Shown: positions 1 through 64,000 of the stretch, piece after piece
Position numbering within the stretch: position 1 is the stretch's first letter
Layout: the number at the start of each line of letters is the position of its first letter
Assembly (NCBI RefSeq): GCF_005239135.1
Contig: NZ_QKNX01000001.1
Span: 620,001-684,000, forward strand
Length of the DNA: 64,000 nt
Origin: Natronomonas salsuginis
Lineage (GTDB): Archaea; Halobacteriota; Halobacteria; Halobacteriales; Haloarculaceae
Direction of reading: 5' to 3'
The notes under the pieces: generated by a model
What the model saw: the letters and a program-made list of their open reading frames with translations, nothing else
Told to the model about the DNA's origin: nothing
Database searches by the model: none
Made by a program: the position numbers and the translations under genes

Positions 1-1781
1 TTGCGCTGATCGATTTTACCTATGGACCGATTTTTTGGGTGGACATCATATACGGGTACACGTTGATCACGATTGCGATGGTTCTCTTGCTCCGCCTTGT
101 TTTCCAATCTGATTATCTGTACACCGACCAGTCGGCACTCCTCCTCGTAGGAATCGTCACACCTTTGCTCGGGAACGTCGCCGATAACTTTTTCTGGGCG
201 TCAAACGTTCTCATTGACCCAACGCCGTATGCATTCACGGTGACCGGCCTCACGTTCGGGTACGCTCTCTTTCGCCGACAGCTGTTCGATCTCGTCCCCG
301 CAACCCGACAGCTCGGCCGAAACGCAGCTATCAGCCAGCTCGACACGGGGGTCGTGATCGTGGACAACGCCCGCCGCATCGTCTACGCCAATGGGGCTGC
401 TGTCGACGTGATCGGCTGCGAACGTGCTGATGTACTCGGCCACGATATTCGGTCACTCGTCAACAGCACCGTGATTGATTTCGAGACTGAAGACGCCCTT
501 GCGGAACTCGAAATCGACGCGAACGTCTACGAAGTCAGAACCTCACCGATCACCGACCAGATTGACCGTCAGATCGGCCACACGTTCATCATCAACGACA
601 TCACCGACAGAAAGCGGCGGGTACGGGAACTGGCTGAGCAACGTAATGAACTTGCTACTGTCAACGAACTGAACGCTGTCATTCGTGGCGTCAACCAGGC
701 ACTCGTTTCGGCGTCCAGCCGGGAAGCTGTCGAACGCGCCGTCTGCGAGCGGATCGCCGATTCCGAACTCTACCGGACCGCCTGTGTCGCCGATGTCACC
801 ACGTGGACAGGCAAGGCCGATCGCTGGCTCGTCGCAGGAGATCAGGTCGATCTGTCCCCCCCTACTCTTGATGATGATTACATTGAAAACGGGGCACTCG
901 AACGGAGCGAAAAGCAGACTATAGCACCCGAGTCGACGACCGGGGACGGTACCTGGGCAATTATTCCTGTCGTCTACGGCCGTACTGTGCATGGGGTCCT
1001 CGGCTTCTACACCGACCGCGGGAAAATTAGCGACCGTGAGCGAGCGGTCCTTGGTGAACTCGGCGAAATCGTCGGCTACGCTCTCAATTCCGCCGAGGTG
1101 CGCCAACTCCTCTCGGCCGAGGCAGTTACCGAGGTCGAACTGGAGAGTACTGACGATAGCGACTCGCTCATTTTCGTGTCGATTGCCGCAGAGTGCCACC
1201 TCGAACTCGCAGGTCTCGTTCCGGGGGGTGAGGCGGGTCACGTCGCCTATCTCCGCCTCGAGGATGGCGACATCTCGATGGTCGCCGACGAACTCGAGCA
1301 ATCGGGCGAAGTGCGAGTAATCCACGATGGCGAGACAGACGGGGTCCTCGAATGGCAGACAAGAGGCGACACACTCCTCGGAATGCTCGTCGGCATCGGC
1401 GCGAACGTCCAGCATGCCACTGTCGAGGATGGTCGTGCCAGCTACACCCTCGAAATCGCTTCCGAGTCGAACGTCAGAGCACTGGTCGACGCGGTCGAGA
1501 AGCAGTTCCCCGACACGTGGATAGTGGCGAAACGGGAACGCACTCATCCCGTCGAACGTGCCGACGAAATTTCCGAGCACAGTCTACAGAATCTCACGGA
1601 CCGGCAGGCGGAAGCGCTGGAAGCGGCCTATCGAGCCGGCTACTTCGGGTGGCCACGAGACTCCACGGCCGAGGAAGTTGCTGGCGTTCTTGACATTTCG
1701 GCATCGACCCTCCACGCCCACCTCAGGAAAGCCGAAAATCAGATCATGGCCGATCTGTTCGATCCAGAGGCTGCCGATTGA
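1..1781 (+). CDS. Membrane-tethered Bat-type transcriptional regulator (5' end outside window)
   Basis: The reading frame is open from the first bases of the window, so the gene starts upstream; 592 residues are visible. The N-terminal part has about three hydrophobic segments (visible residues about 15-34, 45-65 and 75-90) that resemble the 7TM sensor region found in haloarchaeal histidine kinases. A PAS domain follows (about 112-205, containing VIVDNARRIVYANGAA), then a GAF-like domain (about 222-367), a Bat sensor-like domain, and a C-terminal Bat/HTH_10 helix-turn-helix (about 531-580, containing LTDRQAEALEAAYRAGYFGW). No histidine kinase core is visible. The arrangement suggests a one-component regulator in which a membrane sensor is joined directly to a DNA-binding domain. 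The domain types are confident; ligand and targets are unknown. Confidence 0.85.
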   Translation, partial: ALIDFTYGPIFWVDIIYGYTLITIAMVLLLRLVFQSDYLYTDQSALLLVGIVTPLLGNVADNFFWASNVLIDPTPYAFTVTGLTFGYALFRRQLFDLVPATRQLGRNAAISQLDTGVVIVDNARRIVYANGAAVDVIGCERADVLGHDIRSLVNSTVIDFETEDALAELEIDANVYEVRTSPITDQIDRQIGHTFIINDITDRKRRVRELAEQRNELATVNELNAVIRGVNQALVSASSREAVERAVCERIADSELYRTACVADVTTWTGKADRWLVAGDQVDLSPPTLDDDYIENGALERSEKQTIAPESTTGDGTWAIIPVVYGRTVHGVLGFYTDRGKISDRERAVLGELGEIVGYALNSAEVRQLLSAEAVTEVELESTDDSDSLIFVSIAAECHLELAGLVPGGEAGHVAYLRLEDGDISMVADELEQSGEVRVIHDGETDGVLEWQTRGDTLLGMLVGIGANVQHATVEDGRASYTLEIASESNVRALVDAVEKQFPDTWIVAKRERTHPVERADEISEHSLQNLTDRQAEALEAAYRAGYFGWPRDSTAEEVAGVLDISASTLHAHLRKAENQIMADLFDPEAAD

Positions 1782-1858
1782 GCTCCCCCTCCAAGATGGG
1801 AGTTCCTGAGGTGACTCACTGGTGAGAGAAAACACACTTCGACGGGGGTAGATTGGAC

Positions 1859-2206
1859 TTACGAGTCTCCCCGTTCACGCCACGACAGTACGGCCCCGAT
1901 GAACAGAAACGCGGGGAGAATCGCGACGACGGGGGATGCGACACTGCCGACGAGGAACGGCGCCCCAACGATGAGTAGGATTGTAGTCGCAACGAGCCGA
2001 TACGATTCGCGATACAGGAGATAGATCGCGGGGAGTGTCACGAGGAACGCGGCCGCGGTCACGACGAGGATGCCTCCTCCGAGAAAGAGTCGCATGATGG
2101 CACTCGCGTTCTCGGGCGTACCGGTCATCTCCGAACCGAGCAGCACACCACCAACCCCTAATTGGGCAAGGAACCCGACAAACACCACCTGCCAGCTTCG
2201 GGGCAT
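1859..2206 (-). CDS. Small hypothetical membrane protein
   Basis: I do not recognise the family. The 115-residue product is almost entirely hydrophobic, with about four membrane segments, a short basic-acidic tail (WRERGDS) and no catalytic motif. An upstream in-frame start at 2305 would add 33 hydrophilic, Arg-rich residues. I chose the ATG at 2206 because a GGAG motif lies about 8 bases before it and the protein then begins just before the first membrane segment. It lies 95 bases downstream of the YPGSMW-repeat lipoprotein gene on the same strand, so the two may be co-transcribed. Its function cannot be inferred. Confidence 0.6.
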   Translation of the reverse strand: MPRSWQVVFVGFLAQLGVGGVLLGSEMTGTPENASAIMRLFLGGGILVVTAAAFLVTLPAIYLLYRESYRLVATTILLIVGAPFLVGSVASPVVAILPAFLFIGAVLSWRERGDS

Positions 2207-2301
2207 TATCGATAACGCTCCACGGCAGTAACGCCGAGCGCGAGTGGTTCGTGACCGGTCGGAGTAGCCATTTGCGAGGGTGCGTGTCTGTTCATGTGTT
2301 G

Positions 2302-3894
2302 TCAATCACGTCGGGCGGTAATCCGTGGAACGACGACCTGCATCATTGCTCGGGCATCGAGATACCAATTTTTCCAACTGATGATCGGGAACGGTATCGG
2401 CGGTTCTACTTCCTCCCCGTCAGTATTCCCACCGACGGATTCGAGCGGTGCTCGTTGCGTACCGACAGCCATCACGTGATCGTCCGGTGTCGCGCGTACG
2501 ATGTGTACGCCGACAGCCCAGGGTCCATTCCGGCCGCTGATCACGCCCGCGTACGTCTCGATGGCCGTCGGTTCGTCGATGATCGACGGCTCCGTTGGCC
2601 GCAACGATTCAGGCGCGTTGTCCGCAATCTCCGCGTCAAGAGCGAGATAACCCTCCCGCGAGAGCCGTTTCGGACCGTCGATCCATCGAACGTCGTCCAC
2701 ATCGGAAACGCCAGCATTTCCGAGGAGCGTTCGCGCGGTGTCGTCCGTTAGCAACGTTTTCGAATCCATCGAAACGATCGGGTTTGCTTCGGCGCCCCCG
2801 ATTGACGCCGACGGCGTGGAGAGTACGCCAAGATCGAATACGGCACCCCCAAGCGCGGCCGGGCGACCGTTCCTGAACAGCACTCCGTACCCGTCAGGAA
2901 ATTCCCAACTGAACAGTGCGTCCCCGACGCTCGCGACGGTCAGAGTTTGCACGTCGAACGTTTCTCCAGGCTCGACGGGACGTCCCCCGACGGCAGCGAG
3001 ATCCACGCCGAAGACGTCGGCGAACGACTGACTTTCCCGAAGGAACACGAGCGTCGGAGCCGCAACCCGCTCTTGCTCGTCGGACGACCCGGATGCGGTC
3101 ACAGAGCCCTCAGTCTGTGAGCGGGGGACCCACGTCCGCCCGGGATACCAGCCAGTCTCCGCGATCCACATACTTCCCGGATACCACTGGCTCCCCGGAT
3201 ACCACATGCTACCCGGATACCACATGCTACCCGGATACAGTTCTTCGTCCGTGAGCCACATGCTCCCCGGATAGAAGTTTCGTCCCGGGACTTCGAACGC
3301 GGTCACACCACCCAGTTCCTCGAGCCGTACGGTCTCTCGCTCGAGAGCGCCCCCGCTGAACACCGAAATCGGGCTCCCACTCGCCTCGGAACGCAATCCA
3401 GCGGGCGCGAGGAGCGCGATCGCGGCAGGATCGATCTCGACGTCCGACCCGAAGACTGAGACGGTCTGGTCGCCCGAATCGAGGTCGCTCCCGGATGTGA
3501 GCGTCGCACCGTCCCTGAGTTGTCCGCCGTTCAGATTCTTCACGTACTGCCCGACCGCCGTTCGTACCGCACCGTTCTCAGCGACTCCTTTTTCTCTGCT
3601 GTAAGAGGCGAAGTGACTGGTGACGGTGATTTCGAAGTCCCCGTTCAGCCCAGTTCGAGAGACGCTCGCGGAATCACGGGCTGTTTCACCCAGTAGCAGC
3701 CCTTCTTGATCGGAGGGCGGCAACTCGAGTGGGGTCGATTCGAATTGCTGTTTCGTCACGTCTGAGCAGCCGGCAAGCGACATCGCTCCGAGGACCGAAA
3801 GGCCGGAGAGGACGTCACGTCTACGGAATTCGATCGGGTTGAACACGTCAAACCAGCGTTCGGGGGTCGACTTGACTGTTGACGCTACGTACAT
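2302..3894 (-). CDS. Tat-type lipoprotein with YPGSMW tandem repeats
   Basis: This 530-residue protein has a twin-arginine signal (FRRRDVLSGL, residues 23-32), a hydrophobic stretch and a lipobox LAGC with Cys43, so it is probably exported folded and lipid-anchored on the cell surface. In the middle are six copies of a YPGSMW hexapeptide (residues 208-213, 220-243 as four adjacent copies, 250-255), including the variants YPGSQW and YPGRTW. The flanking parts are ordinary acidic haloarchaeal sequence without a motif I can name. The C-terminal section (residues about 400-500) weakly recalls haloarchaeal lipoprotein DUFs. The start is uncertain: ATG at 3894, or GTG at 3846, which gives a more typical short N-region. 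A TATA-like AT-rich motif lies at 3906-3914. Function unknown. Confidence 0.75.
   Translation of the reverse strand: MYVASTVKSTPERWFDVFNPIEFRRRDVLSGLSVLGAMSLAGCSDVTKQQFESTPLELPPSDQEGLLLGETARDSASVSRTGLNGDFEITVTSHFASYSREKGVAENGAVRTAVGQYVKNLNGGQLRDGATLTSGSDLDSGDQTVSVFGSDVEIDPAAIALLAPAGLRSEASGSPISVFSGGALERETVRLEELGGVTAFEVPGRNFYPGSMWLTDEELYPGSMWYPGSMWYPGSQWYPGSMWIAETGWYPGRTWVPRSQTEGSVTASGSSDEQERVAAPTLVFLRESQSFADVFGVDLAAVGGRPVEPGETFDVQTLTVASVGDALFSWEFPDGYGVLFRNGRPAALGGAVFDLGVLSTPSASIGGAEANPIVSMDSKTLLTDDTARTLLGNAGVSDVDDVRWIDGPKRLSREGYLALDAEIADNAPESLRPTEPSIIDEPTAIETYAGVISGRNGPWAVGVHIVRATPDDHVMAVGTQRAPLESVGGNTDGEEVEPPIPFPIISWKNWYLDARAMMQVVVPRITARRD
3130..3273 (-). repeat. In-frame 18-base repeats encoding YPGSMW
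   Basis: Six units of 18 bases encode the hexapeptide YPGSMW or a variant. Four are directly adjacent (3166-3237), one lies before them in the protein (3256-3273) and one after (3130-3147). Adjacent units are nearly identical in DNA (cggataccacatgctac on the plus strand), which points to recent slippage or unequal exchange. The outer copies have diverged. Confidence 0.95.
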
Positions 3895-3993
3895 AGTGTC
3901 TCAGAAATTTATGCGGTGACTAACGAAACGGACTGAGCTGTGCTCGGACTGGCGACTCTACACACGTAGCGTGGACACCGAGCGGTGGCCCCC

Positions 3994-4011
3994 TCACACG
4001 AGGACGTGTGA
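3994..4011. other. Perfect inverted repeat (hairpin)
   Basis: The arms tcacacg and cgtgtga flank a four-base loop (agga). It sits in the lipoprotein/tRNA-Ala intergenic region. It may be a transcript-end structure or an operator; neither can be told from sequence. Confidence 0.5.
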
Positions 4012-4241
4012 TACGCTGGATGTTATGTCCGACCATATCGCAATCGACACTCCGATTTTCGACCGATTGGTCCGTTGGAAATACTGCCACCGGACGAGTC
4101 GGGCGAGCAAAACAGCTCAAAGGATACCGCACGACTAGAGGCGCGCTCGATACTCTCCTCACCGTCGGTGTACCCGACCGGCAACAGGATACGACTAATG
4201 CGTGATTGAGGAAACAAAACCACCTGAACCTTTTGCTGCTA

Positions 4242-4255
4242 TGGACTCGCCGGGA
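4242..4255. repeat. Partial copy of tRNA-Ala 3' end (possible attachment-site scar)
   Basis: The 14 bases tggactcgccggga are identical to the last 14 bases of the tRNA-Ala gene (plus-strand 4325-4338), in the same orientation and 83 bases away. Duplication of a tRNA 3' end is the usual footprint of an integrase-mediated insertion, but the repeat is short and no integrase gene is nearby. Confidence 0.4.
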
Positions 4256-4259
4256 CTGA

Positions 4260-4278
4260 GCGAAGCCGAAGGCTTCGC
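4260..4278 (-). terminator. Hairpin downstream of tRNA-Ala
   Basis: The arms gcgaagcc and ggcttcgc form a perfect 8-bp stem with a three-base loop. It lies 47 bases beyond the 3' end of the minus-strand tRNA gene. A role in transcript ending or processing is only an inference; no T-tract follows directly. Confidence 0.35.
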
Positions 4279-4324
4279 GAGGGTCGGCGAGGCCACGACT
4301 GACCGAACGAAGTGAGGGAAGAAG

Positions 4325-4396
4325 TGGACTCGCCGGGATTTGAACCCGGGGCCTCTCCCATGCCAAGGGAGTGATCTACCGCTGATCTACGAGCCC
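4325..4396 (-). tRNA. tRNA-Ala (anticodon GGC)
   Basis: Read on the minus strand, the 72-base gene folds as a full cloverleaf. The acceptor arm is GGGCTCG/CGAGTCC with discriminator A. The anticodon stem CTCCC/GGGAG encloses loop TTGGCAT, giving anticodon GGC for alanine. The T-loop is GGTTCAAATCC. CCA is not encoded, as is usual in haloarchaea. Confidence 0.95.
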
Positions 4397-4426
4397 TCGA
4401 TTGCAAGCGTTAGTATCCCGAGACGA

Positions 4427-4437
4427 TTCATAAACCC
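4427..4437 (-). promoter_or_regulatory. TATA-like box for tRNA-Ala
   Basis: On the minus strand the motif reads gggtttatgaa and lies about 31-41 bases before the first base of the tRNA, the expected place for an archaeal TATA box. Confidence 0.5.
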
Positions 4438-4564
4438 ATCGAAGCGGCGGGGCCCGTGCGTATTCCTCGCACTCGAATACAACTACGCTTGCAGTAGCCC
4501 AAATCGACCGAGTTAGCGATCAGGCTCCGTTACACTCAAACACCCACCCCCGGTATTGTGGAGT

Positions 4565-4981
4565 ATGAGCACGGAGCACGAGCAGCGAACCGTTCGATGT
4601 CTGGTGGCGAAAGTCGGCCTCGACGGCCACGACCGGGGGGCCCACGTCATCGCGCGGGCGTTCCGCGATGCGGGATTCGAGGTCATCTACTCGGGGCTAC
4701 ACAAATCGCCGGACGACATCGTACAGGCGGCCGTCCAGGAGGACGTCGACGTCCTCGGCATCTCGATCCTCTCGGGGGCGCACGACACGCTCGTCCCGCG
4801 GGTTCTCGACGGACTTCACGAGTACGACGCCCTCGACGACACGCTCGTCCTCGTCGGCGGGATCATCCCCGACGACGACCGCGAGGAACTCTACGAGGCC
4901 GGCGTGAGCGAAATCTTCGGCCCCGGCGCTTCGATGGAGGAGACGATCGAGTTCGTCCGCGAGAACGCACCCAAGCGATAG
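4565..4981 (+). CDS. mcmB: Methylmalonyl-CoA mutase, cobalamin-binding subunit/domain
   Basis: The 138-residue protein matches the stand-alone C-terminal B12-binding domain of methylmalonyl-CoA mutase. It has the DxHxxG motif (GLDGHDRGAHV) that supplies the lower-axial histidine to cobalamin, and the later VGGIIP and GPGAS turns of the flavodoxin-like fold. The enzyme interconverts (R)-methylmalonyl-CoA and succinyl-CoA. In haloarchaea the catalytic subunit is encoded separately, and it is not in this window. I chose ATG 4565 over an upstream TTG at 4556. The stop codon is followed immediately by the ATG of meaB, so the two genes form an operon, which supports the assignment. Confidence 0.93.
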   Translation: MSTEHEQRTVRCLVAKVGLDGHDRGAHVIARAFRDAGFEVIYSGLHKSPDDIVQAAVQEDVDVLGISILSGAHDTLVPRVLDGLHEYDALDDTLVLVGGIIPDDDREELYEAGVSEIFGPGASMEETIEFVRENAPKR

Positions 4982-6025
4982 ATGTCCGAGGACACGCTCA
5001 TCGACGAACTGTTGGGCGGTAAACACCGAGCGCTCGCCCGCGTGATCACGAAGATCGAGAACCGCTCGCCCGGCTATCGTGAGCTCGTTTCACAGTTACA
5101 CGAGCACACGGGCAACGCCGAAGTCATCGGCATCACGGGCTCGCCGGGAGCCGGCAAATCGACGCTCGTCGACAAGATGGCGGCCGCCTACCGCGAGCGC
5201 GGCGAGACGGTCGGCGTCATCGCAATCGATCCCTCCTCACCCTTCACCGGCGGGGCCGTCCTGGGCGATCGGATCCGGATGGCGTCGAACGTCGGCGACA
5301 TGGACGTCTTCTTCCGATCGATGTCCGCGCGGGGCTCGCTCGGCGGGCTTTCGACCGCGACAACGGACGCGGTGAAGGCGCTCGACGCGTTCGGCAAGGA
5401 CAAGGTCATCGTCGAAACCGTCGGCGCCGGCCAAAACGAGATCGAAATCGTCAAGACCGCGGACACCGTCGCGGTGTTGGTGCCGCCGGGATCGGGTGAC
5501 GACATCCAGATGCTCAAAGCGGGGATCCTCGAGATCGCCGACATCTTCGTCGTCAACAAAGCCGACATGGACGGCGCGGACCGGACGGTGATGGAACTGC
5601 GCGAGATGGTCGGGATGCGCGACGCGTCGCCGATGGCCGGCCACCACGGTGCGGACGTCTTCGACCACGGACCCGAGGAGGGCGAGGAGGACGACGAGGG
5701 ATGGAAGCCGGCGATCGTCGAAACGATCGCGAAAACCGGGGAGGGGATCGAGGGGTTCCTCGACACCGTCGATGAGCACGTCGCGTGGCTCGTCGAGAGC
5801 GGCGAGTTGGAAGCGCAGACCAGACAGCGCTACGAGGCCGAGATCAAGACGCTCCTCAGGGAGGACACGGCGTCGCTTCTCGAGGATGAGCTGTCGACCC
5901 GCGGCGGCCTCGACGCGTACGTCGACCGGGTGGTGGCGCGAGAGACGGACCCCTACGCCATCGCCGACGAGCTCATGGGTCCGTTGGAGGACTGTGTAGC
6001 GGAAGAACGCGAGCGTCGGGACTAG
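4982..6025 (+). CDS. meaB: Methylmalonyl-CoA mutase-associated GTPase MeaB
   Basis: The 347-residue protein is a G3E-family P-loop GTPase of the MeaB/ArgK group. Walker A is GSPGAGKSTL (about residue 55), the switch region contains IAIDPSSPFTGGAVLGDR, and the base-recognition motif is NKAD (FVVNKADMDG). MeaB proteins guard methylmalonyl-CoA mutase, gating cobalamin loading and rescuing the inactivated enzyme. An acidic insert (EEGEEDDEGW) is a typical halophilic adaptation. The start codon directly abuts the stop of the B12-binding subunit gene, so translation is probably coupled. It is convergent with the receiver-GAF gene, with one base between the stop codons. Confidence 0.95.
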   Translation: MSEDTLIDELLGGKHRALARVITKIENRSPGYRELVSQLHEHTGNAEVIGITGSPGAGKSTLVDKMAAAYRERGETVGVIAIDPSSPFTGGAVLGDRIRMASNVGDMDVFFRSMSARGSLGGLSTATTDAVKALDAFGKDKVIVETVGAGQNEIEIVKTADTVAVLVPPGSGDDIQMLKAGILEIADIFVVNKADMDGADRTVMELREMVGMRDASPMAGHHGADVFDHGPEEGEEDDEGWKPAIVETIAKTGEGIEGFLDTVDEHVAWLVESGELEAQTRQRYEAEIKTLLREDTASLLEDELSTRGGLDAYVDRVVARETDPYAIADELMGPLEDCVAEERERRD

Positions 6026-6026
6026 C

Positions 6027-7052
6027 TCAGGAGAGTTCGATCGAAACCGGCGTGGTCGACGGCGGTTCGCGATCGAGTAGTTCCGCGATCGCGACGAGTT
6101 CCTCGCGGATATCGTCGCCGTCATCGAGCATCGCTACGGCGGACCGGAGGCGGGTCCGCGCCGTGGCGACGGTTTCGCTCTGGTCGCGAGCCCATTCGCT
6201 CGTCAGTTCGTGACCGAGCCAGTCGCCGAGCAGTTCGACGAACGCGCGTTCCCAGCCCGTGAACTCGGTCCGATCGCCGCGGTCACAGAAACAGAGCGTT
6301 CCGTATCGACGCCCGCCGACGTACACCGGAGCCCCAATGTACGAGGAGAATCCGCCGGCATCGCTGGTGTCGACACCCCCGGTGACGGCGACGATGCCGT
6401 TCCCCTCGACGGTCAGATCGCCGATATTGTCGGAGAGCGGCACCCCATGGGCGGTATCGAACGGCAAGTCTCTCTCGACGGTTTCGACGAGTATCTCGAC
6501 GGGGTCCTCCGAATCGGTGTCCTCCGAAACCAGCGCGCCGTACTCGACCTCGAGCGTCTCACAACCGAGCTCACAGAGCGATTCGATCGGCGTCGAGACG
6601 CTGTCGATGACCGTCCGAGTCAGCTGTCTGAGCGCAAATTCGCGCCGCTGTACCGCCTCTTCGGCGCGGTACCTCGCGGCGAGGTTCTCAATCCGGTTCG
6701 CGAGGACGTGCCACTGATCGGATCCCCGCCGCTTTCGGAAGTAGTCGGTCACGCCCTCCGAAACCGCGTCGCTCGCGATCTCTTCGCTCCCCCGGGCGGT
6801 GAACAGGATGAACGGGACGTCTGGGTCCATCTCTCGGACGTATCGGAGCAGTTCCAGGCCGGTCATCTGTGGCATGTGATGGTCGCTCACGATGCAGTCG
6901 ATCCGTCCGGTCTCGACTGCGTCGAGTGCGTCGTTCGGGTCGGTCTCGACCCGGATGACGAACTCCTCGCGAAGCTCGCCGAGTTGGTCCGCCATGAGAT
7001 CGGCGAGGGAGGGGTCGTCGTCGACGAGTAGCACGCGCGTGGGACCGGCCAT
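6027..7052 (-). CDS. Response regulator receiver protein with GAF domain
   Basis: The 341-residue protein starts with a CheY-like receiver domain (about residues 5-120). It has the acidic pocket VDDDPS, the phospho-acceptor Asp in IVSDHHMPQMTG, and the conserved Thr/Ala (LFTARG) and aromatic region (YFRKRRG). A coiled linker and a GAF-like domain (about 150-290) follow, containing GAPVYVGGRRYGTLCF. The C-terminal 50 residues are helical. There is no HTH or histidine kinase core, so output is probably through protein interaction. No partner kinase lies next to it. The signal is unknown. Confidence 0.88.
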   Translation of the reverse strand: MAGPTRVLLVDDDPSLADLMADQLGELREEFVIRVETDPNDALDAVETGRIDCIVSDHHMPQMTGLELLRYVREMDPDVPFILFTARGSEEIASDAVSEGVTDYFRKRRGSDQWHVLANRIENLAARYRAEEAVQRREFALRQLTRTVIDSVSTPIESLCELGCETLEVEYGALVSEDTDSEDPVEILVETVERDLPFDTAHGVPLSDNIGDLTVEGNGIVAVTGGVDTSDAGGFSSYIGAPVYVGGRRYGTLCFCDRGDRTEFTGWERAFVELLGDWLGHELTSEWARDQSETVATARTRLRSAVAMLDDGDDIREELVAIAELLDREPPSTTPVSIELS

Positions 7053-7122
7053 ATTCGAACCCCGATTTGTGAAAAGATAATCCTTCCGCCCGAATCGGCG
7101 TCCTGAACGACTGGTTCTACGA

Positions 7123-7710
7123 CTAGACGTATCGCTCCTCGTTCCAGGGATTCGCCGTCGTCGAGTAACCGCGTTTCTCCCAGTAGCCGCGCTCGGCGTC
7201 GATCAGGAACTCGACACCGGAGAGCCACTTGGCACCCTTGTACGCGTACTTGTGCGGCGTGACGACGCGAAGCGGTCCGCCGTGGTCCCCTGGGAGCGAT
7301 TCGCCGTCGAGTTCCCACGCCACGAGGACTTCCTCTCGGAGGCAATCGGACAGCGGCAGATCCGTCGCGTAGCCGTCGTGTGCGTGAAACAGCACGTGGA
7401 CGGCGTCGTCGTGAACGCCAGCGCGCTCGGCGAGAGTGGGAAACGGGACGCCGTCGAAGACACAATCGAAGCGCGACCACCCGGTTACGCAGTGAAAGTC
7501 CTGGCGCTGGCGCTCGCTTTCGAGCTGTTTGAGCTCGTCGAGCGACAGGGAGAGTTCGTCGTCGACTGCACCCCACACGTCGAGCGTCGAATCGGCCGGA
7601 ACGGACGGTGTCTCTCCCTTCGAGAGAACCGGAAAATGCGATGTTTCTCGCTGTCCGGGCGGTAGTCGCTCGTCGCCGAACTCCTCGTACAGCCCCGTGA
7701 CATCTCTCAT
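7123..7710 (-). CDS. Sulfite oxidase-like molybdopterin-dependent oxidoreductase
   Basis: The 195-residue protein belongs to the SUOX/YedY molybdopterin-binding fold. It carries the Cys that ligates molybdenum in FHCVTGWS, the surrounding WSRFDCVFDGVPF, and the cofactor-contacting stretch GDHGGPLRVVTPHKYAYKGA. No Tat signal is visible at the chosen start, so it is probably cytoplasmic, unlike bacterial MsrP. The substrate is unknown; relatives reduce oxidised sulfur compounds or oxidise sulfite. An in-frame TTG at 7836 would add 42 residues but runs through the likely promoter region, so I chose ATG 7710 (MRDVTGLYEEFG). It is divergent from the ribbon-helix-helix gene at 7887. Confidence 0.85.
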   Translation of the reverse strand: MRDVTGLYEEFGDERLPPGQRETSHFPVLSKGETPSVPADSTLDVWGAVDDELSLSLDELKQLESERQRQDFHCVTGWSRFDCVFDGVPFPTLAERAGVHDDAVHVLFHAHDGYATDLPLSDCLREEVLVAWELDGESLPGDHGGPLRVVTPHKYAYKGAKWLSGVEFLIDAERGYWEKRGYSTTANPWNEERYV

Positions 7711-7852
7711 ACGCCGGTCTACGTCGGCCAGCAGGTAGACCTGTCGTTCCGTCAGCGGGTTCGTCCGATCGGACAAAACAGGTGGTAAATGCGAAAATAT
7801 CCTTCCGGTGTACCGCAACGAATTTATTCGGTGCAAAAACCCCTCGACAGGG

Positions 7853-7859
7853 TTAAATA
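7853..7859 (+). promoter_or_regulatory. TATA-like box for the ribbon-helix-helix gene
   Basis: ttaaata lies 28-34 bases before ATG 7887, the spacing expected for a leaderless archaeal transcript. Confidence 0.5.
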
Positions 7860-7886
7860 CCCCATCCCCGAAATCCGGATGTTCCG

Positions 7887-8099
7887 ATGCCGAAGGTCAA
7901 ACTCATCGTTCCGGAGCATCTCGAGATGCAGATCGCACAACTCGTCGAAGACGGCGAGTTCGTCAATCGCGAGGAAGCGATCGAGGAACTGCTATCGACG
8001 GGACTCCGAGCGTACAAGACGAGCGGCCCGATCGACGACGACGAACCGGGGTTCGAGGAGGACGGGATGATGGGACACGACGACGAGTACGTCTTCTAG
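7887..8099 (+). CDS. Small ribbon-helix-helix (CopG-like) protein
   Basis: The 70-residue protein begins with a strand and two helices typical of CopG/MetJ-type DNA-binding proteins (KLIVPEHLEMQIAQLVEDG, then FVNREEAIEELLSTGLRAY). An acidic tail ending DDEYVF follows. It resembles a small haloarchaeal family I remember as DUF7120. As a ribbon-helix-helix dimer it could be a local regulator, possibly of the divergent sulfite-oxidase-like gene, but no toxin gene accompanies it. The start is supported by a TATA-like box at 7853-7859. Confidence 0.75.
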   Translation: MPKVKLIVPEHLEMQIAQLVEDGEFVNREEAIEELLSTGLRAYKTSGPIDDDEPGFEEDGMMGHDDEYVF

Positions 8100-8203
8100 A
8101 GTGCGTTACGGCCACTCCGCTCGACAGCCGCCGCGCTACGAAATTTTTGACCAGCTGAAGAGAGCTGAAAACGCCACAAACCGCGCGCCCAAGCAGAGGT
8201 GTC

Positions 8204-8256
8204 CGCCCGTGGCGATCGGGCGCTAGCGTCGATAGCACACGCCTAGCGGCGCGTGC
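8204..8256. other. Two consecutive hairpins in an intergenic region
   Basis: The first hairpin (8204-8222) has perfect arms cgcccg/cgggcg and a seven-base loop. The second (8235-8256) pairs gcacacgcc with ggcgcgtgc around tagc, with one mismatch. They lie between the ribbon-helix-helix gene and the UPF0058 promoter. They may be a transcript end or a small structured RNA. Confidence 0.4.
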
Positions 8257-8305
8257 GCCTCAGTCTCGCACAAGGGTTAAACAGTCGGTTGTAATACACA
8301 CAAAC

Positions 8306-8584
8306 ATGCACAAAGACGAGCTTCTGGAGCTACACGCGAAGATGGTATCGATCATGGAGCACTTCCGCGGCATGGACGAGATCGACGGATCGGTCTTCGA
8401 CGTCTACGACGAACTCGACGTGACGCCGGACGACGTCCACAAATCGAAGAGCGAGCACAAACACGCGGTGTTCGTCCTCGGAAACGCCCTCGCAGAGGTG
8501 ATGGCCGACGACGAGTTCTCCGACGCCGGTCGGATCGGAAAGCGGATGGAGGAACTCGCCGAGGACACCGAATCCAAGCTGTAG
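8306..8584 (+). CDS. UPF0058 family protein
   Basis: The 92-residue acidic helical protein matches the archaeal UPF0058 family, whose hallmark is the N-terminal MHKDELLELHAKMV and a central KSKSEHKHAVFVLGNAL with clustered His/Lys. The biochemical role of the family is not established. A TATA-like ttaaac at 8278-8283 places the ATG about 25 bases downstream, so the message is probably leaderless and monocistronic. It ends 59 bases before menF on the same strand. Confidence 0.85.
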   Translation: MHKDELLELHAKMVSIMEHFRGMDEIDGSVFDVYDELDVTPDDVHKSKSEHKHAVFVLGNALAEVMADDEFSDAGRIGKRMEELAEDTESKL

Positions 8585-8643
8585 CTCAGCCCCCGCGACC
8601 GGCGAACACGCAACCTAAGACGGTGGAGATACAACTGGAAATA

Positions 8644-9981
8644 ATGGAACCGTTGGGTAGCGAGGAGACGGCTCCACTCGACAGGGAGCTCACGAGTCGG
8701 ACGATCCGTCTAACGGCTGCGCCAGATCAACGCGTCGCGCTGGCGACCGCGGAGACACCGCGGACGTTCTGGGCGGCTCCCGGCGAGGCGACCGTCGTCG
8801 GGAGCGGATCGGCGACGACGATCCGCGCCGACGGCCGCGATCGGTTCCAGGCGGTGCAGGACGCCGCCCGGGAACTGTTTTCCGCCGGCGACGTCCACGC
8901 CGGAGCGCTCGCGGCCCGTCCTCGACTGTTCGGTGGCTTTTCGTTTCACGACGAGCACGCGAGCGCGGGGCCCTGGGGAGGGTACCCGAGAGCGAAGTTC
9001 GACCTCCCCCGAACGCAGCTCACGTACACCGACGACGGGACGTGGCTGACCGTGAACGCGGTCGACACGGATGCCGAACGCGTCGAGCGTCGTCTCGACG
9101 CCGAGGTAGAGCGCCTGCGTTCGATCTCCTCCCCGGACGCTGGCGGGGGGCCGCCGGGGATCGTCGACCGGACTCGAACCACTTCGGAGGCCAACTGGCG
9201 CAGGAGCGTCACCGCTGCGACCGACCGGATCGCCGCCGGTGAACTGCGGAAAGTCGTTCTAGCGCAGGCGCTTCGGGTCACCTTGGCCCGACCGCTCTTG
9301 CTTTCGGACACGCTCTCTCGACTCGGAGAGCGATATCCGGACTGTTATCGGTTTTTGATCGAACCGGACGACGGAGCCGGTGGATTCTTCGGAGCGACCC
9401 CGGAGCGGCTGGTCGGTCGTCACGGCCGAACCGTCGAGACGGGCGCGCTGGCGGGGACGACCGGACGGGGCGAAACGCCCGAGGAGGACGAGTGGCTGGC
9501 GGCCGAACTGCTGGCGGACGAGAAGAACGTCCACGAACACGAACTCGTCGCCGACGCAGTTCGGACCCAACTCGAACCGTACGCAGCCTCGATACGCGCC
9601 GGCGAGCGAGCGATCCGGCGGCTGGCGACCGTCCAACACATCGAGACGCCGATTACCGCCGAACTCGCCGACGACGTACACGTCCTGGAGCTCGTCGAAG
9701 CGCTGCATCCAACGCCGGCCGTCGGCGGGCTCCCCCCGAAGGAGGCGCTCCGGACGATCCGCGACACCGAGCCGTTCGAGCGCGGCTGGTATGCGGCACC
9801 AGTCGGGTGGTTCGACGCGGCGGGATACGGCTCGTTCGCGGTCGCGATCCGTTCGGCGGTCGCTCGCGACGACACCGCGACGCTCTTTGCCGGCGTCGGC
9901 ATCGTCGCCGACTCCGACCCCGACCGCGAGTGGGACGAGGTACAGCTCAAATACCGCCCCATTTTGGACGCACTGGAGTGA
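8644..9981 (+). CDS. menF: Isochorismate synthase MenF
   Basis: The 445-residue protein belongs to the chorismate-utilising enzyme family and converts chorismate to isochorismate, the first step of menaquinone synthesis. Family signatures are present: GGFFGATPERLVGRHG, the ETGALAGTTGRG loop, the conserved ELVADAV helix, HPTPAVGG, and the C-terminal GVGIVADSDPDREWDE with the metal-binding acidic residues. I chose ATG 8644; an upstream in-frame GTG at 8623 would add seven residues. The stop codon is four bases before the GTG of menD, so the two are co-translated. The genomic context confirms menF rather than anthranilate or salicylate synthase. Confidence 0.95.
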   Translation: MEPLGSEETAPLDRELTSRTIRLTAAPDQRVALATAETPRTFWAAPGEATVVGSGSATTIRADGRDRFQAVQDAARELFSAGDVHAGALAARPRLFGGFSFHDEHASAGPWGGYPRAKFDLPRTQLTYTDDGTWLTVNAVDTDAERVERRLDAEVERLRSISSPDAGGGPPGIVDRTRTTSEANWRRSVTAATDRIAAGELRKVVLAQALRVTLARPLLLSDTLSRLGERYPDCYRFLIEPDDGAGGFFGATPERLVGRHGRTVETGALAGTTGRGETPEEDEWLAAELLADEKNVHEHELVADAVRTQLEPYAASIRAGERAIRRLATVQHIETPITAELADDVHVLELVEALHPTPAVGGLPPKEALRTIRDTEPFERGWYAAPVGWFDAAGYGSFAVAIRSAVARDDTATLFAGVGIVADSDPDREWDEVQLKYRPILDALE

Positions 9982-9985
9982 TTCG

Positions 9986-11746
9986 GTGGTCGGGGAACTC
10001 AACGCGCTGTGGGGCCGACTCATCGCCGACGAACTCGCCGAGGCGGGCGTCGAGACCGCCGTCTTGGCTCCGGGATCGCGTTCGACGCCCCTGACGATCG
10101 CCTTCGCGGAGCATCCCGCGATAGAGACGGCGTCGCACCTCGACGAGCGGTCGGCCGCCTTCTTCGCGCTCGGCTACGCGAAGCGAACCGGAGCCCCGGC
10201 ACCGCTGGTCTGCACCTCCGGGACGGCGCTCGCGAACTTCCATCCCGCGGTCGTCGAAGCCGATTCGGCGCGGGTGCCGATGGTGCTGCTCACCGCGGAT
10301 CGGCCGCCGGAACTCTCCGACAGCGGCGCGAATCAGACGATCGATCAGGAAAAGTTCTACGGCGACTCTGTTCGAGCCTACAGAACGCTCCCGGAGCCCG
10401 AAGCGGCCGACAGGAAGCTCCGATCCCTTCGGACAACGGTCGCGCGCGCGGTCGGCACCGCGACCGGTGTGATGCCCGGCCCGGTACATCTCAATGTGCC
10501 GCTTCGAAAGCCGTTGGAGCCGAACGCGACCGCCGAATCGGTGCCGAAGGGCGTTCCCGACGGCGCGCTCCCGGAGGAGTTCGAGGGGAGCGATCGGGCG
10601 AGCCTCGCAGACCGTGACGGCCCGTTCGTCGCAACCGTTCGCGGGCGGGCGGGGCTCTCGGACGCTGACTGCCGGCGGATCGCCGACGCCGTCGAGCGGG
10701 CCGAACGCGGGCTCATCGTCTGTGGACCGGCCGACGACGGGGGACTGACGCGGGCGGCCCTCGACTCGCTCGCATGCTCGACCGGCTTTGCCGTCCTCGC
10801 CGATCCGCTCTCGGGACACCGCTTTGGAGCGCACGACGCGGGCGTGACGATCTGCGGGGGCTACGACGGCTATCTCTCGGCCATCGAGACGATCCCAGAC
10901 GTCGTCATCCGGTTCGGAGCGTCGCCCACGTCGAAGCCGCTCCGACGCTACCTCCGTGACTCGGGAGCCAGACAGTTCGTCGTCGACCCGGCCGGCGGGT
11001 GGCGCGAGGCGACGTTCACCGCGACCGACCTCGTCGTCGCCGACGAGACGCGGTTCGCGGTCGATCTGGCCGACGCCGTCGACCGCGAGCGGGGAGCGTA
11101 CGCGAACGCGCTCGCAGCGGCAGAGGACGATTACTGGTCGTTCGTGGCGGGGTCAGAACCGCCGGAAGGGGCGATCCTCGCCGACGCTGTCGCCCTCGCG
11201 CCCGATCCGACGACCCTCTTCGTTTCGAACTCGATGCCGGTTAGAGACCTCGATCGGTTCGGCCGCCCCCGGGACGCCGACGTGACCGCGCTCGGAAACC
11301 GCGGGGCCTCGGGGATCGACGGGATCACGTCGAGCGCGCTCGGCGCGGGCTACGGGACGGACGATTCGCTGGTGCTCGTCACGGGCGATCTCGCCTACTA
11401 CCACGACATGAACGGGTTGCTCGCCGTCTCGCGGGCGGGCGTCGACGCGACGATCGTCTGCGTCAACAACGACGGTGGCGGCATCTTCCACCTCCTGCCG
11501 ATCGAGGAACACGAAACGTTCGAGGAGTGGTTCCGGACGCCGCATGGCCTCGAGTTCGAGCACTCGGCCGCGCTGTACGATCTGGCGTTCGCCCGTACCG
11601 ACGATCGGGGTGAGTTCCGCGAGCGGTACGCCGACTCGGTCGAGCGCGACGGAACCCAACTGATCGAAGTCCGAACCGACAGCGGGCGAAACCACGAGGA
11701 ACGACGACGGCTCGAACGGGCCGTCGTCGATTACCTCTCGGGATGA
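9986..11746 (+). CDS. menD: 2-succinyl-5-enolpyruvyl-6-hydroxy-3-cyclohexene-1-carboxylate synthase MenD
   Basis: The 586-residue thiamine-diphosphate enzyme condenses isochorismate with 2-oxoglutarate. Visible signatures are the N-terminal APGSRSTPLTIAF, the catalytic-Glu region HLDERSAAFFALGYAKRTG, CTSGTALANFHPAVVEA, and the ThDP/Mg segment GDLAYYHDMNGLL...NNDGGGIFHLLP. The same frame stays open upstream through menF. I chose GTG 9986 because GGAG at 9975-9978 lies seven bases before it and the protein then begins a few residues before the family's first helix. It directly follows menF. Confidence 0.95.
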   Translation: MVGELNALWGRLIADELAEAGVETAVLAPGSRSTPLTIAFAEHPAIETASHLDERSAAFFALGYAKRTGAPAPLVCTSGTALANFHPAVVEADSARVPMVLLTADRPPELSDSGANQTIDQEKFYGDSVRAYRTLPEPEAADRKLRSLRTTVARAVGTATGVMPGPVHLNVPLRKPLEPNATAESVPKGVPDGALPEEFEGSDRASLADRDGPFVATVRGRAGLSDADCRRIADAVERAERGLIVCGPADDGGLTRAALDSLACSTGFAVLADPLSGHRFGAHDAGVTICGGYDGYLSAIETIPDVVIRFGASPTSKPLRRYLRDSGARQFVVDPAGGWREATFTATDLVVADETRFAVDLADAVDRERGAYANALAAAEDDYWSFVAGSEPPEGAILADAVALAPDPTTLFVSNSMPVRDLDRFGRPRDADVTALGNRGASGIDGITSSALGAGYGTDDSLVLVTGDLAYYHDMNGLLAVSRAGVDATIVCVNNDGGGIFHLLPIEEHETFEEWFRTPHGLEFEHSAALYDLAFARTDDRGEFRERYADSVERDGTQLIEVRTDSGRNHEERRRLERAVVDYLSG

Positions 11747-11833
11747 CGGCCTCTCGGCTCAGGCAGCGAGATCGAATCGACTCGGCACGAACCGCGTGAG
11801 CGATTGAGGAGATGGCTGCCACCGTCGGGGCGA

Positions 11834-12643
11834 TCAATCGTCGTCCTCGAGCATCGTCAGCGTCGATCGGTTGGTCTCCGTGATCTCGCGGAATCGAGGG
11901 CTCGTCGCGATCGCGCCGGTCCGACGCTTAACGTCGACGAGCGCGGTTGCCAGCTCGATAGGCGTCGAGATCGGATCGACCGTTGAATCGGGATGATCCT
12001 CCCACTCGACTGGCACTTCCGCGATTTCGTACCCGAGCGCGCCGGCCACCGAGATGAACTCGAGGTCCCAGGCGAACCCCGGTTCGTAGCAGTGCGGACC
12101 GATCTTCTCCCACGCCTCCCGCCGGACGGCCTTCGCGCCGCACTGGTAATCCCGACACTCCGTCGGGAGCATCTTTCGCGCCACGAAGGCGAAGGTGTCG
12201 CCGAGGAACCGTCTGGCGATCGTCTGGTGGGCTACGATATTCGAGGTCGGGTGTCGACGCGAGCCGATACTCACGTCAGCGGTCCCGTCGATCGTTTGCT
12301 GGAGGACGTGTCGTAGCGACGAGGCAGGGACGGATCCGTCGGCGTCGGCGAACATGAAGATATCCGTCTCCAGCGCGTCGAATCCCTCCGTGATGGCTCC
12401 CCCTTTTCCCCGCCGCTCGTTCGAGACGTTCACGACGTCGACGGCGTCCTCGAGGCGATCGACGTGCGTCCGCCGCGGGGCGTCGATCTCGATGCGAACG
12501 ATCTCCGGGTCGAGCACTTCCTCGATGTCGTGGATAAACTGTTCGAGCCGCAGCATATCCGGATCGTAGGCCGGGATGGTGATACCGATCGATGGATTCG
12601 CTCTGCCCGTTGGATCTGCGGTCGGCGTCGAACGGTCGGTCAT
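11834..12643 (-). CDS. Family 2 glycosyltransferase
   Basis: The 269-residue protein is a GT-A fold glycosyltransferase similar to dolichyl-phosphate hexose synthases. It has the N-terminal ITIPAYDP, the DxD-type metal motif (MFADADGSVP, about residue 98), and a later catalytic-loop region with YQCGAKAVRREAWEKIG. There are no membrane segments, so it acts at the cytoplasmic face, probably making a lipid-linked sugar. Its ATG overlaps the stop codon of the membrane glycosyltransferase gene by four bases (12640-12643). The pair is likely a two-enzyme module for protein or lipid glycosylation. Donor and acceptor cannot be read from sequence. Confidence 0.88.
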   Translation of the reverse strand: MTDRSTPTADPTGRANPSIGITIPAYDPDMLRLEQFIHDIEEVLDPEIVRIEIDAPRRTHVDRLEDAVDVVNVSNERRGKGGAITEGFDALETDIFMFADADGSVPASSLRHVLQQTIDGTADVSIGSRRHPTSNIVAHQTIARRFLGDTFAFVARKMLPTECRDYQCGAKAVRREAWEKIGPHCYEPGFAWDLEFISVAGALGYEIAEVPVEWEDHPDSTVDPISTPIELATALVDVKRRTGAIATSPRFREITETNRSTLTMLEDDD

Positions 12644-14280
12644 CGCCGAGGCTGCCCTCCCTCACCCTTGACTCGCTCGAAAATCACGTACCCTCCCCGC
12701 GTATCGACGGGCTCGTAGTTACGATTGAGGTAGTCGGTCATTATCGACTTGTGGTCGGACCAGTACCGATCGCTAACGACGTTCCCGTCCGTGACGTGGA
12801 ACTCGCGAACCGCTACGTACCGAACGTCGTTTCGCTGGAGATCCGATATCTTGTCGTTGGCGATCCGGTCGCTGTATATGGTTCCGAGGTAGGTGGTCCG
12901 GGGCTCGGTGTCGGTGTGGACGTACAGGCTCGCTTCGACGTTAAACGCGTACACGGGTCCATCGATCCCGTCAAGGGCGTTTTCCGCCGCCGTTCGCTCC
13001 TCCGCGATGTCGTCCTCCAAGACGTTCGACGCGTAGTAGACGGTCCCGGCACCGGCGACCGACGTCGTCGAGAACACGACCACGATCAACAGCCCTGCGA
13101 GAAGCGCGGATCGATCCGGCAACCCGGCGCGCACATCCCGGAACTGGTCTCGATTCCGCACCGCCGCACGGTATATCTCGGTCGACGCGATGGCGGTGAG
13201 AAGCGCCAGCGCGGGAAAGGCGAACAGGAGTTTGTGATCGCCGGAGAACGCCCTCGCGCCGGGAATGCTCATCACGACGGCCCAGAGGGCGACGAACAGC
13301 TGTCGGTCGTCGACCGCGACGCCGCGAACCACCGCCGCGCCGACCAGAAGCACCATTCCGCCGGCGAGTAGCCAGACGGGAAGCAGCGTCGCAAAGGCGA
13401 GGATGTGTCCCCACAGATCGAACGGTGTGCTGTAGTTCGTCAACGGGACCACGAGCGCGTAGTAGAAGGTTTCGCGGAGGATACCCCAGGAGTAAAGCAC
13501 CGTCGCGACTGCCGCCATCGTCGCCAGGAATCCGGCGCCGATTGTGAGTATGCGTTCCGTCGTCTCCACGACGTGGTCGCGCGTGCGTGCCTCCGGAAAC
13601 CGCAATTTGAGGAGGTGATAGAGTAGAATCGTGGCGCCGAACAGGAAGACGGTCTGGTTGAACAGGACCCCGATACCCAGCGCGACGCCGGCACCGACCC
13701 TCGAGATCGCCGAGTCGCGGGTGAACGACACGGCGGCGACGAGCATTGCCAGGACGGCGTAGGGTTCGGTCATGAAGTAGAATCCGTCGAAGTGAGGGAG
13801 ATACGACATGACGACGAAAAGTACGCCAGCCACTTGCGCCTCCAGCCGACCGCGGAACTGCTGTCCGAGACGGACCACCAGCAGTCCGGAACCAGCGATG
13901 ACGCCGTATGTGAATAAGCGAGCGGCGACGACGGGGGCGTCGAACAGGTGATACACCGCCGTGGCGACGAAGAATACGCCGGGCGGTTTGTGATCCGCGA
14001 TATCTGCGTACAGCGTCTCGCCGGACGCCAACTGGTTCCCGATGGTCAGAAAGATACCCTCGTCGAAGTGCAGCGGTTGATCGAGGTATATGAGCGGCAG
14101 TATAACGGCCGACGCGAAGAACGCGATCATGAACCAGAGGTCGCGTGGAATCGTTTCCTCCGACGTCGCCAACGACGAGAGCGAACGATGGTGTCTAACG
14201 TCGTTCGATGTGGTAACTGAAGTACCGTCCGATACGGTAGTCCCTCCTCCAACGCCCTGGTTACGTTCGGCTTTACGCAT
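12640..14280 (-). CDS. GT39/ArnT-like membrane glycosyltransferase
   Basis: The roughly 546-residue protein has a hydrophilic N-terminal tail, then about ten or more membrane segments and a soluble C-terminal domain. It carries the hallmark of the PMT/ArnT superfamily: an acidic pair in the first extracellular loop (HFDEGIFLTIGNQL) followed by ADIADHKPPGVFF. Such enzymes transfer a sugar from a polyprenyl-phosphate donor to lipid or protein outside the cell. I chose ATG 14280; a GTG at 14289 is an alternative. It is the first gene of a pair with the GT2 gene downstream. Its promoter must lie in the AT-rich region just upstream. Confidence 0.82.
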   Translation of the reverse strand: MRKAERNQGVGGGTTVSDGTSVTTSNDVRHHRSLSSLATSEETIPRDLWFMIAFFASAVILPLIYLDQPLHFDEGIFLTIGNQLASGETLYADIADHKPPGVFFVATAVYHLFDAPVVAARLFTYGVIAGSGLLVVRLGQQFRGRLEAQVAGVLFVVMSYLPHFDGFYFMTEPYAVLAMLVAAVSFTRDSAISRVGAGVALGIGVLFNQTVFLFGATILLYHLLKLRFPEARTRDHVVETTERILTIGAGFLATMAAVATVLYSWGILRETFYYALVVPLTNYSTPFDLWGHILAFATLLPVWLLAGGMVLLVGAAVVRGVAVDDRQLFVALWAVVMSIPGARAFSGDHKLLFAFPALALLTAIASTEIYRAAVRNRDQFRDVRAGLPDRSALLAGLLIVVVFSTTSVAGAGTVYYASNVLEDDIAEERTAAENALDGIDGPVYAFNVEASLYVHTDTEPRTTYLGTIYSDRIANDKISDLQRNDVRYVAVREFHVTDGNVVSDRYWSDHKSIMTDYLNRNYEPVDTRGGYVIFERVKGEGGQPRR

Positions 14281-14965
14281 TATCGCCACTCTGGTCTTTT
14301 GGACTATTAGTTAGAATCCGTCTAAGCGATGACGGGTTTTAATATATATTAAAAATTATAATAAGCATCTCAAAATTTGTATATACCGGCCATAATTGGC
14401 CAAAGAGGCGGCTGAAATGGCATATATCTCTCCCTCGAAATGAGGTAAATAATTTGATACGAAGAGTGGAAAGGCGGAGATTAACCTGAACAGGTACGGA
14501 CATCCATCGCCGTCGAACGGCGACCATAATCGCAGGTAACGAGATCCGACCCCGCTCGTACTCACGCTCGATCACCGGCGATTCGAACGACGCCGATTCG
14601 GGCCAGATCGATACGACCGTCCAGGCGTGAGACCACACTCGGAAGCCCGGAGATCACGAATCGGAGGAGGTGAATCGCACCTCTCGCGAAGAGTGACAAT
14701 CGGCAGGTGTATCTCGTGTCAAATTCGTATATATTCAAGTAAAAAGCAAATACATGAATACTTATTCTAGAGGTTTGCCTTTCGGTGATTCCGTCACTGA
14801 GACCAGCGGCGAGGGCGCCGAACGTGAGATATTAGGCCGCGAGAAGTGAGACGAACACGGACACGGTCCGCCGATAGTTCGGAGCACGTACGGACGCATT
14901 ATATATATCAAATAATTTATATACGTCTGACGCGCTTTTATGTAAGACCGTGGCTATGTGAGCGC
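14281..14965. other. AT-rich intergenic region with promoters, no gene supported
   Basis: About 685 bases between the divergent GT39 and HalOD1 genes. Parts are far richer in A and T than the surroundings, especially 14337-14400, 14725-14770 and 14895-14930. An open frame of 99 codons on the minus strand (14339-14638) has non-haloarchaeal composition and no recognisable product. TATA-like tracts at 14897-14926 sit 40-70 bases before the HalOD1 ATG. Confidence 0.6.
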
Positions 14966-15229
14966 ATGGCGACAAAGAGGATGGGGACATCGGAGCGAAT
15001 CGTTCGGACGGTGGCGACGGAGGCCGACAGCGATCCGGTGGAACTCCCACCGCTGTACGACGCCATCGATCCGGACGCGCTGGACGCGCTCGTCGACCGG
15101 ATGTCGAACGGTACAGTCTCGTTCGCCTACGCAGGGTACGAGGTGACCGTCAGAAGCGATGAGTCGATCGATCTCGACGAGCGTTCGATGGACGGTTCGG
15201 CGTCCGAAGTGGCCGTGAGCGGCGACTGA
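14966..15229 (+). CDS. HalOD1 output domain protein
   Basis: The 87-residue protein is essentially a single halobacterial output domain 1 (HalOD1). It contains the pattern IVRTVATEADSDPVELPPLYDAIDPDALDAL followed at a distance by VSFAYAGYEVTV, described here by its parts: VELPPLYDAIDPDALDAL and FAYAGYEVTV. The domain is common in haloarchaea as the output module of signalling proteins, and its activity is unknown. ATG 14966 is preferred; ATG 14981 would remove five residues. It is a stand-alone gene, divergent from the glycosyltransferase pair and facing the broken DoxX gene. Confidence 0.82.
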   Translation: MATKRMGTSERIVRTVATEADSDPVELPPLYDAIDPDALDALVDRMSNGTVSFAYAGYEVTVRSDESIDLDERSMDGSASEVAVSGD

Positions 15230-15261
15230 TCCGCCACATCGGACGACACCGCCGCCGATCG

Positions 15262-15735
15262 CTACACCCGGCTGACCGAACGATCGTCGGATCGAACCGT
15301 CCCGCGGATCACGAGCGCGGCACCGATGATGACGAGGTTTTTGATGATCTACTGTCCCTCCATCGTGAGTCCGTAGGGAAACGTCGTGTAGACCACGTCC
15401 AGGAGGAAGGTCCCCGGTAGCTGAAAGAACAGCAACAACAGCCAGAGCCTGATCAGCGGGCGATACAGCAGACAGAGCCCGATGAGCACCTCCCACACGC
15501 CGAGGACCGGGACGAACACCTCGGGCGACACGACGTAGACGGTCGCCGCGACGAGTTCGTCGGCCGGCGAGAGCCGAACGACTTTGAGCGCCCCGAACCG
15601 GACGAAGACGATCCCGAGCGCGGCCCGCAACACCGGTACGCCCCACCGATCCATCCGGGCCGTGGCCATCGCGTCCGCCCGTTCGAACAGCCGTTGCCAC
15701 CGGTGGATCGCCTCGAAGACGCGGCCGAAACGCAT
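15262..15735 (-). pseudogene. DoxX-family membrane protein gene interrupted by an in-frame TAG
   Basis: Codons 1-128 encode a DoxX-like protein: a basic N-terminus, a first membrane helix in RAALGIVFVRFGALKV, and two or three more, ending ...FPYGLTMEGQ. A TAG follows at 15349-15351. After it the same frame continues IIKNLVIIGAALVIRGTVR and stops at 15262. This is exactly the last membrane segment expected for DoxX proteins, which usually read GQYxxKN at this point, so the TAG probably replaces a Tyr codon (TAT or TAC). The gene is either a very recent pseudogene, a truncated but working gene, or a case of readthrough. DoxX proteins are membrane subunits linked to redox or thiol stress; the exact role here is unknown. 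Confidence 0.8.
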
Positions 15736-15816
15736 GGTCGGGGTTGGTGGTCCGGACGGATGGGTTTTTACGCACCACCGAAAATACGCGACAGTCGTCT
15801 CGACCGAACGGTTCTC

Positions 15817-16719
15817 TCAGTAGTGCCACTCGAACTTGCGGAACTCCGGATCGCGATTTTCGTTGAACGCGTCGCGGCCCTCCTTGGCCTCGTCGGTCAT
15901 GTAGCCGAGTCGGGTCGCCTCCCCGGCGAACACCTGCTGGCCGACGAGGCCGTCCGAATCCATGTTGAACGCGTACTTGAGCATGCGGATCGCCATCGGC
16001 GACTTCGAGCAGATCGTCTCGGCCCACTCGTGGGCCGTGGATTCGAGCTCCCCGTGGGGGACGGCTTCGTTCGCCATCCCCATCTCGACGGCCTCCTCGG
16101 CGGAGTAGGTCTTGCCGAGGAAGAACACCTCGCGGGCTTTCTTGTGGCCGACCTGCCGGGCGAGATACGCCGAGCCGAACCCGGCGTCGAAGGAGGCCAC
16201 GTCCGGATCGGTCTGGAGGAACTTCGCGTGTTCGGCGGAGGCGAGCGTCATGTCACAGACGACGTGCAACGAGTGGCCGCCGCCGACGGCCCATCCCGGC
16301 ACGACGGCGATGACGGGTTTCGGGATGTGACGGATGAGCCGCTGCACTTCGAGGATGTGGAGCCGCGGCGCGGACTGTTGTTCGGCCTCGGGAGTGTCTC
16401 CGTCATCCTCGTCTTCGTACTCGTAGCCCGCGTCCCCGCGGATGCGTTGGTCGCCGCCCGAGCAGAACGCCCAACCGCCGTCCTTCGAGGAAGGGCCGTT
16501 TCCGGTGAGCAGGACACAGCCGACGTCGGTCTGCCGCTTCGCGTGATCGAGAGCGGTGTAGAGTTCGTCGACGGTCTCCGGACGGAAGGCGTTGCGGACC
16601 TCGGGGCGGTCGAAGGCGATCCGGACCGCGCCGGTCTCCGTCGACCGGTGATACGTGAGGTCCTCGAACTCGTCAGTGATCGGTTCCCAGCGGGACGCGT
16701 CGAACAGTTTCGAGACCAT
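15817..16719 (-). CDS. menB: 1,4-dihydroxy-2-naphthoyl-CoA synthase MenB
   Basis: The 300-residue protein is a crotonase-fold enzyme that cyclises O-succinylbenzoyl-CoA (Dieckmann condensation) in menaquinone synthesis. MenB-specific signatures are CSGGDQRIRG, VVPGWAVGGGHSLHVVCD (oxyanion hole), TDPDVASFDAGFGSAYLARQ with the catalytic Asp, and the C-terminal EGRDAFNENRDPEFRKF. An acidic insert (EYEDEDDGDTPE) replaces a short loop. The frame is open far upstream; I chose ATG 16719 because conserved sequence begins there. It is on the opposite strand to menF/menD and menA/menC/menE and lies 49 bases downstream of a lipoprotein gene with which it may be transcribed. Confidence 0.95.
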   Translation of the reverse strand: MVSKLFDASRWEPITDEFEDLTYHRSTETGAVRIAFDRPEVRNAFRPETVDELYTALDHAKRQTDVGCVLLTGNGPSSKDGGWAFCSGGDQRIRGDAGYEYEDEDDGDTPEAEQQSAPRLHILEVQRLIRHIPKPVIAVVPGWAVGGGHSLHVVCDMTLASAEHAKFLQTDPDVASFDAGFGSAYLARQVGHKKAREVFFLGKTYSAEEAVEMGMANEAVPHGELESTAHEWAETICSKSPMAIRMLKYAFNMDSDGLVGQQVFAGEATRLGYMTDEAKEGRDAFNENRDPEFRKFEWHY

Positions 16720-16768
16720 TGTCGAGGATGCGGACCGGGGCGAGAAAAAGGTGTACCGTCGACGCCGC

Positions 16769-17491
16769 TCACCGGGACGTTTCGGCCGCGACCGTCCACG
16801 TGAGTTCGACGTCGCCGTCCGCCGGCCACCTGACTTCGGTGGTGGCAGCGAGCGATTGCGGCGTCTCGCTCTCGCCCGTCCAGACGGGGACGTACGCGCC
16901 GCCGTCGCCGATCCGCGTTCGCTCGTCGATCCCGATCCAACCGTTCGAGAGCGGCATCGTCGCCGCCAGCGTGGCGGCGTCCAGGCGGCCGCTCTCGACG
17001 CGATAGCTCGATACGTCGTCGGCGTCGTAATCCTGCGCAGGCGAGTAGATTCCCAGACTCGAGTCGTCCCCGGACAGCGAGATACCCGTGCTGAGCCGGT
17101 GGACGCACGTCCAGTCGGCCGGATCGAGGCCGCTCCAGAGCCACACCTGTGACGATCGAGTCCCATCGGGGGCCGGCGGCAGGGCGTACATCGCGAGGAG
17201 GTGATCGGACGTCGCCCCGTCTCGGTGCGGGAGCGTCACAGACCACGCACCCCGAAAATCGAGTTCGTGGTCGGGTTCGGACTGGCCGCGCCCCCACACG
17301 CCACCAGCCGCGTAACCGTCGTGCGTCTCGGCGGCGACCGCCTGAAATCCCCAAGCTGACAGTTCGCTGCTCGCGGGATCGACCGTCCGTTCCTCCTCGA
17401 GGGGGTCGCGGTCGGAGCCGAACGCGCTACAGCCGGCGATGCCGGCGAGTTCACCCGTTCCGAGCGCGCAGAGGGGTGATCGGCGGCGCAT
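16769..17491 (-). CDS. Predicted lipoprotein of unknown function
   Basis: The 240-residue product has a short basic N-terminus (MRRRSPL), a weakly hydrophobic stretch and an LAGIAGC-type lipobox, so it is probably exported and lipid-anchored. The mature part is rich in Trp, Asp and Gly, with no motif I recognise; it looks like a secreted beta-sandwich. A longer in-frame extension to 17725 has untypical composition and overlaps the menA gene, so I took ATG 17491. It sits between menB and menA, divergent from menA, in front of menB on the same strand. A role in quinone metabolism is possible but not shown. Confidence 0.65.
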   Translation of the reverse strand: MRRRSPLCALGTGELAGIAGCSAFGSDRDPLEEERTVDPASSELSAWGFQAVAAETHDGYAAGGVWGRGQSEPDHELDFRGAWSVTLPHRDGATSDHLLAMYALPPAPDGTRSSQVWLWSGLDPADWTCVHRLSTGISLSGDDSSLGIYSPAQDYDADDVSSYRVESGRLDAATLAATMPLSNGWIGIDERTRIGDGGAYVPVWTGESETPQSLAATTEVRWPADGDVELTWTVAAETSR

Positions 17492-17603
17492 ACCGGAACG
17501 CGGGTCGCCTACCACATAACGTCCTGCAAAGCACAAATACGGCTTTGATACTCCAGGACGGACTGACCGGACGACGAGCGACCGCAGGGGCAAACACCGC
17601 GCA

Positions 17604-17611
17604 CTTATACC
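17604..17611 (+). promoter_or_regulatory. TATA-like box for menA
   Basis: cttatacc lies 23-30 bases before ATG 17634, the spacing of a leaderless haloarchaeal message for the menA-menC-menE operon. Confidence 0.55.
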
Positions 17612-17633
17612 GTATCCGCCCGGACATCCGGCA

Positions 17634-18575
17634 ATGACAGCGGCGGTATCCACGCGGCAGGCGTGGCTCATGGCGGCGCGTCCGCAGACGCTTCCGGCGG
17701 GGGCAGCGCCCGTGTTGGTCGGCACCGGGCTCGCGATCGATGCGGGCGTCTTCGAGCCGATTCCAGCTGCCTTCGCGCTCGTCGGCGCGCTCCTCTTGCA
17801 GATCGGGACGAACTTCGCGAATGACTACTACGACGCGGTCCGGGGCGCGGACACCGAGGACCGCGAGGGGTTCACCCGCGTCACCGCCGGCGGACTCATC
17901 GACCCCGAGTCAGTCAAGCGCGCGATGTACGCGGCGTTCGGGCTGGCGATCCTGATCGGCACATATCTCGTCTACGTCGGCGGCGTGCCGATCCTCATCG
18001 TCGGACTCGCCAGCGTCGTCGCCGGGATCACCTACACCGGCGGCCCGCTCCCCTACGGATATCGCGGACTCGGCGACCTGTTCGTGTTCGTCTTCTTCGG
18101 CCTCGTCGCGGTCGCCGGCACGTATTACGTGCAGGCGGTCGTCGGTGTCGCAGGGAAGTTCCCGCTGTGGATCCCAGACGGAACGGTCCCGGCGGCCGCG
18201 ATCGTGGCCGGACTTCCGGCCGCCGGACTCTCGACGGCGATCCTCGTCGTCAACAACATCCGAGATCGGGAGACGGACGCCGCCTCGGACAAGCGGACGC
18301 TCGCGGTGCTCCTCGGTTACCGGGCGAGTCGGATCGAATGGACCGCGATGGTGGGTCTCGCCTACGTGATTCCGGTCGTGTTCTGGCTTGACGGCCACCA
18401 CGTCGCCGTTCTGTTGGCTATTCTGACCGCACCGTTGGCCGTCCGAATCGGCGCGACGGTCTGGCGTCGATCCGACGGCGAGGCGCTGAATCCCGCGCTC
18501 GAACGAACCGGGAAGCTACTGTTCGCCCATTCGGCGCTCTTCGCGGCGGGGCTCGCCGCACCGGCGCTGCTCTGA
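17634..18575 (+). CDS. menA: 1,4-dihydroxy-2-naphthoate polyprenyltransferase MenA
   Basis: The 313-residue UbiA-family membrane enzyme attaches the isoprenoid tail to dihydroxynaphthoate. Both Asp-rich motifs are present: NDYYDAVRGAD (about residue 63) and NNIRDRETDAASDK (about residue 206), which bind prenyl diphosphate through magnesium. The N-terminus WLMAARPQTLPAGAAPVLVG is typical for MenA. Eight to nine membrane segments are predicted by eye. It starts the menA-menC-menE operon: its stop is two bases before the ATG of menC. Confidence 0.95.
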   Translation: MTAAVSTRQAWLMAARPQTLPAGAAPVLVGTGLAIDAGVFEPIPAAFALVGALLLQIGTNFANDYYDAVRGADTEDREGFTRVTAGGLIDPESVKRAMYAAFGLAILIGTYLVYVGGVPILIVGLASVVAGITYTGGPLPYGYRGLGDLFVFVFFGLVAVAGTYYVQAVVGVAGKFPLWIPDGTVPAAAIVAGLPAAGLSTAILVVNNIRDRETDAASDKRTLAVLLGYRASRIEWTAMVGLAYVIPVVFWLDGHHVAVLLAILTAPLAVRIGATVWRRSDGEALNPALERTGKLLFAHSALFAAGLAAPALL

Positions 18576-18577
18576 CG

Positions 18578-19594
18578 ATGGTCGCGCCGATGCACATCGA
18601 TTCGTTCTCGCTCCCGCTCTCGCGGCCGCTCGAGACCGCCGCGGGACGGATCGAGATGCGCCGCGGCTTCCGCGTTCGAGTCGAGATTAACGGAACGGTC
18701 GGGGTTGGAGAGGCGACGCCGCTACCCGGGTGGACCGAGTCGCTCGCCGACTGTGAGCGGGCGCTGGGAGCCGTCGACGATCCTGCCTCGGCGCTCGACG
18801 GCGGTCGACTGGCCGACGTACCCGCCGCCCGTCACGGCGTCTCCCTCGCGGTGCTCGACGCCCGATCGCGGGCGGCCGGTCGACCGCTGTATCGGTATCT
18901 GGGGAGAGACGAGCGCGTCGAATCGGTGGCGGTCAACGCGACGATCGGGGACGGATCAGCGACCGCGACCGCCGACGCCGCAGTCGATGCTGTCGATGAG
19001 CGCTTTCCGGCGATCAAGGTCAAGGTCGGTGCCCGGGGGCCCGCCGCGGATCTCGCTCGGCTCGAAGCAGTCCGGGCGCGTTGTCCCGACGTCGAGATAC
19101 GAGTCGACGCGAACGGCGCATGGGACGAGTCCACGGCCGAAGAAGTACTGCCGGCGCTCGCGGCGTTGGACGTCGCGGTCGTCGAACAGCCCCTCGCCGC
19201 CGACCGACTCGACGCGCACGCCCGGTTGCGCGATCGCGGGGTCGAGATCGCCCTCGACGAATCGCTCGTCGAATGCGGCGTCGGAGCGGTCGTCGACGCG
19301 GCGGCGGCCGACCTCCTCGTCTGCAAGCCGATGGCGCTCGGCGGGGTCGACGTCGCACGGAGCTTGATCGACACCGCGCGCGAGTTCGGGATCGATGGGC
19401 TCGTCACGACGACGATCGACGGGTCGATCGCGCGCGCGGCAGCCGTCCACCTGGCCGCCTCCGTCCCGAAGATGAGGCCCTGCGGGCTCGCGACGGGGGA
19501 GCTGCTCGCCGGCGACCTCACGGACGCGGTCGAGTCCGCCGCAGACGGGTGGATCGCCGTTCCACAGGGAAAAGGCAATATCCCACCACGCTGA
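18578..19594 (+). CDS. menC: o-Succinylbenzoate synthase MenC
   Basis: The 338-residue enolase-superfamily enzyme dehydrates SHCHC to o-succinylbenzoate. The catalytic framework is complete: the KxK motif in FPAIKVKVGA, metal ligands in RVDANGAWD, VVEQPLAA and IALDESLVE, and the second catalytic Lys in LLVCKPMALGG. The N-terminal capping domain carries VGVGEATPLPGWTES. ATG 18578 is used; an in-frame ATG at 18590 is possible. It is two bases after menA and 16 bases before menE. Confidence 0.93.
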   Translation: MVAPMHIDSFSLPLSRPLETAAGRIEMRRGFRVRVEINGTVGVGEATPLPGWTESLADCERALGAVDDPASALDGGRLADVPAARHGVSLAVLDARSRAAGRPLYRYLGRDERVESVAVNATIGDGSATATADAAVDAVDERFPAIKVKVGARGPAADLARLEAVRARCPDVEIRVDANGAWDESTAEEVLPALAALDVAVVEQPLAADRLDAHARLRDRGVEIALDESLVECGVGAVVDAAAADLLVCKPMALGGVDVARSLIDTAREFGIDGLVTTTIDGSIARAAAVHLAASVPKMRPCGLATGELLAGDLTDAVESAADGWIAVPQGKGNIPPR

Positions 19595-19610
19595 AGGGGC
19601 GGACGGAACG

Positions 19611-21089
19611 ATGCGGGACTGGCTGGCCGTCCGTGCTCACTCGACGCCGAAAGCAACGGCGCTCCGGGCCGCGGGGGCATTGGATACCGACCGAACCTAC
19701 GCGGAGTTGAACGACCGCGTCGAGACGCTTGCCGGTCGGCTCGCGGGAGTCGGCGTCTGCGTCGACGATCTGGTGGCGATCTGTTCGGAGACCCGACCGG
19801 AGTTCGTCACTGCGGTCCACGCCGTCCAGCGACTCGGTGCTGTCTTGATCCCGATCAACGCCCGCCTCACGCCGGCCGAGATGGAGGGTCGACTCGGGCG
19901 CATCGAGCCGACCGTCGTCGTCTGCGAACGGACAACCGAGGCGACGGTCGAGACGGTGACCGACGGAACGGTGTTGTCGTTCGACGAACCAGTGGGTGAA
20001 GCGACGGCGCTCGACGAGCGATCGCCGGAACCGTTCGACCTCCCGGAGTGGGAACTCGACGACCCGCTCGTCGTCATGTTCACTTCGGGGACCACGGGCG
20101 ATCCGAAAGCTGTCGTGTTGACGCTCGGGAACGTCCTCGCCAGCGCGACCGCGTCGGCGTTCCGGCTCGGCCTCCGACCGGACGACTGCTGGCACGATCC
20201 GCTGCCGATGTATCACATGGGCGGCCTCGCTCCGGTGTATCGCTCGGTCCTGTACGGAACCGCACTCTCGGTGCAGCGCGAGTTCGATCCCGACGCGACG
20301 CTGGAAGCGCTCCGGGCGGCCGACGCGACCGCGGTGTCGCTCGTCCCGACGATGCTCGGCCGACTGCTCGACGCCGGCTCGGTGCCGGGCCTCCGCTTCG
20401 TCCTCCTCGGCGGCGCGCCCTGTCCGCCCGAACTGCTACAACGCGCCCAGCGGCGCGACGTTCGGGTCGCGCCGACCTACGGGATGACCGAAGCCGCCTC
20501 CCAGATCGCCACGGCCCGCCCCGAGGATGCACAGGAAGCACCCGAGTCGGTCGGTCACCCGCTCATGTTCGCCGAACTCTCCGTCGTCGACGACCTGGGT
20601 GCGCCGTGCGAACCAGGCGAGTCGGGCGAACTCGTCGTCTCCGGGCCGATGGTCACGCCGGGGTATCTGGACGACGAAGCGACGGCAGAGCGGTTCGTGA
20701 ACGGCGGACTCCGCACGGGCGACAGGGGATACCGAGACGATGACGGACGGGTGTACGTGCTGGGGCGCGCCGACGGAACGATCGTCACCGGCGGCGAGAA
20801 CGTCGATCCCGAGGAAGTACGTGCTGTCCTTCGAGCGTCCCCCGACGTCGCCGACTGTAGCGTCGTCGGACTGGACGACGAGGAGTGGGGCGAACGCGTC
20901 GGCGCGCTCGTGGTTCCGGCCGACGGGGCGGATCCGTCGATCGAGGCGCTCGACGCGCACTGTCGAGTGCGTCTCGCGGGGTACAAGATCCCGCGGACGA
21001 TCGGCTTCGAGACGGCGCTACCGCGGACGGCCTCGGGAACCGTCGATCGAAACGCCGTCGTCGATCGGCTTCGCGACGGCGAGGCGTGA
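19611..21089 (+). CDS. menE: o-Succinylbenzoate-CoA ligase MenE
   Basis: The 492-residue protein is an adenylate-forming enzyme that activates o-succinylbenzoate to its CoA thioester. It has the phosphate loop MFTSGTTGDPKAVVLT, the PTYGMTEAASQIAT motif, and LRTGDRGYRDDDGRVYVLGR before the C-terminal domain. One oddity: the C-terminal motif reads LPRTASGTVDR, where most family members have a catalytic lysine (SGKxxR). The operon position after menA and menC makes the MenE assignment firm. It is followed by an NRDE-family gene with its own TATA box. Confidence 0.93.
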   Translation: MRDWLAVRAHSTPKATALRAAGALDTDRTYAELNDRVETLAGRLAGVGVCVDDLVAICSETRPEFVTAVHAVQRLGAVLIPINARLTPAEMEGRLGRIEPTVVVCERTTEATVETVTDGTVLSFDEPVGEATALDERSPEPFDLPEWELDDPLVVMFTSGTTGDPKAVVLTLGNVLASATASAFRLGLRPDDCWHDPLPMYHMGGLAPVYRSVLYGTALSVQREFDPDATLEALRAADATAVSLVPTMLGRLLDAGSVPGLRFVLLGGAPCPPELLQRAQRRDVRVAPTYGMTEAASQIATARPEDAQEAPESVGHPLMFAELSVVDDLGAPCEPGESGELVVSGPMVTPGYLDDEATAERFVNGGLRTGDRGYRDDDGRVYVLGRADGTIVTGGENVDPEEVRAVLRASPDVADCSVVGLDDEEWGERVGALVVPADGADPSIEALDAHCRVRLAGYKIPRTIGFETALPRTASGTVDRNAVVDRLRDGEA

Positions 21090-21137
21090 CCGCCACCACG
21101 CGACCGTTTTATTTCGCCGTCGATCCAAGGCGGATTC

Positions 21138-21872
21138 GTGTGCACCCTCATCGTCGCCTGGCGCGTCTTCGACGACGCGCCGGTCTGTGTCGCCGCGAAC
21201 CGTGACGAGGCGACCGACCGACCATCGTCTCCGCCGCGCGTCCGGGAGGGCGATCGTCCGGTCCTCGCCCCCCGAGACGAGCGTGCCGGCGGGACGTGGA
21301 TCGGCTACAACGCCGAGGGCGTGCTCGCCGCGGTCACCAACCGCTGGGTCCCGGGGGACGGCGAGCGCTCTCGCGGATTGCTCGTCGACGACGCACTCGG
21401 GGCGCAATCGGCCGAAGAGGCGATCAACCGGATCGAGGCCGAACTGGAAGCGCGAGAGTACGCGCCGTTTCACCTGCTCGTCGCCGACGAGGAACGCTGT
21501 CTGCTCGTCGCCCACGATTCGGAGGGCGACGGAACCCACCGGCTGTCTCCCGGCGTCCACGTCGTCGTCAACGTGGGCTTCGACGGCGAGTGGTTCGTCC
21601 CCGAACTGCGGCCGGAGGTCGGCCGCCAGCAAGCGGCGAACGCCGAACGAGTGGACGAGGAGCTCCGGCCCCGTCCCGGCGAAACCGCTGCCGAGTGGAC
21701 CGAACGGGCGGGATCGATCCTCGGCGATCACGACTACGGCGTCTGTATCCACGGCGACGGGTTCGGCACTCGGTCCTCGTCGCTGCTCAGACTGGGGAAC
21801 GACCGGGTCTTCGAGTACGCCGACGGGCCGCCGTGCGAGACGCCGTTCCGCCGAGTCGAGGAGCGCGTCTGA
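21138..21872 (+). CDS. NRDE (TANGO2-like) family protein
   Basis: The 244-residue protein starts MCTLIVAWRV and contains the diagnostic AANRDEATDRP, with GGTWIGYNAEGVLAAVTNRW. These mark the NRDE/TANGO2 family, thought to have an N-terminal-nucleophile hydrolase fold with Cys2 as nucleophile. Animal TANGO2 has been linked to heme and lipid handling; the archaeal function is not known. The GTG start is supported by Cys at position 2 and by a TATA-like tract gttttattt at 21106-21114, 24-32 bases upstream. It may be transcribed independently of menE. Confidence 0.88.
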   Translation: MCTLIVAWRVFDDAPVCVAANRDEATDRPSSPPRVREGDRPVLAPRDERAGGTWIGYNAEGVLAAVTNRWVPGDGERSRGLLVDDALGAQSAEEAINRIEAELEAREYAPFHLLVADEERCLLVAHDSEGDGTHRLSPGVHVVVNVGFDGEWFVPELRPEVGRQQAANAERVDEELRPRPGETAAEWTERAGSILGDHDYGVCIHGDGFGTRSSSLLRLGNDRVFEYADGPPCETPFRRVEERV

Positions 21873-21887
21873 GTTCGGAGTGGCCGA

Positions 21888-22808
21888 TCAATTAAGCGAC
21901 GAGAGAGCCGTTTGGACGACCTCGGCCACGGCCGCCCGCGCCGACTCGTCGAGTTCGACGAGCGGCGGACGGACGGTCGCGCGATCGAGGACGCCGCGCT
22001 CGCACAGCGCCGCCTTCGCCGCCGGTGCGAAGCCGTACTCGAGTGTAGCTTCGAACACCGGCGAGAGGACATCACGCTGAACGCCCCTCGCCCGGCCGAT
22101 GTCGCCGTCGTCGATCGCCCCACAGAGCGACTGAAACGCGCCGGGGAGGACGCCGGCCAGTGCGTTGATCCCGCCGCTCGCGCCCATCACCTGCGCGCCG
22201 ACGAAGTGGTCGTCGTAGCCCTGCAGGACCCGAAACGAGTCCGGCGTACGTGCGACGAACCGTTCGATCGTGCTGAAATCGCCGCTCGTGTCCTTGATCC
22301 CGCGGATGGCGTCGTTGGACGCGAGCGCCTCGACTGTCTCGGGCGTTAGCGGACCGCTGGTGCACGAGGGGATGTTGTACAGGTAGATCGGCAACGCGCT
22401 GTCGGCGGCGATCCGTTCGAAGAAGGATCGGTTGCCAGCCGGATCGTTCGCCGCGTGGAAGTACGGCGGCGTGATCAACGCGCCGTCAGCACCGACTGCC
22501 GCCGCGTCGTCGACGAACGTGAGAACGTCAGGGACGGTCGTGGCGGCTGTCCCGGCGACGACCGGGACGCGGCCGTCTGCCGTCTCCACCGTCGTCTCGA
22601 TGACCGCCCGCCGCTCCTCGCGGGTGAGACCCGCGAACTCGCCGGTCGTTCCGCAGGGAACGAGCCCGTCGATTCCCCCGTCGATCGTCCACGCAGCGAG
22701 GTGGGCGAGGGCGTCGTGATCGACCGACTCGTCCGCGTCGAACGGCGTCACCATCGCCGACAGCGAGGCGGTCGACGGCAGATCTATAGACGTCGTGGCG
22801 TCTGACAT
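21888..22808 (-). CDS. Dihydrodipicolinate synthase/N-acetylneuraminate lyase family protein
   Basis: The roughly 306-residue TIM-barrel aldolase has the family substrate loop VPCGTTGEFAGL, the catalytic Tyr in IYLYNIPSCTSG and the Schiff-base Lys in IRGIKDTSGDF. The family includes DapA and 2-keto-3-deoxygluconate aldolases. No other lysine or sugar-acid genes are adjacent, so I leave the substrate open. I chose ATG 22808 over an upstream GTG at 22814. It is convergent with the NRDE gene, 15 bases between stops. Confidence 0.88.
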   Translation of the reverse strand: MSDATTSIDLPSTASLSAMVTPFDADESVDHDALAHLAAWTIDGGIDGLVPCGTTGEFAGLTREERRAVIETTVETADGRVPVVAGTAATTVPDVLTFVDDAAAVGADGALITPPYFHAANDPAGNRSFFERIAADSALPIYLYNIPSCTSGPLTPETVEALASNDAIRGIKDTSGDFSTIERFVARTPDSFRVLQGYDDHFVGAQVMGASGGINALAGVLPGAFQSLCGAIDDGDIGRARGVQRDVLSPVFEATLEYGFAPAAKAALCERGVLDRATVRPPLVELDESARAAVAEVVQTALSSLN

Positions 22809-22946
22809 ACCCACGCTCCGTCCCGGAAAAAAGAGTAGCTTTGGGTCCCTCGCGGTGAGCGCAAAGCGGTTCGGGAGCCCTCGCGAGAGGATCGGGGCGG
22901 ACGGACAAGCAATGATTTAAATCGCTCGCTGGTCAACCTCGATACG

Positions 22947-23303
22947 ATGAGTACCGCCGCCGAAGCCGATCTCTCGGACGTAGAGCGCGAAGGGCTGGAA
23001 CTGATACGGACGACCGGTGGCATCCACCAGAGCGACTTCTGGAAGGAACTCGACGTCGATTCGCGGAAGGGGAGCCGGATACTCGACAAACTCGAGGATC
23101 TTGGGCTCGTCGAGCGAAGCGAAACCGTCTACGAGGGCCACAACACCTACCACATCACGCCCATCCTCGATCCGCGCGATCTGGATTTCTCGCTTTTAAT
23201 GGCCGGTGATCTGCTCTCCCCGTTCGTCGGCGACGAGGAGATCGATCCCCAAAGCGACGCGTTCTCCCAGTGGGTCATGACGCTGGCGTACGAGGAGTAC
23301 TGA
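22947..23303 (+). CDS. Winged-helix transcriptional regulator
   Basis: The 118-residue protein has a winged helix over residues 11-70: LSDVEREGLELIRTTGG, then the recognition-helix part GSRILDKLEDLGLVERS and a wing with YEGHNTYHITPI. A short C-terminal tail may mediate dimerisation. It fits the MarR/GntR-like small regulators common in haloarchaea. A TATA-like gatttaaatc at 22914-22923 lies about 24-33 bases before the ATG. It is convergent with the dehydrogenase-MaoC gene. Targets are unknown. Confidence 0.8.
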   Translation: MSTAAEADLSDVEREGLELIRTTGGIHQSDFWKELDVDSRKGSRILDKLEDLGLVERSETVYEGHNTYHITPILDPRDLDFSLLMAGDLLSPFVGDEEIDPQSDAFSQWVMTLAYEEY

Positions 23304-23321
23304 CCGCGGAGCGATCCCTCG

Positions 23322-24968
23322 CTACTCCAACAGCGAGGTCATCTCACAGGAGATGACGACCTCGTCGCGCTGGTTTTTGATCTCGAGGGCGAACGTGACG
23401 GTCCCGTTTCCGGCCCCCTCCGGCCGAGGCGTCGTCTCGACGACTTCCATCTCGACGTGGATCGTGTCCCCGATATACACCGGTTTTCGGAACCGAAGGT
23501 CGTCGAGGCCGTAAAAGGCCACGACCGAATCGCGCATTTCGATCGAGCGGTACTGCCAGATGAGCCCCGTCGCGGCGCTCAACACGAGCATCCCGTGGGC
23601 GATGCGCTCGCCGAAGATCGACTCGCGCATCCGCTCTTCGTCCATGTGGATGTGATTGAAGTCCCCCGAGACGCCCGCGAAGTTCGCCACGTCGGCTTCC
23701 GTGATCGTCCGACCGTCGGTGACGTCGGTGTCGCCGACCTCGATTTCGTGGAAGACGCCGCTCTCGTCGGCGTCGGTACCGCCGTCCGTCTCGGCGTACT
23801 GATAAAAGCCCGCGCCGGTCGTCTTGCCAGTTCGCCCCGCCTCGACGAGGTCGTGAAGGTACGGCGAGGCCTCGTAGCGATCCTCGCCGTACGCCTCGTA
23901 CAGTTCGTCGAGTTTCTCGAGCACAGCGTCAAGGCCGACCTCGTCGGCGCGCCGACACGGCCCCTCGGGGAAGCCGGCACCGAGTCTGAGCCCGGTATCG
24001 ATCGCCTCGGGGGTCGCCACGTCGTCGTCGATCAGCTTGGCCGCCTCGTTGAGGATCCGCGCCTCGATGCGGAGCCAGTCGAAGTCCTCCGACGCGTCTT
24101 CGGGGGTGTAATCGACGCCGTCGCCGTTCTCGTAGTCGTAGTACCCCTTACCGGTCTTTCTGCCGAGTTCGCCCGCGCCCACCTTCGATTCGAGGATCGG
24201 CGGGACGGGGCGACCGGCCTCGGCGCGAACCCGGTAGCTGACGTCGATCCCGGTGAGATCGCCGAGTTCGAACGGTCCCATCGGGTAGCCTCGCTCGTGG
24301 ACCATCGTGGCGTCGGCCTCGCGAATCTCGGCGACACCCTCGCTGACCATCCAGGCCGCCTCCTCGCCGAGGGGGCCGAGCACGTTGTTGACGACAAACC
24401 CGTGGACATCCTTTCGGACGTAGATCGGCGTCTTGTCGATCGATTCGACGAACGCCTGGGCGGTTTCGGCCGTCTCCTCCGACGTGCGCTCGCCGTAGAT
24501 GACCTCGACGAGATCCATCTTCACGGGCGGGTTGAAAAAGTGCGTCCCGACGACCGACTCGGGGCGATCGGTCGCAGCGGCGATGTCGGTGATCGGGAGC
24601 GAGGAGGTGTTCGATGCCAAGATCGCCCCGTCGGGGGCGTACTCGTCGAGATCGGCGAAGATCTCGCGTTTGAGATCGAGATCCTCGGGCGCGGCCTCGA
24701 TGACGAGATCGGCGTCCGAAACCGCGGCTTCGAGATCGACCGTCGTCTCGATCCGCGCCAACACCTCGTCCGGCAATTCCTCGAGCCGGCCGCTCTCGTG
24801 GAGCTTCTTTAGTGACCATTCGATGTTCTCGTACCCTTCGTTCACGAACTCCGTCTCGACGTCACGCATCGCCACGTCGTACCCCGCGAGCGCGACGACT
24901 TCGGTGATCCCGTGGCCCATATTTCCAGCCCCCAGAACGGCCACGTGGCCGATGTCATCCATGGACAT
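23322..24968 (-). CDS. 3-Hydroxyacyl-CoA dehydrogenase fused to a MaoC-type hydratase
   Basis: The 548-residue protein has four parts. An NAD-binding Rossmann domain (about 8-185) has VAVLGAGNMGHGI and the active-site region THFFNPPVKMDLVEVI. Two successive 3-hydroxyacyl-CoA dehydrogenase C-domains follow (about 187-285 and 300-390), each ending in a K-TG-GFY/GYY motif. A hot-dog MaoC domain (about 400-548) carries the hydratase motif SGDFNHIHMD with the Asp/His pair. The enzyme should perform hydration and oxidation of acyl-CoA intermediates in beta-oxidation or its reverse. MaoC hydratases usually give R-alcohols, while this dehydrogenase family normally uses S-alcohols, so the fusion is noteworthy. 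ATG 24968 is chosen; 24962 is possible. Confidence 0.92.
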   Translation of the reverse strand: MSMDDIGHVAVLGAGNMGHGITEVVALAGYDVAMRDVETEFVNEGYENIEWSLKKLHESGRLEELPDEVLARIETTVDLEAAVSDADLVIEAAPEDLDLKREIFADLDEYAPDGAILASNTSSLPITDIAAATDRPESVVGTHFFNPPVKMDLVEVIYGERTSEETAETAQAFVESIDKTPIYVRKDVHGFVVNNVLGPLGEEAAWMVSEGVAEIREADATMVHERGYPMGPFELGDLTGIDVSYRVRAEAGRPVPPILESKVGAGELGRKTGKGYYDYENGDGVDYTPEDASEDFDWLRIEARILNEAAKLIDDDVATPEAIDTGLRLGAGFPEGPCRRADEVGLDAVLEKLDELYEAYGEDRYEASPYLHDLVEAGRTGKTTGAGFYQYAETDGGTDADESGVFHEIEVGDTDVTDGRTITEADVANFAGVSGDFNHIHMDEERMRESIFGERIAHGMLVLSAATGLIWQYRSIEMRDSVVAFYGLDDLRFRKPVYIGDTIHVEMEVVETTPRPEGAGNGTVTFALEIKNQRDEVVISCEMTSLLE

Positions 24969-25102
24969 ACGTTCGATCCTGTCGGTGGCTGCGTCTTAAG
25001 CGTGCCCCATGCGATCATCGACGGGGTGCAGTGGGATCGCGGTTGACCGTTCACGCGCCGGGTGCGGCCTCGAAACGCTGATATCGAGGCATTCGGACGA
25101 AG

Positions 25103-25130
25103 TTTTTCACTTCGGAAGATATTTTTTCAC
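25103..25130 (+). promoter_or_regulatory. Direct repeats around the lrp-like gene promoter
   Basis: tttttcac occurs at 25103-25110 and again at 25123-25130, exactly 20 bases apart (about two helical turns), flanking the likely TATA region before ATG 25150. This is a plausible autoregulatory operator for the Lrp-like protein. Confidence 0.5.
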
Positions 25131-25149
25131 GGACGTAAAACCATATGGT

Positions 25150-25575
25150 ATGAGCGTGGAGACGGAGGATCGGATTCTCGCCGTCCTCGAGGACGATGCC
25201 CAGGCTTCGTACACCGAGATCGCAGAACGAGCAAACGTATCGAAACCGACAGCCAGAAAATACATCCAAAAGCTCGAATCCGAGGGTGTGATCGTCGGCT
25301 ACTCGGCGGACATCGACCCGAAAAAGCTTGCCGGCACATCGATCGCGATGGTCGGCATCGACGTCGCGAGCGAACGTTACGTCGAGGTCACCGGGAAGCT
25401 GAAACAGCTCGACGCCGTCGAATCGCTGTACACCTCCAGCGGCGACCACATGCTGATGGCCGAAGTCCGGGCCGCGGACGGCGATAAAGTGGGTGAGATC
25501 ATCCGGGACGGGATCCTCTCGATCGAGGGCGTCGAAGCGGCCCATCCGTCTTTCCTTCAAGAACGGCTCAAATAA
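25150..25575 (+). CDS. Lrp/AsnC family transcriptional regulator
   Basis: The 141-residue protein has an N-terminal helix-turn-helix (residues 4-60; ILAVLEDDAQASYTEIAERA, NVSKPTARKYIQKLESEGVI) and a C-terminal RAM/ActB-like domain that forms oligomers and may bind amino acids. The length is normal for the family. The open frame begins at 25009, but conserved sequence starts at ATG 25150. Direct repeats at 25103-25130 cover the promoter and suggest autoregulation. It is divergent from the dehydrogenase-MaoC gene, a possible target. Ligand unknown. Confidence 0.93.
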   Translation: MSVETEDRILAVLEDDAQASYTEIAERANVSKPTARKYIQKLESEGVIVGYSADIDPKKLAGTSIAMVGIDVASERYVEVTGKLKQLDAVESLYTSSGDHMLMAEVRAADGDKVGEIIRDGILSIEGVEAAHPSFLQERLK

Positions 25576-25637
25576 CGTCTACCCGACTCCGTCTCCGCCA
25601 CCCACGCAGTTTTCCCCACAGCCACCGTATCGGACGT

Positions 25638-26117
25638 ATGGCCACGTATCGCCGCGAGACACGTATTCAGGCTCCGTTCGATGAGGTGTGGGGGTTTCAC
25701 TCGACGACAGATGGTCTCGAGGCGCTGACTCCGGATTTCATGCGTCTCGAAGTCGAACGTGTGACCGGACCGGACGGCGACGCCGATCCCGATGAGCTCG
25801 ACGCCGGCTCCAGAATCGAACTCTCGATCCAACCCTTCGGGATCGGTCCGAGACAGCGGATGGTTTCGGTCATCACCGAGCGAACGCTCGATGACGAAGC
25901 CGGGATGTTTCGCGACGCGATGGAGGTGGGGCCGTTCGCCTCGTGGGATCACACACATCAGTTCTTCGCCGACGGAGACGAGACGGTGCTTGTCGATCGG
26001 GTCGAGTACAGCCTCCCCGGCGGGCGGGTCGGCCGGGCGCTCTCGCCGCTCGGACGGATCGGTCTCGCCCCGATGTTTCGCGGCCGCCATCGGACGACGA
26101 AGCGACTCTTGGAGTAA
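25638..26117 (+). CDS. SRPBCC family (polyketide cyclase-like) protein
   Basis: The 159-residue protein begins YRRETRIQAPFDEVWGFHST, the usual first strand of the START/Bet v 1-like SRPBCC fold. Later strands include FADGDETVLVDRVEYSLPGG. The fold has a hydrophobic cavity and serves in lipid binding, cyclisation or stress responses; nothing in the sequence narrows the role. It follows the Lrp gene by 62 bases and is convergent with a small membrane protein gene. Confidence 0.82.
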   Translation: MATYRRETRIQAPFDEVWGFHSTTDGLEALTPDFMRLEVERVTGPDGDADPDELDAGSRIELSIQPFGIGPRQRMVSVITERTLDDEAGMFRDAMEVGPFASWDHTHQFFADGDETVLVDRVEYSLPGGRVGRALSPLGRIGLAPMFRGRHRTTKRLLE

Positions 26118-26126
26118 CGACCACCG

Positions 26127-26528
26127 TCACCGCCGAACGGAGCGAGATTCGTCGCGAACGAACAGATACAGCGCCACCACGATGAACGCGCTCGCCACCG
26201 CCCCGGTTGCGATACCGAGGGTGAACTGGTCGGTGCCACCGAGGAGCCAGAGGACACCGAGGCCGACCGCGAACGCGGCACCCAGCAGATACAGCGTTGG
26301 ATGCCAGTACGGCGTTATTCGGGCGACGAAGCCGGCGAGAAACGCCGCGCCGATGAGGAGAAACTGCACGCTCCGGTCACCCGCCACCGTCGGATCAAAG
26401 AGCCCAAGATAGAGGTGTATACCGGCGAGCGCCAGCGTGAAGAGCAAAAACGCCATTTCGACCGGATCGAAGTCGAGTGGCGAATCGCCGGTACCGGCCG
26501 CCTGATCCTCGGACACCTTGCGAGACAT
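26127..26528 (-). CDS. Hypothetical membrane protein with four membrane segments
   Basis: The 133-residue product has a short acidic N-terminus and four hydrophobic segments (MAFLLFTLALAGIHLYLGLF, FLLIGAAFLAGFVARI, LYLLGAAFAVGLGVLWLLGG, IATGAVASAFIVVALYLFVR), and ends in a basic tail. I do not recognise a function; similar proteins are common in haloarchaea. The frame is open to 27368, but that part overlaps the EamA gene antisense. ATG 26528 gives a sensible N-terminus. It is divergent from the EamA transporter gene. Confidence 0.72.
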   Translation of the reverse strand: MSRKVSEDQAAGTGDSPLDFDPVEMAFLLFTLALAGIHLYLGLFDPTVAGDRSVQFLLIGAAFLAGFVARITPYWHPTLYLLGAAFAVGLGVLWLLGGTDQFTLGIATGAVASAFIVVALYLFVRDESRSVRR

Positions 26529-26633
26529 TGACTCGCCAGATACTTCGAGACGGCGGAAAATAGCTGTGGCGGTTGGCGGACCGGATCGATCAGCTTGCGA
26601 AACCGATTTGCCGGTGGCCGCCGCAGCCGTCGT

Positions 26634-27527
26634 GTGCTCGATGTTCTCGAAGCGCGAACGCCACCGACGGTCGCGCTGGCCGTCGCCGTGGTGGCCGTCT
26701 CGACGAGCGCGATCCTCGTCCGCTGGAGCGACGCGCCGTCGGTCGTGTTGGCCCTCTACCGCGTCCTCCTGACGACGCTTCTCGTCGCCCCGTTCGCGTT
26801 CACGAGATACCGCGGGGCGTTCTCGGCGTTCGACCGACGGGATGTCCTCGTCGCGACGCTGACCGGCGCGGCCCTCGCGATTCACTTCGCGGCGTACTTC
26901 GAGAGCCTCGCGTGGACGAGCGTCGCCGCGAGCGTCACGCTGGTGCAGTCGCAGCCGCTTTTTGTCGCCGTCGGCGCGGCGGCGTTTTTGCACGAGCGAA
27001 TCGGGACGCGAAAGGCGCTCGGCATCGCGGTCGCCATCGCCGGCATGGTCGCGATGTCGGCCGGAGAGTTTCTCGCCGGCGCGGCGGTGGCGGGGTCCCG
27101 GCCGCTCTACGGCAACGGACTCGCCGTCCTCGGGGCGTTCATGGCGGCCGTGTACGTGCTCGCGGGGCGATCGCTCCGCCAGCGCGTCGCCGTCGTTCCG
27201 TACGTTCTCGTAGTCTACACCGCCTGCGCGCTCACGCTTTTCGCCGTTGCGGTCGCACAGGACCTCCCGTTGACCGGCTACGGCCGTCGCGAGTGGCTCC
27301 TGTTTTTCGCCCTCGCGGTCGGTCCGGGACTGTTCGGTCACACCGTGATCAACTGGGCGCTCGAACACGTCGAGTCCTCGGTGGTCAGCGTCTCGTTGTT
27401 AGGCGAACCCGTCGGGGCGACGATCCTCGCGTTGCTCTTGCTGAGCGAAACGCCCGGCTCAGCGACGGTCGCCGGCGGACTCGTCGTCCTCGCGGGGATC
27501 TACGTGACGGCCGCAGCGCGCGCCTAG
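26634..27527 (+). CDS. EamA/DMT-family transporter
   Basis: The roughly 297-residue protein has ten membrane helices in two similar halves, the hallmark of EamA drug/metabolite exporters. The first half ends FLHERIGTRKALGIAVAIAGM and the second has the matching ALEHVESSVVSVSLLGEP...AGGLVVLAGIY. It probably exports a small metabolite across the cytoplasmic membrane; the substrate is unknown. The start is uncertain: GTG 26634 gives a short N-terminus, while TTG 26595 would add 13 mostly basic residues. Upstream is the divergent small membrane protein gene. Confidence 0.85.
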   Translation: MLDVLEARTPPTVALAVAVVAVSTSAILVRWSDAPSVVLALYRVLLTTLLVAPFAFTRYRGAFSAFDRRDVLVATLTGAALAIHFAAYFESLAWTSVAASVTLVQSQPLFVAVGAAAFLHERIGTRKALGIAVAIAGMVAMSAGEFLAGAAVAGSRPLYGNGLAVLGAFMAAVYVLAGRSLRQRVAVVPYVLVVYTACALTLFAVAVAQDLPLTGYGRREWLLFFALAVGPGLFGHTVINWALEHVESSVVSVSLLGEPVGATILALLLLSETPGSATVAGGLVVLAGIYVTAAARA

Positions 27528-27534
27528 CGAGCCC

Positions 27535-28041
27535 TCACTCGCCCGCCTTCGCGCGACGATGCGCCGACGCGACGGCCTCGCGAAGCCGATCCCCGTCCTC
27601 ATCATAGGCGAGATGTGTCGAACAGTCGCAGTCGGACGCGCCGAATCCCGGGACCGGTGACGGCGGTAGCTGGTCCGCGACGGCACATTCGACGTCCGCT
27701 TCCGGCGTCCGAACGTCCCCGGCGACCGTGGCGGCGTCGTGCCCGAGCAGGTAGTCTATGTGCCAGTGACGCGTCTCGTTTTTTCCGGCCGCGAGATCGT
27801 AGTGACGATCGACGCGACTGAAGCCGCCGGTTCCGAATGCGCTGCCGGTGTAGGCGTATGTGCCGGCCGGGAGCCGGTGTTCCCCGAGTGCGCCAATCTC
27901 GATTGTCACGGGCCAGCGCAGGTCGATACAGAGTGTGTAGGTACCGCCAGTCACGGCCGACGGTTGCGCCGACGGCGTGTAGTAGCTGACGGTGTCGGCC
28001 GGCGATCCGGTCGAAGCGGACGACGAGCAGCGACCCGCCAT
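27535..28041 (-). CDS. DUF123 (GIY-YIG-like) family protein
   Basis: The 168-residue protein carries a DUF123 domain over residues 30-150: GTYTLCIDLRWPVTIEIGAL, GTYAYTGSAFGTGGFSRV, and HWHIDYLLG with later Cys and Asp. The domain is related to GIY-YIG nucleases and in some archaea is fused to endonuclease III, so a nucleic-acid role is likely, but activity is unproven. ATG 28041 is preferred over 28050. The frame is open upstream, but that part overlaps the divergent Trm112-like gene. It is convergent with EamA. Confidence 0.85.
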   Translation of the reverse strand: MAGRCSSSASTGSPADTVSYYTPSAQPSAVTGGTYTLCIDLRWPVTIEIGALGEHRLPAGTYAYTGSAFGTGGFSRVDRHYDLAAGKNETRHWHIDYLLGHDAATVAGDVRTPEADVECAVADQLPPSPVPGFGASDCDCSTHLAYDEDGDRLREAVASAHRRAKAGE

Positions 28042-28072
28042 ACTTTTCATCGCCGCCGCCGGAGACGTGGGT

Positions 28073-28267
28073 ATGAAGGAGACGCTTTTGGACATTCTGT
28101 GCTGCCCCCTGGACAAGGCCGAACTCGAACTCGAAGTCATCCGCGAGGACGACGAAGAGATCCTCGAGGGGCGGCTCATCTGCACCGAGTGCGGCGAGGA
28201 GTACCCGATCGAGGACGGCATCCCGAATCTCCTCCCGCCGGACATGCGCGACGAGGCGACGGCGTAG
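28073..28267 (+). CDS. Trm112-family protein
   Basis: The 64-residue protein is the size of archaeal Trm112, the small zinc-binding activator of several SAM methyltransferases that act on tRNA and release factors. It has the N-terminal LLDILCCPLDKAELEL and the zinc-knuckle part RLICTECGEEYPIEDG, ending NLLPPDM. The first knuckle reads CCPLD rather than the more common CPxC, so zinc coordination may be altered. ATG 28073 fits the family start; the frame upstream has no similarity. It is followed by a small membrane-anchored protein gene with its own TATA box. Confidence 0.88.
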   Translation: MKETLLDILCCPLDKAELELEVIREDDEEILEGRLICTECGEEYPIEDGIPNLLPPDMRDEATA

Positions 28268-28282
28268 GAAACGACCAGTACA

Positions 28283-28292
28283 CTTTTTAAAC
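28283..28292 (+). promoter_or_regulatory. TATA-like box deciding the start of the gene at 28314
   Basis: ctttttaaac lies 22-31 bases before GTG 28314. An upstream in-frame GTG at 28302 would be only 10 bases from the box, so the leaderless start at 28314 is preferred. Confidence 0.5.
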
Positions 28293-28313
28293 TCACCGGG
28301 AGTGTGTGACCAC

Positions 28314-28877
28314 GTGACGGATTCGCTCGCCGTCGCGGTCAACCGTGACGGGCTACACACGCTCGCCGTCCCGACGGAGTTCGAAGCCAGCGGCCCGTTC
28401 GCCGTCAGGGTACACAACCACGGCGAGGCGGCACACGTCCATCTCAACCTCGACGACCGACTCTCGGAGATCGCCCGGATCGGGGCGACGAACCACTACG
28501 TCGAAGCCGGTGAGAGCCGCAGTATAACTGTCGAGACGAGAGAGCCGTCTAGATGGCCCAGCGATACGATCCGCGGCAAGCTCAAAGTCGTCGTCGGTCA
28601 CGGCCAGGAGACGCACTACGTGGACGTGACGGTCGACCGGACGGCCGCGAACGGAACGGTCCGCGTCGATCCAGAACTCGGCAAACCGAACCGCGACTCA
28701 GAGCCGGAGCTACCGCCGTTGGCCAAACTCGTCCCGGTCGTCGCGCTCGGCAGCGTCGCGCTCGTCCTCGCCGTCGGCGCGGTGTTCACCGGCGGCGGCA
28801 TCGACGTCGTCATCGGGGGATTGTCGATCGTCGCCGCCGCCTGTTGTGCGGCGGCCGCGTACTACCTGCTCGGTTAG
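28314..28877 (+). CDS. Hypothetical protein with C-terminal membrane hairpin (DUF7524-like)
   Basis: The 187-residue protein has an N-terminal beta-rich domain (residues 1-120; FAVRVHNHGEAAHVHLNLDD, SITVETREPSRW) and two C-terminal membrane segments (LVPVVALGSVALVLAVGAVF and VVIGGLSIVAAACCAAAAYYLL). It resembles a conserved haloarchaeal family that I remember as DUF7524, of unknown role. The N-terminal domain looks like an immunoglobulin-type fold. It overlaps the convergent DR2241-like gene by four bases. Confidence 0.75.
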   Translation: MTDSLAVAVNRDGLHTLAVPTEFEASGPFAVRVHNHGEAAHVHLNLDDRLSEIARIGATNHYVEAGESRSITVETREPSRWPSDTIRGKLKVVVGHGQETHYVDVTVDRTAANGTVRVDPELGKPNRDSEPELPPLAKLVPVVALGSVALVLAVGAVFTGGGIDVVIGGLSIVAAACCAAAAYYLLG

Positions 28878-29968
28878 TCCTCGCCGGTCGGAACGCCGCA
28901 CAGCCGCCCCTCCTCGTCGAATCGCTTCGCTCGGAGGAACCTCGTCCGGTAGCGATTGGCACCCTCGTAGATGTCCGCCTCGCGGATATCGTCTGCCTCG
29001 CCGTCGGCGACCGCGTCGATGATCGCCTCGATCTGCGCTTTCTCGCTCGGCGTCAGATCGAACTCGTAGGTCCGCTCCCGTTCGGCCTCGAGCTGCGTCC
29101 ACTTGCGCGCCGCGGTGACGACGAGCGAACACGGTTCGCGGCAGGGGAACTGCCCGTCGCCACCGTCGACCGCGAGATCGGTGTCGTCGTCGTACTGCCA
29201 CTCGCGGCGCTTGAGACACTGACTGTCCGCACAGCAGGCTTCGGCGACCCACTCGACGTGTTCGTGGCCCTCGCCGCGGTCCCAGGTCTTGATCACGCCG
29301 TAGATGCCGCTTTGTCGTTCCATCGTCTCGCGCCAGTTACTCACATCCAACTCCCCCCGCCGTTCGAGATACCAGTTGGCGATCGTCGCGGGGTAGACGT
29401 ACTCGACGGTCTCGGCGAGCGAGCGACCATCGAGGTCGACGAACGCCCACCCAGTGGGCAGCGTTGGCGCGGTTTTCAGCGGCCGGTATCGCCCCCGATC
29501 GTCGGTTTTGATGAGTTCTCGTGCGTCGAGCGGATCGGTCAACACGTCGAGCGACTCCGGTCGCCGGTCGCCGTCGGCCTCATTTCGGACGGTGTAGGTT
29601 CGGTTCCCATCCGACGCGAGGCCGATATCGATCCGGAGTTGCCCCCACGACGCGACGACTGCGCCGTCGGCGAACGTCTCGTAACGCGCCGGGACGGAAC
29701 GTTCGTCCGCCCCCTCGAGATGTCTGAGAAACGCCCGCTCGGTGTCCGGCCGGTCGGTTCGGTTCCAGACGTGCCAGTTCGAGACGAACCACGGGTTCTC
29801 CGACGCGATCGTCCGAAGTTCGGGTTCAGAGAGCCCGGTGTGTGTCGCATCCGGCGTCTCGAATCGATAGCCGTCGGCCTCGCGCTCGACGATCAAGCCG
29901 TCGCACGCGACGCCCGACTCGGCGGCCATCACCAGGGCATCGAGTTGTTCGTCGTTCACGTCAGTCAC
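28874..29968 (-). CDS. DR2241-family iron-sulfur protein associated with CbiX
   Basis: The 364-residue protein resembles the DR2241 family, with an N-terminal helical domain, a stabilising middle domain, and a late cluster of cysteines (EACCADSQCLKRREW at about 242-256 and FPCREPCSLVV at about 275) that could bind a 4Fe-4S cluster. In the bacterial relative, CbiX-like and cluster-binding domains occur in one protein. Here the chelatase is a separate gene immediately upstream, overlapping by eight bases, so the two products probably work together in cobalt insertion or tetrapyrrole handling. The exact chemistry is unknown. Confidence 0.8.
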   Translation of the reverse strand: MTDVNDEQLDALVMAAESGVACDGLIVEREADGYRFETPDATHTGLSEPELRTIASENPWFVSNWHVWNRTDRPDTERAFLRHLEGADERSVPARYETFADGAVVASWGQLRIDIGLASDGNRTYTVRNEADGDRRPESLDVLTDPLDARELIKTDDRGRYRPLKTAPTLPTGWAFVDLDGRSLAETVEYVYPATIANWYLERRGELDVSNWRETMERQSGIYGVIKTWDRGEGHEHVEWVAEACCADSQCLKRREWQYDDDTDLAVDGGDGQFPCREPCSLVVTAARKWTQLEAERERTYEFDLTPSEKAQIEAIIDAVADGEADDIREADIYEGANRYRTRFLRAKRFDEEGRLCGVPTGED

Positions 29969-30851
29969 CCGCCCCCGCTTCGGTGTCGGGCGTCGCCTCG
30001 CCGGTCCGACGGCGGACGTCCTCGATCGCGCTTCCGACGTCCGCCCCGGCGTCGGCCGCCCGCTCGATGACGACGTCGGCGGTCAGCGCCTCGGTGCCGA
30101 CCGCGCCGGCGTACCAGATCCGGTGGCCGTCGACCTCGGCTGGCGTCTCCCAGCCGGTCCGGTAGTCGTCGGTCAGCCCCATATCCTCGGGGATGTCCTC
30201 CTGGGTGTGGTAGCCGTCGGCCACGAACAGCGGGACGACGACGACGTCCGTCGTCTCGAAGAACTCGGTCACATCGTCGATCTCGGGATCCTCGTCCATG
30301 AACAGCGCCTTCACTTCCTCGAAGCGATCCATATCCGCGATCCGGTCGGCGTGGAGGTGGACCGCTTTCGCGGAGTTCTCGTTGCGCTCGGTGCCGTGCC
30401 CGACGACCGCCAGCGCGAAGCCGGGGCCGACGTCCGGATCACCGGTCACACTCTCGGCGCGCCGGACGATCACGTCGCTCATCGCGTCGTGGGTGCCGAC
30501 TGGCCCGCAGTAGTGGACCGTCTTGCCGACGTCCGTCGCCTCGAAGGTGGCGTGGGTCGCGCTCGTGCCGTCGGAGTCCCACTCGTCGAGGTCCCACCCG
30601 TCGAGCCGGAGTTCGCGGGGGATCACCTCCTCGGTGAAGTAGCCCTCCGAGATGAAAAGCGGGACGACGTACACCTCGTCGCTCTCGACCGTTCGAAGCA
30701 CCTCGCGAAAGGACGGCTCCTCCTTCCAAAAGCCCGTCCGTACCTCGTCGAAGACGCCGGTCTCCCGAATCGTGTCGGCGTGATCGTACGTCGGGGTACT
30801 CGCGTCGGGGTTCAGATGGGATCCGTGGGCGACGATAACGAGCGCTTGCAT
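29961..30851 (-). CDS. cbiX: Sirohydrochlorin cobaltochelatase CbiX
   Basis: The 296-residue protein contains two CbiX-type domains in tandem. Each begins with a metal-binding His motif (VIVAHGSHLNPDASTP near the start and LAVVGHGTERNENSAKAV near residue 148) and has VVPLFISEGYFTEE or VVPLFVADGYHTQE. It should insert cobalt into sirohydrochlorin for cobalamin synthesis; nickel or iron use by related enzymes cannot be excluded. It overlaps the DR2241-like gene downstream. The cobalamin context includes the mutase/MeaB pair and the BtuF end in this window. Confidence 0.92.
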   Translation of the reverse strand: MQALVIVAHGSHLNPDASTPTYDHADTIRETGVFDEVRTGFWKEEPSFREVLRTVESDEVYVVPLFISEGYFTEEVIPRELRLDGWDLDEWDSDGTSATHATFEATDVGKTVHYCGPVGTHDAMSDVIVRRAESVTGDPDVGPGFALAVVGHGTERNENSAKAVHLHADRIADMDRFEEVKALFMDEDPEIDDVTEFFETTDVVVVPLFVADGYHTQEDIPEDMGLTDDYRTGWETPAEVDGHRIWYAGAVGTEALTADVVIERAADAGADVGSAIEDVRRRTGEATPDTEAGAGD

Positions 30852-30961
30852 GCGTTATGAGTGGGCGAGGACGGCCTTAGGGCCTTCGGGAAATTCCGAC
30901 GACTGCAGCCCGTCCCACGTGCGACCGACACTCCCTTCAACGCCGCGAGCGAGGCCTCGAT

Positions 30962-31453
30962 ATGACCGTCGCCGCCGAGACGCGGGCCGCCGTCCGCGAA
31001 CACCCGTTCTTACACACTGCACTCAGAGCGAACATCGTCAACTACACCGCCGCGGCGCGATTTCTCGGCGTCGGCGATATCGAAGCCGTCGCGGCTGCCC
31101 TCCGTCGGTACGCGGAGGAACTCGACGCGCTCGAACGAACGACGCGACGCGTCAGCGTCTCGATGAAATCCGGGGTCGAGAGCGTCGACGAGGACAGCGG
31201 TGAGGAAGCGAACGGCGGGTTGCTGTCGATCGGCGATCGGACCTTCGTCGATGACGGCGGCGATCTGACGGCGATCGTCGCGGTCGGTAAGGTCGAACTC
31301 CCAGACCTCGAAGTGGTGTTGGGTCGCCTTCGAACGGCCGAAATCAACGCTATCGCGGCCGCCGGCACCGACGGCCACGTCGCAGTCGTCGTCGAGCGGC
31401 GGGCGGGACCGGACGCCGTCCGCCTCGTCGAGGACGCACTTTCGAACCCGTAA
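30962..31453 (+). CDS. Conserved haloarchaeal protein of unknown function
   Basis: The 163-residue protein begins with a helical region that looks like a small HTH or helical bundle (AVREHPFLHTALRANIVNYT, AARFLGVGDIEAVAAALRRY). It continues with a beta-alpha-beta region (LTAIVAVGKVELPDLEVVLG, AINAIAAAGTDGHVAVVVER as EINAIAAAGTDGHVAVVVE) resembling an ACT-like fold. I cannot assign a function. A TATA box is not obvious. It lies 38 bases before cysS on the same strand and may be co-transcribed. Confidence 0.7.
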   Translation: MTVAAETRAAVREHPFLHTALRANIVNYTAAARFLGVGDIEAVAAALRRYAEELDALERTTRRVSVSMKSGVESVDEDSGEEANGGLLSIGDRTFVDDGGDLTAIVAVGKVELPDLEVVLGRLRTAEINAIAAAGTDGHVAVVVERRAGPDAVRLVEDALSNP

Positions 31454-31491
31454 GCGACGCATTGAAACCGACGCCGAGCGAGGCTCCGACA

Positions 31492-32985
31492 ATGACGCTC
31501 CGTCTGTCGAACACGCTCTCGGGCGAACGTGAGGCGTTCGAACCGGCCGACCCCGACGACGTTCTCCTCTACTACTGCGGCCTGACGGTGTCGGATTACG
31601 CCCACCTCGGCCACGCTCGGACGTGGGTCCACGTCGACGTGATCCACCGCTGGCTCGAACACCTCGGCTACGGCGTCCGACACGTCGAGAACATCACCGA
31701 CGTGAACGAGAAGATCGTCGCTCGCATCGGCGAGCGCCGCGACGGCGAAACGTTCGGCAACGACGAATCGGCCGTCGCTCGCACGTTCATCGGGCAGTTG
31801 CTCGCGGACATGCGATCGCTCAATCTCGAGCGCGCCGAGGTGTACCCCCGCGTCTCCGAGCACATTCCCGAGATCATCGAGCTCATAGAGACGCTCGAAG
31901 ACCGCGGGTACGCCTACGAGTCGAACGGCTCCGTCTACTTCGACGTGACGGAGTTCCCCAACTACGGGAAGCTCTCGAACCAGTCGATCGAGGACGTCGA
32001 GGCCCAAGGCATCGAGGAAGAGCGCTCCGAGAAGCGCCACCCGTCCGATTTCGCCCTGTGGAAGGCCGACGGCGTCTCCGAGAGCGCGGTCGCCGAGCAC
32101 CGACGTGACGACCGCGAGTACGACTGCGACGCGCCCGAGGGCGAGACCTGGGACTCGCCGTGGGGCGAAGGTCGCCCGGGGTGGCACATCGAGTGTTCGG
32201 CGATGTCGATGACGCACCTCGACAGTTCGATCGACATCCACATGGGCGGCCGCGATCTCGTCTTCCCGCACCACGAAAACGAGATCGCTCAGAGCGAGGC
32301 GGCGACCGGCGAGCGGTTCGCCCGGTACTGGCTGCACGCCGATCTCTTCCAGATGGGTGACGAGAAGATGTCCTCGAGCCTCGGGAACTTCATCCCCGTC
32401 GGCGAGGCCGTCGAGCGCTTCGGCGTCAACCCGCTCCGGATGTTCTTCGTTTCAGCCTCGTACAACTCGACGCAGACCTACAGCGAGGCCGCGATCGAGG
32501 AGGCGCTCGAACGGTGGGACAGACTCGAGACGGCCTACGACCGGATCGTCGCCGCGGCCGACGGCCCCGACGCCCGAACGAAGGTCAAATCGCCACTCTG
32601 CGAGGCCGTCGACGAGGCGCGAGCGGCGTTCACCGACGCGATGAACGACGATTTCAACACGCGAAAGGCGCTGGCGGCGCTGTTCGATCTCGCCGCCGCG
32701 GCGAACCGCCACCTCGACGAGGCCGACGAGTACGACTACCGTGGGCTCCGGCGATCGATCGAGGCGTTCGAGGCGTTCGGCGGGGACGTCCTCGGCTTCG
32801 ATTTCGACGGGGGCGCGGAGGGAGAGGCGACGCTCGCGGGTGAACTCGTCGAATTGGTGCTCGAACTCAGAGCGCGCGAGCGCGAGCAGGGCAACTACGA
32901 CCGTGCCGACGACCTCCGCGACGATCTCGAAGCCCTCGGCGTCGAGGTCCAAGACACCGACGACGGCCCGACGTATCGGCTCTGA
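31492..32985 (+). CDS. cysS: Cysteinyl-tRNA synthetase
   Basis: The 497-residue class I enzyme charges tRNA-Cys. The HIGH motif appears as HLGHAR (about residue 37), preceded by YYCGLTVSDYAHLGHART with the zinc-binding Cys. The KMSKS motif is EKMSSSLGN (about residue 290), and GRPGWHIECSAMS and HHENEIAQSEA supply further zinc and cysteine-binding residues. The usual C-terminal DALR-type anticodon domain follows. I chose ATG 31492 over an in-frame ATG at 31462 because family similarity begins with the strand at 31492. Confidence 0.96.
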   Translation: MTLRLSNTLSGEREAFEPADPDDVLLYYCGLTVSDYAHLGHARTWVHVDVIHRWLEHLGYGVRHVENITDVNEKIVARIGERRDGETFGNDESAVARTFIGQLLADMRSLNLERAEVYPRVSEHIPEIIELIETLEDRGYAYESNGSVYFDVTEFPNYGKLSNQSIEDVEAQGIEEERSEKRHPSDFALWKADGVSESAVAEHRRDDREYDCDAPEGETWDSPWGEGRPGWHIECSAMSMTHLDSSIDIHMGGRDLVFPHHENEIAQSEAATGERFARYWLHADLFQMGDEKMSSSLGNFIPVGEAVERFGVNPLRMFFVSASYNSTQTYSEAAIEEALERWDRLETAYDRIVAAADGPDARTKVKSPLCEAVDEARAAFTDAMNDDFNTRKALAALFDLAAAANRHLDEADEYDYRGLRRSIEAFEAFGGDVLGFDFDGGAEGEATLAGELVELVLELRAREREQGNYDRADDLRDDLEALGVEVQDTDDGPTYRL

Positions 32986-32999
32986 TCGTCGCAGAGACG

Positions 33000-34223
33000 T
33001 CACCCGACGATGATCGGCCCGATGAGCACCCCCATGAGGTTCGCTCGTCGGGCGCGAAACCGCGCCGGGACGAGCCCGACGACAGTCGCGGCGGCGTACG
33101 CACCGACGCCGACACCCCCCGCGAACAGAAACGAAATGCCGGCGAGCGCACAAAGCAGCGCCACGGACAGGCTGGTGGGATCCAATCGACCGACTGCGAC
33201 GAGATACCGGTCACCGAGCGTTACGACGCCCAGAAGCCCGGCGCTCGCTCCGATCACGACTGCGGCGAGCAGATGGGGAATCGACAGCGGCACCGACGCA
33301 GATTCGAGGGCGACGAGCACGCCGGTTCGCGGCGATCCGAGCGCGACGAGCGCGAAGAGGGCGAAGATGGTGTTGGCCGTATTGACGCCCGATGTCGCGA
33401 CGATAAAGCCCCTCGCGCCGTAGCGCCCCGGAACCGCGAGGAGCGCGAGCGTCGCCGCAACGGCGCTCGACACCGCTGGGACGTACCCCACGATCGCGCC
33501 GGCGACTGTGCCAAGCCCCGACAGCCCGAACACGCTCCGTTTCGAGGCGGTGATTCCGGCCCCGTCTTGCGGCGGGACGCCGTCGCCGCCGATCGCGTCG
33601 ATGAGCACCGGCGCGCCGAACAGCCCGGCGAAAAGCGGCGCGAGCATCCCGCCGGCCGCGAGCGGCGCCTCCGGGGAGATATCGAGCGTTCCGATCCCCA
33701 ACAGCGCGCTCAACGCGAACGAGACGGCACCGACGACCTTGGACGCGACGCCGCGTTCGGTCGCGATCAGCGTCAGGGCGACGCACCCGAGGACGAGCGG
33801 CAGATTCGCTCGAAGCGTCGGCCAGAGCCGAACCATCGCGCGGGTGATCGGGATCGCGAGCGGGGCTGCGAGGGCGACCGCCGCGGCGCTACCCAGTGCC
33901 GACAGCCGCAACGCTTCCCGACCGCGACCCTCCAACACGAGCCGATGTCCCGGCAGCGCCGCGACCGCCATCGCCGGATCGGGCACGCCGAGCGCGAGCG
34001 TCGGGACGATCTCGAGGAACGTGTGGACGACGCCGGCCGCGAGCATCGCCATCCCGACGTACAGCGGCGGTCCCGGAATCGACGGCGCGACGCCAGCTAA
34101 CAGCAGCGCCATGTTGTTCGCGTGCAGGCCAGGCACGAGTCCGCTGATCGCCCCGAGCGCGACGCCGCCAGCGACGAAACAAAGCGCAACTGCGGTCGCC
34201 GCCGGGGCCAATGTCACCTCCAT
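33000..34223 (-). CDS. TctA/DUF112-family membrane permease
   Basis: The 407-residue, highly hydrophobic protein shows about 11-12 membrane segments and the family hallmark GLVPGLHANNMALLL with a second similar loop LGTVAGAIVGYVPAVSSAVA. This is the DUF112/TctA group, whose bacterial members are the large subunit of tripartite tricarboxylate transporters. No TctB or TctC genes are adjacent, so archaeal members may work alone; the substrate is unknown. ATG 34223 is chosen because upstream sequence is Arg-rich and lacks membrane character. It is convergent with cysS. Confidence 0.85.
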   Translation of the reverse strand: MEVTLAPAATAVALCFVAGGVALGAISGLVPGLHANNMALLLAGVAPSIPGPPLYVGMAMLAAGVVHTFLEIVPTLALGVPDPAMAVAALPGHRLVLEGRGREALRLSALGSAAAVALAAPLAIPITRAMVRLWPTLRANLPLVLGCVALTLIATERGVASKVVGAVSFALSALLGIGTLDISPEAPLAAGGMLAPLFAGLFGAPVLIDAIGGDGVPPQDGAGITASKRSVFGLSGLGTVAGAIVGYVPAVSSAVAATLALLAVPGRYGARGFIVATSGVNTANTIFALFALVALGSPRTGVLVALESASVPLSIPHLLAAVVIGASAGLLGVVTLGDRYLVAVGRLDPTSLSVALLCALAGISFLFAGGVGVGAYAAATVVGLVPARFRARRANLMGVLIGPIIVG

Positions 34224-34384
34224 CGAAGGGAAGTGGCCGCGTCGTGGTATATAAACCGTGGCGACGACGAGCCGTGCTAACTGATGTGGATGGGTGAAAC
34301 GCGACACACGGACGGGGGCTCCGCGAACGTTCGCGACTGCGCGGCCGCCAGTACTCGTAAGGGCCTGTCGATCCAAAGACCACC

Positions 34385-35014
34385 ATGCCGAAATCACAGC
34401 CGTTCGAGCGATACACCGAACGATACGAGGGGTGGTTCGACGCGCACGAGGCGGCCTACCGATCGGAGGTCGAGGCGCTCGAGCGACTGATCCCACGGCC
34501 GGGGATCGGAATCGAGATCGGCGTCGGGAGCGGCCGGTTCGCCGCCCCGCTCGGAATGCAGGTCGGACTCGACCCGGCGATTGGCATGCTTTCGTTGGCT
34601 CGCAAACGCGATATCGAAGTCGTCAGAGGGGTCGCCGAACGCCTCCCGTTCGACGACGGGACGTTCGACACGGCGCTGATCGTCACGACGATCTGTTTCG
34701 TCGACGATATCCCCCAGACGCTGGCCGAGGCGCGACGGATCCTGCGTCCGAGTGGCGAGCTCGTCATCGGATACATCGACAGGGACAGCCCCGTCGGTCG
34801 GATGTACCAAGAAGAGCAGTCGGAAAGCCCGTTTTATCGGGACGCCGTGTTCGTCTCGACCGACGAACTGGTCGAGGCGCTCGAAACGGCGGGGTTCTCG
34901 GCGTTCGAGTTCGTGCAGACGATCTACCACCGGCCGGACGAGACCGACGAACCCGAGCCGATCGACTCGGGGTACGGCGAGGGCTCCTTCGTCGGGATCA
35001 AAGCGTCCCGCTGA
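34385..35014 (+). CDS. Class I SAM-dependent methyltransferase
   Basis: The 209-residue protein has the Rossmann-like methyltransferase motifs: motif I GIEIGVGSGRFAAPLG, the acidic end of strand 2 in VGLDPAIGMLS, motif II-like AERLPFDDGTFDTALIV, and motif III LAEARRILRPSGELVIGYI. It belongs to the UbiE/SmtA-like group. The substrate cannot be told. Residues 130-200 form a variable cap with Tyr- and Asp-rich segments. It is divergent from the TctA-family gene and convergent with a CBS protein gene. Confidence 0.88.
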   Translation: MPKSQPFERYTERYEGWFDAHEAAYRSEVEALERLIPRPGIGIEIGVGSGRFAAPLGMQVGLDPAIGMLSLARKRDIEVVRGVAERLPFDDGTFDTALIVTTICFVDDIPQTLAEARRILRPSGELVIGYIDRDSPVGRMYQEEQSESPFYRDAVFVSTDELVEALETAGFSAFEFVQTIYHRPDETDEPEPIDSGYGEGSFVGIKASR

Positions 35015-35085
35015 CACCCCGACGGGCATCCGCAATACGCCACGGGAAAATCGAGGCGGCGGCCCGCCACGCGCGGGTGCGACCG

Positions 35086-35508
35086 CTAGTATTCGGGTCG
35101 TTGTGCTCGAATAACCGACGCCAGCTGCTGAGTTTCGTCCGAGAGGAGTTCGGTCAGGTCGTCGGCAGTGATGATCCCCACGAGTTCGTTAGTCTCGTCG
35201 CAAACGGGCAGGCGACGCACGCCGTTTTCGCTCATCATCTGTGCAGCCTCGTAAAAACCCGTGTCTGGGCCGACAGCACACAGGTCCGTCGACATGACGT
35301 CGTTGGCGGTCTGGTCGTCAGGGTTCACCTCTTCGGCGAGTACGCGAGTCGTCAGATCGCGATCGGTGACGATCCCGGCCGGACTGTTCTCGTTCTCGAT
35401 GACCACACTTCCCACGTTTTCGTCTCGCATCTGCTGGGCGAGCTCCGAAACCGGTGTCTCGGGGGTCGATCGGATGACGTCTTCTCGGGCAAGATCTTGA
35501 ATCGGCAT
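35086..35508 (-). CDS. CBS-domain pair protein
   Basis: The 140-residue protein consists of two CBS motifs: residues about 5-60 (VSELAQQMRDENVGSVVIEN, PAGIVTDRDLTTRV) and about 70-130 (FYEAAQMMSENGVRRLPVCD, LVGIITADDLTELL). Such Bateman modules usually bind adenosine nucleotides and sense cell energy or ionic state. It stands alone, without an enzymatic domain, so it must act on another protein. ATG 35508 is chosen; the in-frame start at 35523 adds five residues. Confidence 0.92.
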   Translation of the reverse strand: MPIQDLAREDVIRSTPETPVSELAQQMRDENVGSVVIENENSPAGIVTDRDLTTRVLAEEVNPDDQTANDVMSTDLCAVGPDTGFYEAAQMMSENGVRRLPVCDETNELVGIITADDLTELLSDETQQLASVIRAQRPEY

Positions 35509-35695
35509 TGCTGTTGCCTCCACGTCAGAGTTCGGTACGTGAGCACAAGTACCGTAAGGGTCCTTCTCAGCAACTTAGAACGTCTTACCACGCACCGTGG
35601 GGCGAGATGAAAATGCTGGGTGACGTCGTTCAGCCCCCGAGCCGCTGAATGACCGACATGCGCCGTGAGGCCACGTCCGCGGTCGTGACGGTTGA

Positions 35696-36934
35696 TCAGA
35701 GGGCGACGGCGGCGACGCCGAGGGCCGAAACGGCCCCGAGGGAGACCGTCACTCGCCGGCCGAGCGCCGCGGTTCCCAACAGCCACGCGAGTCCGATCTT
35801 CGTGAGCGTGTTCGCGATGGCGCCGATGACGATACCCGTGGTCGCGACCGAGGCGGATATCTCGCCGTCGGCCTCGAGCGTGCTCAGCGTGAGCGTGATC
35901 GCGTCCACGTCGGCCAGCCCCGAGAGGAATGCCGTCGCGTAGACCCCCGAAACGCCGAACCACGAGTGAGCCGATTGGGACACCAAGAGGACGATCGCGA
36001 AGACGGCGCCGAAAAACAGCGCCGGGCGGAGTCGGAACGGATTCTCGAGATTGGCCTCGGTTCCCGAGTCTGTCTGTGAGTCCCAGTACGCGACCGCCGA
36101 GACGAGAACTCCGAGACCGGTCATCGCCCCGAGCGGGACGAGGAGTCGAGGGAGCAGCGAGGGGTTGACGACGGCGACCTCGACGAGCGCTCGAGGGAAC
36201 ATAGCGATCGACGCGACGACGATCGAGAACGTCCCGATCCCGTAGAGATCGGGGCTCTCTCGCGTCCGTCCGGCCATCGAGACGGTCGTCGCGGTCGAGG
36301 AGACGAACCCACCGAGAATGCCGGTCAGAGCGATCCCACGTTTGGCGCCGACGACCCGACTCAAGATGTAGGCGACGAAGCTCAGTCCCGTGACGAATCC
36401 GACCATGATCCAGATGAATCGCGGATTGAGCCCGTACAGGACTTCCAGTTCGCGATCCGGCAGGAGCGGTAGAACGACCACGACGACGAGGATGAACTTC
36501 ATCGAGGCGCGGCGTTCGCGCTCGTCGATCCGGTCGACCAGCCGATGAATCGTCGGCTTCGCGGACAGGAGTACCGTAACGATCCCACCGACGATGATGG
36601 CGACGAGCGTTCCGCGCTCCGAGGCGACCGTGAGCGCTCCGAGGAGAACGGTGAGCACGGCAGCGACCACCGTTGTGAGTCCGATATCGCCTTCCGTCAG
36701 GACCTTCGCGATGTACGCGACCGTCAGCGGGATCGCGGTGACGAGCAGCGCCGAGGCGAGCAGTCCGGGAAAGAACGCCTGTACGATGGCGCCGATTAGG
36801 GCGAGAAGCGGAAACGTGCGACTGCCCGCAAACGTTCCGCCGGACTCCGCCTGTTCTCGTTCCAGTCCGATGAGCGCCCCGATGCCGACGGCGACGAGGA
36901 GACGAATGAAGAGTGAGCCGACGATCTCGACCAT
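35696..36934 (-). CDS. MgtC/DUF4010 family membrane protein
   Basis: The 412-residue protein starts with an MgtC/SapB-type domain (LLVAVGIGALIGLERE, about residues 9-24; FAGSRTFPLLALIGAI) and continues with a DUF4010 membrane domain (KFILVVVVVLPLLP, GFVSSTATTVSMAGRTRESP). About 12 membrane segments are visible. The role is not established; MgtC proteins affect magnesium homeostasis or ATP synthase control. I chose ATG 36934, which gives the family-typical N-terminus; GTG 36955 is an alternative. Confidence 0.88.
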   Translation of the reverse strand: MVEIVGSLFIRLLVAVGIGALIGLEREQAESGGTFAGSRTFPLLALIGAIVQAFFPGLLASALLVTAIPLTVAYIAKVLTEGDIGLTTVVAAVLTVLLGALTVASERGTLVAIIVGGIVTVLLSAKPTIHRLVDRIDERERRASMKFILVVVVVLPLLPDRELEVLYGLNPRFIWIMVGFVTGLSFVAYILSRVVGAKRGIALTGILGGFVSSTATTVSMAGRTRESPDLYGIGTFSIVVASIAMFPRALVEVAVVNPSLLPRLLVPLGAMTGLGVLVSAVAYWDSQTDSGTEANLENPFRLRPALFFGAVFAIVLLVSQSAHSWFGVSGVYATAFLSGLADVDAITLTLSTLEADGEISASVATTGIVIGAIANTLTKIGLAWLLGTAALGRRVTVSLGAVSALGVAAVAL

Positions 36935-37074
36935 CCCACCTCGTGGGTACTCCACATCCAGTTGTCAAGCTTCGGGTGAAATTGGGCGGATCTGGGCGGT
37001 CCGGACACGCGCCGTCTCGGGGGGCGAGAGCGGTGTACGCCAGTGACCCTCGCGACCGTGGTACGCGAGCCCCG

Positions 37075-38646
37075 TCACGTCGACGTTCGGCGACGGGCGA
37101 GGTAGACGATGAGAAACGCGATGGCGGCGAGGAGGACGGGGATCTCGTAGGGGCGATCGTGGAACGCCAAAATAGCGGCCGTGACGAGAGTCGACCCGGC
37201 GAGGACCGCATATCCCAGGTTTCGATCGCCGACTCCAGTTTCGACGGTGGGGTCGGCTCGAAGCGTCAACTCGCCGCGTTCGAGGCGGGAGAGCGTCCGG
37301 TCGACGCGCGTCGGAAGCCGAACGAGAGCGGGAAACGATTGCTGCACGTCTGCCCAGGTCGCTTCGAGGATCGCATCGAGCTCGCTCTCGAGAAAACCGT
37401 ATTCGATGAGGAACGAGCGAACGACCGCGAGGAAGTCAAATTCCGGATCGAGTTGCCGGCAGACGCCCTCCCCGACGGTTCCGACCCTGATGAGTAACAT
37501 CACGTCCGGCGGGATGCGAAACGGGAACGCCCGGAGCCTCGTCGTCAGCTCGGTGATGATAGTCCGCCAGGTGATCTCCGCTCGTCCCTCGAGGTTCTCG
37601 ATGACGAGTTCGAGTACCCGGCTGACTTTGGCACGGTTTACGTGCGGTTCGAGAACGTCGAGGGCGATGAGCGCGTCGGTCATTCCATCGACGTCGCGGC
37701 GAACGAGCGCCCGGTAGAGCCCGGCGATGTTCTCTTGGACGGTGGCCGTGATGCATTCGCTCATACCGAAGTCGAAGAGTAGGAGGCGACCGTCGTCGGT
37801 GACCGCGAGGTTGCCGGGATGGGGGTCTGCATGGAAGACACCATCGACGAGACCCATCCGTAAGTACACTTCGAGGATTCGGGTCGCTATCTCGTGTGGC
37901 GTGACGTCGAGGTCGTCGAACGCGTCCTCGTCGGTGACCTTTCGGCCGGTCAGATACTCCATCGCCAACACTCGCTCCGAGGACAGCCGCTCGTAGGTGT
38001 CCGGAATGACGACTCGGTCGTCGGCGGCGAGATTCGCTCCGATTTCGTCCATGATCCGTCGCTCCCGGTCGAAGTCCAGCTCGTTCGAGATGATCTCCTC
38101 GAAGTCGTCGGCAGCGTTCCGGACCGAATACTGCTGGCGTTCGGCCGCAAAGAGACCGACCAGCGGAATCAGCCCACGAACGACCCGGAGGTCGCGCTCG
38201 ATGAGGGGTTTCAGGCCCGGACGGCGTACCTTCAGCGCGATTCGCTCCTCTCGGTAGCGGGCGGTATAGACGTACGCGAGCGACCCACCGGCGATCGGGT
38301 CGAGTGTCGACGGGTCGAGTTCGGTGCCGAGCTCGTTCGCGACGATCTGCTTGGGATCTCCCCCCGCGTCTTCGGGGATCTCGTCTTGGAGCGTTTGAAA
38401 CACCTCGGCGTAGATCGGCGGGACGATGTCGGGGCGCGTCGAGAGCACCTGTCCGATCTTGATGAACGTCGGGCCGAGTTCGAGCATCGTGTCGCGGATC
38501 CGTTCGGCCCTCCGTCGGTGTTCCCCGTCGGAGACGTTCCGTCTGGGGCCGAACAGTACGTATCGTCGGCGATCCCTGAGAAACGCGAGCGAAAAGGGGA
38601 GAAACCGCAGGCAAACGACCAGATACCGGCGAATCAATCCACTCAT
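37075..38646 (-). CDS. ABC1/UbiB-family protein kinase-like protein
   Basis: The 523-residue protein belongs to the ABC1/AarF/UbiB atypical kinase family. It has the KxGQ-type motif (LGPTFIKIGQVLSTRPDIVP), the nucleotide-binding Ala-rich loop (GGSLAYVYTAR), the catalytic Lys in RIALKVRRPG, the catalytic loop HADPHPGN and the metal-binding LLFDFGMS. Two C-terminal hydrophobic segments anchor it to the membrane. Relatives support quinone synthesis or lipid handling in an ATP-dependent way. The menaquinone locus lies elsewhere in the window. I chose ATG 38646. Confidence 0.93.
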   Translation of the reverse strand: MSGLIRRYLVVCLRFLPFSLAFLRDRRRYVLFGPRRNVSDGEHRRRAERIRDTMLELGPTFIKIGQVLSTRPDIVPPIYAEVFQTLQDEIPEDAGGDPKQIVANELGTELDPSTLDPIAGGSLAYVYTARYREERIALKVRRPGLKPLIERDLRVVRGLIPLVGLFAAERQQYSVRNAADDFEEIISNELDFDRERRIMDEIGANLAADDRVVIPDTYERLSSERVLAMEYLTGRKVTDEDAFDDLDVTPHEIATRILEVYLRMGLVDGVFHADPHPGNLAVTDDGRLLLFDFGMSECITATVQENIAGLYRALVRRDVDGMTDALIALDVLEPHVNRAKVSRVLELVIENLEGRAEITWRTIITELTTRLRAFPFRIPPDVMLLIRVGTVGEGVCRQLDPEFDFLAVVRSFLIEYGFLESELDAILEATWADVQQSFPALVRLPTRVDRTLSRLERGELTLRADPTVETGVGDRNLGYAVLAGSTLVTAAILAFHDRPYEIPVLLAAIAFLIVYLARRRTST

Positions 38647-38854
38647 GTTATGCGGGAGAGTCAACGGGGGCACCGTCTACCGTCGATACGTACAGTACGA
38701 ACGCGTGCCATATGTACGTTCACACGCTATCGTATCGCACATATAGCCATTCACCGCCGTACGATTTCAGTACCGTCGGGGGTTCTCAACAAATGAAACT
38801 CGGAGGCGTCCTCGGCTCTCCGGCCGGGACCGAAGCCGCGCCGCTACGCGCTCG

Positions 38855-38882
38855 AAATAAAATAAAACGTCGAGTGCCGCGT
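38855..38882 (-). terminator. T-rich terminator after the ribosomal protein operon
   Basis: Immediately beyond the L12 stop codon the minus strand contains a run of T residues broken by single A bases (plus-strand aaataaaataaaa at 38855-38867). Oligo-T tracts are the usual transcription-stop signal in archaea. Confidence 0.6.
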
Positions 38883-39218
38883 TTAGCCGAACAGCTCGCC
38901 GAGACCTTCGCCGCCGTCGTCGTCTTCCTCTTCGTCTTCTTCCTCAGCGTCGGCTTCCTCAGCCTCCTCTTCGGCCTCGGCCTCTGCGTCGCCGTCGTCG
39001 GCACCGCCCGCGGCGGCACCGCCGGCACCCGCGGCCGGAACCGCGGCGGCCGTCTCGATGGCCTCCTCGATGTCGACGTCCTCTAGCGCGGCGACGAGCG
39101 CCTTGACGCGGGATTCTTCGACGTCGACGCCGGCGGCTTCGAGCACGCCGGTCAGGTTGTCTTCGTTGATCTCTTCGTCAGTTTCGTGCAGGATGAGTGC
39201 TGCGTAAACGTATTCCAT
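38883..39218 (-). CDS. rpl12: Ribosomal protein L12 (P1/P2 stalk protein)
   Basis: The 111-residue protein is the archaeal L12/P1. It has an N-terminal helical dimerisation domain ([20 protein letters not shown] to about residue 60), an Ala/Gly-rich hinge ([13 protein letters not shown]), a highly acidic stretch, and the C-terminal factor-binding tail GLGELFG. The tail matches the end of P0 encoded next to it. It forms the ribosomal stalk that recruits translation GTPases. It is the last gene of the L1-P0-L12 operon, six bases after P0, and is followed by a T-rich terminator. Confidence 0.97.
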
Positions 39219-39224
39219 TGGTAG

Positions 39225-40268
39225 TTACCCGAACATGTTACCGAGCGCATCGCCGCCGTCGTCGGCGTCGTCCTCGGCGTCGTCTTCTTCAGTCGATTCG
39301 TCTGCTGCGTCGGCATCGCCGTCTTCGTCCGCGTCGTCATCGTCGTCGGCCGGCTCCGCCGCGGGAGCGGCGGCCTCGACGCCGCGGAGTTCCTCAGGCA
39401 ACGCCTCTTCGTCGTCGATCGCGGCCGCGAGCGCGCGAACTTGCGCGTCGGCCTTCGAGACGAGATCGTCGGCCAGGTCGGGGCTTTCGATCGCCGCCGA
39501 CAGACCGACGGACTTCGCCTCGCCGGCCGCCTTCGCGAGCATCGCCGGCGCGGTTCGCGTCGTCGGATACTCGGCATTGATAGAGAGGTTGCGTGCGGCG
39601 CTGGATGCGGACTGGAGGTCCGCGACGTACTCGTCGACGTCGATGTCGAGCTCCTCCGGCGAGAACAGCACGCCTTCGGAGAACACGCCACGGAGGTCGA
39701 GTCCGACCTCTTTGGGTTCGATACCGAGTTCGCTGAGGACGTTCGCGAGATCGGCCGAAACCTCCTCGCCGGCCGAGAGCACCGTCGAGTCCTCGACGAC
39801 CTTGATCGACCCGCCGTCGATCCGAGCGTTCGCTCCGACCGTCTGGAGTTCGCCGACGAACGGCCCCGGATCGACGCCAGTGTCGCCTTCCGGAATGACG
39901 ATGTCGTTCGGCGTGACCTCCCCGGCGTTGATCGGGGCGGGGGTCTTCGAGGCTTCGAGCTGTTGGTAGAGCCCGAACGGGTTGTCGTTCGTGCCGATCA
40001 ACCCGATCTGTCCCTCGACGTGTTCGACGAGGTCTTCGAGCCCGTCGACGTTCTCGAGCGCTCGCACGATCAGGGTGTTCCTCGAGACGCGCAGGGCCGC
40101 AGTGCCGTGAAGTTCACGGCGCATGTCCTGCAACTGGCGGCTCGGAATCCCCGTGATGTCGACGATGCCGATCGATCCATAGGTCTCGAGGAACTCGACG
40201 ATCGAGTCGATCTCCTCGCGTTTCCACTGTGGGATCGTCTCGGTCTTGCGTTCCGCCTCGGCGCTCAT
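39225..40268 (-). CDS. rplP0: Ribosomal protein P0 (L10)
   Basis: The 347-residue protein is the archaeal stalk base L10/P0. The N-terminal rRNA-binding domain contains [20 protein letters not shown] and [15 protein letters not shown]. The insert domain carries [17 protein letters not shown] and [16 protein letters not shown]-terminal spine helices bind L12 dimers, followed by an acidic tail ending ALGNMFG. It overlaps the L1 gene by four bases (ATGA) and precedes L12. Confidence 0.97.
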
Positions 40269-40903
40269 GCGGGCACCTCCACCGCCGGACCCATCGTCGT
40301 CTTCACGTACACCGTATCGATGTTCTGGGGGCCCTTCTCGAGGTCCGTGAACAGTCGGCGCAGGATGACGTCGATGTTGGTGGCGATATCGTCAGCGTTC
40401 ATGTCCTCGGCGCCGACGCGCGTGTGGAACGTGCGTCGCTCGCCGGAGCGGACCTGAACGGTGTTCTTCATCCGGTTGACCGTCTCGACGACGTCGTCGT
40501 CGGGTTGCAGCGGGGTCGGCATCTTCCCCCGGGGACCGAGCACGGTCCCGAGGTAGCGACCGATGTTCTGCATCATGTTGGCCTCCGCGATGAAGAAGTC
40601 CGTCTCGTCGGCTAGATCTTTCGCCGCGTTATCGTCGTCTCCGAGGTCTTCGAGGTCGTCGCTGTCGAGTACTTCGTCTGCGACGTCCTCGGCTCGGAGG
40701 GCGGTTTCGCCCTCCGCGAAGACAACGATACGCGTGTCCTGGCCCGTACCCGATGGTAGGACGATGCTCTCGTCCACCCGGTTGTTGGGGTCTGCTAGGT
40801 CAATGTCGCGCAGGTTGATAGCGAGGTCCACCGTCTCGCGGAAGTTCCGCTCGGGTGCATCGCTTAGTGCGCGGGATACTGCGTCCTCTATCGAATCTGC
40901 CAT
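40265..40903 (-). CDS. rpl1: Ribosomal protein L1
   Basis: The 212-residue protein matches archaeal L1, the mobile stalk protein at the ribosomal E site. Signatures include [40 protein letters not shown] in part ([16 protein letters not shown]), and the end [15 protein letters not shown]. In archaea and bacteria L1 also represses its own operon by binding the message. The start follows a strong Shine-Dalgarno (GGAGGTG, six bases... plus-strand 40908-40914). L11, often found just upstream in archaea, is not adjacent here. Confidence 0.97.
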
Positions 40904-40996
40904 CGTTCACCTCCGTAGTTGGAGCCTTACGAGCTACTACGGCGTGAAACAGGCTACGCCTGTCTCGTTCGCAGCGACGGGAATGAGCTACTTAAG
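40904..40996 (-). promoter_or_regulatory. Promoter and structured leader of the L1-P0-L12 operon
   Basis: A TATA-like motif (minus strand cttaagta, 40989-40996) predicts a transcript start near 40966, giving a leader of about 60 bases, unusual among leaderless haloarchaeal messages. The leader holds a perfect hairpin acaggc-gta-gcctgt (40949-40963). It also holds a long-range pair ccgtagt/actacgg (40936-40942 with 40913-40919) that overlaps the Shine-Dalgarno. Such structure fits the known feedback control of L1 operons, where L1 binds a leader that mimics its 23S rRNA site. Confidence 0.7.
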
Positions 40997-41035
40997 AGCG
41001 TCGAACCGGGCCGCGGCGTGCCCGTCGCCTCACCG

Positions 41036-41842
41036 TCAGACCGACGCGAGAAGTGCATCGTAGGCGTCTTGGTACGCGTCGGCGATGACGGTCCGATCGT
41101 CCCGTTCCTCACTCGACAGCGCCGGCAACGTGACCGACGCCTCCGGGTCGAGAAGCCCGACGACCGACTCGACACGCTCCTCCAGTCTGCCCTCGTGGGC
41201 GCTGCCGCTCGCCACGTCGCAGGCCTTCGCGTACCGCCCGCCGTCGTATATCCGGCATCGACGCGGCTCGACGACCGCGACGGCGTCCGGGACGAACGCC
41301 GAGAGCGGGCGGGCGATGTCCGCGTAGGACTCGACGATCGCGCCGTCGCGCGTTTCGATCTCCTCGGCGAGCGCACCGAGTGCGGGCGCGTGACAATCGG
41401 CCATTAGCTCGTTGAGCTCGGACAGCGACCCCACGTTGGGTGCCGAGTCGAGCGGAAACGCCCGTTCGGCCGCCGGCGGGATCTCCGTCTGCCCGTTGAC
41501 GACGTACGTGTCGTCCGAATCACGCGTCACGCGATCGAACAGAAAACGTCGGCCGTCGCGGCCCAAGATCCCCTTTCCCCGACCGGGCGTGGGGAGCCAG
41601 AGTCGGTGAACGGGGTTGATCGCCTCGGGGCGCACGTCACCGTTCGCCGCCGCGATCTTCTTCGCGTCCTTGCCGTAGAGTCGCCCCTCGTCGACGGCGC
41701 GCCGGTAGTCGCCCTGATCGTACCAGTAGCCGTTCCCGGCGCGCGGTTTGTAGCCGCGGACCCCCGTCCGCTCGATCAGCCCCGTGGTGAACGTCGTCTT
41801 GCCGGCGTCGACCTCCGCGCTACCGGCGACGAGCAGTTTCAT
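41036..41842 (-). CDS. P-loop ATPase/GTPase-like protein
   Basis: The 268-residue protein starts with a P-loop, KLLVAGSAEVDAGKTTFTTG, in the style of cobyrinic-acid/dethiobiotin synthetase-like NTPases. It also has GYKPRAGNGYWYDQGDYRRA and IVESYADIARPLSAFVPDAV. I do not recognise its substrate; similar proteins are annotated in haloarchaea as predicted ATPases. ATG 41842 is chosen because the P-loop follows directly; longer forms overlap the upstream gene. Its ATG overlaps the end of the DUF5827-like gene by four bases, so the two are translationally coupled. Confidence 0.8.
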   Translation of the reverse strand: MKLLVAGSAEVDAGKTTFTTGLIERTGVRGYKPRAGNGYWYDQGDYRRAVDEGRLYGKDAKKIAAANGDVRPEAINPVHRLWLPTPGRGKGILGRDGRRFLFDRVTRDSDDTYVVNGQTEIPPAAERAFPLDSAPNVGSLSELNELMADCHAPALGALAEEIETRDGAIVESYADIARPLSAFVPDAVAVVEPRRCRIYDGGRYAKACDVASGSAHEGRLEERVESVVGLLDPEASVTLPALSSEERDDRTVIADAYQDAYDALLASV

Positions 41843-42102
41843 CGGAGGCCGTAGTACCCCGGTTCGTCGTCGGCCTCGGGTTCGGCGAACACGAACGACT
41901 CGCTGTGGTCGAGCATCCACGGGATCGCCCAATCGAGGAGGATATCCTCCGTCGCGGGGTCGAGATCGGTGCCGGGGGCGAGCCCCTGTAACAGGCGGGC
42001 GATCTCGTAGACGGTGTACAACTGCTCGGCGTCGAGTACCTCCTCGGGGTCGCGAAACTCGAACTCGCGGAGGTCGTCGAACTCCTCGCGTGGTCTGGGC
42101 AT
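41839..42102 (-). CDS. Small acidic protein (DUF5827-like)
   Basis: The 87-residue acidic protein contains EVLDAEQLYTVYEIARLLQG and DPATEDILLDWAIPWMLDHS, and ends in EPGYYGLR. It resembles a haloarchaeal family I remember as DUF5827, of unknown role. Its stop overlaps the start of the P-loop protein by four bases (41839-41842). The constant pairing suggests a functional link, for example as a small partner of the NTPase. Confidence 0.75.
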   Translation of the reverse strand: MPRPREEFDDLREFEFRDPEEVLDAEQLYTVYEIARLLQGLAPGTDLDPATEDILLDWAIPWMLDHSESFVFAEPEADDEPGYYGLR

Positions 42103-42175
42103 ACCGTCGGGTAGGCGTCGATCGGGCTAAAAGCGTGGCGTCTCGGGGCAAAGGCCGACGCGAATCTCGAGCCGA

Positions 42176-45100
42176 TCAGGCCAGCGCTTCGTGGAGCTTC
42201 TCGACGGGGTGGGCGGGGCGTTCGCCCTCGAAGTCGTCGTCGGACAGCTGGGATCGACAGGACGCACCGGGGGCGACGACCTCGCTCCCGGGGCTCTCAC
42301 GAACTTTCTCGTTGAGGATCTCGCCGATCGCTTTTGAGAGTTCGTAGTGTTCGTCCTCGTAGCCGAACGAGCCGGCCATTCCGCAACACGAGGAGTCGAG
42401 CGCGTCGACCTCGTAGCCGGCCGCCGACAGCGCGGCTGCGGCGTGGTGGTCGCGATTGAGCGCCTTCTGATTACAGTGGCCGTGATACGTCAGATACTCA
42501 CCGGGGGCATCGAACTCGACGTCGTCGGTGACCCGATAGGTGTTGAGGTACTCGCAGACGCCGTAGGCGGCGACGGCGAGGTCCTCGACGCGGTCGTCCG
42601 AGAGCAGATCGACGTACTCGTCTTGGAACATCACGGCGTCGGAGGGCTCGACGAAGAGCACGGACCAGCCGTCCTCGACATAGGGCAGCAGCGCGTCGAG
42701 GTTCGTTTGGGCGCGCTCCTCCGCTTCGTCAAGCAGCCCCATCGAGAAGGCCGCCCGCCCGCTCGCGGCGACCTCGTTCTTGTCGGCGACGCGAACGTGG
42801 ACGTTGGCGGCTTCGAGCAGTTCGACCGCGGCCTTGCCAGGGGCCGGATAGTTGTAGTTCGTGTAGGTGTCGGGAAAGAGGAGGACGGTATCCTCGGCGT
42901 CGGCCTCGGCGACCTGTGGCCCGCGGGATTCGAACCAGCCGACGAGCGTCTCGTTCGAGAAGGTCGGGAGGTCGCGCTCCGGCGCGATCCCGAGCACCTT
43001 CTCGGCAATCAGGTCGGAGCCGGGGAGGCGCTGCGCCCAGTTCGAGACCGGGGCGAGCGCGCTGCCGACCGCGTTGACGCGGTCGACGTTGCCGAACAGC
43101 TTCGATCGGAGGCTCGTCCCCTCCTCTTCGTGATATTTGTGCTTGACCTCGGCTTTCAGCTTCGCGAAATCGACGCCGGTCGGGCAGTCCGACTTACACC
43201 CCTTACAGCCGACGCAGAGGTCGAGCACTTCCTTCTGGAAGCGGTCGGAGTAGATCTCGTCCTCCGGGAGCTCGCCGCTGATAGCCGCACGCAGCGTGTT
43301 CGCGCGGCCGCGGGTCGCTTGGACCTCCTCGCGCGAAGCGCGGAACGTCGGACACATCGTGTTCTCGTCGGTCTGTCGGCAGGTCCCACAGCCGTTGCAG
43401 AGTTCGACGAGGTGCGAGAAGCCGCCCTCTTCGGAGAAGTCCAGTTTCGTCTGCGGCTCCAGGGATTGGTAATTCGGTCCGTAACGGAGGTTCTCGCGCA
43501 TGTCAGCGCCGACGCCGCGGTCGTTGTCAGGGCCGACATCCTCGGGGCTGTCGCGGTAGACGACGTTTCCGGGATGCATGAACCACTCGGGGTCGAACGC
43601 CGTCTTGACCCGCTTGAACGCGTTCCAGAGGTCCTCGCCGTACATCTTCGGGTTGAACTCGGTTCGGGCCATCCCGTCGCCGTGTTCGCCGGAGAACGCG
43701 CCGTGGTGTTTCAACACCAGATCAGTCACGTCGTCGGTGATCGAGTGCATCTTCTCGATGCCCTCCTCCTCCTTGAGATTCAGTATGGGTCGGATGTGCA
43801 GCGTTCCGCTTCCCGCGTGGGCGAAGTACGCCGCCGACGTGTCGTGATCCTCCAGCACCTCCTCGAAGCCGACGACGTACTCCGCTAACTCCTCCGGCGG
43901 CACCGTCGCGTCCTCGATGAATGGGTACGGCTTGGGATCGCCCTGCAGCCCCATCAACAGCGGAATCGCGGCCTTCCGGAGCGACCAGATGTCCGTTTGG
44001 TCCTCGTCGGTGTACGCTTCGAGGACGTCGAAGGCGTCGCCGTCCTCGACGAAGTGGGCGTTCGTCGTCTCGACCGCCGCCTCGAAGTCGTCGTGCAGCT
44101 CGGAGTCGTATTCGAGCATGAGCGCCGCCGCCGTCCCCTCGGGGATCGGCTCGGCGTACTTGCTGTAGCCGTCGGACTCGGCGGCCAGCCGGAACACCTC
44201 GTCGTCCATCAGCTCGACGGCGCTGACGTCGAACTCGAGCGCCTCCGGGACGGCTTTCATGGCGTCGACAAGGTCCTCGAAGAAGTACAGCGCGAGCGCC
44301 GTCTCCTCTGGGACGGTCACGAGCCCAACAGTCGCCTCGACGATGACGCCGAGGGTCCCCTCGCTGCCGACGTAGAGCTTCGAGAGATTGATGACCGTCT
44401 CGCCGTCGTCGTTCTCGTAGATGACGCGGTCGAGATTGTAGCCGCTGACCCGCCGTTTGAGTTCGGGATAGCGGGCCTCGATCGCCGCTTCGTTCTCCTC
44501 TATGAGCCCGCGGACGGTCTCGTAGATCTCGGCCTCGCAGTCGTCTTTCGAGACGATCTCGTCGTACTCGTCGCCGTCGAGGACGATCTCGCGGGCGTGC
44601 AACAGCGAGCCGTCGGGGAGGATGGCTTTCACTTCCTCGGTGTAGGCGTCCGTGATTCCGTACCGGACGGAGTGCGCACCGGTGGAGTTGTTCCCGATCC
44701 CGCCACCGACGGTCGAGCGGTTCGAGGAGGCCGGATCGGGGGCGAACTTCAGCCCCACGTCGGCGAGTTCGTCCTCAAGGTCGTCCTGGACGATTCCCGG
44801 CTGGATTCGCGCTCGCTGTGCCTCGGCGTCGATCTCGAGCAGCCCGTCCATGTGTCGGGACATGTCGAGGACGACACAGCCCGGTCCGACGGTCTGGCCC
44901 GCGAGCGACGACCCCGCACCGCGCGGGAGAATCGGCGTCTCGTGCTCGATGGCGATCTCGACGGCCGCGCGGACGTCGTCGATATCCGTCGGGTAGACGA
45001 CGCCCGCCGGCCGCGCCTGGTAGATGCTCCCGTCTGTCGCGTACAGGATCTGCGCGTACTCGTCGAATCGGACGGCACCGGAGACGGCCGCCTCGAGATC

Positions 45101-45214
45101 CGACGCGAGATCGACGTACGCCGAGACGGTCTTCCCCGGCACTCGCTCGAACGGCGACGGGTCGCCCGGCGGATCCGCCGGTCGAGCCATCGGTTCTTGA
45201 TTGTCGGCACCCAT
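42176..45214 (-). CDS. FAD-linked oxidase / 4Fe-4S oxidoreductase (D-lactate dehydrogenase-like)
   Basis: The roughly 1012-residue protein joins two enzymes in one chain. The N-terminal half is a VAO-type FAD-binding oxidase (PRGAGSSLAGQTVGPGCVVL, SSNRSTVGGGIGNNSTGAHS) with its C-terminal cap (AHAGSGTLHIRPIL, GEHGDG). The C-terminal half has two cysteine clusters for 4Fe-4S centres (CNGCGTCRQTDENTMCP and CVGCKGCKSDCPTG), then a CCG-type domain with HCNQKAL and DSSCCGMAGSFGY. This architecture fits D-lactate or D-2-hydroxyacid dehydrogenases that pass electrons to quinone at the membrane. I chose ATG 45214; 45190 is possible. The hydroxyacid substrate is not proven. Confidence 0.92.
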   Translation of the reverse strand: MGADNQEPMARPADPPGDPSPFERVPGKTVSAYVDLASDLEAAVSGAVRFDEYAQILYATDGSIYQARPAGVVYPTDIDDVRAAVEIAIEHETPILPRGAGSSLAGQTVGPGCVVLDMSRHMDGLLEIDAEAQRARIQPGIVQDDLEDELADVGLKFAPDPASSNRSTVGGGIGNNSTGAHSVRYGITDAYTEEVKAILPDGSLLHAREIVLDGDEYDEIVSKDDCEAEIYETVRGLIEENEAAIEARYPELKRRVSGYNLDRVIYENDDGETVINLSKLYVGSEGTLGVIVEATVGLVTVPEETALALYFFEDLVDAMKAVPEALEFDVSAVELMDDEVFRLAAESDGYSKYAEPIPEGTAAALMLEYDSELHDDFEAAVETTNAHFVEDGDAFDVLEAYTDEDQTDIWSLRKAAIPLLMGLQGDPKPYPFIEDATVPPEELAEYVVGFEEVLEDHDTSAAYFAHAGSGTLHIRPILNLKEEEGIEKMHSITDDVTDLVLKHHGAFSGEHGDGMARTEFNPKMYGEDLWNAFKRVKTAFDPEWFMHPGNVVYRDSPEDVGPDNDRGVGADMRENLRYGPNYQSLEPQTKLDFSEEGGFSHLVELCNGCGTCRQTDENTMCPTFRASREEVQATRGRANTLRAAISGELPEDEIYSDRFQKEVLDLCVGCKGCKSDCPTGVDFAKLKAEVKHKYHEEEGTSLRSKLFGNVDRVNAVGSALAPVSNWAQRLPGSDLIAEKVLGIAPERDLPTFSNETLVGWFESRGPQVAEADAEDTVLLFPDTYTNYNYPAPGKAAVELLEAANVHVRVADKNEVAASGRAAFSMGLLDEAEERAQTNLDALLPYVEDGWSVLFVEPSDAVMFQDEYVDLLSDDRVEDLAVAAYGVCEYLNTYRVTDDVEFDAPGEYLTYHGHCNQKALNRDHHAAAALSAAGYEVDALDSSCCGMAGSFGYEDEHYELSKAIGEILNEKVRESPGSEVVAPGASCRSQLSDDDFEGERPAHPVEKLHEALA

Positions 45215-45283
45215 ACAAGCCAAGGCGACCGAAGCCGCATAAATACCGTTGCTTCACCCGAAATTACGCCGCCTTCCCGGCCG

Positions 45284-45559
45284 TTACAGTGTCTCGTCCG
45301 GATCGTACTTTTCAGCCATTCTGGCCGCCTCATCGGCGTATCGCTGGCGCGTCTCGGGCTCATCGACGTCCCCGAGGTTCGACGTGTCGACATCGAGGCT
45401 CGCCGGCGTCGTCCTCGAATCGCCGGTGAAACTCGTCAGCGCCCGCTCCTTCCGGAAGTATCGGCGGCCGTCGAGCGTCGCGTACGTGAGGATGATGAGG
45501 TTCTGTTCGTCGTCGGAGTACGTCCGTTCGACCATCCAAACCCGAGTCGTCTCCGTCAT
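45284..45559 (-). CDS. Small conserved haloarchaeal protein
   Basis: The 91-residue protein starts MTETTRVWMVERTYSDDEQN and contains LIILTYATLDGRRYFRKERA, a short beta-rich core, followed by an acidic helical end. I do not recognise a function. It is on the same strand as the FAD/Fe-S gene downstream (69 bases away) and the thioredoxin reductase gene upstream (100 bases). It may be part of a redox-related transcription unit, but that is inference. Confidence 0.65.
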   Translation of the reverse strand: MTETTRVWMVERTYSDDEQNLIILTYATLDGRRYFRKERALTSFTGDSRTTPASLDVDTSNLGDVDEPETRQRYADEAARMAEKYDPDETL

Positions 45560-45659
45560 AGGCGACCTCCGGTGGCGTCGAAAACCGGATCCACGTCGGC
45601 AGCCGTCGGGGTAGAGTTGAGGTACGTTGGTTCGTGAAGTGCGGGCACGTCCTCGGGCG

Positions 45660-46661
45660 TCATGCGAGGAGTTGGGGTTCGTGGGTCAGTTCGTCCAGAT
45701 ACGCTTCGGCGTCGAGCGCCGCCATCGAGCCGGTTCCGGCCGCCGTAATGGCTTGTTGGTACCGCGAATCGGCGACGTCGCCTGCGGCGAACACGCCGTC
45801 GACCGCCGTCGCGGTGGTTCGCGGATCGGTTCGCACGTATCCGTTCTCGCCAAGGTCGACAGGGGTGTCGACGAGGAAACCGGTGTTCGGCTCGTGGCCG
45901 ATCCCGTAGAAGACTCCCTGCACGTCGAGTTGCTCGACTTCGACGTGCTCGTCGCCCTCGGCGCGGCGTCGGACGGGGTGTCCGTCTGGATGGGAGACGA
46001 GCGTGACGCCCGTGACACCCGCCGATTGCGAGCCATGGATTTCGGCGAGCTCAGCGTTCCACCGGAACTCGATATCGTCGTGCTCCGCGGCGCGTCGAGC
46101 CAGGATCTCCGAGGCCCGAAGCTCGTCTCTGCGGTGGACGACGGTCACGCTGTCGGCGAACTTGGTGAGGAAGATTGCCTCCTCCATCGCGGCGTCCCCG
46201 CCGCCGACCACGGCCACGTCGTGATCGCGGTGGAACGCGCCGTCGCAGGTCGCACACGTCGAGAGTCCGTATCCCATGAGGTCGTCCTCGCCCGGGACAC
46301 CGAGCGTGCGGGCGCTCGCGCCGGTCGCGAGGACGACGGCGCGCGTCGGTATCGTCTCGCCGTTCGAGAGCGACAGCCGAAACGGCCGGTCCTCGAGGTC
46401 GGCGTCGACCACCGAAGCGTGTTCGAACGACGCCCCGAACGACTCGGCCTGCTCGCGCCCGTGCCGGACCAGTTCGTGACCGCCGACGCCGTTGGGGAAT
46501 CCGAGGTAGTTCTCGACGCCGGTCGTCAGCGTGAGCTGGCCCCCCGGCTCGTCGCCGGTCAACACGAGCGGATCGAGATCGGCGCGAGCGGCGTAGATCG
46601 CTGCCGACTGACCGGCGACGCCGGAGCCGACGATCACGATGTCGCGGGTGTCGGCGGACAT
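45660..46661 (-). CDS. trxB: Thioredoxin reductase
   Basis: The 333-residue flavoprotein has the FAD-binding motif VIVGSGVAGQSAAIYAARA, the NAD(P)-binding motif VAVVGGGDAAMEEAIFL, and the redox-active dithiol CATC (LSTCATCDGAF, about residue 135). The C-terminal GVFAAGDVADSRYQQAITAA binds FAD. It reduces thioredoxin, which is encoded directly upstream: the TAA of trxA is immediately followed by this ATG. The pair therefore forms a complete thioredoxin system in one operon. Confidence 0.95.
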   Translation of the reverse strand: MSADTRDIVIVGSGVAGQSAAIYAARADLDPLVLTGDEPGGQLTLTTGVENYLGFPNGVGGHELVRHGREQAESFGASFEHASVVDADLEDRPFRLSLSNGETIPTRAVVLATGASARTLGVPGEDDLMGYGLSTCATCDGAFHRDHDVAVVGGGDAAMEEAIFLTKFADSVTVVHRRDELRASEILARRAAEHDDIEFRWNAELAEIHGSQSAGVTGVTLVSHPDGHPVRRRAEGDEHVEVEQLDVQGVFYGIGHEPNTGFLVDTPVDLGENGYVRTDPRTTATAVDGVFAAGDVADSRYQQAITAAGTGSMAALDAEAYLDELTHEPQLLA

Positions 46662-47006
46662 TTACGCCGCGTATCCCCCGATCAGGTCAGAGAGCTGGTC
46701 GGCCGACTGCACGCCGACGATCCGTTCGACGTTCTCGCCGTCCGCAAAGAGGAGCAGTGTGGGAATTCCCTGGACACCGTACTGGGATGCCAACCCCTGC
46801 AATCGGTCGACGTCGACCTTGACGACGGCGGCGTCGGTGTCGTTCGCGATCGACTCGATCGTTGGCTCCATCATCCGGCACGGGCCGCACCAGTCCGCGT
46901 AGAAGTCGACGAGGACGACGTCGTAGCTCGAGACGGCATCGTCGAGGCCGTCCGCATCGGTCAGCTGAATCGGTTCGGTCGGGACGGCTTCTGCGTTGGA
47001 ACTCAT
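46662..47006 (-). CDS. trxA: Thioredoxin
   Basis: The 114-residue protein has the classic active site WCGPC (FYADWCGPCRMMEPTIES, about residue 42) and the cis-Pro loop GIPTLLLF. It is a general protein disulfide reductant in the cytoplasm. A TATA-like ctattata on the minus strand (47033-47040) lies 27-34 bases before the ATG, fitting a leaderless start. It is the first gene of the trxA-trxB operon. Confidence 0.95.
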   Translation of the reverse strand: MSSNAEAVPTEPIQLTDADGLDDAVSSYDVVLVDFYADWCGPCRMMEPTIESIANDTDAAVVKVDVDRLQGLASQYGVQGIPTLLLFADGENVERIVGVQSADQLSDLIGGYAA

Positions 47007-47118
47007 ACGGTATTGGGTAGGGATCGCGAGCGTATAATAGTTTTGGATATCTCACACAATACTATGCAATACGTCGCAGCGGTGGAGGCGGACGCAGCGT
47101 CCGGAGAGGAATGCCGCC

Positions 47119-47967
47119 TCAGGCCCTCGACGGGGGAACGAGCAACACGTTCGCGTCCGCCTCCGCGACGATCTGCTCGGAAACGCTTCCCAAGAGGAGT
47201 CGGCGCATCCGGCTCTGGCCGCGCGACCCGACGAGCGTTATCGTCGGCGAGTGGGCGGCTTCCGACCGGAGGATCTCACCGGCCGGATCACCCTCGCGAA
47301 CGTCGATCTCGGTTTCGATGCCCCACTCCTCGAGCGTCTCGGCTCGTTCCCGCAACCGATCCATCGCCGAGGGGTGTTCCGCCGCCGTCAGCTCAGGGTC
47401 CTTCGGCGTTCTGACGTGCACGAGCGTCGCGCGACGCGTCGCGTGTCGAAGATACGTGAACGCCTCGAAGGCGCGTGACGCGTTCTCTGAGAAGTCAGTC
47501 GCGTACAGGACATGTCGAAAGAGGTGTTTCCGGACGGGGGCGAGATCCTCGTCACCACGCTCGATGCGGTTGACGACGAGCGGGACGACCGTCGTCCGCG
47601 CCAGGTTCCGGGCGGTCGAGCCGATGACGCGATTTTCCAGCGGGCTCTTCCCGCGAGAGCCGACGACGACGAGGTCTGCGACGATCGCCTCGGCGATCCC
47701 GTTGATCCGCCGGTGCGGCGTCCCCCGGACGACGTGCGTCTCGACTTCGAATCCGGCCCGCGTGATCACGTCGCAGTATCGGTCGAGCGCCGCCCCTCGC
47801 CGACTCTCGAAATCGATGCCCGGCATCCCCGCGTGTACGTTCGACGAGACGACAGTCACGAGGTGGATCTCGTCGACGCCGATGCGGCCGAGGCAGTCCA
47901 GACACGTCTGATTTTGAATCGCCACCTCGCTGGCCGCCGAAAGGTCGGTCGCACAGAGCGCTCGCAT
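47119..47967 (-). CDS. Tandem universal stress protein (UspA)
   Basis: The 282-residue protein contains two UspA domains (about 1-138 and 145-282). Both keep the ATP-binding pattern G-x2-G-x9-G-S: GSRGKSPLENRVIGS in the first and GSRGQSRMRRLLLGS in the second. It should bind ATP and respond to stress or starvation; targets are unknown. It is divergent from the DUF7512-TSUP pair, sharing a roughly 230-base control region with inverted repeats. Confidence 0.92.
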   Translation of the reverse strand: MRALCATDLSAASEVAIQNQTCLDCLGRIGVDEIHLVTVVSSNVHAGMPGIDFESRRGAALDRYCDVITRAGFEVETHVVRGTPHRRINGIAEAIVADLVVVGSRGKSPLENRVIGSTARNLARTTVVPLVVNRIERGDEDLAPVRKHLFRHVLYATDFSENASRAFEAFTYLRHATRRATLVHVRTPKDPELTAAEHPSAMDRLRERAETLEEWGIETEIDVREGDPAGEILRSEAAHSPTITLVGSRGQSRMRRLLLGSVSEQIVAEADANVLLVPPSRA

Positions 47968-48001
47968 GACCGAAGTTTGGGCGCTCGCGACATAGTGATT
48001 T

Positions 48002-48013
48002 CTCTCTAGAGAG
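48002..48013. promoter_or_regulatory. 12-base palindrome in a divergent control region
   Basis: ctctctagagag is a perfect palindrome between the UspA gene and the DUF7512-TSUP genes, about 35 bases before the UspA start. It is a candidate operator. Confidence 0.35.
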
Positions 48014-48039
48014 CGACGCGAAAATGCGATGTCGACCGA

Positions 48040-48057
48040 TAACTTATGCAGAAGTTA
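48040..48057. promoter_or_regulatory. Inverted repeat in a divergent control region
   Basis: The arms taactt and aagtta flank six bases. The element lies between the two divergent transcription units, upstream of TATA-like motifs at 48113-48120 and 48135-48142. It is a candidate regulator-binding site. Confidence 0.4.
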
Positions 48058-48197
48058 CCTATGGCGAGACAGGGGTTACGGGAATATAGTATTGTACGAT
48101 ATAGACACAACCGTTATATTCCCCCAGCGGGTACGATATATTGAGCGAAAATGGATCAACTCCAAACAACCGAACGGACGAATCGGACGGGGGAACG

Positions 48198-48365
48198 ATG
48201 GCAGGACTAGAAGTACCGACGTGGGACCCAGAGACTGCGCTCCTAATAGGGACCATCCTGATCGAGGCGGTCGTCCTCTACGTCGGGTACGCCGGCCTCG
48301 AACGGTTGGTCGGTCCGCAACTGATGAACGTCCTCGTTGGGGGTGACAGCGATGCTGGACAGTAG
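48198..48365 (+). CDS. Tiny single-span membrane protein (DUF7512-like)
   Basis: The 55-residue product has one membrane segment (LLIGTILIEAVVLYVGYAGL) and short polar ends. It resembles a haloarchaeal family remembered as DUF7512, seen in front of TSUP permeases. ATG 48198 is preceded by gggggaacg, a fair Shine-Dalgarno. An in-frame TTG at 48141 would add 19 hydrophilic residues and would be 21-28 bases from a TATA box at 48113-48120, so the start remains open. It overlaps the TSUP gene by 14 bases, implying coupled translation and a partner role. Confidence 0.72.
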   Translation: MAGLEVPTWDPETALLIGTILIEAVVLYVGYAGLERLVGPQLMNVLVGGDSDAGQ

Positions 48366-49398
48366 CCTCGCTGCCATCGGCGGGTCACCCGAACTGCTGG
48401 CGCTCTTCGTCGGCTTCGGGCTGGTCGTCGGCATCCTGTTCGGCTTCTTCGGGATGGGCGGCTCCTTTCTCGTCACGCCCGCTCTCTTGATGATGGGCTA
48501 TCCGGCCCGCGTCGCGGTCGGAAGCGGGATGGCGTTCGTCTTCGGGACGGCTGTCATCGCCACCCTGAAACACCACGACCTCGGGCAGGTCGACTACAAA
48601 CTCGGCGCGATCATGATTGCCGGGACGACCCTCGGGATCGAGGTCGGGCGCGCGAGCGTCTTCTACCTCGAATCGATCGGGCTTGCCGGCGGTGTCATCA
48701 GCGTCGCGTACGTGGTACTGCTCGGCGGAATCGGTCTGCTGGTCACCAAGGAGGCGCTCAAAGGCGGCGGGGGTGGAATCGATCACGACGCAGCCGACGC
48801 GGACATCAGCGATTACGAGGTCCCCGACATCGCAAAGCGGATTCAACAGACGGTCCGAATCCCGCCGATGGTGACGCTCCGCGGCGACGTTCGGGTTTCG
48901 CTGTGGGTCATCACGACCGTGGCGTTCCTGACCGGACTGCTGTCGGGATTCCTCGGCGTCGGCGGCGGGTTCATCCGCATGCCCGCGATGATCTACGCGA
49001 TCGGCGTGCCGGTTCCCGTCGCCGTTGGGACGGACCTCTTCGAGATCGTCTTCTCGGGCGGGATCGGGAGTTATCTGTACGGACAGGGCGGCGGCGTCGA
49101 TCTCTCGATCGTCGCCCCGCTGTTGTTCGGCAGCGCGCTCGGGGCCCGCATCGGGTCGGCCGCGACCGCGGTCGTCGACGCCGACGGCATCAAGATCTAC
49201 TTCGGCGGGATGCTGTTGGTCGGCTCGATCGCGGTCGGGATCGGTGAGGTCGGCACGTACATCGGCAGCGAGCTGCTGGAGATGGCCGGGCTGATCATGG
49301 TCATCGGAGCCGCCGTCATTGTTGCCGCGGCGATCCTCTACACCTCGGTGCTGTCACTCCGAGCGAAGCACAGTCGACACGCCTCTGCGGCCGAGTGA
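48352..49398 (+). CDS. TauE/SafE (TSUP) family permease
   Basis: The 348-residue membrane protein has eight or more helices and two copies of the TSUP glycine motif: GFFGMGGSFLVTPALLMMG in the first half and GFLGVGGGFIRMPAMIYAIG in the second. The family moves sulfite, sulfoacetate, taurine or related organosulfur anions. A soluble loop (DHDAADADISDYEVPD) lies between the halves. I chose ATG 48352 because gggggtg at 48339-48345 lies six bases before it; GTG 48343 is possible. It overlaps the small membrane protein gene upstream. Confidence 0.9.
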   Translation: MLDSSLAAIGGSPELLALFVGFGLVVGILFGFFGMGGSFLVTPALLMMGYPARVAVGSGMAFVFGTAVIATLKHHDLGQVDYKLGAIMIAGTTLGIEVGRASVFYLESIGLAGGVISVAYVVLLGGIGLLVTKEALKGGGGGIDHDAADADISDYEVPDIAKRIQQTVRIPPMVTLRGDVRVSLWVITTVAFLTGLLSGFLGVGGGFIRMPAMIYAIGVPVPVAVGTDLFEIVFSGGIGSYLYGQGGGVDLSIVAPLLFGSALGARIGSAATAVVDADGIKIYFGGMLLVGSIAVGIGEVGTYIGSELLEMAGLIMVIGAAVIVAAAILYTSVLSLRAKHSRHASAAE

Positions 49399-49407
49399 CC
49401 GAGAAAC

Positions 49408-52260
49408 TCAATCCCAAAACGATTTCGTTCGGGCGTACTGGCGTTCGCGCTCGATAATGTCGCGGTAGAAATCCATCTCGTTCTCGCGGTGGTTGTTGAT
49501 GATCAAAGCGGCGTTTCGGGGGCCGACACCCCGCGCCGCAAGCGCGATCACCGCCTTCTTGCCGTGGCTCTGGACCAAACTCGCGGCCTTGTACGCTCGC
49601 TCGGTCTGCTTTCGCTGCTCGTCGTCCTTCTCACGTTCGTCGGTCCGAACGGATTGCAGCACTTCATCGGCCCACGGGTTCAGCGCCGCGATCCGCGTCG
49701 AGCCGCAGTTCGGACACTCCGGTTTCTCCGGAACGCGATCGACGGTCTGCCTTCGATCCCACTCGTCGCAGTGCAAACACGCCAGCAGCACGCGATCCTC
49801 CATGATCCGCTCTTTGACCGTCTCGACGACGGATGCGTCGGCGTGCTCCGGCGAGAGCAGCTCCTTACCCGACGAACGGCCGGCTCGACCCAAAGCTGTC
49901 CGTTCGCCAACCGTCTGGAGGTCGATGCCGCCCACCTGAACCCGTCGGAGCACCCGGCTTGCGCCGTCCACGTCGAGCTGTTCGTGCAGGACGACCCGGA
50001 CCGATTCGTCGTAGATCGGCGTGTCTTCGAGCGCTTTGAGCAGCCGATCCTTCCCGAACCGGTTCTGGCTCGACCCCTTCCCCTTCCAGCGTTTCAGCGC
50101 GCCGAACTTCGCGGCGACCTGCGCCAGCGTGAACTTCAGCGCGTCGGCGTTCTTCAGACTCAACTCGACGAGCGTCGGGACGTGATCGGGATCGGTCGTC
50201 TCCAGTATCTCGACGACGTCGCCGATGGTGATTCCCGGGGGAACTTCGAGTTCGATCCGGTATGGGTCGACGTCCATCGCGACCGAGGAGCCGGTCCGCT
50301 GCCCGATGAGCGCCGACAGCAGTCGCCCCAACGTCTCGTTGATCGTGTGTCCGAACGCGGCATTGATGACGATCTCGCGACCGAACCCCTCGACGACGAC
50401 CCGGCGGTCGGAGGGAACCGGCCCTTCATGCGCTTCGACCGGGGCGAGCGCCTCGCTTGCGGTGTGCTCGTCCGTCGGGAACCGATCCGCGAGCGCTCGG
50501 GCGACGTGCGCACGCCCCACCCCGTCGTCGAACCGGGCTCTGGCCTCCGCTCGCGTCCGCCCGACGTGTTGGGCCACGTCGCAGGGGACCGGGATCTCTT
50601 GACCGACCCACGACGGGACCTCGCCCGTCGGATCGCCGACCGGCGAGACCAACACTTCCTCCGTTTCGTCGTCGATCTCCGTGATCCGCCACATCTCCCC
50701 GCGCTGGACGAACGTCTCGCCCGGCGCGGCGAAGGTGACGACGAACCGCTCGGCGAGCGTGCCGACGGAGTCCCCCGAGGCCATATCCTTGACCACGTAG
50801 TTGGCCTCGTCGGGGATCATCGAGAGGTTCGCATAGAAGTACTGCCACGTCCCGCCGGATTTCTCGATCCGATCGGCATCCTCGTCGAGCCAGAGGAGTC
50901 GATTGCCGGAGAGCTCCCGAACGACCGCCTTGAACTGCGCTTCGGAAAGGTCTCGAAACGGATACGCCTGCGTGACGATGTCGTACGCGCGGGCGGCGGA
51001 CAGTTCGCCGAACCCCATGAGCAGCCCCGGGATCTGGTTCGCGACCGTGTCGAGGCTCGCGTGGTGGATGCCGGCCGATTCGACCTCACCACGCTCGGCT
51101 CGATCGACGATGGCGAGCGTCTCGAAGGCATCGTCGGGTGTCGTCGCGATGATCGTTCCCGAGGAGATCTCGTCACGACGGTGGCCAGCGCGCCCGATGC
51201 GCTGCAGGAGCCGCCTGACCTCTCGGGGGCTCGAATACTGGACGACGTGGTCGATTCGTCCGACGTCGATCCCGAGCTCCATCGAGGAGGTACACAGCAG
51301 CGCGTCCAGCTCGCCCGTCTTGAATCGGTCCTCGACGTCGATTCGGGCGGCCTTCGACAGCGAGCCGTGGTGGATCCCGACGTCGGTGCCGTATGACTTC
51401 AGCCGCGAGCCGAGCCCCTCGGCGGTCTGCCGCGTGTTGACGAACACGAGCGTCGAGTCGTGCGCCGCGACGAGCTCGTCGACGGCCCGGACGTGGCTCG
51501 CGACCTCCGCGTCGGTCAGCAGTTCGCCGGCGGCCTTCCGATCCGCCGAGGTGATCTCCGGCGTCAGCACCGACACGTCGATGTTCGACCCCGCCTCGAC
51601 CTCGACGATCCGACAGCCCCGATCGCCGGTCAGGAATCGCCCGACCTCCTCGGGATCGCCGACCGTCGCGGAGAGGCCGATCCGCTGGAACGATCCGGCG
51701 TGTTCGCGGAGGTGTTCGAGCCCGATCGTGAGCTGTGCGCCCCGCTTCGAGGCGGCGAGTTCGTGGACCTCGTCGATCACGACGTGTTCGACGTCGGCGA
51801 TCGCCCGGCGGAGCTTCTTGCCGGTGAACGTCGCCTGCAGCGTCTCCGGCGTCGTCACGAGCACGTCCGGCGGATCGTCGGCCTGCTTTTGCCGTTGGTA
51901 ATCGGTGGTGTCGCCGTGTCGGACCGCGACCTCGATCCCGAGCGTCTCGTCCCACCAGTCGAGTCGTTCGCGCATGTCTCGGTTCAGCGCCCGAAGCGGC
52001 GTGATGTAGAGCGCCTGTATCCCGTGTCGTGGCTCGCGGCTGCGGATCGCCGAGAAGACGGGCAACATCGCCGTCTCGGTCTTTCCGGAACCGGTCGGGG
52101 CAATGATCAGCCCGTGATCGCCGTCGGCCAACTGCGGGATTGCCTTTCGTTGTGGCTCCGTCGGCGTGGTGAAACCCCGTTCGGAGAGCGCCGCGCGAAC
52201 GTCGGCGTGGAGGTACGAAAACGCGTCCATCTCATCGGCCGCTGCGACCCCATCGGTCAT
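49408..52260 (-). CDS. Lhr-type ATP-dependent helicase
   Basis: The roughly 950-residue protein is a superfamily 2 helicase of the Lhr group. Motif I is APTGSGKTETAML, motif II is DEVHE (VVIDEVHELAASKRG), motif III is SATVGD, and motif VI is QRIGRAGHR. A winged helix and the long Lhr C-terminal domain follow. A zinc-ribbon-like pair (CLHCDEWDRR and CPNCGSTRI) lies near residue 850. Lhr enzymes unwind DNA or DNA:RNA hybrids in repair. ATG 52260 is chosen over a TTG at 52281. It is convergent with the TSUP gene. Confidence 0.93.
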   Translation of the reverse strand: MTDGVAAADEMDAFSYLHADVRAALSERGFTTPTEPQRKAIPQLADGDHGLIIAPTGSGKTETAMLPVFSAIRSREPRHGIQALYITPLRALNRDMRERLDWWDETLGIEVAVRHGDTTDYQRQKQADDPPDVLVTTPETLQATFTGKKLRRAIADVEHVVIDEVHELAASKRGAQLTIGLEHLREHAGSFQRIGLSATVGDPEEVGRFLTGDRGCRIVEVEAGSNIDVSVLTPEITSADRKAAGELLTDAEVASHVRAVDELVAAHDSTLVFVNTRQTAEGLGSRLKSYGTDVGIHHGSLSKAARIDVEDRFKTGELDALLCTSSMELGIDVGRIDHVVQYSSPREVRRLLQRIGRAGHRRDEISSGTIIATTPDDAFETLAIVDRAERGEVESAGIHHASLDTVANQIPGLLMGFGELSAARAYDIVTQAYPFRDLSEAQFKAVVRELSGNRLLWLDEDADRIEKSGGTWQYFYANLSMIPDEANYVVKDMASGDSVGTLAERFVVTFAAPGETFVQRGEMWRITEIDDETEEVLVSPVGDPTGEVPSWVGQEIPVPCDVAQHVGRTRAEARARFDDGVGRAHVARALADRFPTDEHTASEALAPVEAHEGPVPSDRRVVVEGFGREIVINAAFGHTINETLGRLLSALIGQRTGSSVAMDVDPYRIELEVPPGITIGDVVEILETTDPDHVPTLVELSLKNADALKFTLAQVAAKFGALKRWKGKGSSQNRFGKDRLLKALEDTPIYDESVRVVLHEQLDVDGASRVLRRVQVGGIDLQTVGERTALGRAGRSSGKELLSPEHADASVVETVKERIMEDRVLLACLHCDEWDRRQTVDRVPEKPECPNCGSTRIAALNPWADEVLQSVRTDEREKDDEQRKQTERAYKAASLVQSHGKKAVIALAARGVGPRNAALIINNHRENEMDFYRDIIERERQYARTKSFWD

Positions 52261-52424
52261 CGACTGTCGTAGCGTCGCCAACGGAATAAACGGCTCGTTC
52301 GGACCCGAGACGCCCGGCCCTTACCGGAGACGGATGCGAGTGGGATTCAGATAGCGCACGTTCATGCGGCAGACGCGTGAGACGTGCCCGAAGGCATATG
52401 CCGCCGCCGGCCGATTTTACCGGC

Positions 52425-53279
52425 ATGATCGACGAAACGGTCGACGAAATACGAGAGATGCAGACGCACTCGTCGTCGGTTGTCGCAGTCAAGGCGGCCG
52501 AGGCGCTGCGCGAGCTGTTGGATCGGGACTTCGCGACCGTCGAGGAGTACGTCCGCTCGCTGAGTCGGAACTCGAGCGCCCTTCGACGCGCCCAGCCATC
52601 CCACGCATCACTACACAACACCCAGCGAGAGATCGTCTCGAGGGTCGAAGACGGGGCGTTCGAGACTATCGAGGCGGCGAAGACCGAGACCGAGTCGGCG
52701 ATCGAGGCCGTCGTCGAGTCGGTCGAAACCGCCAAACACGGCGCGGCGGCGAACGCAGTCGAGTTCCTCCCCGACGGGGCGACGGTGTTGACGCACGACT
52801 ACTCCTCGACGGTCGTCGAAGCGATCGAACTCGCTGCTCGCGAGGGCCACCACCTCGACGTGTACGTCACGGAGGCTCGCCCGCGATATCTCGGCCGGAA
52901 AACAGCTCGAACGCTCGCCGAGATCGATCGCGTCGACACCACGCTCATCGTCGACGGGGCCGCGGGCCACTATCTCGACGATTGCGATCGGGTCCTCCTC
53001 GGCATGTCATCGATCGTCGACGACGAGCTGTACAACCGGGTCGGAACGTTGCCGATCGCGGCGACGGCGGCCGAGTTCGCCGTCCCAGTGTCGGTCGTGG
53101 GCGCGAGCGAAAAGCGGATCGAGGACGGGTTCATCTTCGAGAACGAGTTCCGATCCTCCTCGGAGGTGATGCGCGAACCGGCGGAGGGGTTCGACATCGG
53201 CAATCCGGCCTACGACACAACGCCGCTCCACCTGCTCGATGCGGTGATAACGGAGTCGGGGATCGAACGGATCGAGTAA
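52425..53279 (+). CDS. Initiation factor 2B subunit-like protein
   Basis: The 284-residue protein belongs to the eIF-2B alpha/beta/delta fold, a Rossmann-like family shared with ribose-1,5-bisphosphate isomerase and methylthioribose-1-phosphate isomerase. It starts IDETVDEIREMQTHSSSVVA and has VLTHDYSSTVVEAI, VYVTEARPRYLG, and GMSSIVDDELYNRVGTLPIA. In archaea, members may bind nucleotides or sugar phosphates; whether this one acts in translation is not known. ATG 52425 is favoured; ATG 52398 would add nine residues. Confidence 0.85.
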   Translation: MIDETVDEIREMQTHSSSVVAVKAAEALRELLDRDFATVEEYVRSLSRNSSALRRAQPSHASLHNTQREIVSRVEDGAFETIEAAKTETESAIEAVVESVETAKHGAAANAVEFLPDGATVLTHDYSSTVVEAIELAAREGHHLDVYVTEARPRYLGRKTARTLAEIDRVDTTLIVDGAAGHYLDDCDRVLLGMSSIVDDELYNRVGTLPIAATAAEFAVPVSVVGASEKRIEDGFIFENEFRSSSEVMREPAEGFDIGNPAYDTTPLHLLDAVITESGIERIE

Positions 53280-53286
53280 CCACCTC

Positions 53287-53607
53287 TCATCGAGCGTCGT
53301 CGTCAGCGTCGCCGACGTCGTCGCGCTCACTGTGAGTGGGACCATCGAGCCCGATATCGTCGGCTTTCGACTCGTGGATCTCGAATCCGCCGACGAACGT
53401 GGTCGAGTTTGGGGACTCAGTGCGCGCCTCGCGCTCGAAGAGATACGCGAAGAACCCGAACAGCGGGACGAAAAACGAGACAGCCGCCCATTTCCTCGGA
53501 GACATTCCGTGGGTCGGTGCATCGACGTAGGCGTACCCGGTCATCACACAGAGCCAAAAGAGCGGGATCCCGATCAGGACGACGGGACCGACGAGCGAGA
53601 ACTCCAT
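53287..53607 (-). CDS. Small membrane protein with acidic tail
   Basis: The 106-residue product has two membrane segments (LVGPVVLIGIPLFWLCVMTG and WAAVSFFVPLFGFFAYLFER) and a hydrophilic acidic tail of about 45 residues. The first part resembles small phospholipase-D-nuclease-N-like membrane domains, but I cannot name a function. It is convergent with the IF-2B-like gene, seven bases between stops. Confidence 0.65.
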   Translation of the reverse strand: MEFSLVGPVVLIGIPLFWLCVMTGYAYVDAPTHGMSPRKWAAVSFFVPLFGFFAYLFEREARTESPNSTTFVGGFEIHESKADDIGLDGPTHSERDDVGDADDDAR

Positions 53608-53692
53608 ACCGATAGTTCAGGTGCCATCATAATAAACGCTGACGCCACGGTGTGAGCCGAGCCGACCGGAGAGCCTGCGGGGACGCGCGGGC

Positions 53693-54388
53693 TCACTCGG
53701 CATATTGGACGACGACGACCAACGAAAGGACGAGCGAGCCGACTGTCAACAGCCCGAGTACCCACGCGAGCGCCGTCACCGTGCCCGTCGGTGAGGCGGT
53801 CGCCATCGGGACGAACACCCGAACGTCGACGACCAAGACGAGCAGCGCACCGACGACATCGAAGCCGAGATCGATGACCGTATCGCGCCGCCCGTAGTGG
53901 TCGAGCACGCTGGGGACGCGAAACTGACGCGCGAGGTCACGGGCCAGCAGTTCCACCAGTTCCCAGAAGACGCCAGCGAGAAGCGTCGCCGACACGACGA
54001 CAGTCCAGACGACATCCCGTCCCACGGAGATTGCCGTGGTATCGATCGTGGCCAGGATCGCTGCGTACAACAGGGCCGCGATCAGCGCGGCGGACAGCGT
54101 GTGGGTGAGGTGGTCCCACCACCAGACATCGTCGTACATGCCGAGCATCCCGTACGAGTGGATCAGTCCGGCGACGGCGACCCACAGCGGAAGTTCGGGC
54201 GCCAGTCCGAGCGAAACGCCGTACGCTCGGGTGGCGGTGAGGTCGACGAGGATCGGGACGAACACCAACAGGAGCGAGATGGTCGCGTTGACCATCGCCG
54301 GAACGTTGTCCCGCCGCGTCGCGACGGCGAACACGGCGGCGATCCCGCCCAGACAGGCGAGTGTTCCGAGAGGCTGGAGAGCGGTCAT
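53693..54388 (-). CDS. Multi-span membrane protein (DUF2238/YjdF-like)
   Basis: The 231-residue protein has about seven membrane segments. Conserved-looking polar residues sit in GLIHSYGMLGMYDDVWWWDH and HTLSAALIAALLYAA, and an acidic/arginine loop in FWELVELLARDLARQF. This pattern recalls the DUF2238/YjdF membrane family, of unknown function. ATG 54388 gives a good first membrane segment. No partner gene is evident. Confidence 0.7.
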   Translation of the reverse strand: MTALQPLGTLACLGGIAAVFAVATRRDNVPAMVNATISLLLVFVPILVDLTATRAYGVSLGLAPELPLWVAVAGLIHSYGMLGMYDDVWWWDHLTHTLSAALIAALLYAAILATIDTTAISVGRDVVWTVVVSATLLAGVFWELVELLARDLARQFRVPSVLDHYGRRDTVIDLGFDVVGALLVLVVDVRVFVPMATASPTGTVTALAWVLGLLTVGSLVLSLVVVVQYAE

Positions 54389-54488
54389 CGAGTCGATGCG
54401 CCGGTGTCGAGCGGGTTAATCGCGTCGGACGTGAGGAGCGCCCCATGAGGATTCAAACCGTCCGGCGATCGAGCAGGCCGCATCCGTG

Positions 54489-54776
54489 TCAGTCACCCCG
54501 ACACACCTTGATATCGAGTTTGTTCGTCCCGCGGATCCACTCGATGTACGCCGAGATGGCCTGCGCGTTCCGGAGCGCCTCGATCGTGTCGTAGCGTTCG
54601 CGGAGCGCCTCGTTGCTGAAGGTCGCGTGGATCTGTTCGTGACAGGGTCGACAGAGCGTGGCGGTCGGGCTGTCGGCGCGCTCCTCCGGACGGAGGTGGT
54701 GCTCCTGGACGACCTGTGGGTCGTCGATCCGCTCGTGGGGGACGATGCGGCGGCATAGTTCACACGTGGTTGGCAT
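54489..54776 (-). CDS. Small HNH-like zinc protein
   Basis: The 95-residue protein carries an HNH-type arrangement: CELCRR near the N-terminus, then EHHLRPEE, and CRPCHEQIH, giving two CxxC pairs and the conserved histidines. Such proteins are often DNA endonucleases or their relatives. The C-terminal helix (ERYDTIEALRNAQAISAYIE) is not part of the motif. ATG 54776 puts the zinc motif right at the start; a longer Arg-rich extension is unlikely. A zinc-ribbon gene lies 32 bases upstream on the same strand. Confidence 0.8.
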   Translation of the reverse strand: MPTTCELCRRIVPHERIDDPQVVQEHHLRPEERADSPTATLCRPCHEQIHATFSNEALRERYDTIEALRNAQAISAYIEWIRGTNKLDIKVCRGD

Positions 54777-54808
54777 GGGAGAGGGATAGTTCGTCGCCCG
54801 TCGACGCG

Positions 54809-55021
54809 TCAGGCGGCGAGGAGGCGTTTCGACTCGTCCGCGTCGAAGTCCGGCTGGCTCACGATCACGGCTCCGCAGTCGGGACACGAGAGATCCGTTC
54901 GGCCGTCGCGTTTCGCGAGCGACCAGGCGTCGTCGATCGGTGCCGTCCGGTCGCAGGCCAGACAAAAGAGCGTGGCCTTCGAGAGCGTGTCTCGGCTTGG
55001 AGGCAGTGGTTCGTCAGTCAT
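54809..55021 (-). CDS. Small zinc-ribbon protein
   Basis: The 70-residue protein has two CxxC knuckles, FCLACDRTAPIDDAW and SCPDCGAVIVSQ, forming a zinc ribbon, with an acidic tail. Zinc ribbons of this size usually mediate nucleic-acid or protein contacts. It is in tandem with the HNH-like gene, suggesting co-transcription. No specific function can be assigned. Confidence 0.75.
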   Translation of the reverse strand: MTDEPLPPSRDTLSKATLFCLACDRTAPIDDAWSLAKRDGRTDLSCPDCGAVIVSQPDFDADESKRLLAA

Positions 55022-55097
55022 TACTTGGTACTGGGTGATCGACGAATAAATGTTTGCTGGCGCTCGCGTCCGAAACCGACGAGTGCGGACCCGAACC

Positions 55098-57371
55098 CTA
55101 CTGGAATGTTCGGCTGATCTCGGGTTCGGTCGGTTCGTCGCCGGGAGTGAACTCCTCTTCGATCTGCTCGTAGCGCTCTCGGGTCTCGTCGTCGACGCTC
55201 GGACCGACCTCGTCGAGCGCTTCCTCGAAGTGTTCTCGAGTGATCCGCACGTTACCGACGCTTTGTGCTGCTTCCTCACGCGAGACGCTGTGAATGAACT
55301 CCCGCGTCGCCGCCATGGAGGCCTCCCGGCAGACCGCTTCGATGTCCGCGCCGACGTAGCCGTCGGTTTCCGCCGCGAGTTCGTCGATGTCGACATCGTC
55401 GGCGAGCGGTTTGTTCCGCGTGTGAACGGCGAAGATCGCGCGTCGAGCGTCCTCGTCGGGGACGGGCACGTGGACGTGTCTGTCGAGGCGGCCGGGGCGC
55501 AACAGCGCCGAATCGATGAGGTCCGGTCGATTGGTCGTCGCGATGACGACGACGTCTTCGAGCGACTCGAGACCGTCGAGTTCGGTCAACAGCTGTGAGA
55601 CGACGCGTTCGCCGACGCCGGAGTCGCCCATCCGCTGGCCGCGCTCGCCCGCGATCGAGTCGATCTCGTCGAAGAACACCACCGTCGGGGCGTTCGAGCG
55701 GGCCTTCTCGAACACCTCGCGGACGCCCTTCTCGGACTCCCCGACGTACTTGTTGAGGAGTTCGGGACCCTTGATCGAGATGAAGTTCGAGTTGGCCTCG
55801 TTAGCGACGGCCTTCGCCATCAGCGTCTTCCCGGTCCCCGGCGGGCCGTACAGCAGGACGCCCTTGGCGGCCTGCATGTCCATCGCTTCGAACACCTCGG
55901 GGTAGTCGAGCGGCCACTGGATCGTCTCTCTGAGTCGGTCTTTCGTGTCCTCGAGACCGCCGACGGAGTTCCACGTCACGTCCGGCACCTCGACGAACAC
56001 CTCCCGCATCGCGCTGGGGGAGATCCCCTTCAGCGCGTCCTTGAAGTCGCCCTCGGTGACGGACATCGATTCGAGGATCTCGGCGTCGATCTCCTCCTGC
56101 TCGAGATCGAGCTCGGGGCGGATGCGACGGAGAGCGTTCATCGCCGCCTCCTTCGTCAGACTTGCCAGATCGGCCCCGACGAACCCGTGGGTGTTGTCGG
56201 CGTACTGATCGAGGTCGATTCCGTCGGCGAGCGGCATCCCGCGGGTGTGGACCTGCAGGATCTCCTTGCGGCCGTCCTTGTCCGGGACGCCAATCTCGAT
56301 CTCGCGATCGAAGCGCCCGCCGCGTCGCAGCGCGGGATCGAGAGCGTCAACGCGGTTCGTCGCCCCGATGACGATCACGTCGCCGCGCTCTTCGAGGCCG
56401 TCCATCAGGCTCAGAAGCTGGGCGACAACGCGGCGTTCGACGTCGCCGCTCGTCTCGCCCCGCTTGGGCGCGATCGAGTCGATCTCGTCGATAAAGACGA
56501 TCGCGGGCGCGTTTTCGGCAGCCTCGTCGAACACCTCGCGGAGCTGTTCTTCGGACTCGCCGTAGTACTTCGACATGATCTCCGGACCGGAGATATCCGT
56601 GAAGTGGGCGTCGATCTCGCTGGCGACGGCCTTCGCCATGAGCGTCTTCCCCGTGCCAGGCGGCCCGTGCAGGAGGACGCCTTTCGGCGGTTCGATGCCG
56701 AGCTGTTGGAACAGTTCGGGGTGGCGCATCGGCAGTTCGATCATCTCACGGACCTGTTCGAGCTCGTCGTCGAGGCCGCCGATGTCCTCGTAGGTCACCG
56801 ATGGCGTCCCGCCGCTTGCGGCCCGCCCGCTACCGGAGCCGGCGTGCGTGATCTGTTCGGCCGGCTTTTCGCTGATCTTGATCTCTGTGGAGTCCGTGAC
56901 GACGACGGTCCCGCTCGGATCTGTCTCGGCGATACGAAGTGGAATGCGCTGGCCACTCTGGGTGGACAGCGGCCCGAGGCCGAGCGAAAACGGCACGTTC
57001 TGTCCGGTCGTGACTGCCTGGCCGCTGAGCTTATCACGAATGTGCGGGCCGATGTTGCCGCGGATTCGGAGGTTCTGCGGCAGCGCGACGGTGACCTGTT
57101 TGGCGGGGTTCACGTCCGCCGGCTCGATCTGCACCTTGTCGTCGATGCCGACGTCGGCCTCCTGTCGGAGCCGACCGTCGATGCGGACGACGCCGCGACC
57201 CTGGTCCTCCGGATAGCCGGGCCACACGCGGGCGACAGCGCGCGATTCACCGCCGTCGATGACGATGTAATCGCCGTTTTCGAGACCCAGCTCGTCCATC
57301 GCGGCCCGGTCGATCGCCGCCAGCCCTCGGCCGGCGTCTTTTTGCTTCAACGGTTTGACGGTGAGCTTCAT
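55098..57371 (-). CDS. cdc48: Cdc48/VAT AAA+ ATPase
   Basis: The 757-residue protein has an N-terminal substrate-recognition domain (about 1-180) and two AAA+ modules. D1 has Walker [18 protein letters not shown] and Walker [16 protein letters not shown]2 has [17 protein letters not shown] and [14 protein letters not shown]. It forms a hexameric unfoldase that feeds the proteasome and remodels complexes. Gly-rich residues link the N-domain to D1 ([11 protein letters not shown]). It follows a small Hsp20-like gene after three bases in the same operon. Confidence 0.96.
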
Positions 57372-57374
57372 GGA

Positions 57375-57611
57375 TTATCGCTCCACCTCGATACTGACGA
57401 CCCCGTTGTTCATAACCGCACGGTCGACGCCGGCCGGGACGTCGAACTCGTATTGGTCGTCGTCGATGACGACGATTGCGGTGCCGTCGACGACGTCGAC
57501 GCTCCCGGTGACGAACCCGAAATCGGCGACGATAATGGCGCTGTCGTCGTACTCGTAGTGACGAGCCACCGCGTCGATATCGCCGCGAATCGACTGCGTA
57601 TATTCAGTCAT
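57375..57611 (-). CDS. Small Hsp20-like protein upstream of cdc48 (DUF7127-like)
   Basis: The 78-residue protein is predicted to be mostly beta: SAIIVADFGFVTGSVDVVDG, TAIVVIDDDQYEFDVPAGVD and NNGVVSIEVER. The final NGVVSIEV resembles the conserved end strand of Hsp20/alpha-crystallin domains (NGVLxIxxP). It lacks the flanking arms of full small heat-shock proteins. I remember it as a haloarchaeal family (DUF7127). Only three bases separate it from cdc48, so it may be a cofactor or adaptor of that unfoldase. Confidence 0.72.
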   Translation of the reverse strand: MTEYTQSIRGDIDAVARHYEYDDSAIIVADFGFVTGSVDVVDGTAIVVIDDDQYEFDVPAGVDRAVMNNGVVSIEVER

Positions 57612-57789
57612 ACTAACTACGAGTTAGTCTCCAAATTATTTAAAAGTTTCTTCCCAAACCGCAAGCAGAGAGCGCCTGCGAGACGTTCGGTAGAATTGCG
57701 GTTCACACCCCAGTTTGCTGCTACGATTCTCGAACGGACCGTACGAAAAGTGGTAGCTCGGCGGTGAGCACTCGACGGCAGCCGACGGA

Positions 57790-58743
57790 CTAGAGCCGCT
57801 CGGCCGCGTTCTTCTCGACGAGCACGTCGGCGTTCGGCTCCGGAAGCGTGACGACGTCCTCGGGACCGAGGTCGTAATCGCGATCGTCAGCCCCGACGAT
57901 CTCGCCGACATCCGCCGTGATCCGCACCGTCGTTCGCGGCAGACCGGGGATCGCATCGGGGTTCACGTCAGCGCTGCCGGCCGATCGGGACTGAGATCCG
58001 GTGTCGACCGGTGATGGGTCCGGTGAAACGGCTTCGCCGGACGGGCCACCGTTCCGCCCGGGCGTCGAGTCGACCGGCGAAGCCGACGGCGCCGTCGACG
58101 GGTCCGGCGGGGTCGTTCCTGAGGGATTAGGAGCCGAATCCGAGGTGCCGCCGTCCGCTGTGCCGCCCATCAGGTCGGCCGCGTTTATCCCCTCGCTATC
58201 GGCCGAAACACCGGAATCGACGTTCGAAGCCGAGTCGGGGTCAGTAACCGGTGATCGGTCCGCGGGCGACCGGTCAGACGTCTCCGGATCGGGCTCGGTG
58301 GAATCCGGTGCCGTGTCGGTCGTTTCGTCGTCGATCGTACAGGAGACTGTCGCCATCTCGCCGTCGAGCACCGAGAGAACCTGCTCGCGGTTCTGCTCGA
58401 TGCGGGCGACGAGGTCGGTGAAAAGCGCCTCTTCTTCTCGGGTCAAGCCGTCCTCCTCGACCGGCATCCCCGCCGCCGCAATGGAGGCTTTTTTCACGAC
58501 CTTTCCCACGCGGCGTTCGTAGATGGCCTCGACGGTTCCCTCGGCGGTCTCGATGTCGTCTGTGAGGCGTCTGACCTCGGGCTCGGAGAACGGATCGTCC
58601 GCCGCCTCAACGACTCGCGCGCGCTCGTCGTTGAGTTCGCCGATGAAGTCGCCGACCTCCGTATAGAACGACGAGCGCAGGTGCTGGAGGTCGCTCGATT
58701 GGCGCTCACGCGCCTGCGCGGACTGAAGTTCGTCGAGATTCAT
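57790..58743 (-). CDS. GINS complex subunit (Gins51-type) with long acidic linker
   Basis: The 317-residue protein has an N-terminal helical A-domain (1-130; DLQHLRSSFYTEVGDFIGEL, TREEEALFTDLVARIEQNRE) and a small C-terminal beta B-domain (about 262-317; TTVRITADVGEIVGADDRDY). This A-then-B order is that of archaeal Gins51. Between them lies an unusually long, probably disordered linker rich in Asp, Pro, Ser and Thr (about 135-255). GINS joins MCM to the replisome. It overlaps priS by four bases, a common archaeal arrangement. Confidence 0.9.
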   Translation of the reverse strand: MNLDELQSAQARERQSSDLQHLRSSFYTEVGDFIGELNDERARVVEAADDPFSEPEVRRLTDDIETAEGTVEAIYERRVGKVVKKASIAAAGMPVEEDGLTREEEALFTDLVARIEQNREQVLSVLDGEMATVSCTIDDETTDTAPDSTEPDPETSDRSPADRSPVTDPDSASNVDSGVSADSEGINAADLMGGTADGGTSDSAPNPSGTTPPDPSTAPSASPVDSTPGRNGGPSGEAVSPDPSPVDTGSQSRSAGSADVNPDAIPGLPRTTVRITADVGEIVGADDRDYDLGPEDVVTLPEPNADVLVEKNAAERL

Positions 58744-59921
58744 TCTCCTGCCTTGCTCACGTGTCCGCGGGCCATCGCGAAGATACCCACGTACTCCGGG
58801 ACGGAACTCACTCCCTCCTGGATGGTAAATGTTTCGCCCCGAAGGTCGACCGTCGTTGCCTCGCTGGCGTACACCCTGATCTCGTTGCCGACGAACGTGT
58901 CGGGAACCGCGTCCACCAGCGGATCGAACCCGTCGAGCGCCGCGCGGTCGATGCGCACGACTTCGAGTCCCGTCCCTCCGTGGAGGCTCCCCGGCAGCCG
59001 GATGAGGCGGTTGATGTCGGTCGTCACCGGCTCGTCGATCGGCGCCGACTGCGTCCGAACGACCTCCGAGAACAGCAGGCGGGCGACGCTGTGGATCGCC
59101 GGGTGGACGTCGACGTTTCCGCGGGCGAGTTCCTCCCGATTGTTCCGCGCTGCGTTGAGCGCGGCGTTGGCTTTCCCCTCGCCGATACCGTCGAACTCCC
59201 GGAGTCTGGCGATCGCCTCGGACTCGTCCATCGAGAGCAAGTCGTCGACGAACTCGTCGAGTCGGCGCCGAGTTCGTCCGGCCCACCCGCCGTCCGGCAG
59301 CGTTCGTTTCTGCGCGGGCGAGCTGCGGCCGGCGCTCCCGCTGACGGCCCGCGTCGAGACGATGTCCCCGAACTCGATCCCCTCGCCGAGGACGTACTCG
59401 ACGATCTCCCTTCGCGCGCGTCGACTCAATCCGGCGACATCGTCTCGCCGGACGTGAACGTGGTATCCGCGGCCGCCGGAGAAGACGATCTCGGGGTCGT
59501 TGAAGCCGAAGTCCGTTTCGAGGAGGTCGAGCAACCGACGGAGTGCGTCCTGACACGCGTCGAGCATTACCTCGTAACTCGTCGTCTCGGGGTCGACGCC
59601 GGGCAGGTGGTCGGCGTCGAGATCGAAGACGAGATCCGAACCACGCCACCCCTTCTGTCCCATCGATCCCGCGCCCGGATCGTCGTATCGCCCCGCCGAG
59701 AAGTAGACGTGACGCGGGCGCTCGCCGGCCAAGAACCCCTCAATGCTGCCGCCACCGGCGAGATCGAGAAACGAGTTGTGTCGAACCATCGTCGTACCGC
59801 CCGCCCCCCACGTGATGTAGCCCCACTCGCGTTCGTTGCCGGCCGGCGGCGGCGAGATCGTCGCTCGGCGGTAGTGGTCGCCGAAGCGGCCCTTGAGATA
59901 CTCGCGAGTCCGGCCGTCCAT
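58740..59921 (-). CDS. priS: DNA primase small (catalytic) subunit
   Basis: The 393-residue protein is PriS, the catalytic primase subunit. The metal-binding acidic residues lie in LVFDLDADHLPG (about residue 97), and the conserved His in FSGGRGYHVHV (about residue 148) and the basic segment RLPGSLHGGTG (about residue 310) complete the active site. A Cys-type zinc motif is not obvious. It makes RNA/DNA primers for replication. Its last bases overlap the GINS gene start, so the two are translated together. Confidence 0.95.
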   Translation of the reverse strand: MDGRTREYLKGRFGDHYRRATISPPPAGNEREWGYITWGAGGTTMVRHNSFLDLAGGGSIEGFLAGERPRHVYFSAGRYDDPGAGSMGQKGWRGSDLVFDLDADHLPGVDPETTSYEVMLDACQDALRRLLDLLETDFGFNDPEIVFSGGRGYHVHVRRDDVAGLSRRARREIVEYVLGEGIEFGDIVSTRAVSGSAGRSSPAQKRTLPDGGWAGRTRRRLDEFVDDLLSMDESEAIARLREFDGIGEGKANAALNAARNNREELARGNVDVHPAIHSVARLLFSEVVRTQSAPIDEPVTTDINRLIRLPGSLHGGTGLEVVRIDRAALDGFDPLVDAVPDTFVGNEIRVYASEATTVDLRGETFTIQEGVSSVPEYVGIFAMARGHVSKAGE

Positions 59922-59969
59922 ACCCCGGTTTGGACAGGGGGGTGAAAAAGCGTTGCCGTCCGGTCGGGG

Positions 59970-60458
59970 CTACGCACCGGGGACGAACCGCGAGAGTTTC
60001 GCCGCCAGCCCGCCGTCCCCGAGTCGAAGGTAATAGGCGTCGCCGCGGTCCTCGTAGTAGTTCTCCACCCGGCGTTCGATCTCGAAGCCGATGCGCTCGT
60101 AAAACGCAAGCGCGCCGTCGTTCGTGGATCGCGCGTGGCACGTGACAGAACTGTGTTCGTCGGCGACCGCCGCGACGAGCTGTCGGCCGAACCCCTCGCC
60201 GCGGTACTCCGGTGCGACCGCCAAAAAGAGGATATACCCGTCGCGCCGCGTCGACGCGAAGCCGACGAGCGTCTCTGAATCGTACCCCGGTTCGACGAGC
60301 GCGTACACCTTCGAGCGGCGATAGGCGTCGGTGAAGAAGCCGCGGCGCTGTTTGAGGACGTTTTCCCGCTTCCGGATGCGCTCTTTCAGCGCCCACGCCT
60401 CCTCGAGGAACGCGTCGTCACCGGGGCCGAACGCGCGCAGATCGATGGTGACACTCAC
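59970..60458 (-). CDS. GNAT-family N-acetyltransferase
   Basis: The 162-residue protein has the acetyl-CoA-binding motif A, VAPEYRGEGFGRQLV, the preceding strand ILFLAVAPEY, and motif B with NDGALAFYERIGFE. The ending includes VENYYEDRGDAYYLRL, which resembles RimI-like protein acetyltransferases. It could acetylate protein N-termini or a small metabolite. GTG 60458 is chosen because it places the first beta strand at residue 2; longer forms look non-coding. Confidence 0.88.
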   Translation of the reverse strand: MSVTIDLRAFGPGDDAFLEEAWALKERIRKRENVLKQRRGFFTDAYRRSKVYALVEPGYDSETLVGFASTRRDGYILFLAVAPEYRGEGFGRQLVAAVADEHSSVTCHARSTNDGALAFYERIGFEIERRVENYYEDRGDAYYLRLGDGGLAAKLSRFVPGA

Positions 60459-60552
60459 TGCCACAGCGTACGATTCGGTCGAATATAACTCCACCGCCCT
60501 CCCGCGAGCGTCGGCACAAGGTTTTCGGCCGGGCAGCGTGAGTTCGAACGCA

Positions 60553-60825
60553 ATGGCCCGTACACACCGGGGGAGATCGATTCGGTTGCGAGCGGAGATG
60601 ACGAAGGAACTCCGGAAGGCGTTCCTCCGCGGGTTGACGATTCTGTTGTCGCTCATTGTGACGCTGCTCGTGATCTCGATCGTCCTCGGTGTCATCGCCA
60701 ACGCGGAGTACGTCGACGGTTCGGAGATACGGCGGACCGGCACCGGGTCGATCGTCTCAGCGAGTCGATCCGATCATAAGCGAACTGAGTCACCGTCAGG
60801 GGAGTCGAACAACGGGGAGCCATGA
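60553..60825 (+). CDS. Small single-span membrane protein overlapping archease
   Basis: The 90-residue product (or 75 if started at ATG 60598) has a basic N-terminus and one long membrane segment (GLTILLSLIVTLLVISIVLG), followed by a polar tail ending SNNGEP. The start MTKELRKAFLRG resembles the first helix of DUF502-type membrane proteins, but the rest of that family is missing. It overlaps the archease gene by four bases (60822-60825), so it is probably translated. Function unknown. Confidence 0.6.
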   Translation: MARTHRGRSIRLRAEMTKELRKAFLRGLTILLSLIVTLLVISIVLGVIANAEYVDGSEIRRTGTGSIVSASRSDHKRTESPSGESNNGEP

Positions 60826-61229
60826 CCTTCGAGTTACGCGACCACACGGCCGATGTCGCCGTCGAAGCGACCGGCGAAGCGCTCGCTGACGTCTTCGAGG
60901 CCGTCGCCAGCGGACTCTCGGCCGCTCATTGTGAGTCGATCCCGGAAACCGGCGATCGGTTCACCGTGACCGTGTGCGCCGAATCGAGGGAGGCGCTCCT
61001 CTTCGACTATCTCGACGAACTCATCTATCAACGCGACGTTCGAGGGGTGTTGCCGGTCGACCACCGTGTTTCGATCGACGAAGACGGGACACTCACGCTC
61101 GACGCGTCGGCCCGCGGCGTCCCCGTCGGAGACATCGAAGCCCGCGAGATCAAGGCGGTGACGTACTCCGAGATGGCACTCGAACGGACTCCGTCCGGAT
61201 GGCGCGCCTACGTCGTCTTCGACGTGTGA
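60822..61229 (+). CDS. Archease
   Basis: The 135-residue protein matches archease, the cofactor that speeds guanylylation and activity of the RNA ligase RtcB in tRNA splicing. It has the N-terminal RDHTADVAVEATGEALADVF, the acidic residues that bind metal, and the C-terminal REIKAVTYSEMALERTPSGW. RtcB itself is not in the window. It is coupled to the upstream small membrane protein gene and is followed by tRNA-Glu. Confidence 0.92.
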   Translation: MTFELRDHTADVAVEATGEALADVFEAVASGLSAAHCESIPETGDRFTVTVCAESREALLFDYLDELIYQRDVRGVLPVDHRVSIDEDGTLTLDASARGVPVGDIEAREIKAVTYSEMALERTPSGWRAYVVFDV

Positions 61230-61329
61230 ATGATGGGCGACGGTATCCCCGACGAGGGACGCCCCGATGTGGTGTGCGAAGGCGCACCAGATCCCGCGCA
61301 AGCGTCCGATTCGCAGATCGATACAGACA

Positions 61330-61338
61330 GTTTTATAC
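61330..61338 (+). promoter_or_regulatory. TATA-like box for tRNA-Glu
   Basis: gttttatac lies about 27-35 bases before the first base of the tRNA gene, as expected for an archaeal promoter. Confidence 0.55.
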
Positions 61339-61364
61339 CGTCCCAAACCGGACTCGAAGACGTC

Positions 61365-61439
61365 GCTCGCTTGGTGTAGCCCGGCCAATCATATTGGCCT
61401 TTCGAGCCGATGACAGGGGTTCAAATCCCCTAGCGAGCA
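61365..61439 (+). tRNA. tRNA-Glu (anticodon TTC)
   Basis: The 75-base gene folds as a cloverleaf. The acceptor is GCTCGCT/AGCGAGC with discriminator A, the anticodon stem TTGGC/GCCGA encloses loop CTTTCGA, giving TTC for glutamate, and the T-arm reads AGGGGTTCAAATCCCCT. There is no encoded CCA. It stands between archease and aroK. Confidence 0.95.
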
Positions 61440-61585
61440 TCCACATCTTTGGTGGACCGTTTTCTGGAGCCTCGCGGCTATCGGTGGTCAGTTGCTACTG
61501 GTGCGTGCTCTCGATGTACCAACGTGCCTAGGATCCACACCGACGACCGTCACCGCTTTGTAGCCCCCACGGAGAGAGGGATACA

Positions 61586-62431
61586 ATGGTTGGTCGTGCA
61601 GCCGCCCCGGCGGCCGGAACCGTGTTGAATGCGCTCGCGAACGGCTACGGCTCCGCGTTCGCGATCGAGGACGCCTACACTGAGGCGACCGTCGAACTCG
61701 ACGACACGGGAGCGATCACCGCCAAAATCGCGGGGAAACCGGACGGCGACACCCGACTCGTCGAACGCTGCGTCGAATCGGTGATCGAGCGGGTCGGGGA
61801 CGGCGAGGGCGGCCACGTGCGAACCGAGAGCGAGATCCCGATGGCGTCGGGGCTGAAAAGCTCCAGCGCGGCCGCCAACGCCACCGTGCTCGCGACCCTC
61901 GACGCGCTCGACGTTGATCTCGACCGCGAGGACGCCTGTCGAATCGGCGTCGACGCGGCGCGGGAGGTGGGCGTGACGGTGACTGGCGCGTTCGACGACG
62001 CGTCGGCGTCGATGCTCGGCGGCGTGACCGTCACCGACAACACGACCGACGAACTGCTCCGGCGCGAGGAGCCCGACTGGGACGTGCTCGTGTACACGCC
62101 GGACGAACAGGGGTTTTCTGCCGACGCGGACGTCTCGCGGTGTGAGCGAATCGCGCCGATGGCGGACGTCGTCTACGACCTCGCGATGGATGGGGCGTAT
62201 CTCGACGCGATGTGCGTCAACGGGTTCGCTTTCTGTGCGGCGCTGGACCACTCTCCGGAACCGCTGGTCGAGGCACTGCCCGACGCGGCCGCCTCGCTGT
62301 CGGGGACCGGACCGAGCTACACCGCGGTCGGCGACCGCGAGACGCTCGAGGAACTGGCTGCGATCTGGAGTCAACGAGAGGGACACACATGGCTAACAAC
62401 GACACAACGGACGGGAGCAACGAGACGATGA
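61586..62431 (+). CDS. aroK: Archaeal (GHMP-type) shikimate kinase
   Basis: The 281-residue protein belongs to the GHMP kinase superfamily, not the bacterial AroK fold. The ATP-binding motif is PMASGLKSSSAAANA (about residue 85). It also has an N-terminal GRAAAPAAGTVLNALANGYG and a C-terminal SLSGTGPSYTAVG. Archaeal shikimate kinase phosphorylates shikimate in the chorismate pathway. It overlaps the chorismate mutase gene downstream, which supports the assignment. Confidence 0.93.
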   Translation: MVGRAAAPAAGTVLNALANGYGSAFAIEDAYTEATVELDDTGAITAKIAGKPDGDTRLVERCVESVIERVGDGEGGHVRTESEIPMASGLKSSSAAANATVLATLDALDVDLDREDACRIGVDAAREVGVTVTGAFDDASASMLGGVTVTDNTTDELLRREEPDWDVLVYTPDEQGFSADADVSRCERIAPMADVVYDLAMDGAYLDAMCVNGFAFCAALDHSPEPLVEALPDAAASLSGTGPSYTAVGDRETLEELAAIWSQREGHTWLTTTQRTGATRR

Positions 62432-62760
62432 TGCGCGACGATCCCGCGGAGATGGATCTCGACGAACTCCGAGACGAGATCAGATCGATCGATCAAGAGA
62501 TCGTCGAACGGATCGCCCAGCGGACGTACGTCGCCGAGAGCATCGCCGCAGTCAAACGCGAAAAGGGGCTGCCGACGACGGACGAATCCCAGGAGGAAGC
62601 AGTAATGGAACGGGCCGGAGCGAACGCCGAACAGTTCGACGTGGACGCGAACCTCGTGAAGGCGATCTTTCGGCTGCTGATCGAACTGAACAAGATAGAG
62701 CAAAATCAACACGGGATAAACGACGGACAGCAGTCGAATTGGGATTCTGACGAAGGGTAA
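62389..62760 (+). CDS. Chorismate mutase (AroQ type)
   Basis: The 123-residue protein is an all-helical AroQ chorismate mutase that converts chorismate to prephenate. The signature is LDELRDEIRSIDQEIVERIA, then RTYVAESIAAVKREKG with the conserved Arg and Lys, and the last helix VKAIFRLLIELNKIEQNQH. ATG 62389 is preceded by cgagaggga and overlaps aroK by 43 bases. ATG 62428 would give a four-base overlap and drop 13 polar residues; either is possible. It forms an operon with aroK. Confidence 0.92.
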   Translation: MANNDTTDGSNETMMRDDPAEMDLDELRDEIRSIDQEIVERIAQRTYVAESIAAVKREKGLPTTDESQEEAVMERAGANAEQFDVDANLVKAIFRLLIELNKIEQNQHGINDGQQSNWDSDEG

Positions 62761-63200
62761 TTTATCTAGGGTTTATACGCCGATTGTGTAAAACTATTTG
62801 ACAGCGGCGACTCTGAGAGCAACCCCTATCTATCTTTGTTCAAGGAGAGAACCCCGTCGTTCACGACGGGCGTGAATCGGACAACGCCGACACGAACCTT
62901 GTTCAACAGCAATACGGATAGGTACGTGGAATCGTTAGGTACCATGACGTACACCGAAGCGGTCAGACCGCCCACTCAAATGCACAATATCGGGACTCCG
63001 AGGCCCAGAACGTTCGAGACACCCTCCCGAACCGCTGTGATGTCTCCATCAAAATACCTCCGAGTCCCCAGCCGGGAGAGGAGTACCGGCGGTGTGGCCC
63101 CGCCATCGGCCCGTCATGCCGACAGCTCCTAAACCAGCAAACATCCCAACCCAGCGGTGCGGTGCAGTGGGAAGTCCCGCCGGCTGCCGCGAGGAGAAGG
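62761..63200. other. Low-GC stretch without a supported gene, possible mobile-element relic
   Basis: About 440 bases between chorismate mutase and gar1. The composition is visibly less GC-rich than the neighbours. A plus-strand frame of 98 codons (62836-63132) has untypical amino-acid use and no recognised product. A perfect hairpin cccgtcg-ttca-cgacggg (62853-62870) resembles hairpins near the 3' ends of IS200/IS605-type elements. No transposase domain remains. Confidence 0.45.
62853..62870. other. Perfect 7-bp hairpin
   Basis: The arms cccgtcg and cgacggg flank ttca. It could be part of a relic insertion-element end, or a transcript-end structure for the aroK operon. Confidence 0.45.
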
Positions 63201-63428
63201 TCACCTGGCGTACAGCTTCTCGCCGAGCAACGTCGCCAGCGCGACGTTCCGATCCGGTGAGACGGCGACGTACGGGCGATCGACGGGGCCGAACACGTCC
63301 ACGACGCGACCGACGGCGTCGAGGTCCGAACTGAGGAGTTCCGTTCCGATCTTCGGGTGTGAGTCGTCCGGCGACCGGACGATGGCCAGTCCCTGTGCGG
63401 TCCTGACGACCTCGCCGACGCGCTTCAT
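63201..63428 (-). CDS. gar1: Gar1-family H/ACA RNP protein
   Basis: The 75-residue protein is a small beta-barrel of the Gar1/Naf1 type: [16 protein letters not shown], then [20 protein letters not shown]. In archaea Gar1 is part of the H/ACA guide RNP that makes pseudouridine in rRNA with Cbf5, Nop10 and L7Ae. The length is normal for the archaeal form. It overlaps srp19 by four bases, the usual archaeal pairing. Confidence 0.9.
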
Positions 63429-63703
63429 TCGCGGAGGGCGGCGACGTACGCGGCGACCGCCCCGAGCAGATCGGACTTCGACGCGTCGTCGGCCCCCTTG
63501 ACGACGACGCGTCCGCGCGGTTCGTACTCTCGGGGGTACGTTCGATCCCGATCGATGACGGCGTCGTAGCCGACCTGTTGGACCGCGCTCGCGATCTCGT
63601 CGACGGTCGGCTCCGAGACGGCGAGATCCAGCGGGACCCGTCTCCCCTCGCTCCGAGAGCGCTCGGCGTCGAGGTAGGCGGGCCAGATGACGTTTTCGAC
63701 CAT
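63425..63703 (-). CDS. srp19: Signal recognition particle 19 kDa protein
   Basis: The 92-residue protein matches archaeal SRP19: [40 protein letters not shown], and [17 protein letters not shown]. It binds 7S RNA and helps assemble SRP54. ATG 63703 is chosen as conserved sequence begins there. It overlaps gar1 downstream. Confidence 0.93.
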
Positions 63704-63761
63704 ATCCGAGCCTGCGCGTTGGGAACCTAAAAAGCGGGCGGTCCGCGGTCGCCGTCGAGCG

Positions 63762-64000
63762 CTATCGACGCCGGGCGAACAGCCCGAGCGCCGTGAGCGC
63801 GACGAGCGCCGAGAGGACGCCGAACCCGGTCTGGTCTTCAGGTGCGGAAGCCATGGGCGTCGGCGTCGATGTCCGGTCGTCGATCGCGTCGGTCTCCGCG
63901 GCATCGTCGCTTTCGAGTGTCGCGTCGCTCAAAGCTGTCGCGAGTTCTTCGATCGCGATGGCGATCCGCGGTCCCGGCTGACTCAGGTAGTTGCCGTCGA
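63762..64000 (-). CDS. btuF: C-terminal end of a PGF-CTERM BtuF-like substrate-binding protein (5' end outside window)
   Basis: The minus-strand frame is open from the window end to TAG 63762-63764, giving 78 visible residues. The first part, [20 protein letters not shown], fits the end of the vitamin B12-binding fold of BtuF-type proteins. An Asp/Thr-rich linker follows, then a PGF-CTERM-like sorting tail ([20 protein letters not shown] and Arg-rich end), which is cleaved and lipid-linked by archaeosortase. It probably delivers cobalamin to a BtuCD importer encoded beyond the window. Confidence 0.75.

Follow-up and report, generated by a model that had tools for sequence, protein, structure and literature searches.

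The genome of Natronomonas salsuginis encodes a lipoprotein with a run of tryptophan-rich hexapeptides, and this locus raises the question of what such a run does in an exported haloarchaeal protein. The gene was analysed within a stretch of 64,000 nucleotides (the window, whose positions are used below). It is an open reading frame of 530 amino acids on the reverse strand at 2302..3894, as the first-pass annotation had correctly placed it, and its long form occurs once in the genome. Residues 1-43 (3766..3894, reverse strand) form a putative signal peptide containing the twin-arginine stretch RRRDVL (24-29) and the lipobox LAGC (40-43), in the context EFRRRDVLSGLSVLGAMSLAGC with serine next. 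Haloarchaeal Tat lipoproteins are defined by a twin arginine, 12-21 residues and a lipobox of the LAGC type (PMC2945643); here 16 residues lie between the arginines at 25-26 and C43, and LAGC is followed by S. Both signal elements are kept in four full-length homologues. The earlier description of the protein as Tat-exported and lipid-anchored agrees with this motif, from which we infer export and lipid anchoring.

The C-terminal part of the protein (residues 355-478; 2461..2832, reverse strand) matches the DUF6517 profile (PF20127) with 24.3 bits, just above the curated cut-off of 23.9, and covers positions 71-162 of the 187 in the profile. The long-form relatives scanned score 37.7-63.2 bits, and the common short DUF6517 proteins match positions 1-187 or nearly all of them. 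With the haloarchaeal lipoproteins of this family the window protein shares the Tat lipobox and the C-terminal pattern LSTPxASVAGQSxNP ... AGVxDxxxVxWxxGP ... ETYAGVxSG; for its N-terminal segment, the alignment with short members was judged only by eye. The usual DUF6517 proteins have about 220-290 residues and match the whole profile, whereas the 530-residue window protein has an extra middle region that bears the array. It is, judged by these features, a divergent long-form member of the family. A search of 243 haloarchaeal genomes found DUF6517 in 212, most members being short lipoproteins, and N. salsuginis has a second, ordinary member at C1:137456-138007. A literature search found no work on DUF6517 or on YPGSMW.

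The array occupies residues 202-261 (3112..3291, reverse strand) and reads VPGRNF YPGSMW LTDEEL YPGSMW YPGSMW YPGSQW YPGSMW IAETGW YPGRTW VPRSQT. Aromatic residues recur at lags of 6 and 12, and the six-residue register is unbroken throughout, LTDEEL and IAETGW filling the remaining slots; that both interruptions are themselves six residues long had escaped the first-pass annotation. The latter counted six copies of YPGSMW, four of them adjacent. Exact copies number four, at 3256..3273, 3220..3237, 3202..3219 and 3166..3183 (all units on the reverse strand), and six are reached loosely if the variants YPGSQW (3184..3201) and YPGRTW (3130..3147) are admitted; the adjacent run of four is YPGSMW-YPGSMW-YPGSQW-YPGSMW, so that one of its members is YPGSQW. 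At the DNA level, an 18-bp repeat at 3166-3238 (4.1 copies, 87%) is the top-scoring tandem repeat found by TRF in the window. The repeated 18-mer was found 5 times against 0.06 expected per shuffled window, and in none of 5000 residue shuffles of the protein did any hexapeptide occur four times. The description of the repeat as aromatic-rich was borne out; the array has the highest tryptophan density (7 per 60 residues) among the open reading frames of the window. It is nearly neutral (4 acidic, 3 basic residues) within an acidic protein and contains neither cysteine nor histidine. YPGSxW is encoded five times in the 2.9-Mb genome, every time in this gene, and the reversed-pattern control gave zero. 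An origin of the repeat as a mobile DNA element was rejected, given that YPGSxW occurs nowhere else in the genome and that another repeat of the family, TGNNPF (described below), is found only in DUF6517 genes.

Full-length relatives, 71-78% identical, are present in Halobaculum gomorrense, Haloferax profundi, Haloferax elongans and 'Halomicroarcula' SYNS111, and the array lies at the same position in all four. The corresponding tandem run comprises four units in the window protein, YPGSQW included, compared with three adjacent YPGSMW units in H. gomorrense, H. profundi and SYNS111 and two in H. elongans. Homologues of variable copy number in other haloarchaea were what the first-pass annotation had named as support for a real surface system, and these were found. 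Among the close homologues, length differences within the array are whole hexads, one or two in number; the Ser/Glu linker that follows it immediately differs by four residues, and YPGSMW is retained in all five nearest sequences. The array recurs in genomes that were recorded separately, which excludes an assembly artefact.

More distant long-form members are about 24-32% identical in alignment, and some have arrays that spell the hexad differently: a plasmid protein of Natronosalvus (L071) has ten IPGSTW/IPGSSW units, and others have FPGDTW (L072), FPGETY (L067), IPGSQW (L064), FPDSTF/FPDGYF (L062, L063, L065) and FPGDSF (L226, L227). Several distant homologues have no array or have unrelated repeats (TGNNPF, DRHGP), and array-less relatives show a single hexad-like segment at the corresponding place (VPGRAFFHDRAW, SSFFPYRTW, LRDVLPAQSW). 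When runs were anchored solely on proline every six residues, 140 units from 15 genes gave the consensus [FIY]-P-[GD]-[SDG]-[TSMA]-[FW], in which position 5 may also be given as x. Position 1 is F, I or Y in 121 of the 140 units, position 3 is G or D in 119, and position 6 is F, W or Y in 121. Pro 2 and the aromatic residue at 6 are kept across relatives, and the methionine at position 5 becomes T, S, Q, A, E or Y.

Genome surveys indicated how far the array extends beyond this family. Three tandem PGxxW units were found in nine of 392 genomes, seven times in DUF6517 lipoproteins and twice in short basic frames that do not resemble the family; reversing the pattern as a control gave no matches. 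A second search, for four tandem P[GDE]xx[aromatic, Cys or Leu] units, was positive in 22 of 382 genomes, with scattered matches in the reversed-pattern control. The positives were sorted by the author, with criteria such as a long acidic reading frame. Ten were long acidic frames with credible arrays, nine of them DUF6517 lipoproteins; the rest were mostly near-identical DNA repeats, short or basic frames, or had Cys or Leu in the aromatic slot. The tenth (L210, genome G075) belongs to DUF1102 and weakly resembles the fimbrial adapter TafE (42.7 bits, well below the NCBIfam cut-off of 155), adjoining a TafC-like frame. It carries the same hexad module, FPDSTF FPDSIF FPDSAF FPDSTF FPGADW, but in an unrelated host domain, and is not a Tat lipoprotein of the DUF6517 family. 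The window protein itself gave no match to the TafE profile of NCBIfam, and a literature search by name found no work on Taf fimbrial proteins. Besides its FPDSTF hexads, the G075 protein (L210/L236) carries a DPDxM segment resembling one in long DUF6517 proteins. By these pattern searches the hexad array is nearly restricted to one family, DUF6517, and it is a real, recurrent and apparently undescribed surface module of that family in many haloarchaea.

Other repeats occur in the same family. TGNNPFx is present in one to five copies, with varied codons, in the long DUF6517 proteins L054, L055, L056, L066 and L070, and in each of the five genomes having TGNNPF it is confined to the DUF6517 gene. 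A lipoprotein of genome G144 (L060) has four scattered copies of DRHGP[ML], which is the N-terminal motif of haloarchaeal gp19-like proteins.

In most arrays identical hexapeptides are often written with different codons. Synonymous differences per pair of identical units reach 3.73 in the Natronosalvus protein; two of the close homologues have 2.5 and 2.33, the window array has 1.33 and the Halobaculum array 0. The pN/pS between neighbouring units is 0.27 overall, a value biased downwards since the units were picked by a pattern. Identical peptides with diverged codons therefore point to old arrays, kept by selection on the protein. Units 2 and 3 of the window array (3220..3237 and 3202..3219) have identical DNA, which shows one recent duplication, with new units still being added. 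The near-identical DNA reported earlier thus holds for these two adjacent units, but not for the four identical peptides as a set, given their average of 1.33 synonymous bases per unit. The accompanying proposal of active repeat expansion fits the identical pair and the change of copy number between species, but not the synonymous divergence of most units in most genomes.

The full-length AlphaFold model was unusable (pLDDT 33). A model of residues 155-345 reached a pLDDT of about 70-86 on either side of the array and about 27-31 within it; confidence was moderate for the flanks (167-207 and 281-327) and none for the array (217-277). Its alignment comprised five close sequences only, and the mean exceeded 50 in just the best of five models. 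This pattern is as for a loop leaving a small folded alpha/beta domain, but the low confidence over the array may only reflect the five-sequence alignment, and a disordered spacer would give an equally low value. The fragment model matched no known fold, and a PDB sequence search returned chance matches only, one being an aromatic repeat from the loop of a sodium channel. The consensus [FIY]-P-[GD]-x-x-[FW] differs from that of left-handed beta-helix hexapeptide proteins ([LIV]-[GAED]-x2-[STAV]-x); those proteins form a solenoid, whereas the array model, at low confidence, contains none and has no PDB relative. Elastin VPGxG and glutenin PGQGQQ are beta-turn repeats. The array resembles them in having short Pro-Gly units that recur every five or six residues, but is not related to them in sequence, the resemblance being of kind only.

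The lipoprotein gene is directly followed by a gene for a small membrane protein (1859..2206, reverse strand) of about 115 residues, with a start at MPRSWQVVF picked from conservation and about four transmembrane segments judged by eye. The small protein has no match in Pfam or NCBIfam, and its gene follows the lipoprotein gene in all five close genomes (homologue loci L031-L034); the two probably form one operon. Tail to tail with the pair lies a HisKA_7TM/PAS/GAF/BAT/HTH_10 regulator on the forward strand, which begins before the window (1..1781) and shares 80% identity with its counterpart near the Halobaculum homologue; such a HisKA_7TM-BAT-HTH_10 regulator is also found near one Haloferax homologue. 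Of 23 loci, 11 had regulators or histidine kinases in the flanks that were fetched, but both gene kinds are common in haloarchaea. A tRNA-Ala(GGC) gene lies just upstream of the lipoprotein gene (4324..4396, reverse strand), and no attachment-site repeat was found beyond a 14-bp tRNA fragment. GC3 is 0.68-0.69 in the lipoprotein and regulator genes versus 0.87-0.90 in two nearby genes, the nearest relative (78%) belongs to another family than the host, and any match was found in 18 of 146 genomes and 7 of 22 genera of the host's own family. The low GC3, the foreign relative, the patchy matches and the adjoining tRNA gene suggest horizontal gain.

A viral origin was rejected, since phage records and viral contigs yielded no relative of the protein; 34 pattern matches in viral contigs resembled short or collagen-like frames, and no match resembled the DUF6517 family. 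A contractile injection system was likewise rejected as context, the one tail-tube (PF06841) gene of the genome being on another contig. This gp19-like gene (L202) is located at G000:C3:281721-282140, and no tail sheath was recognised among its flanking frames, judged by their first residues. In other genomes, Phage-T4-gp19-like tail-tube genes (PF06841) lie inside a long DUF6517 lipoprotein gene (L057 in G117, L058 in G047, L059 in G048, and in G049). There an N-terminal lipoprotein frame ending near '...GG' plus one residue is followed by a gp19 gene starting MxDRHGPxR and then by a fusion of a second gp19 domain with the C-terminal half of the lipoprotein. In L055, L061, L066, L068 and L069 the lipoprotein gene is broken at nearly the same point (about residue 100) into two frames that overlap or adjoin, with offsets of either one or two bases, and in L055 and L066 the second half begins with the gp19-like DRHGPLR. 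These split frames may be candidates for gene fission or recoding.

The reading that we prefer, tentatively and as somewhat short of an even chance, is that the array is an exposed, length-adjustable loop of aromatic turn repeats for multivalent binding in the cell envelope. The protein would be exported folded through the Tat pathway and anchored by its lipid to the outside of the cytoplasmic membrane, below the S-layer, with the array projecting from the extra domain between the N-terminal segment and the C-terminal DUF6517 domain. Each Pro-Gly or Pro-Asp of the hexads, which follow [F/I/Y]-P-[G/D]-polar-x-[W/F], is probably a beta-turn, and such turns would set aromatic pairs every six residues along the exposed loop. 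The array could then act as a multivalent sticky element of adjustable length for an envelope partner such as a surface protein, the S-layer, a glycan or a filament. Repeated 18-bp duplication of one ancestral hexad, surviving in the array-less relatives, probably produced the array, with selection on the peptide afterwards. The lipobox, family, hexad register, homology, copy-number change, synonymous divergence and near restriction to one family are features of the sequences; exposure, turn form, binding and partner are what we infer. The binding role is favoured because the aromatic and proline positions are conserved, and an aromatic binding surface, one of the early proposals, is compatible with the data.

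The main rival is a plain spacer, in which turn repeats born by slippage, loosely constrained in composition and with no partner, distance the DUF6517 domain from the membrane. Copy number that varies between species, partly recent tandem duplication, the lack of model confidence and the adjoining Ser/Glu-rich linker would all suit a spacer, but a spacer should not hold an aromatic residue at position 6 and F, I or Y at position 1 in most units of 15 genes, nor identical peptides while codons diverge, and tryptophan, a costly residue, is rare in this setting (0.9% of residues); we consider it unlikely, if a real possibility. Rather improbable is the view that the array and the FPDSTF, TGNNPF and DRHGP repeats are variable surface segments that diversify under pressure exerted, for instance, by viruses or neighbour cells using the lipoprotein as a receptor. 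It would account for different repeats in different genomes within one protein family, for the patchy gene and for the signs of horizontal gain, but units within each array are kept at the protein level, YPGSMW persists in all five nearest sequences, and no phage or virus relative was found.

That the hexads form a regular beta-solenoid or a stacked beta-turn ribbon, a structural domain instead of a flexible loop, would agree with the register that persists even across the degenerate LTDEEL and IAETGW and with the aromatic periodicity. We regard it as quite improbable in view of the very low pLDDT over the array and because copy numbers do not come in the multiples of three that a three-sided solenoid would favour. 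The metal or small-ligand site suggested by the first-pass annotation draws on Met and Trp recurring every six residues in this clade; it is highly improbable because the methionine is peculiar to this clade, being replaced in the wider family where proline and the aromatic persist, and Cys and His are missing from the array.

Extending the preferred binding reading beyond one family, the [FIY]P[GD]xx[FW] array could be a transferable extracellular binding module of haloarchaeal lipoproteins and fimbrial adapters, docking to a common partner with a strength set by copy number, an idea to which we give a low probability. DUF6517 proteins are present in most haloarchaea without a known role, and the array offers a concrete handle, to be deleted, shortened or swapped, on this widespread uncharacterised lipoprotein family. 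A repeat module in many spellings, changing in copy number and kept by protein-level selection, would mark a place where the protein touches something.
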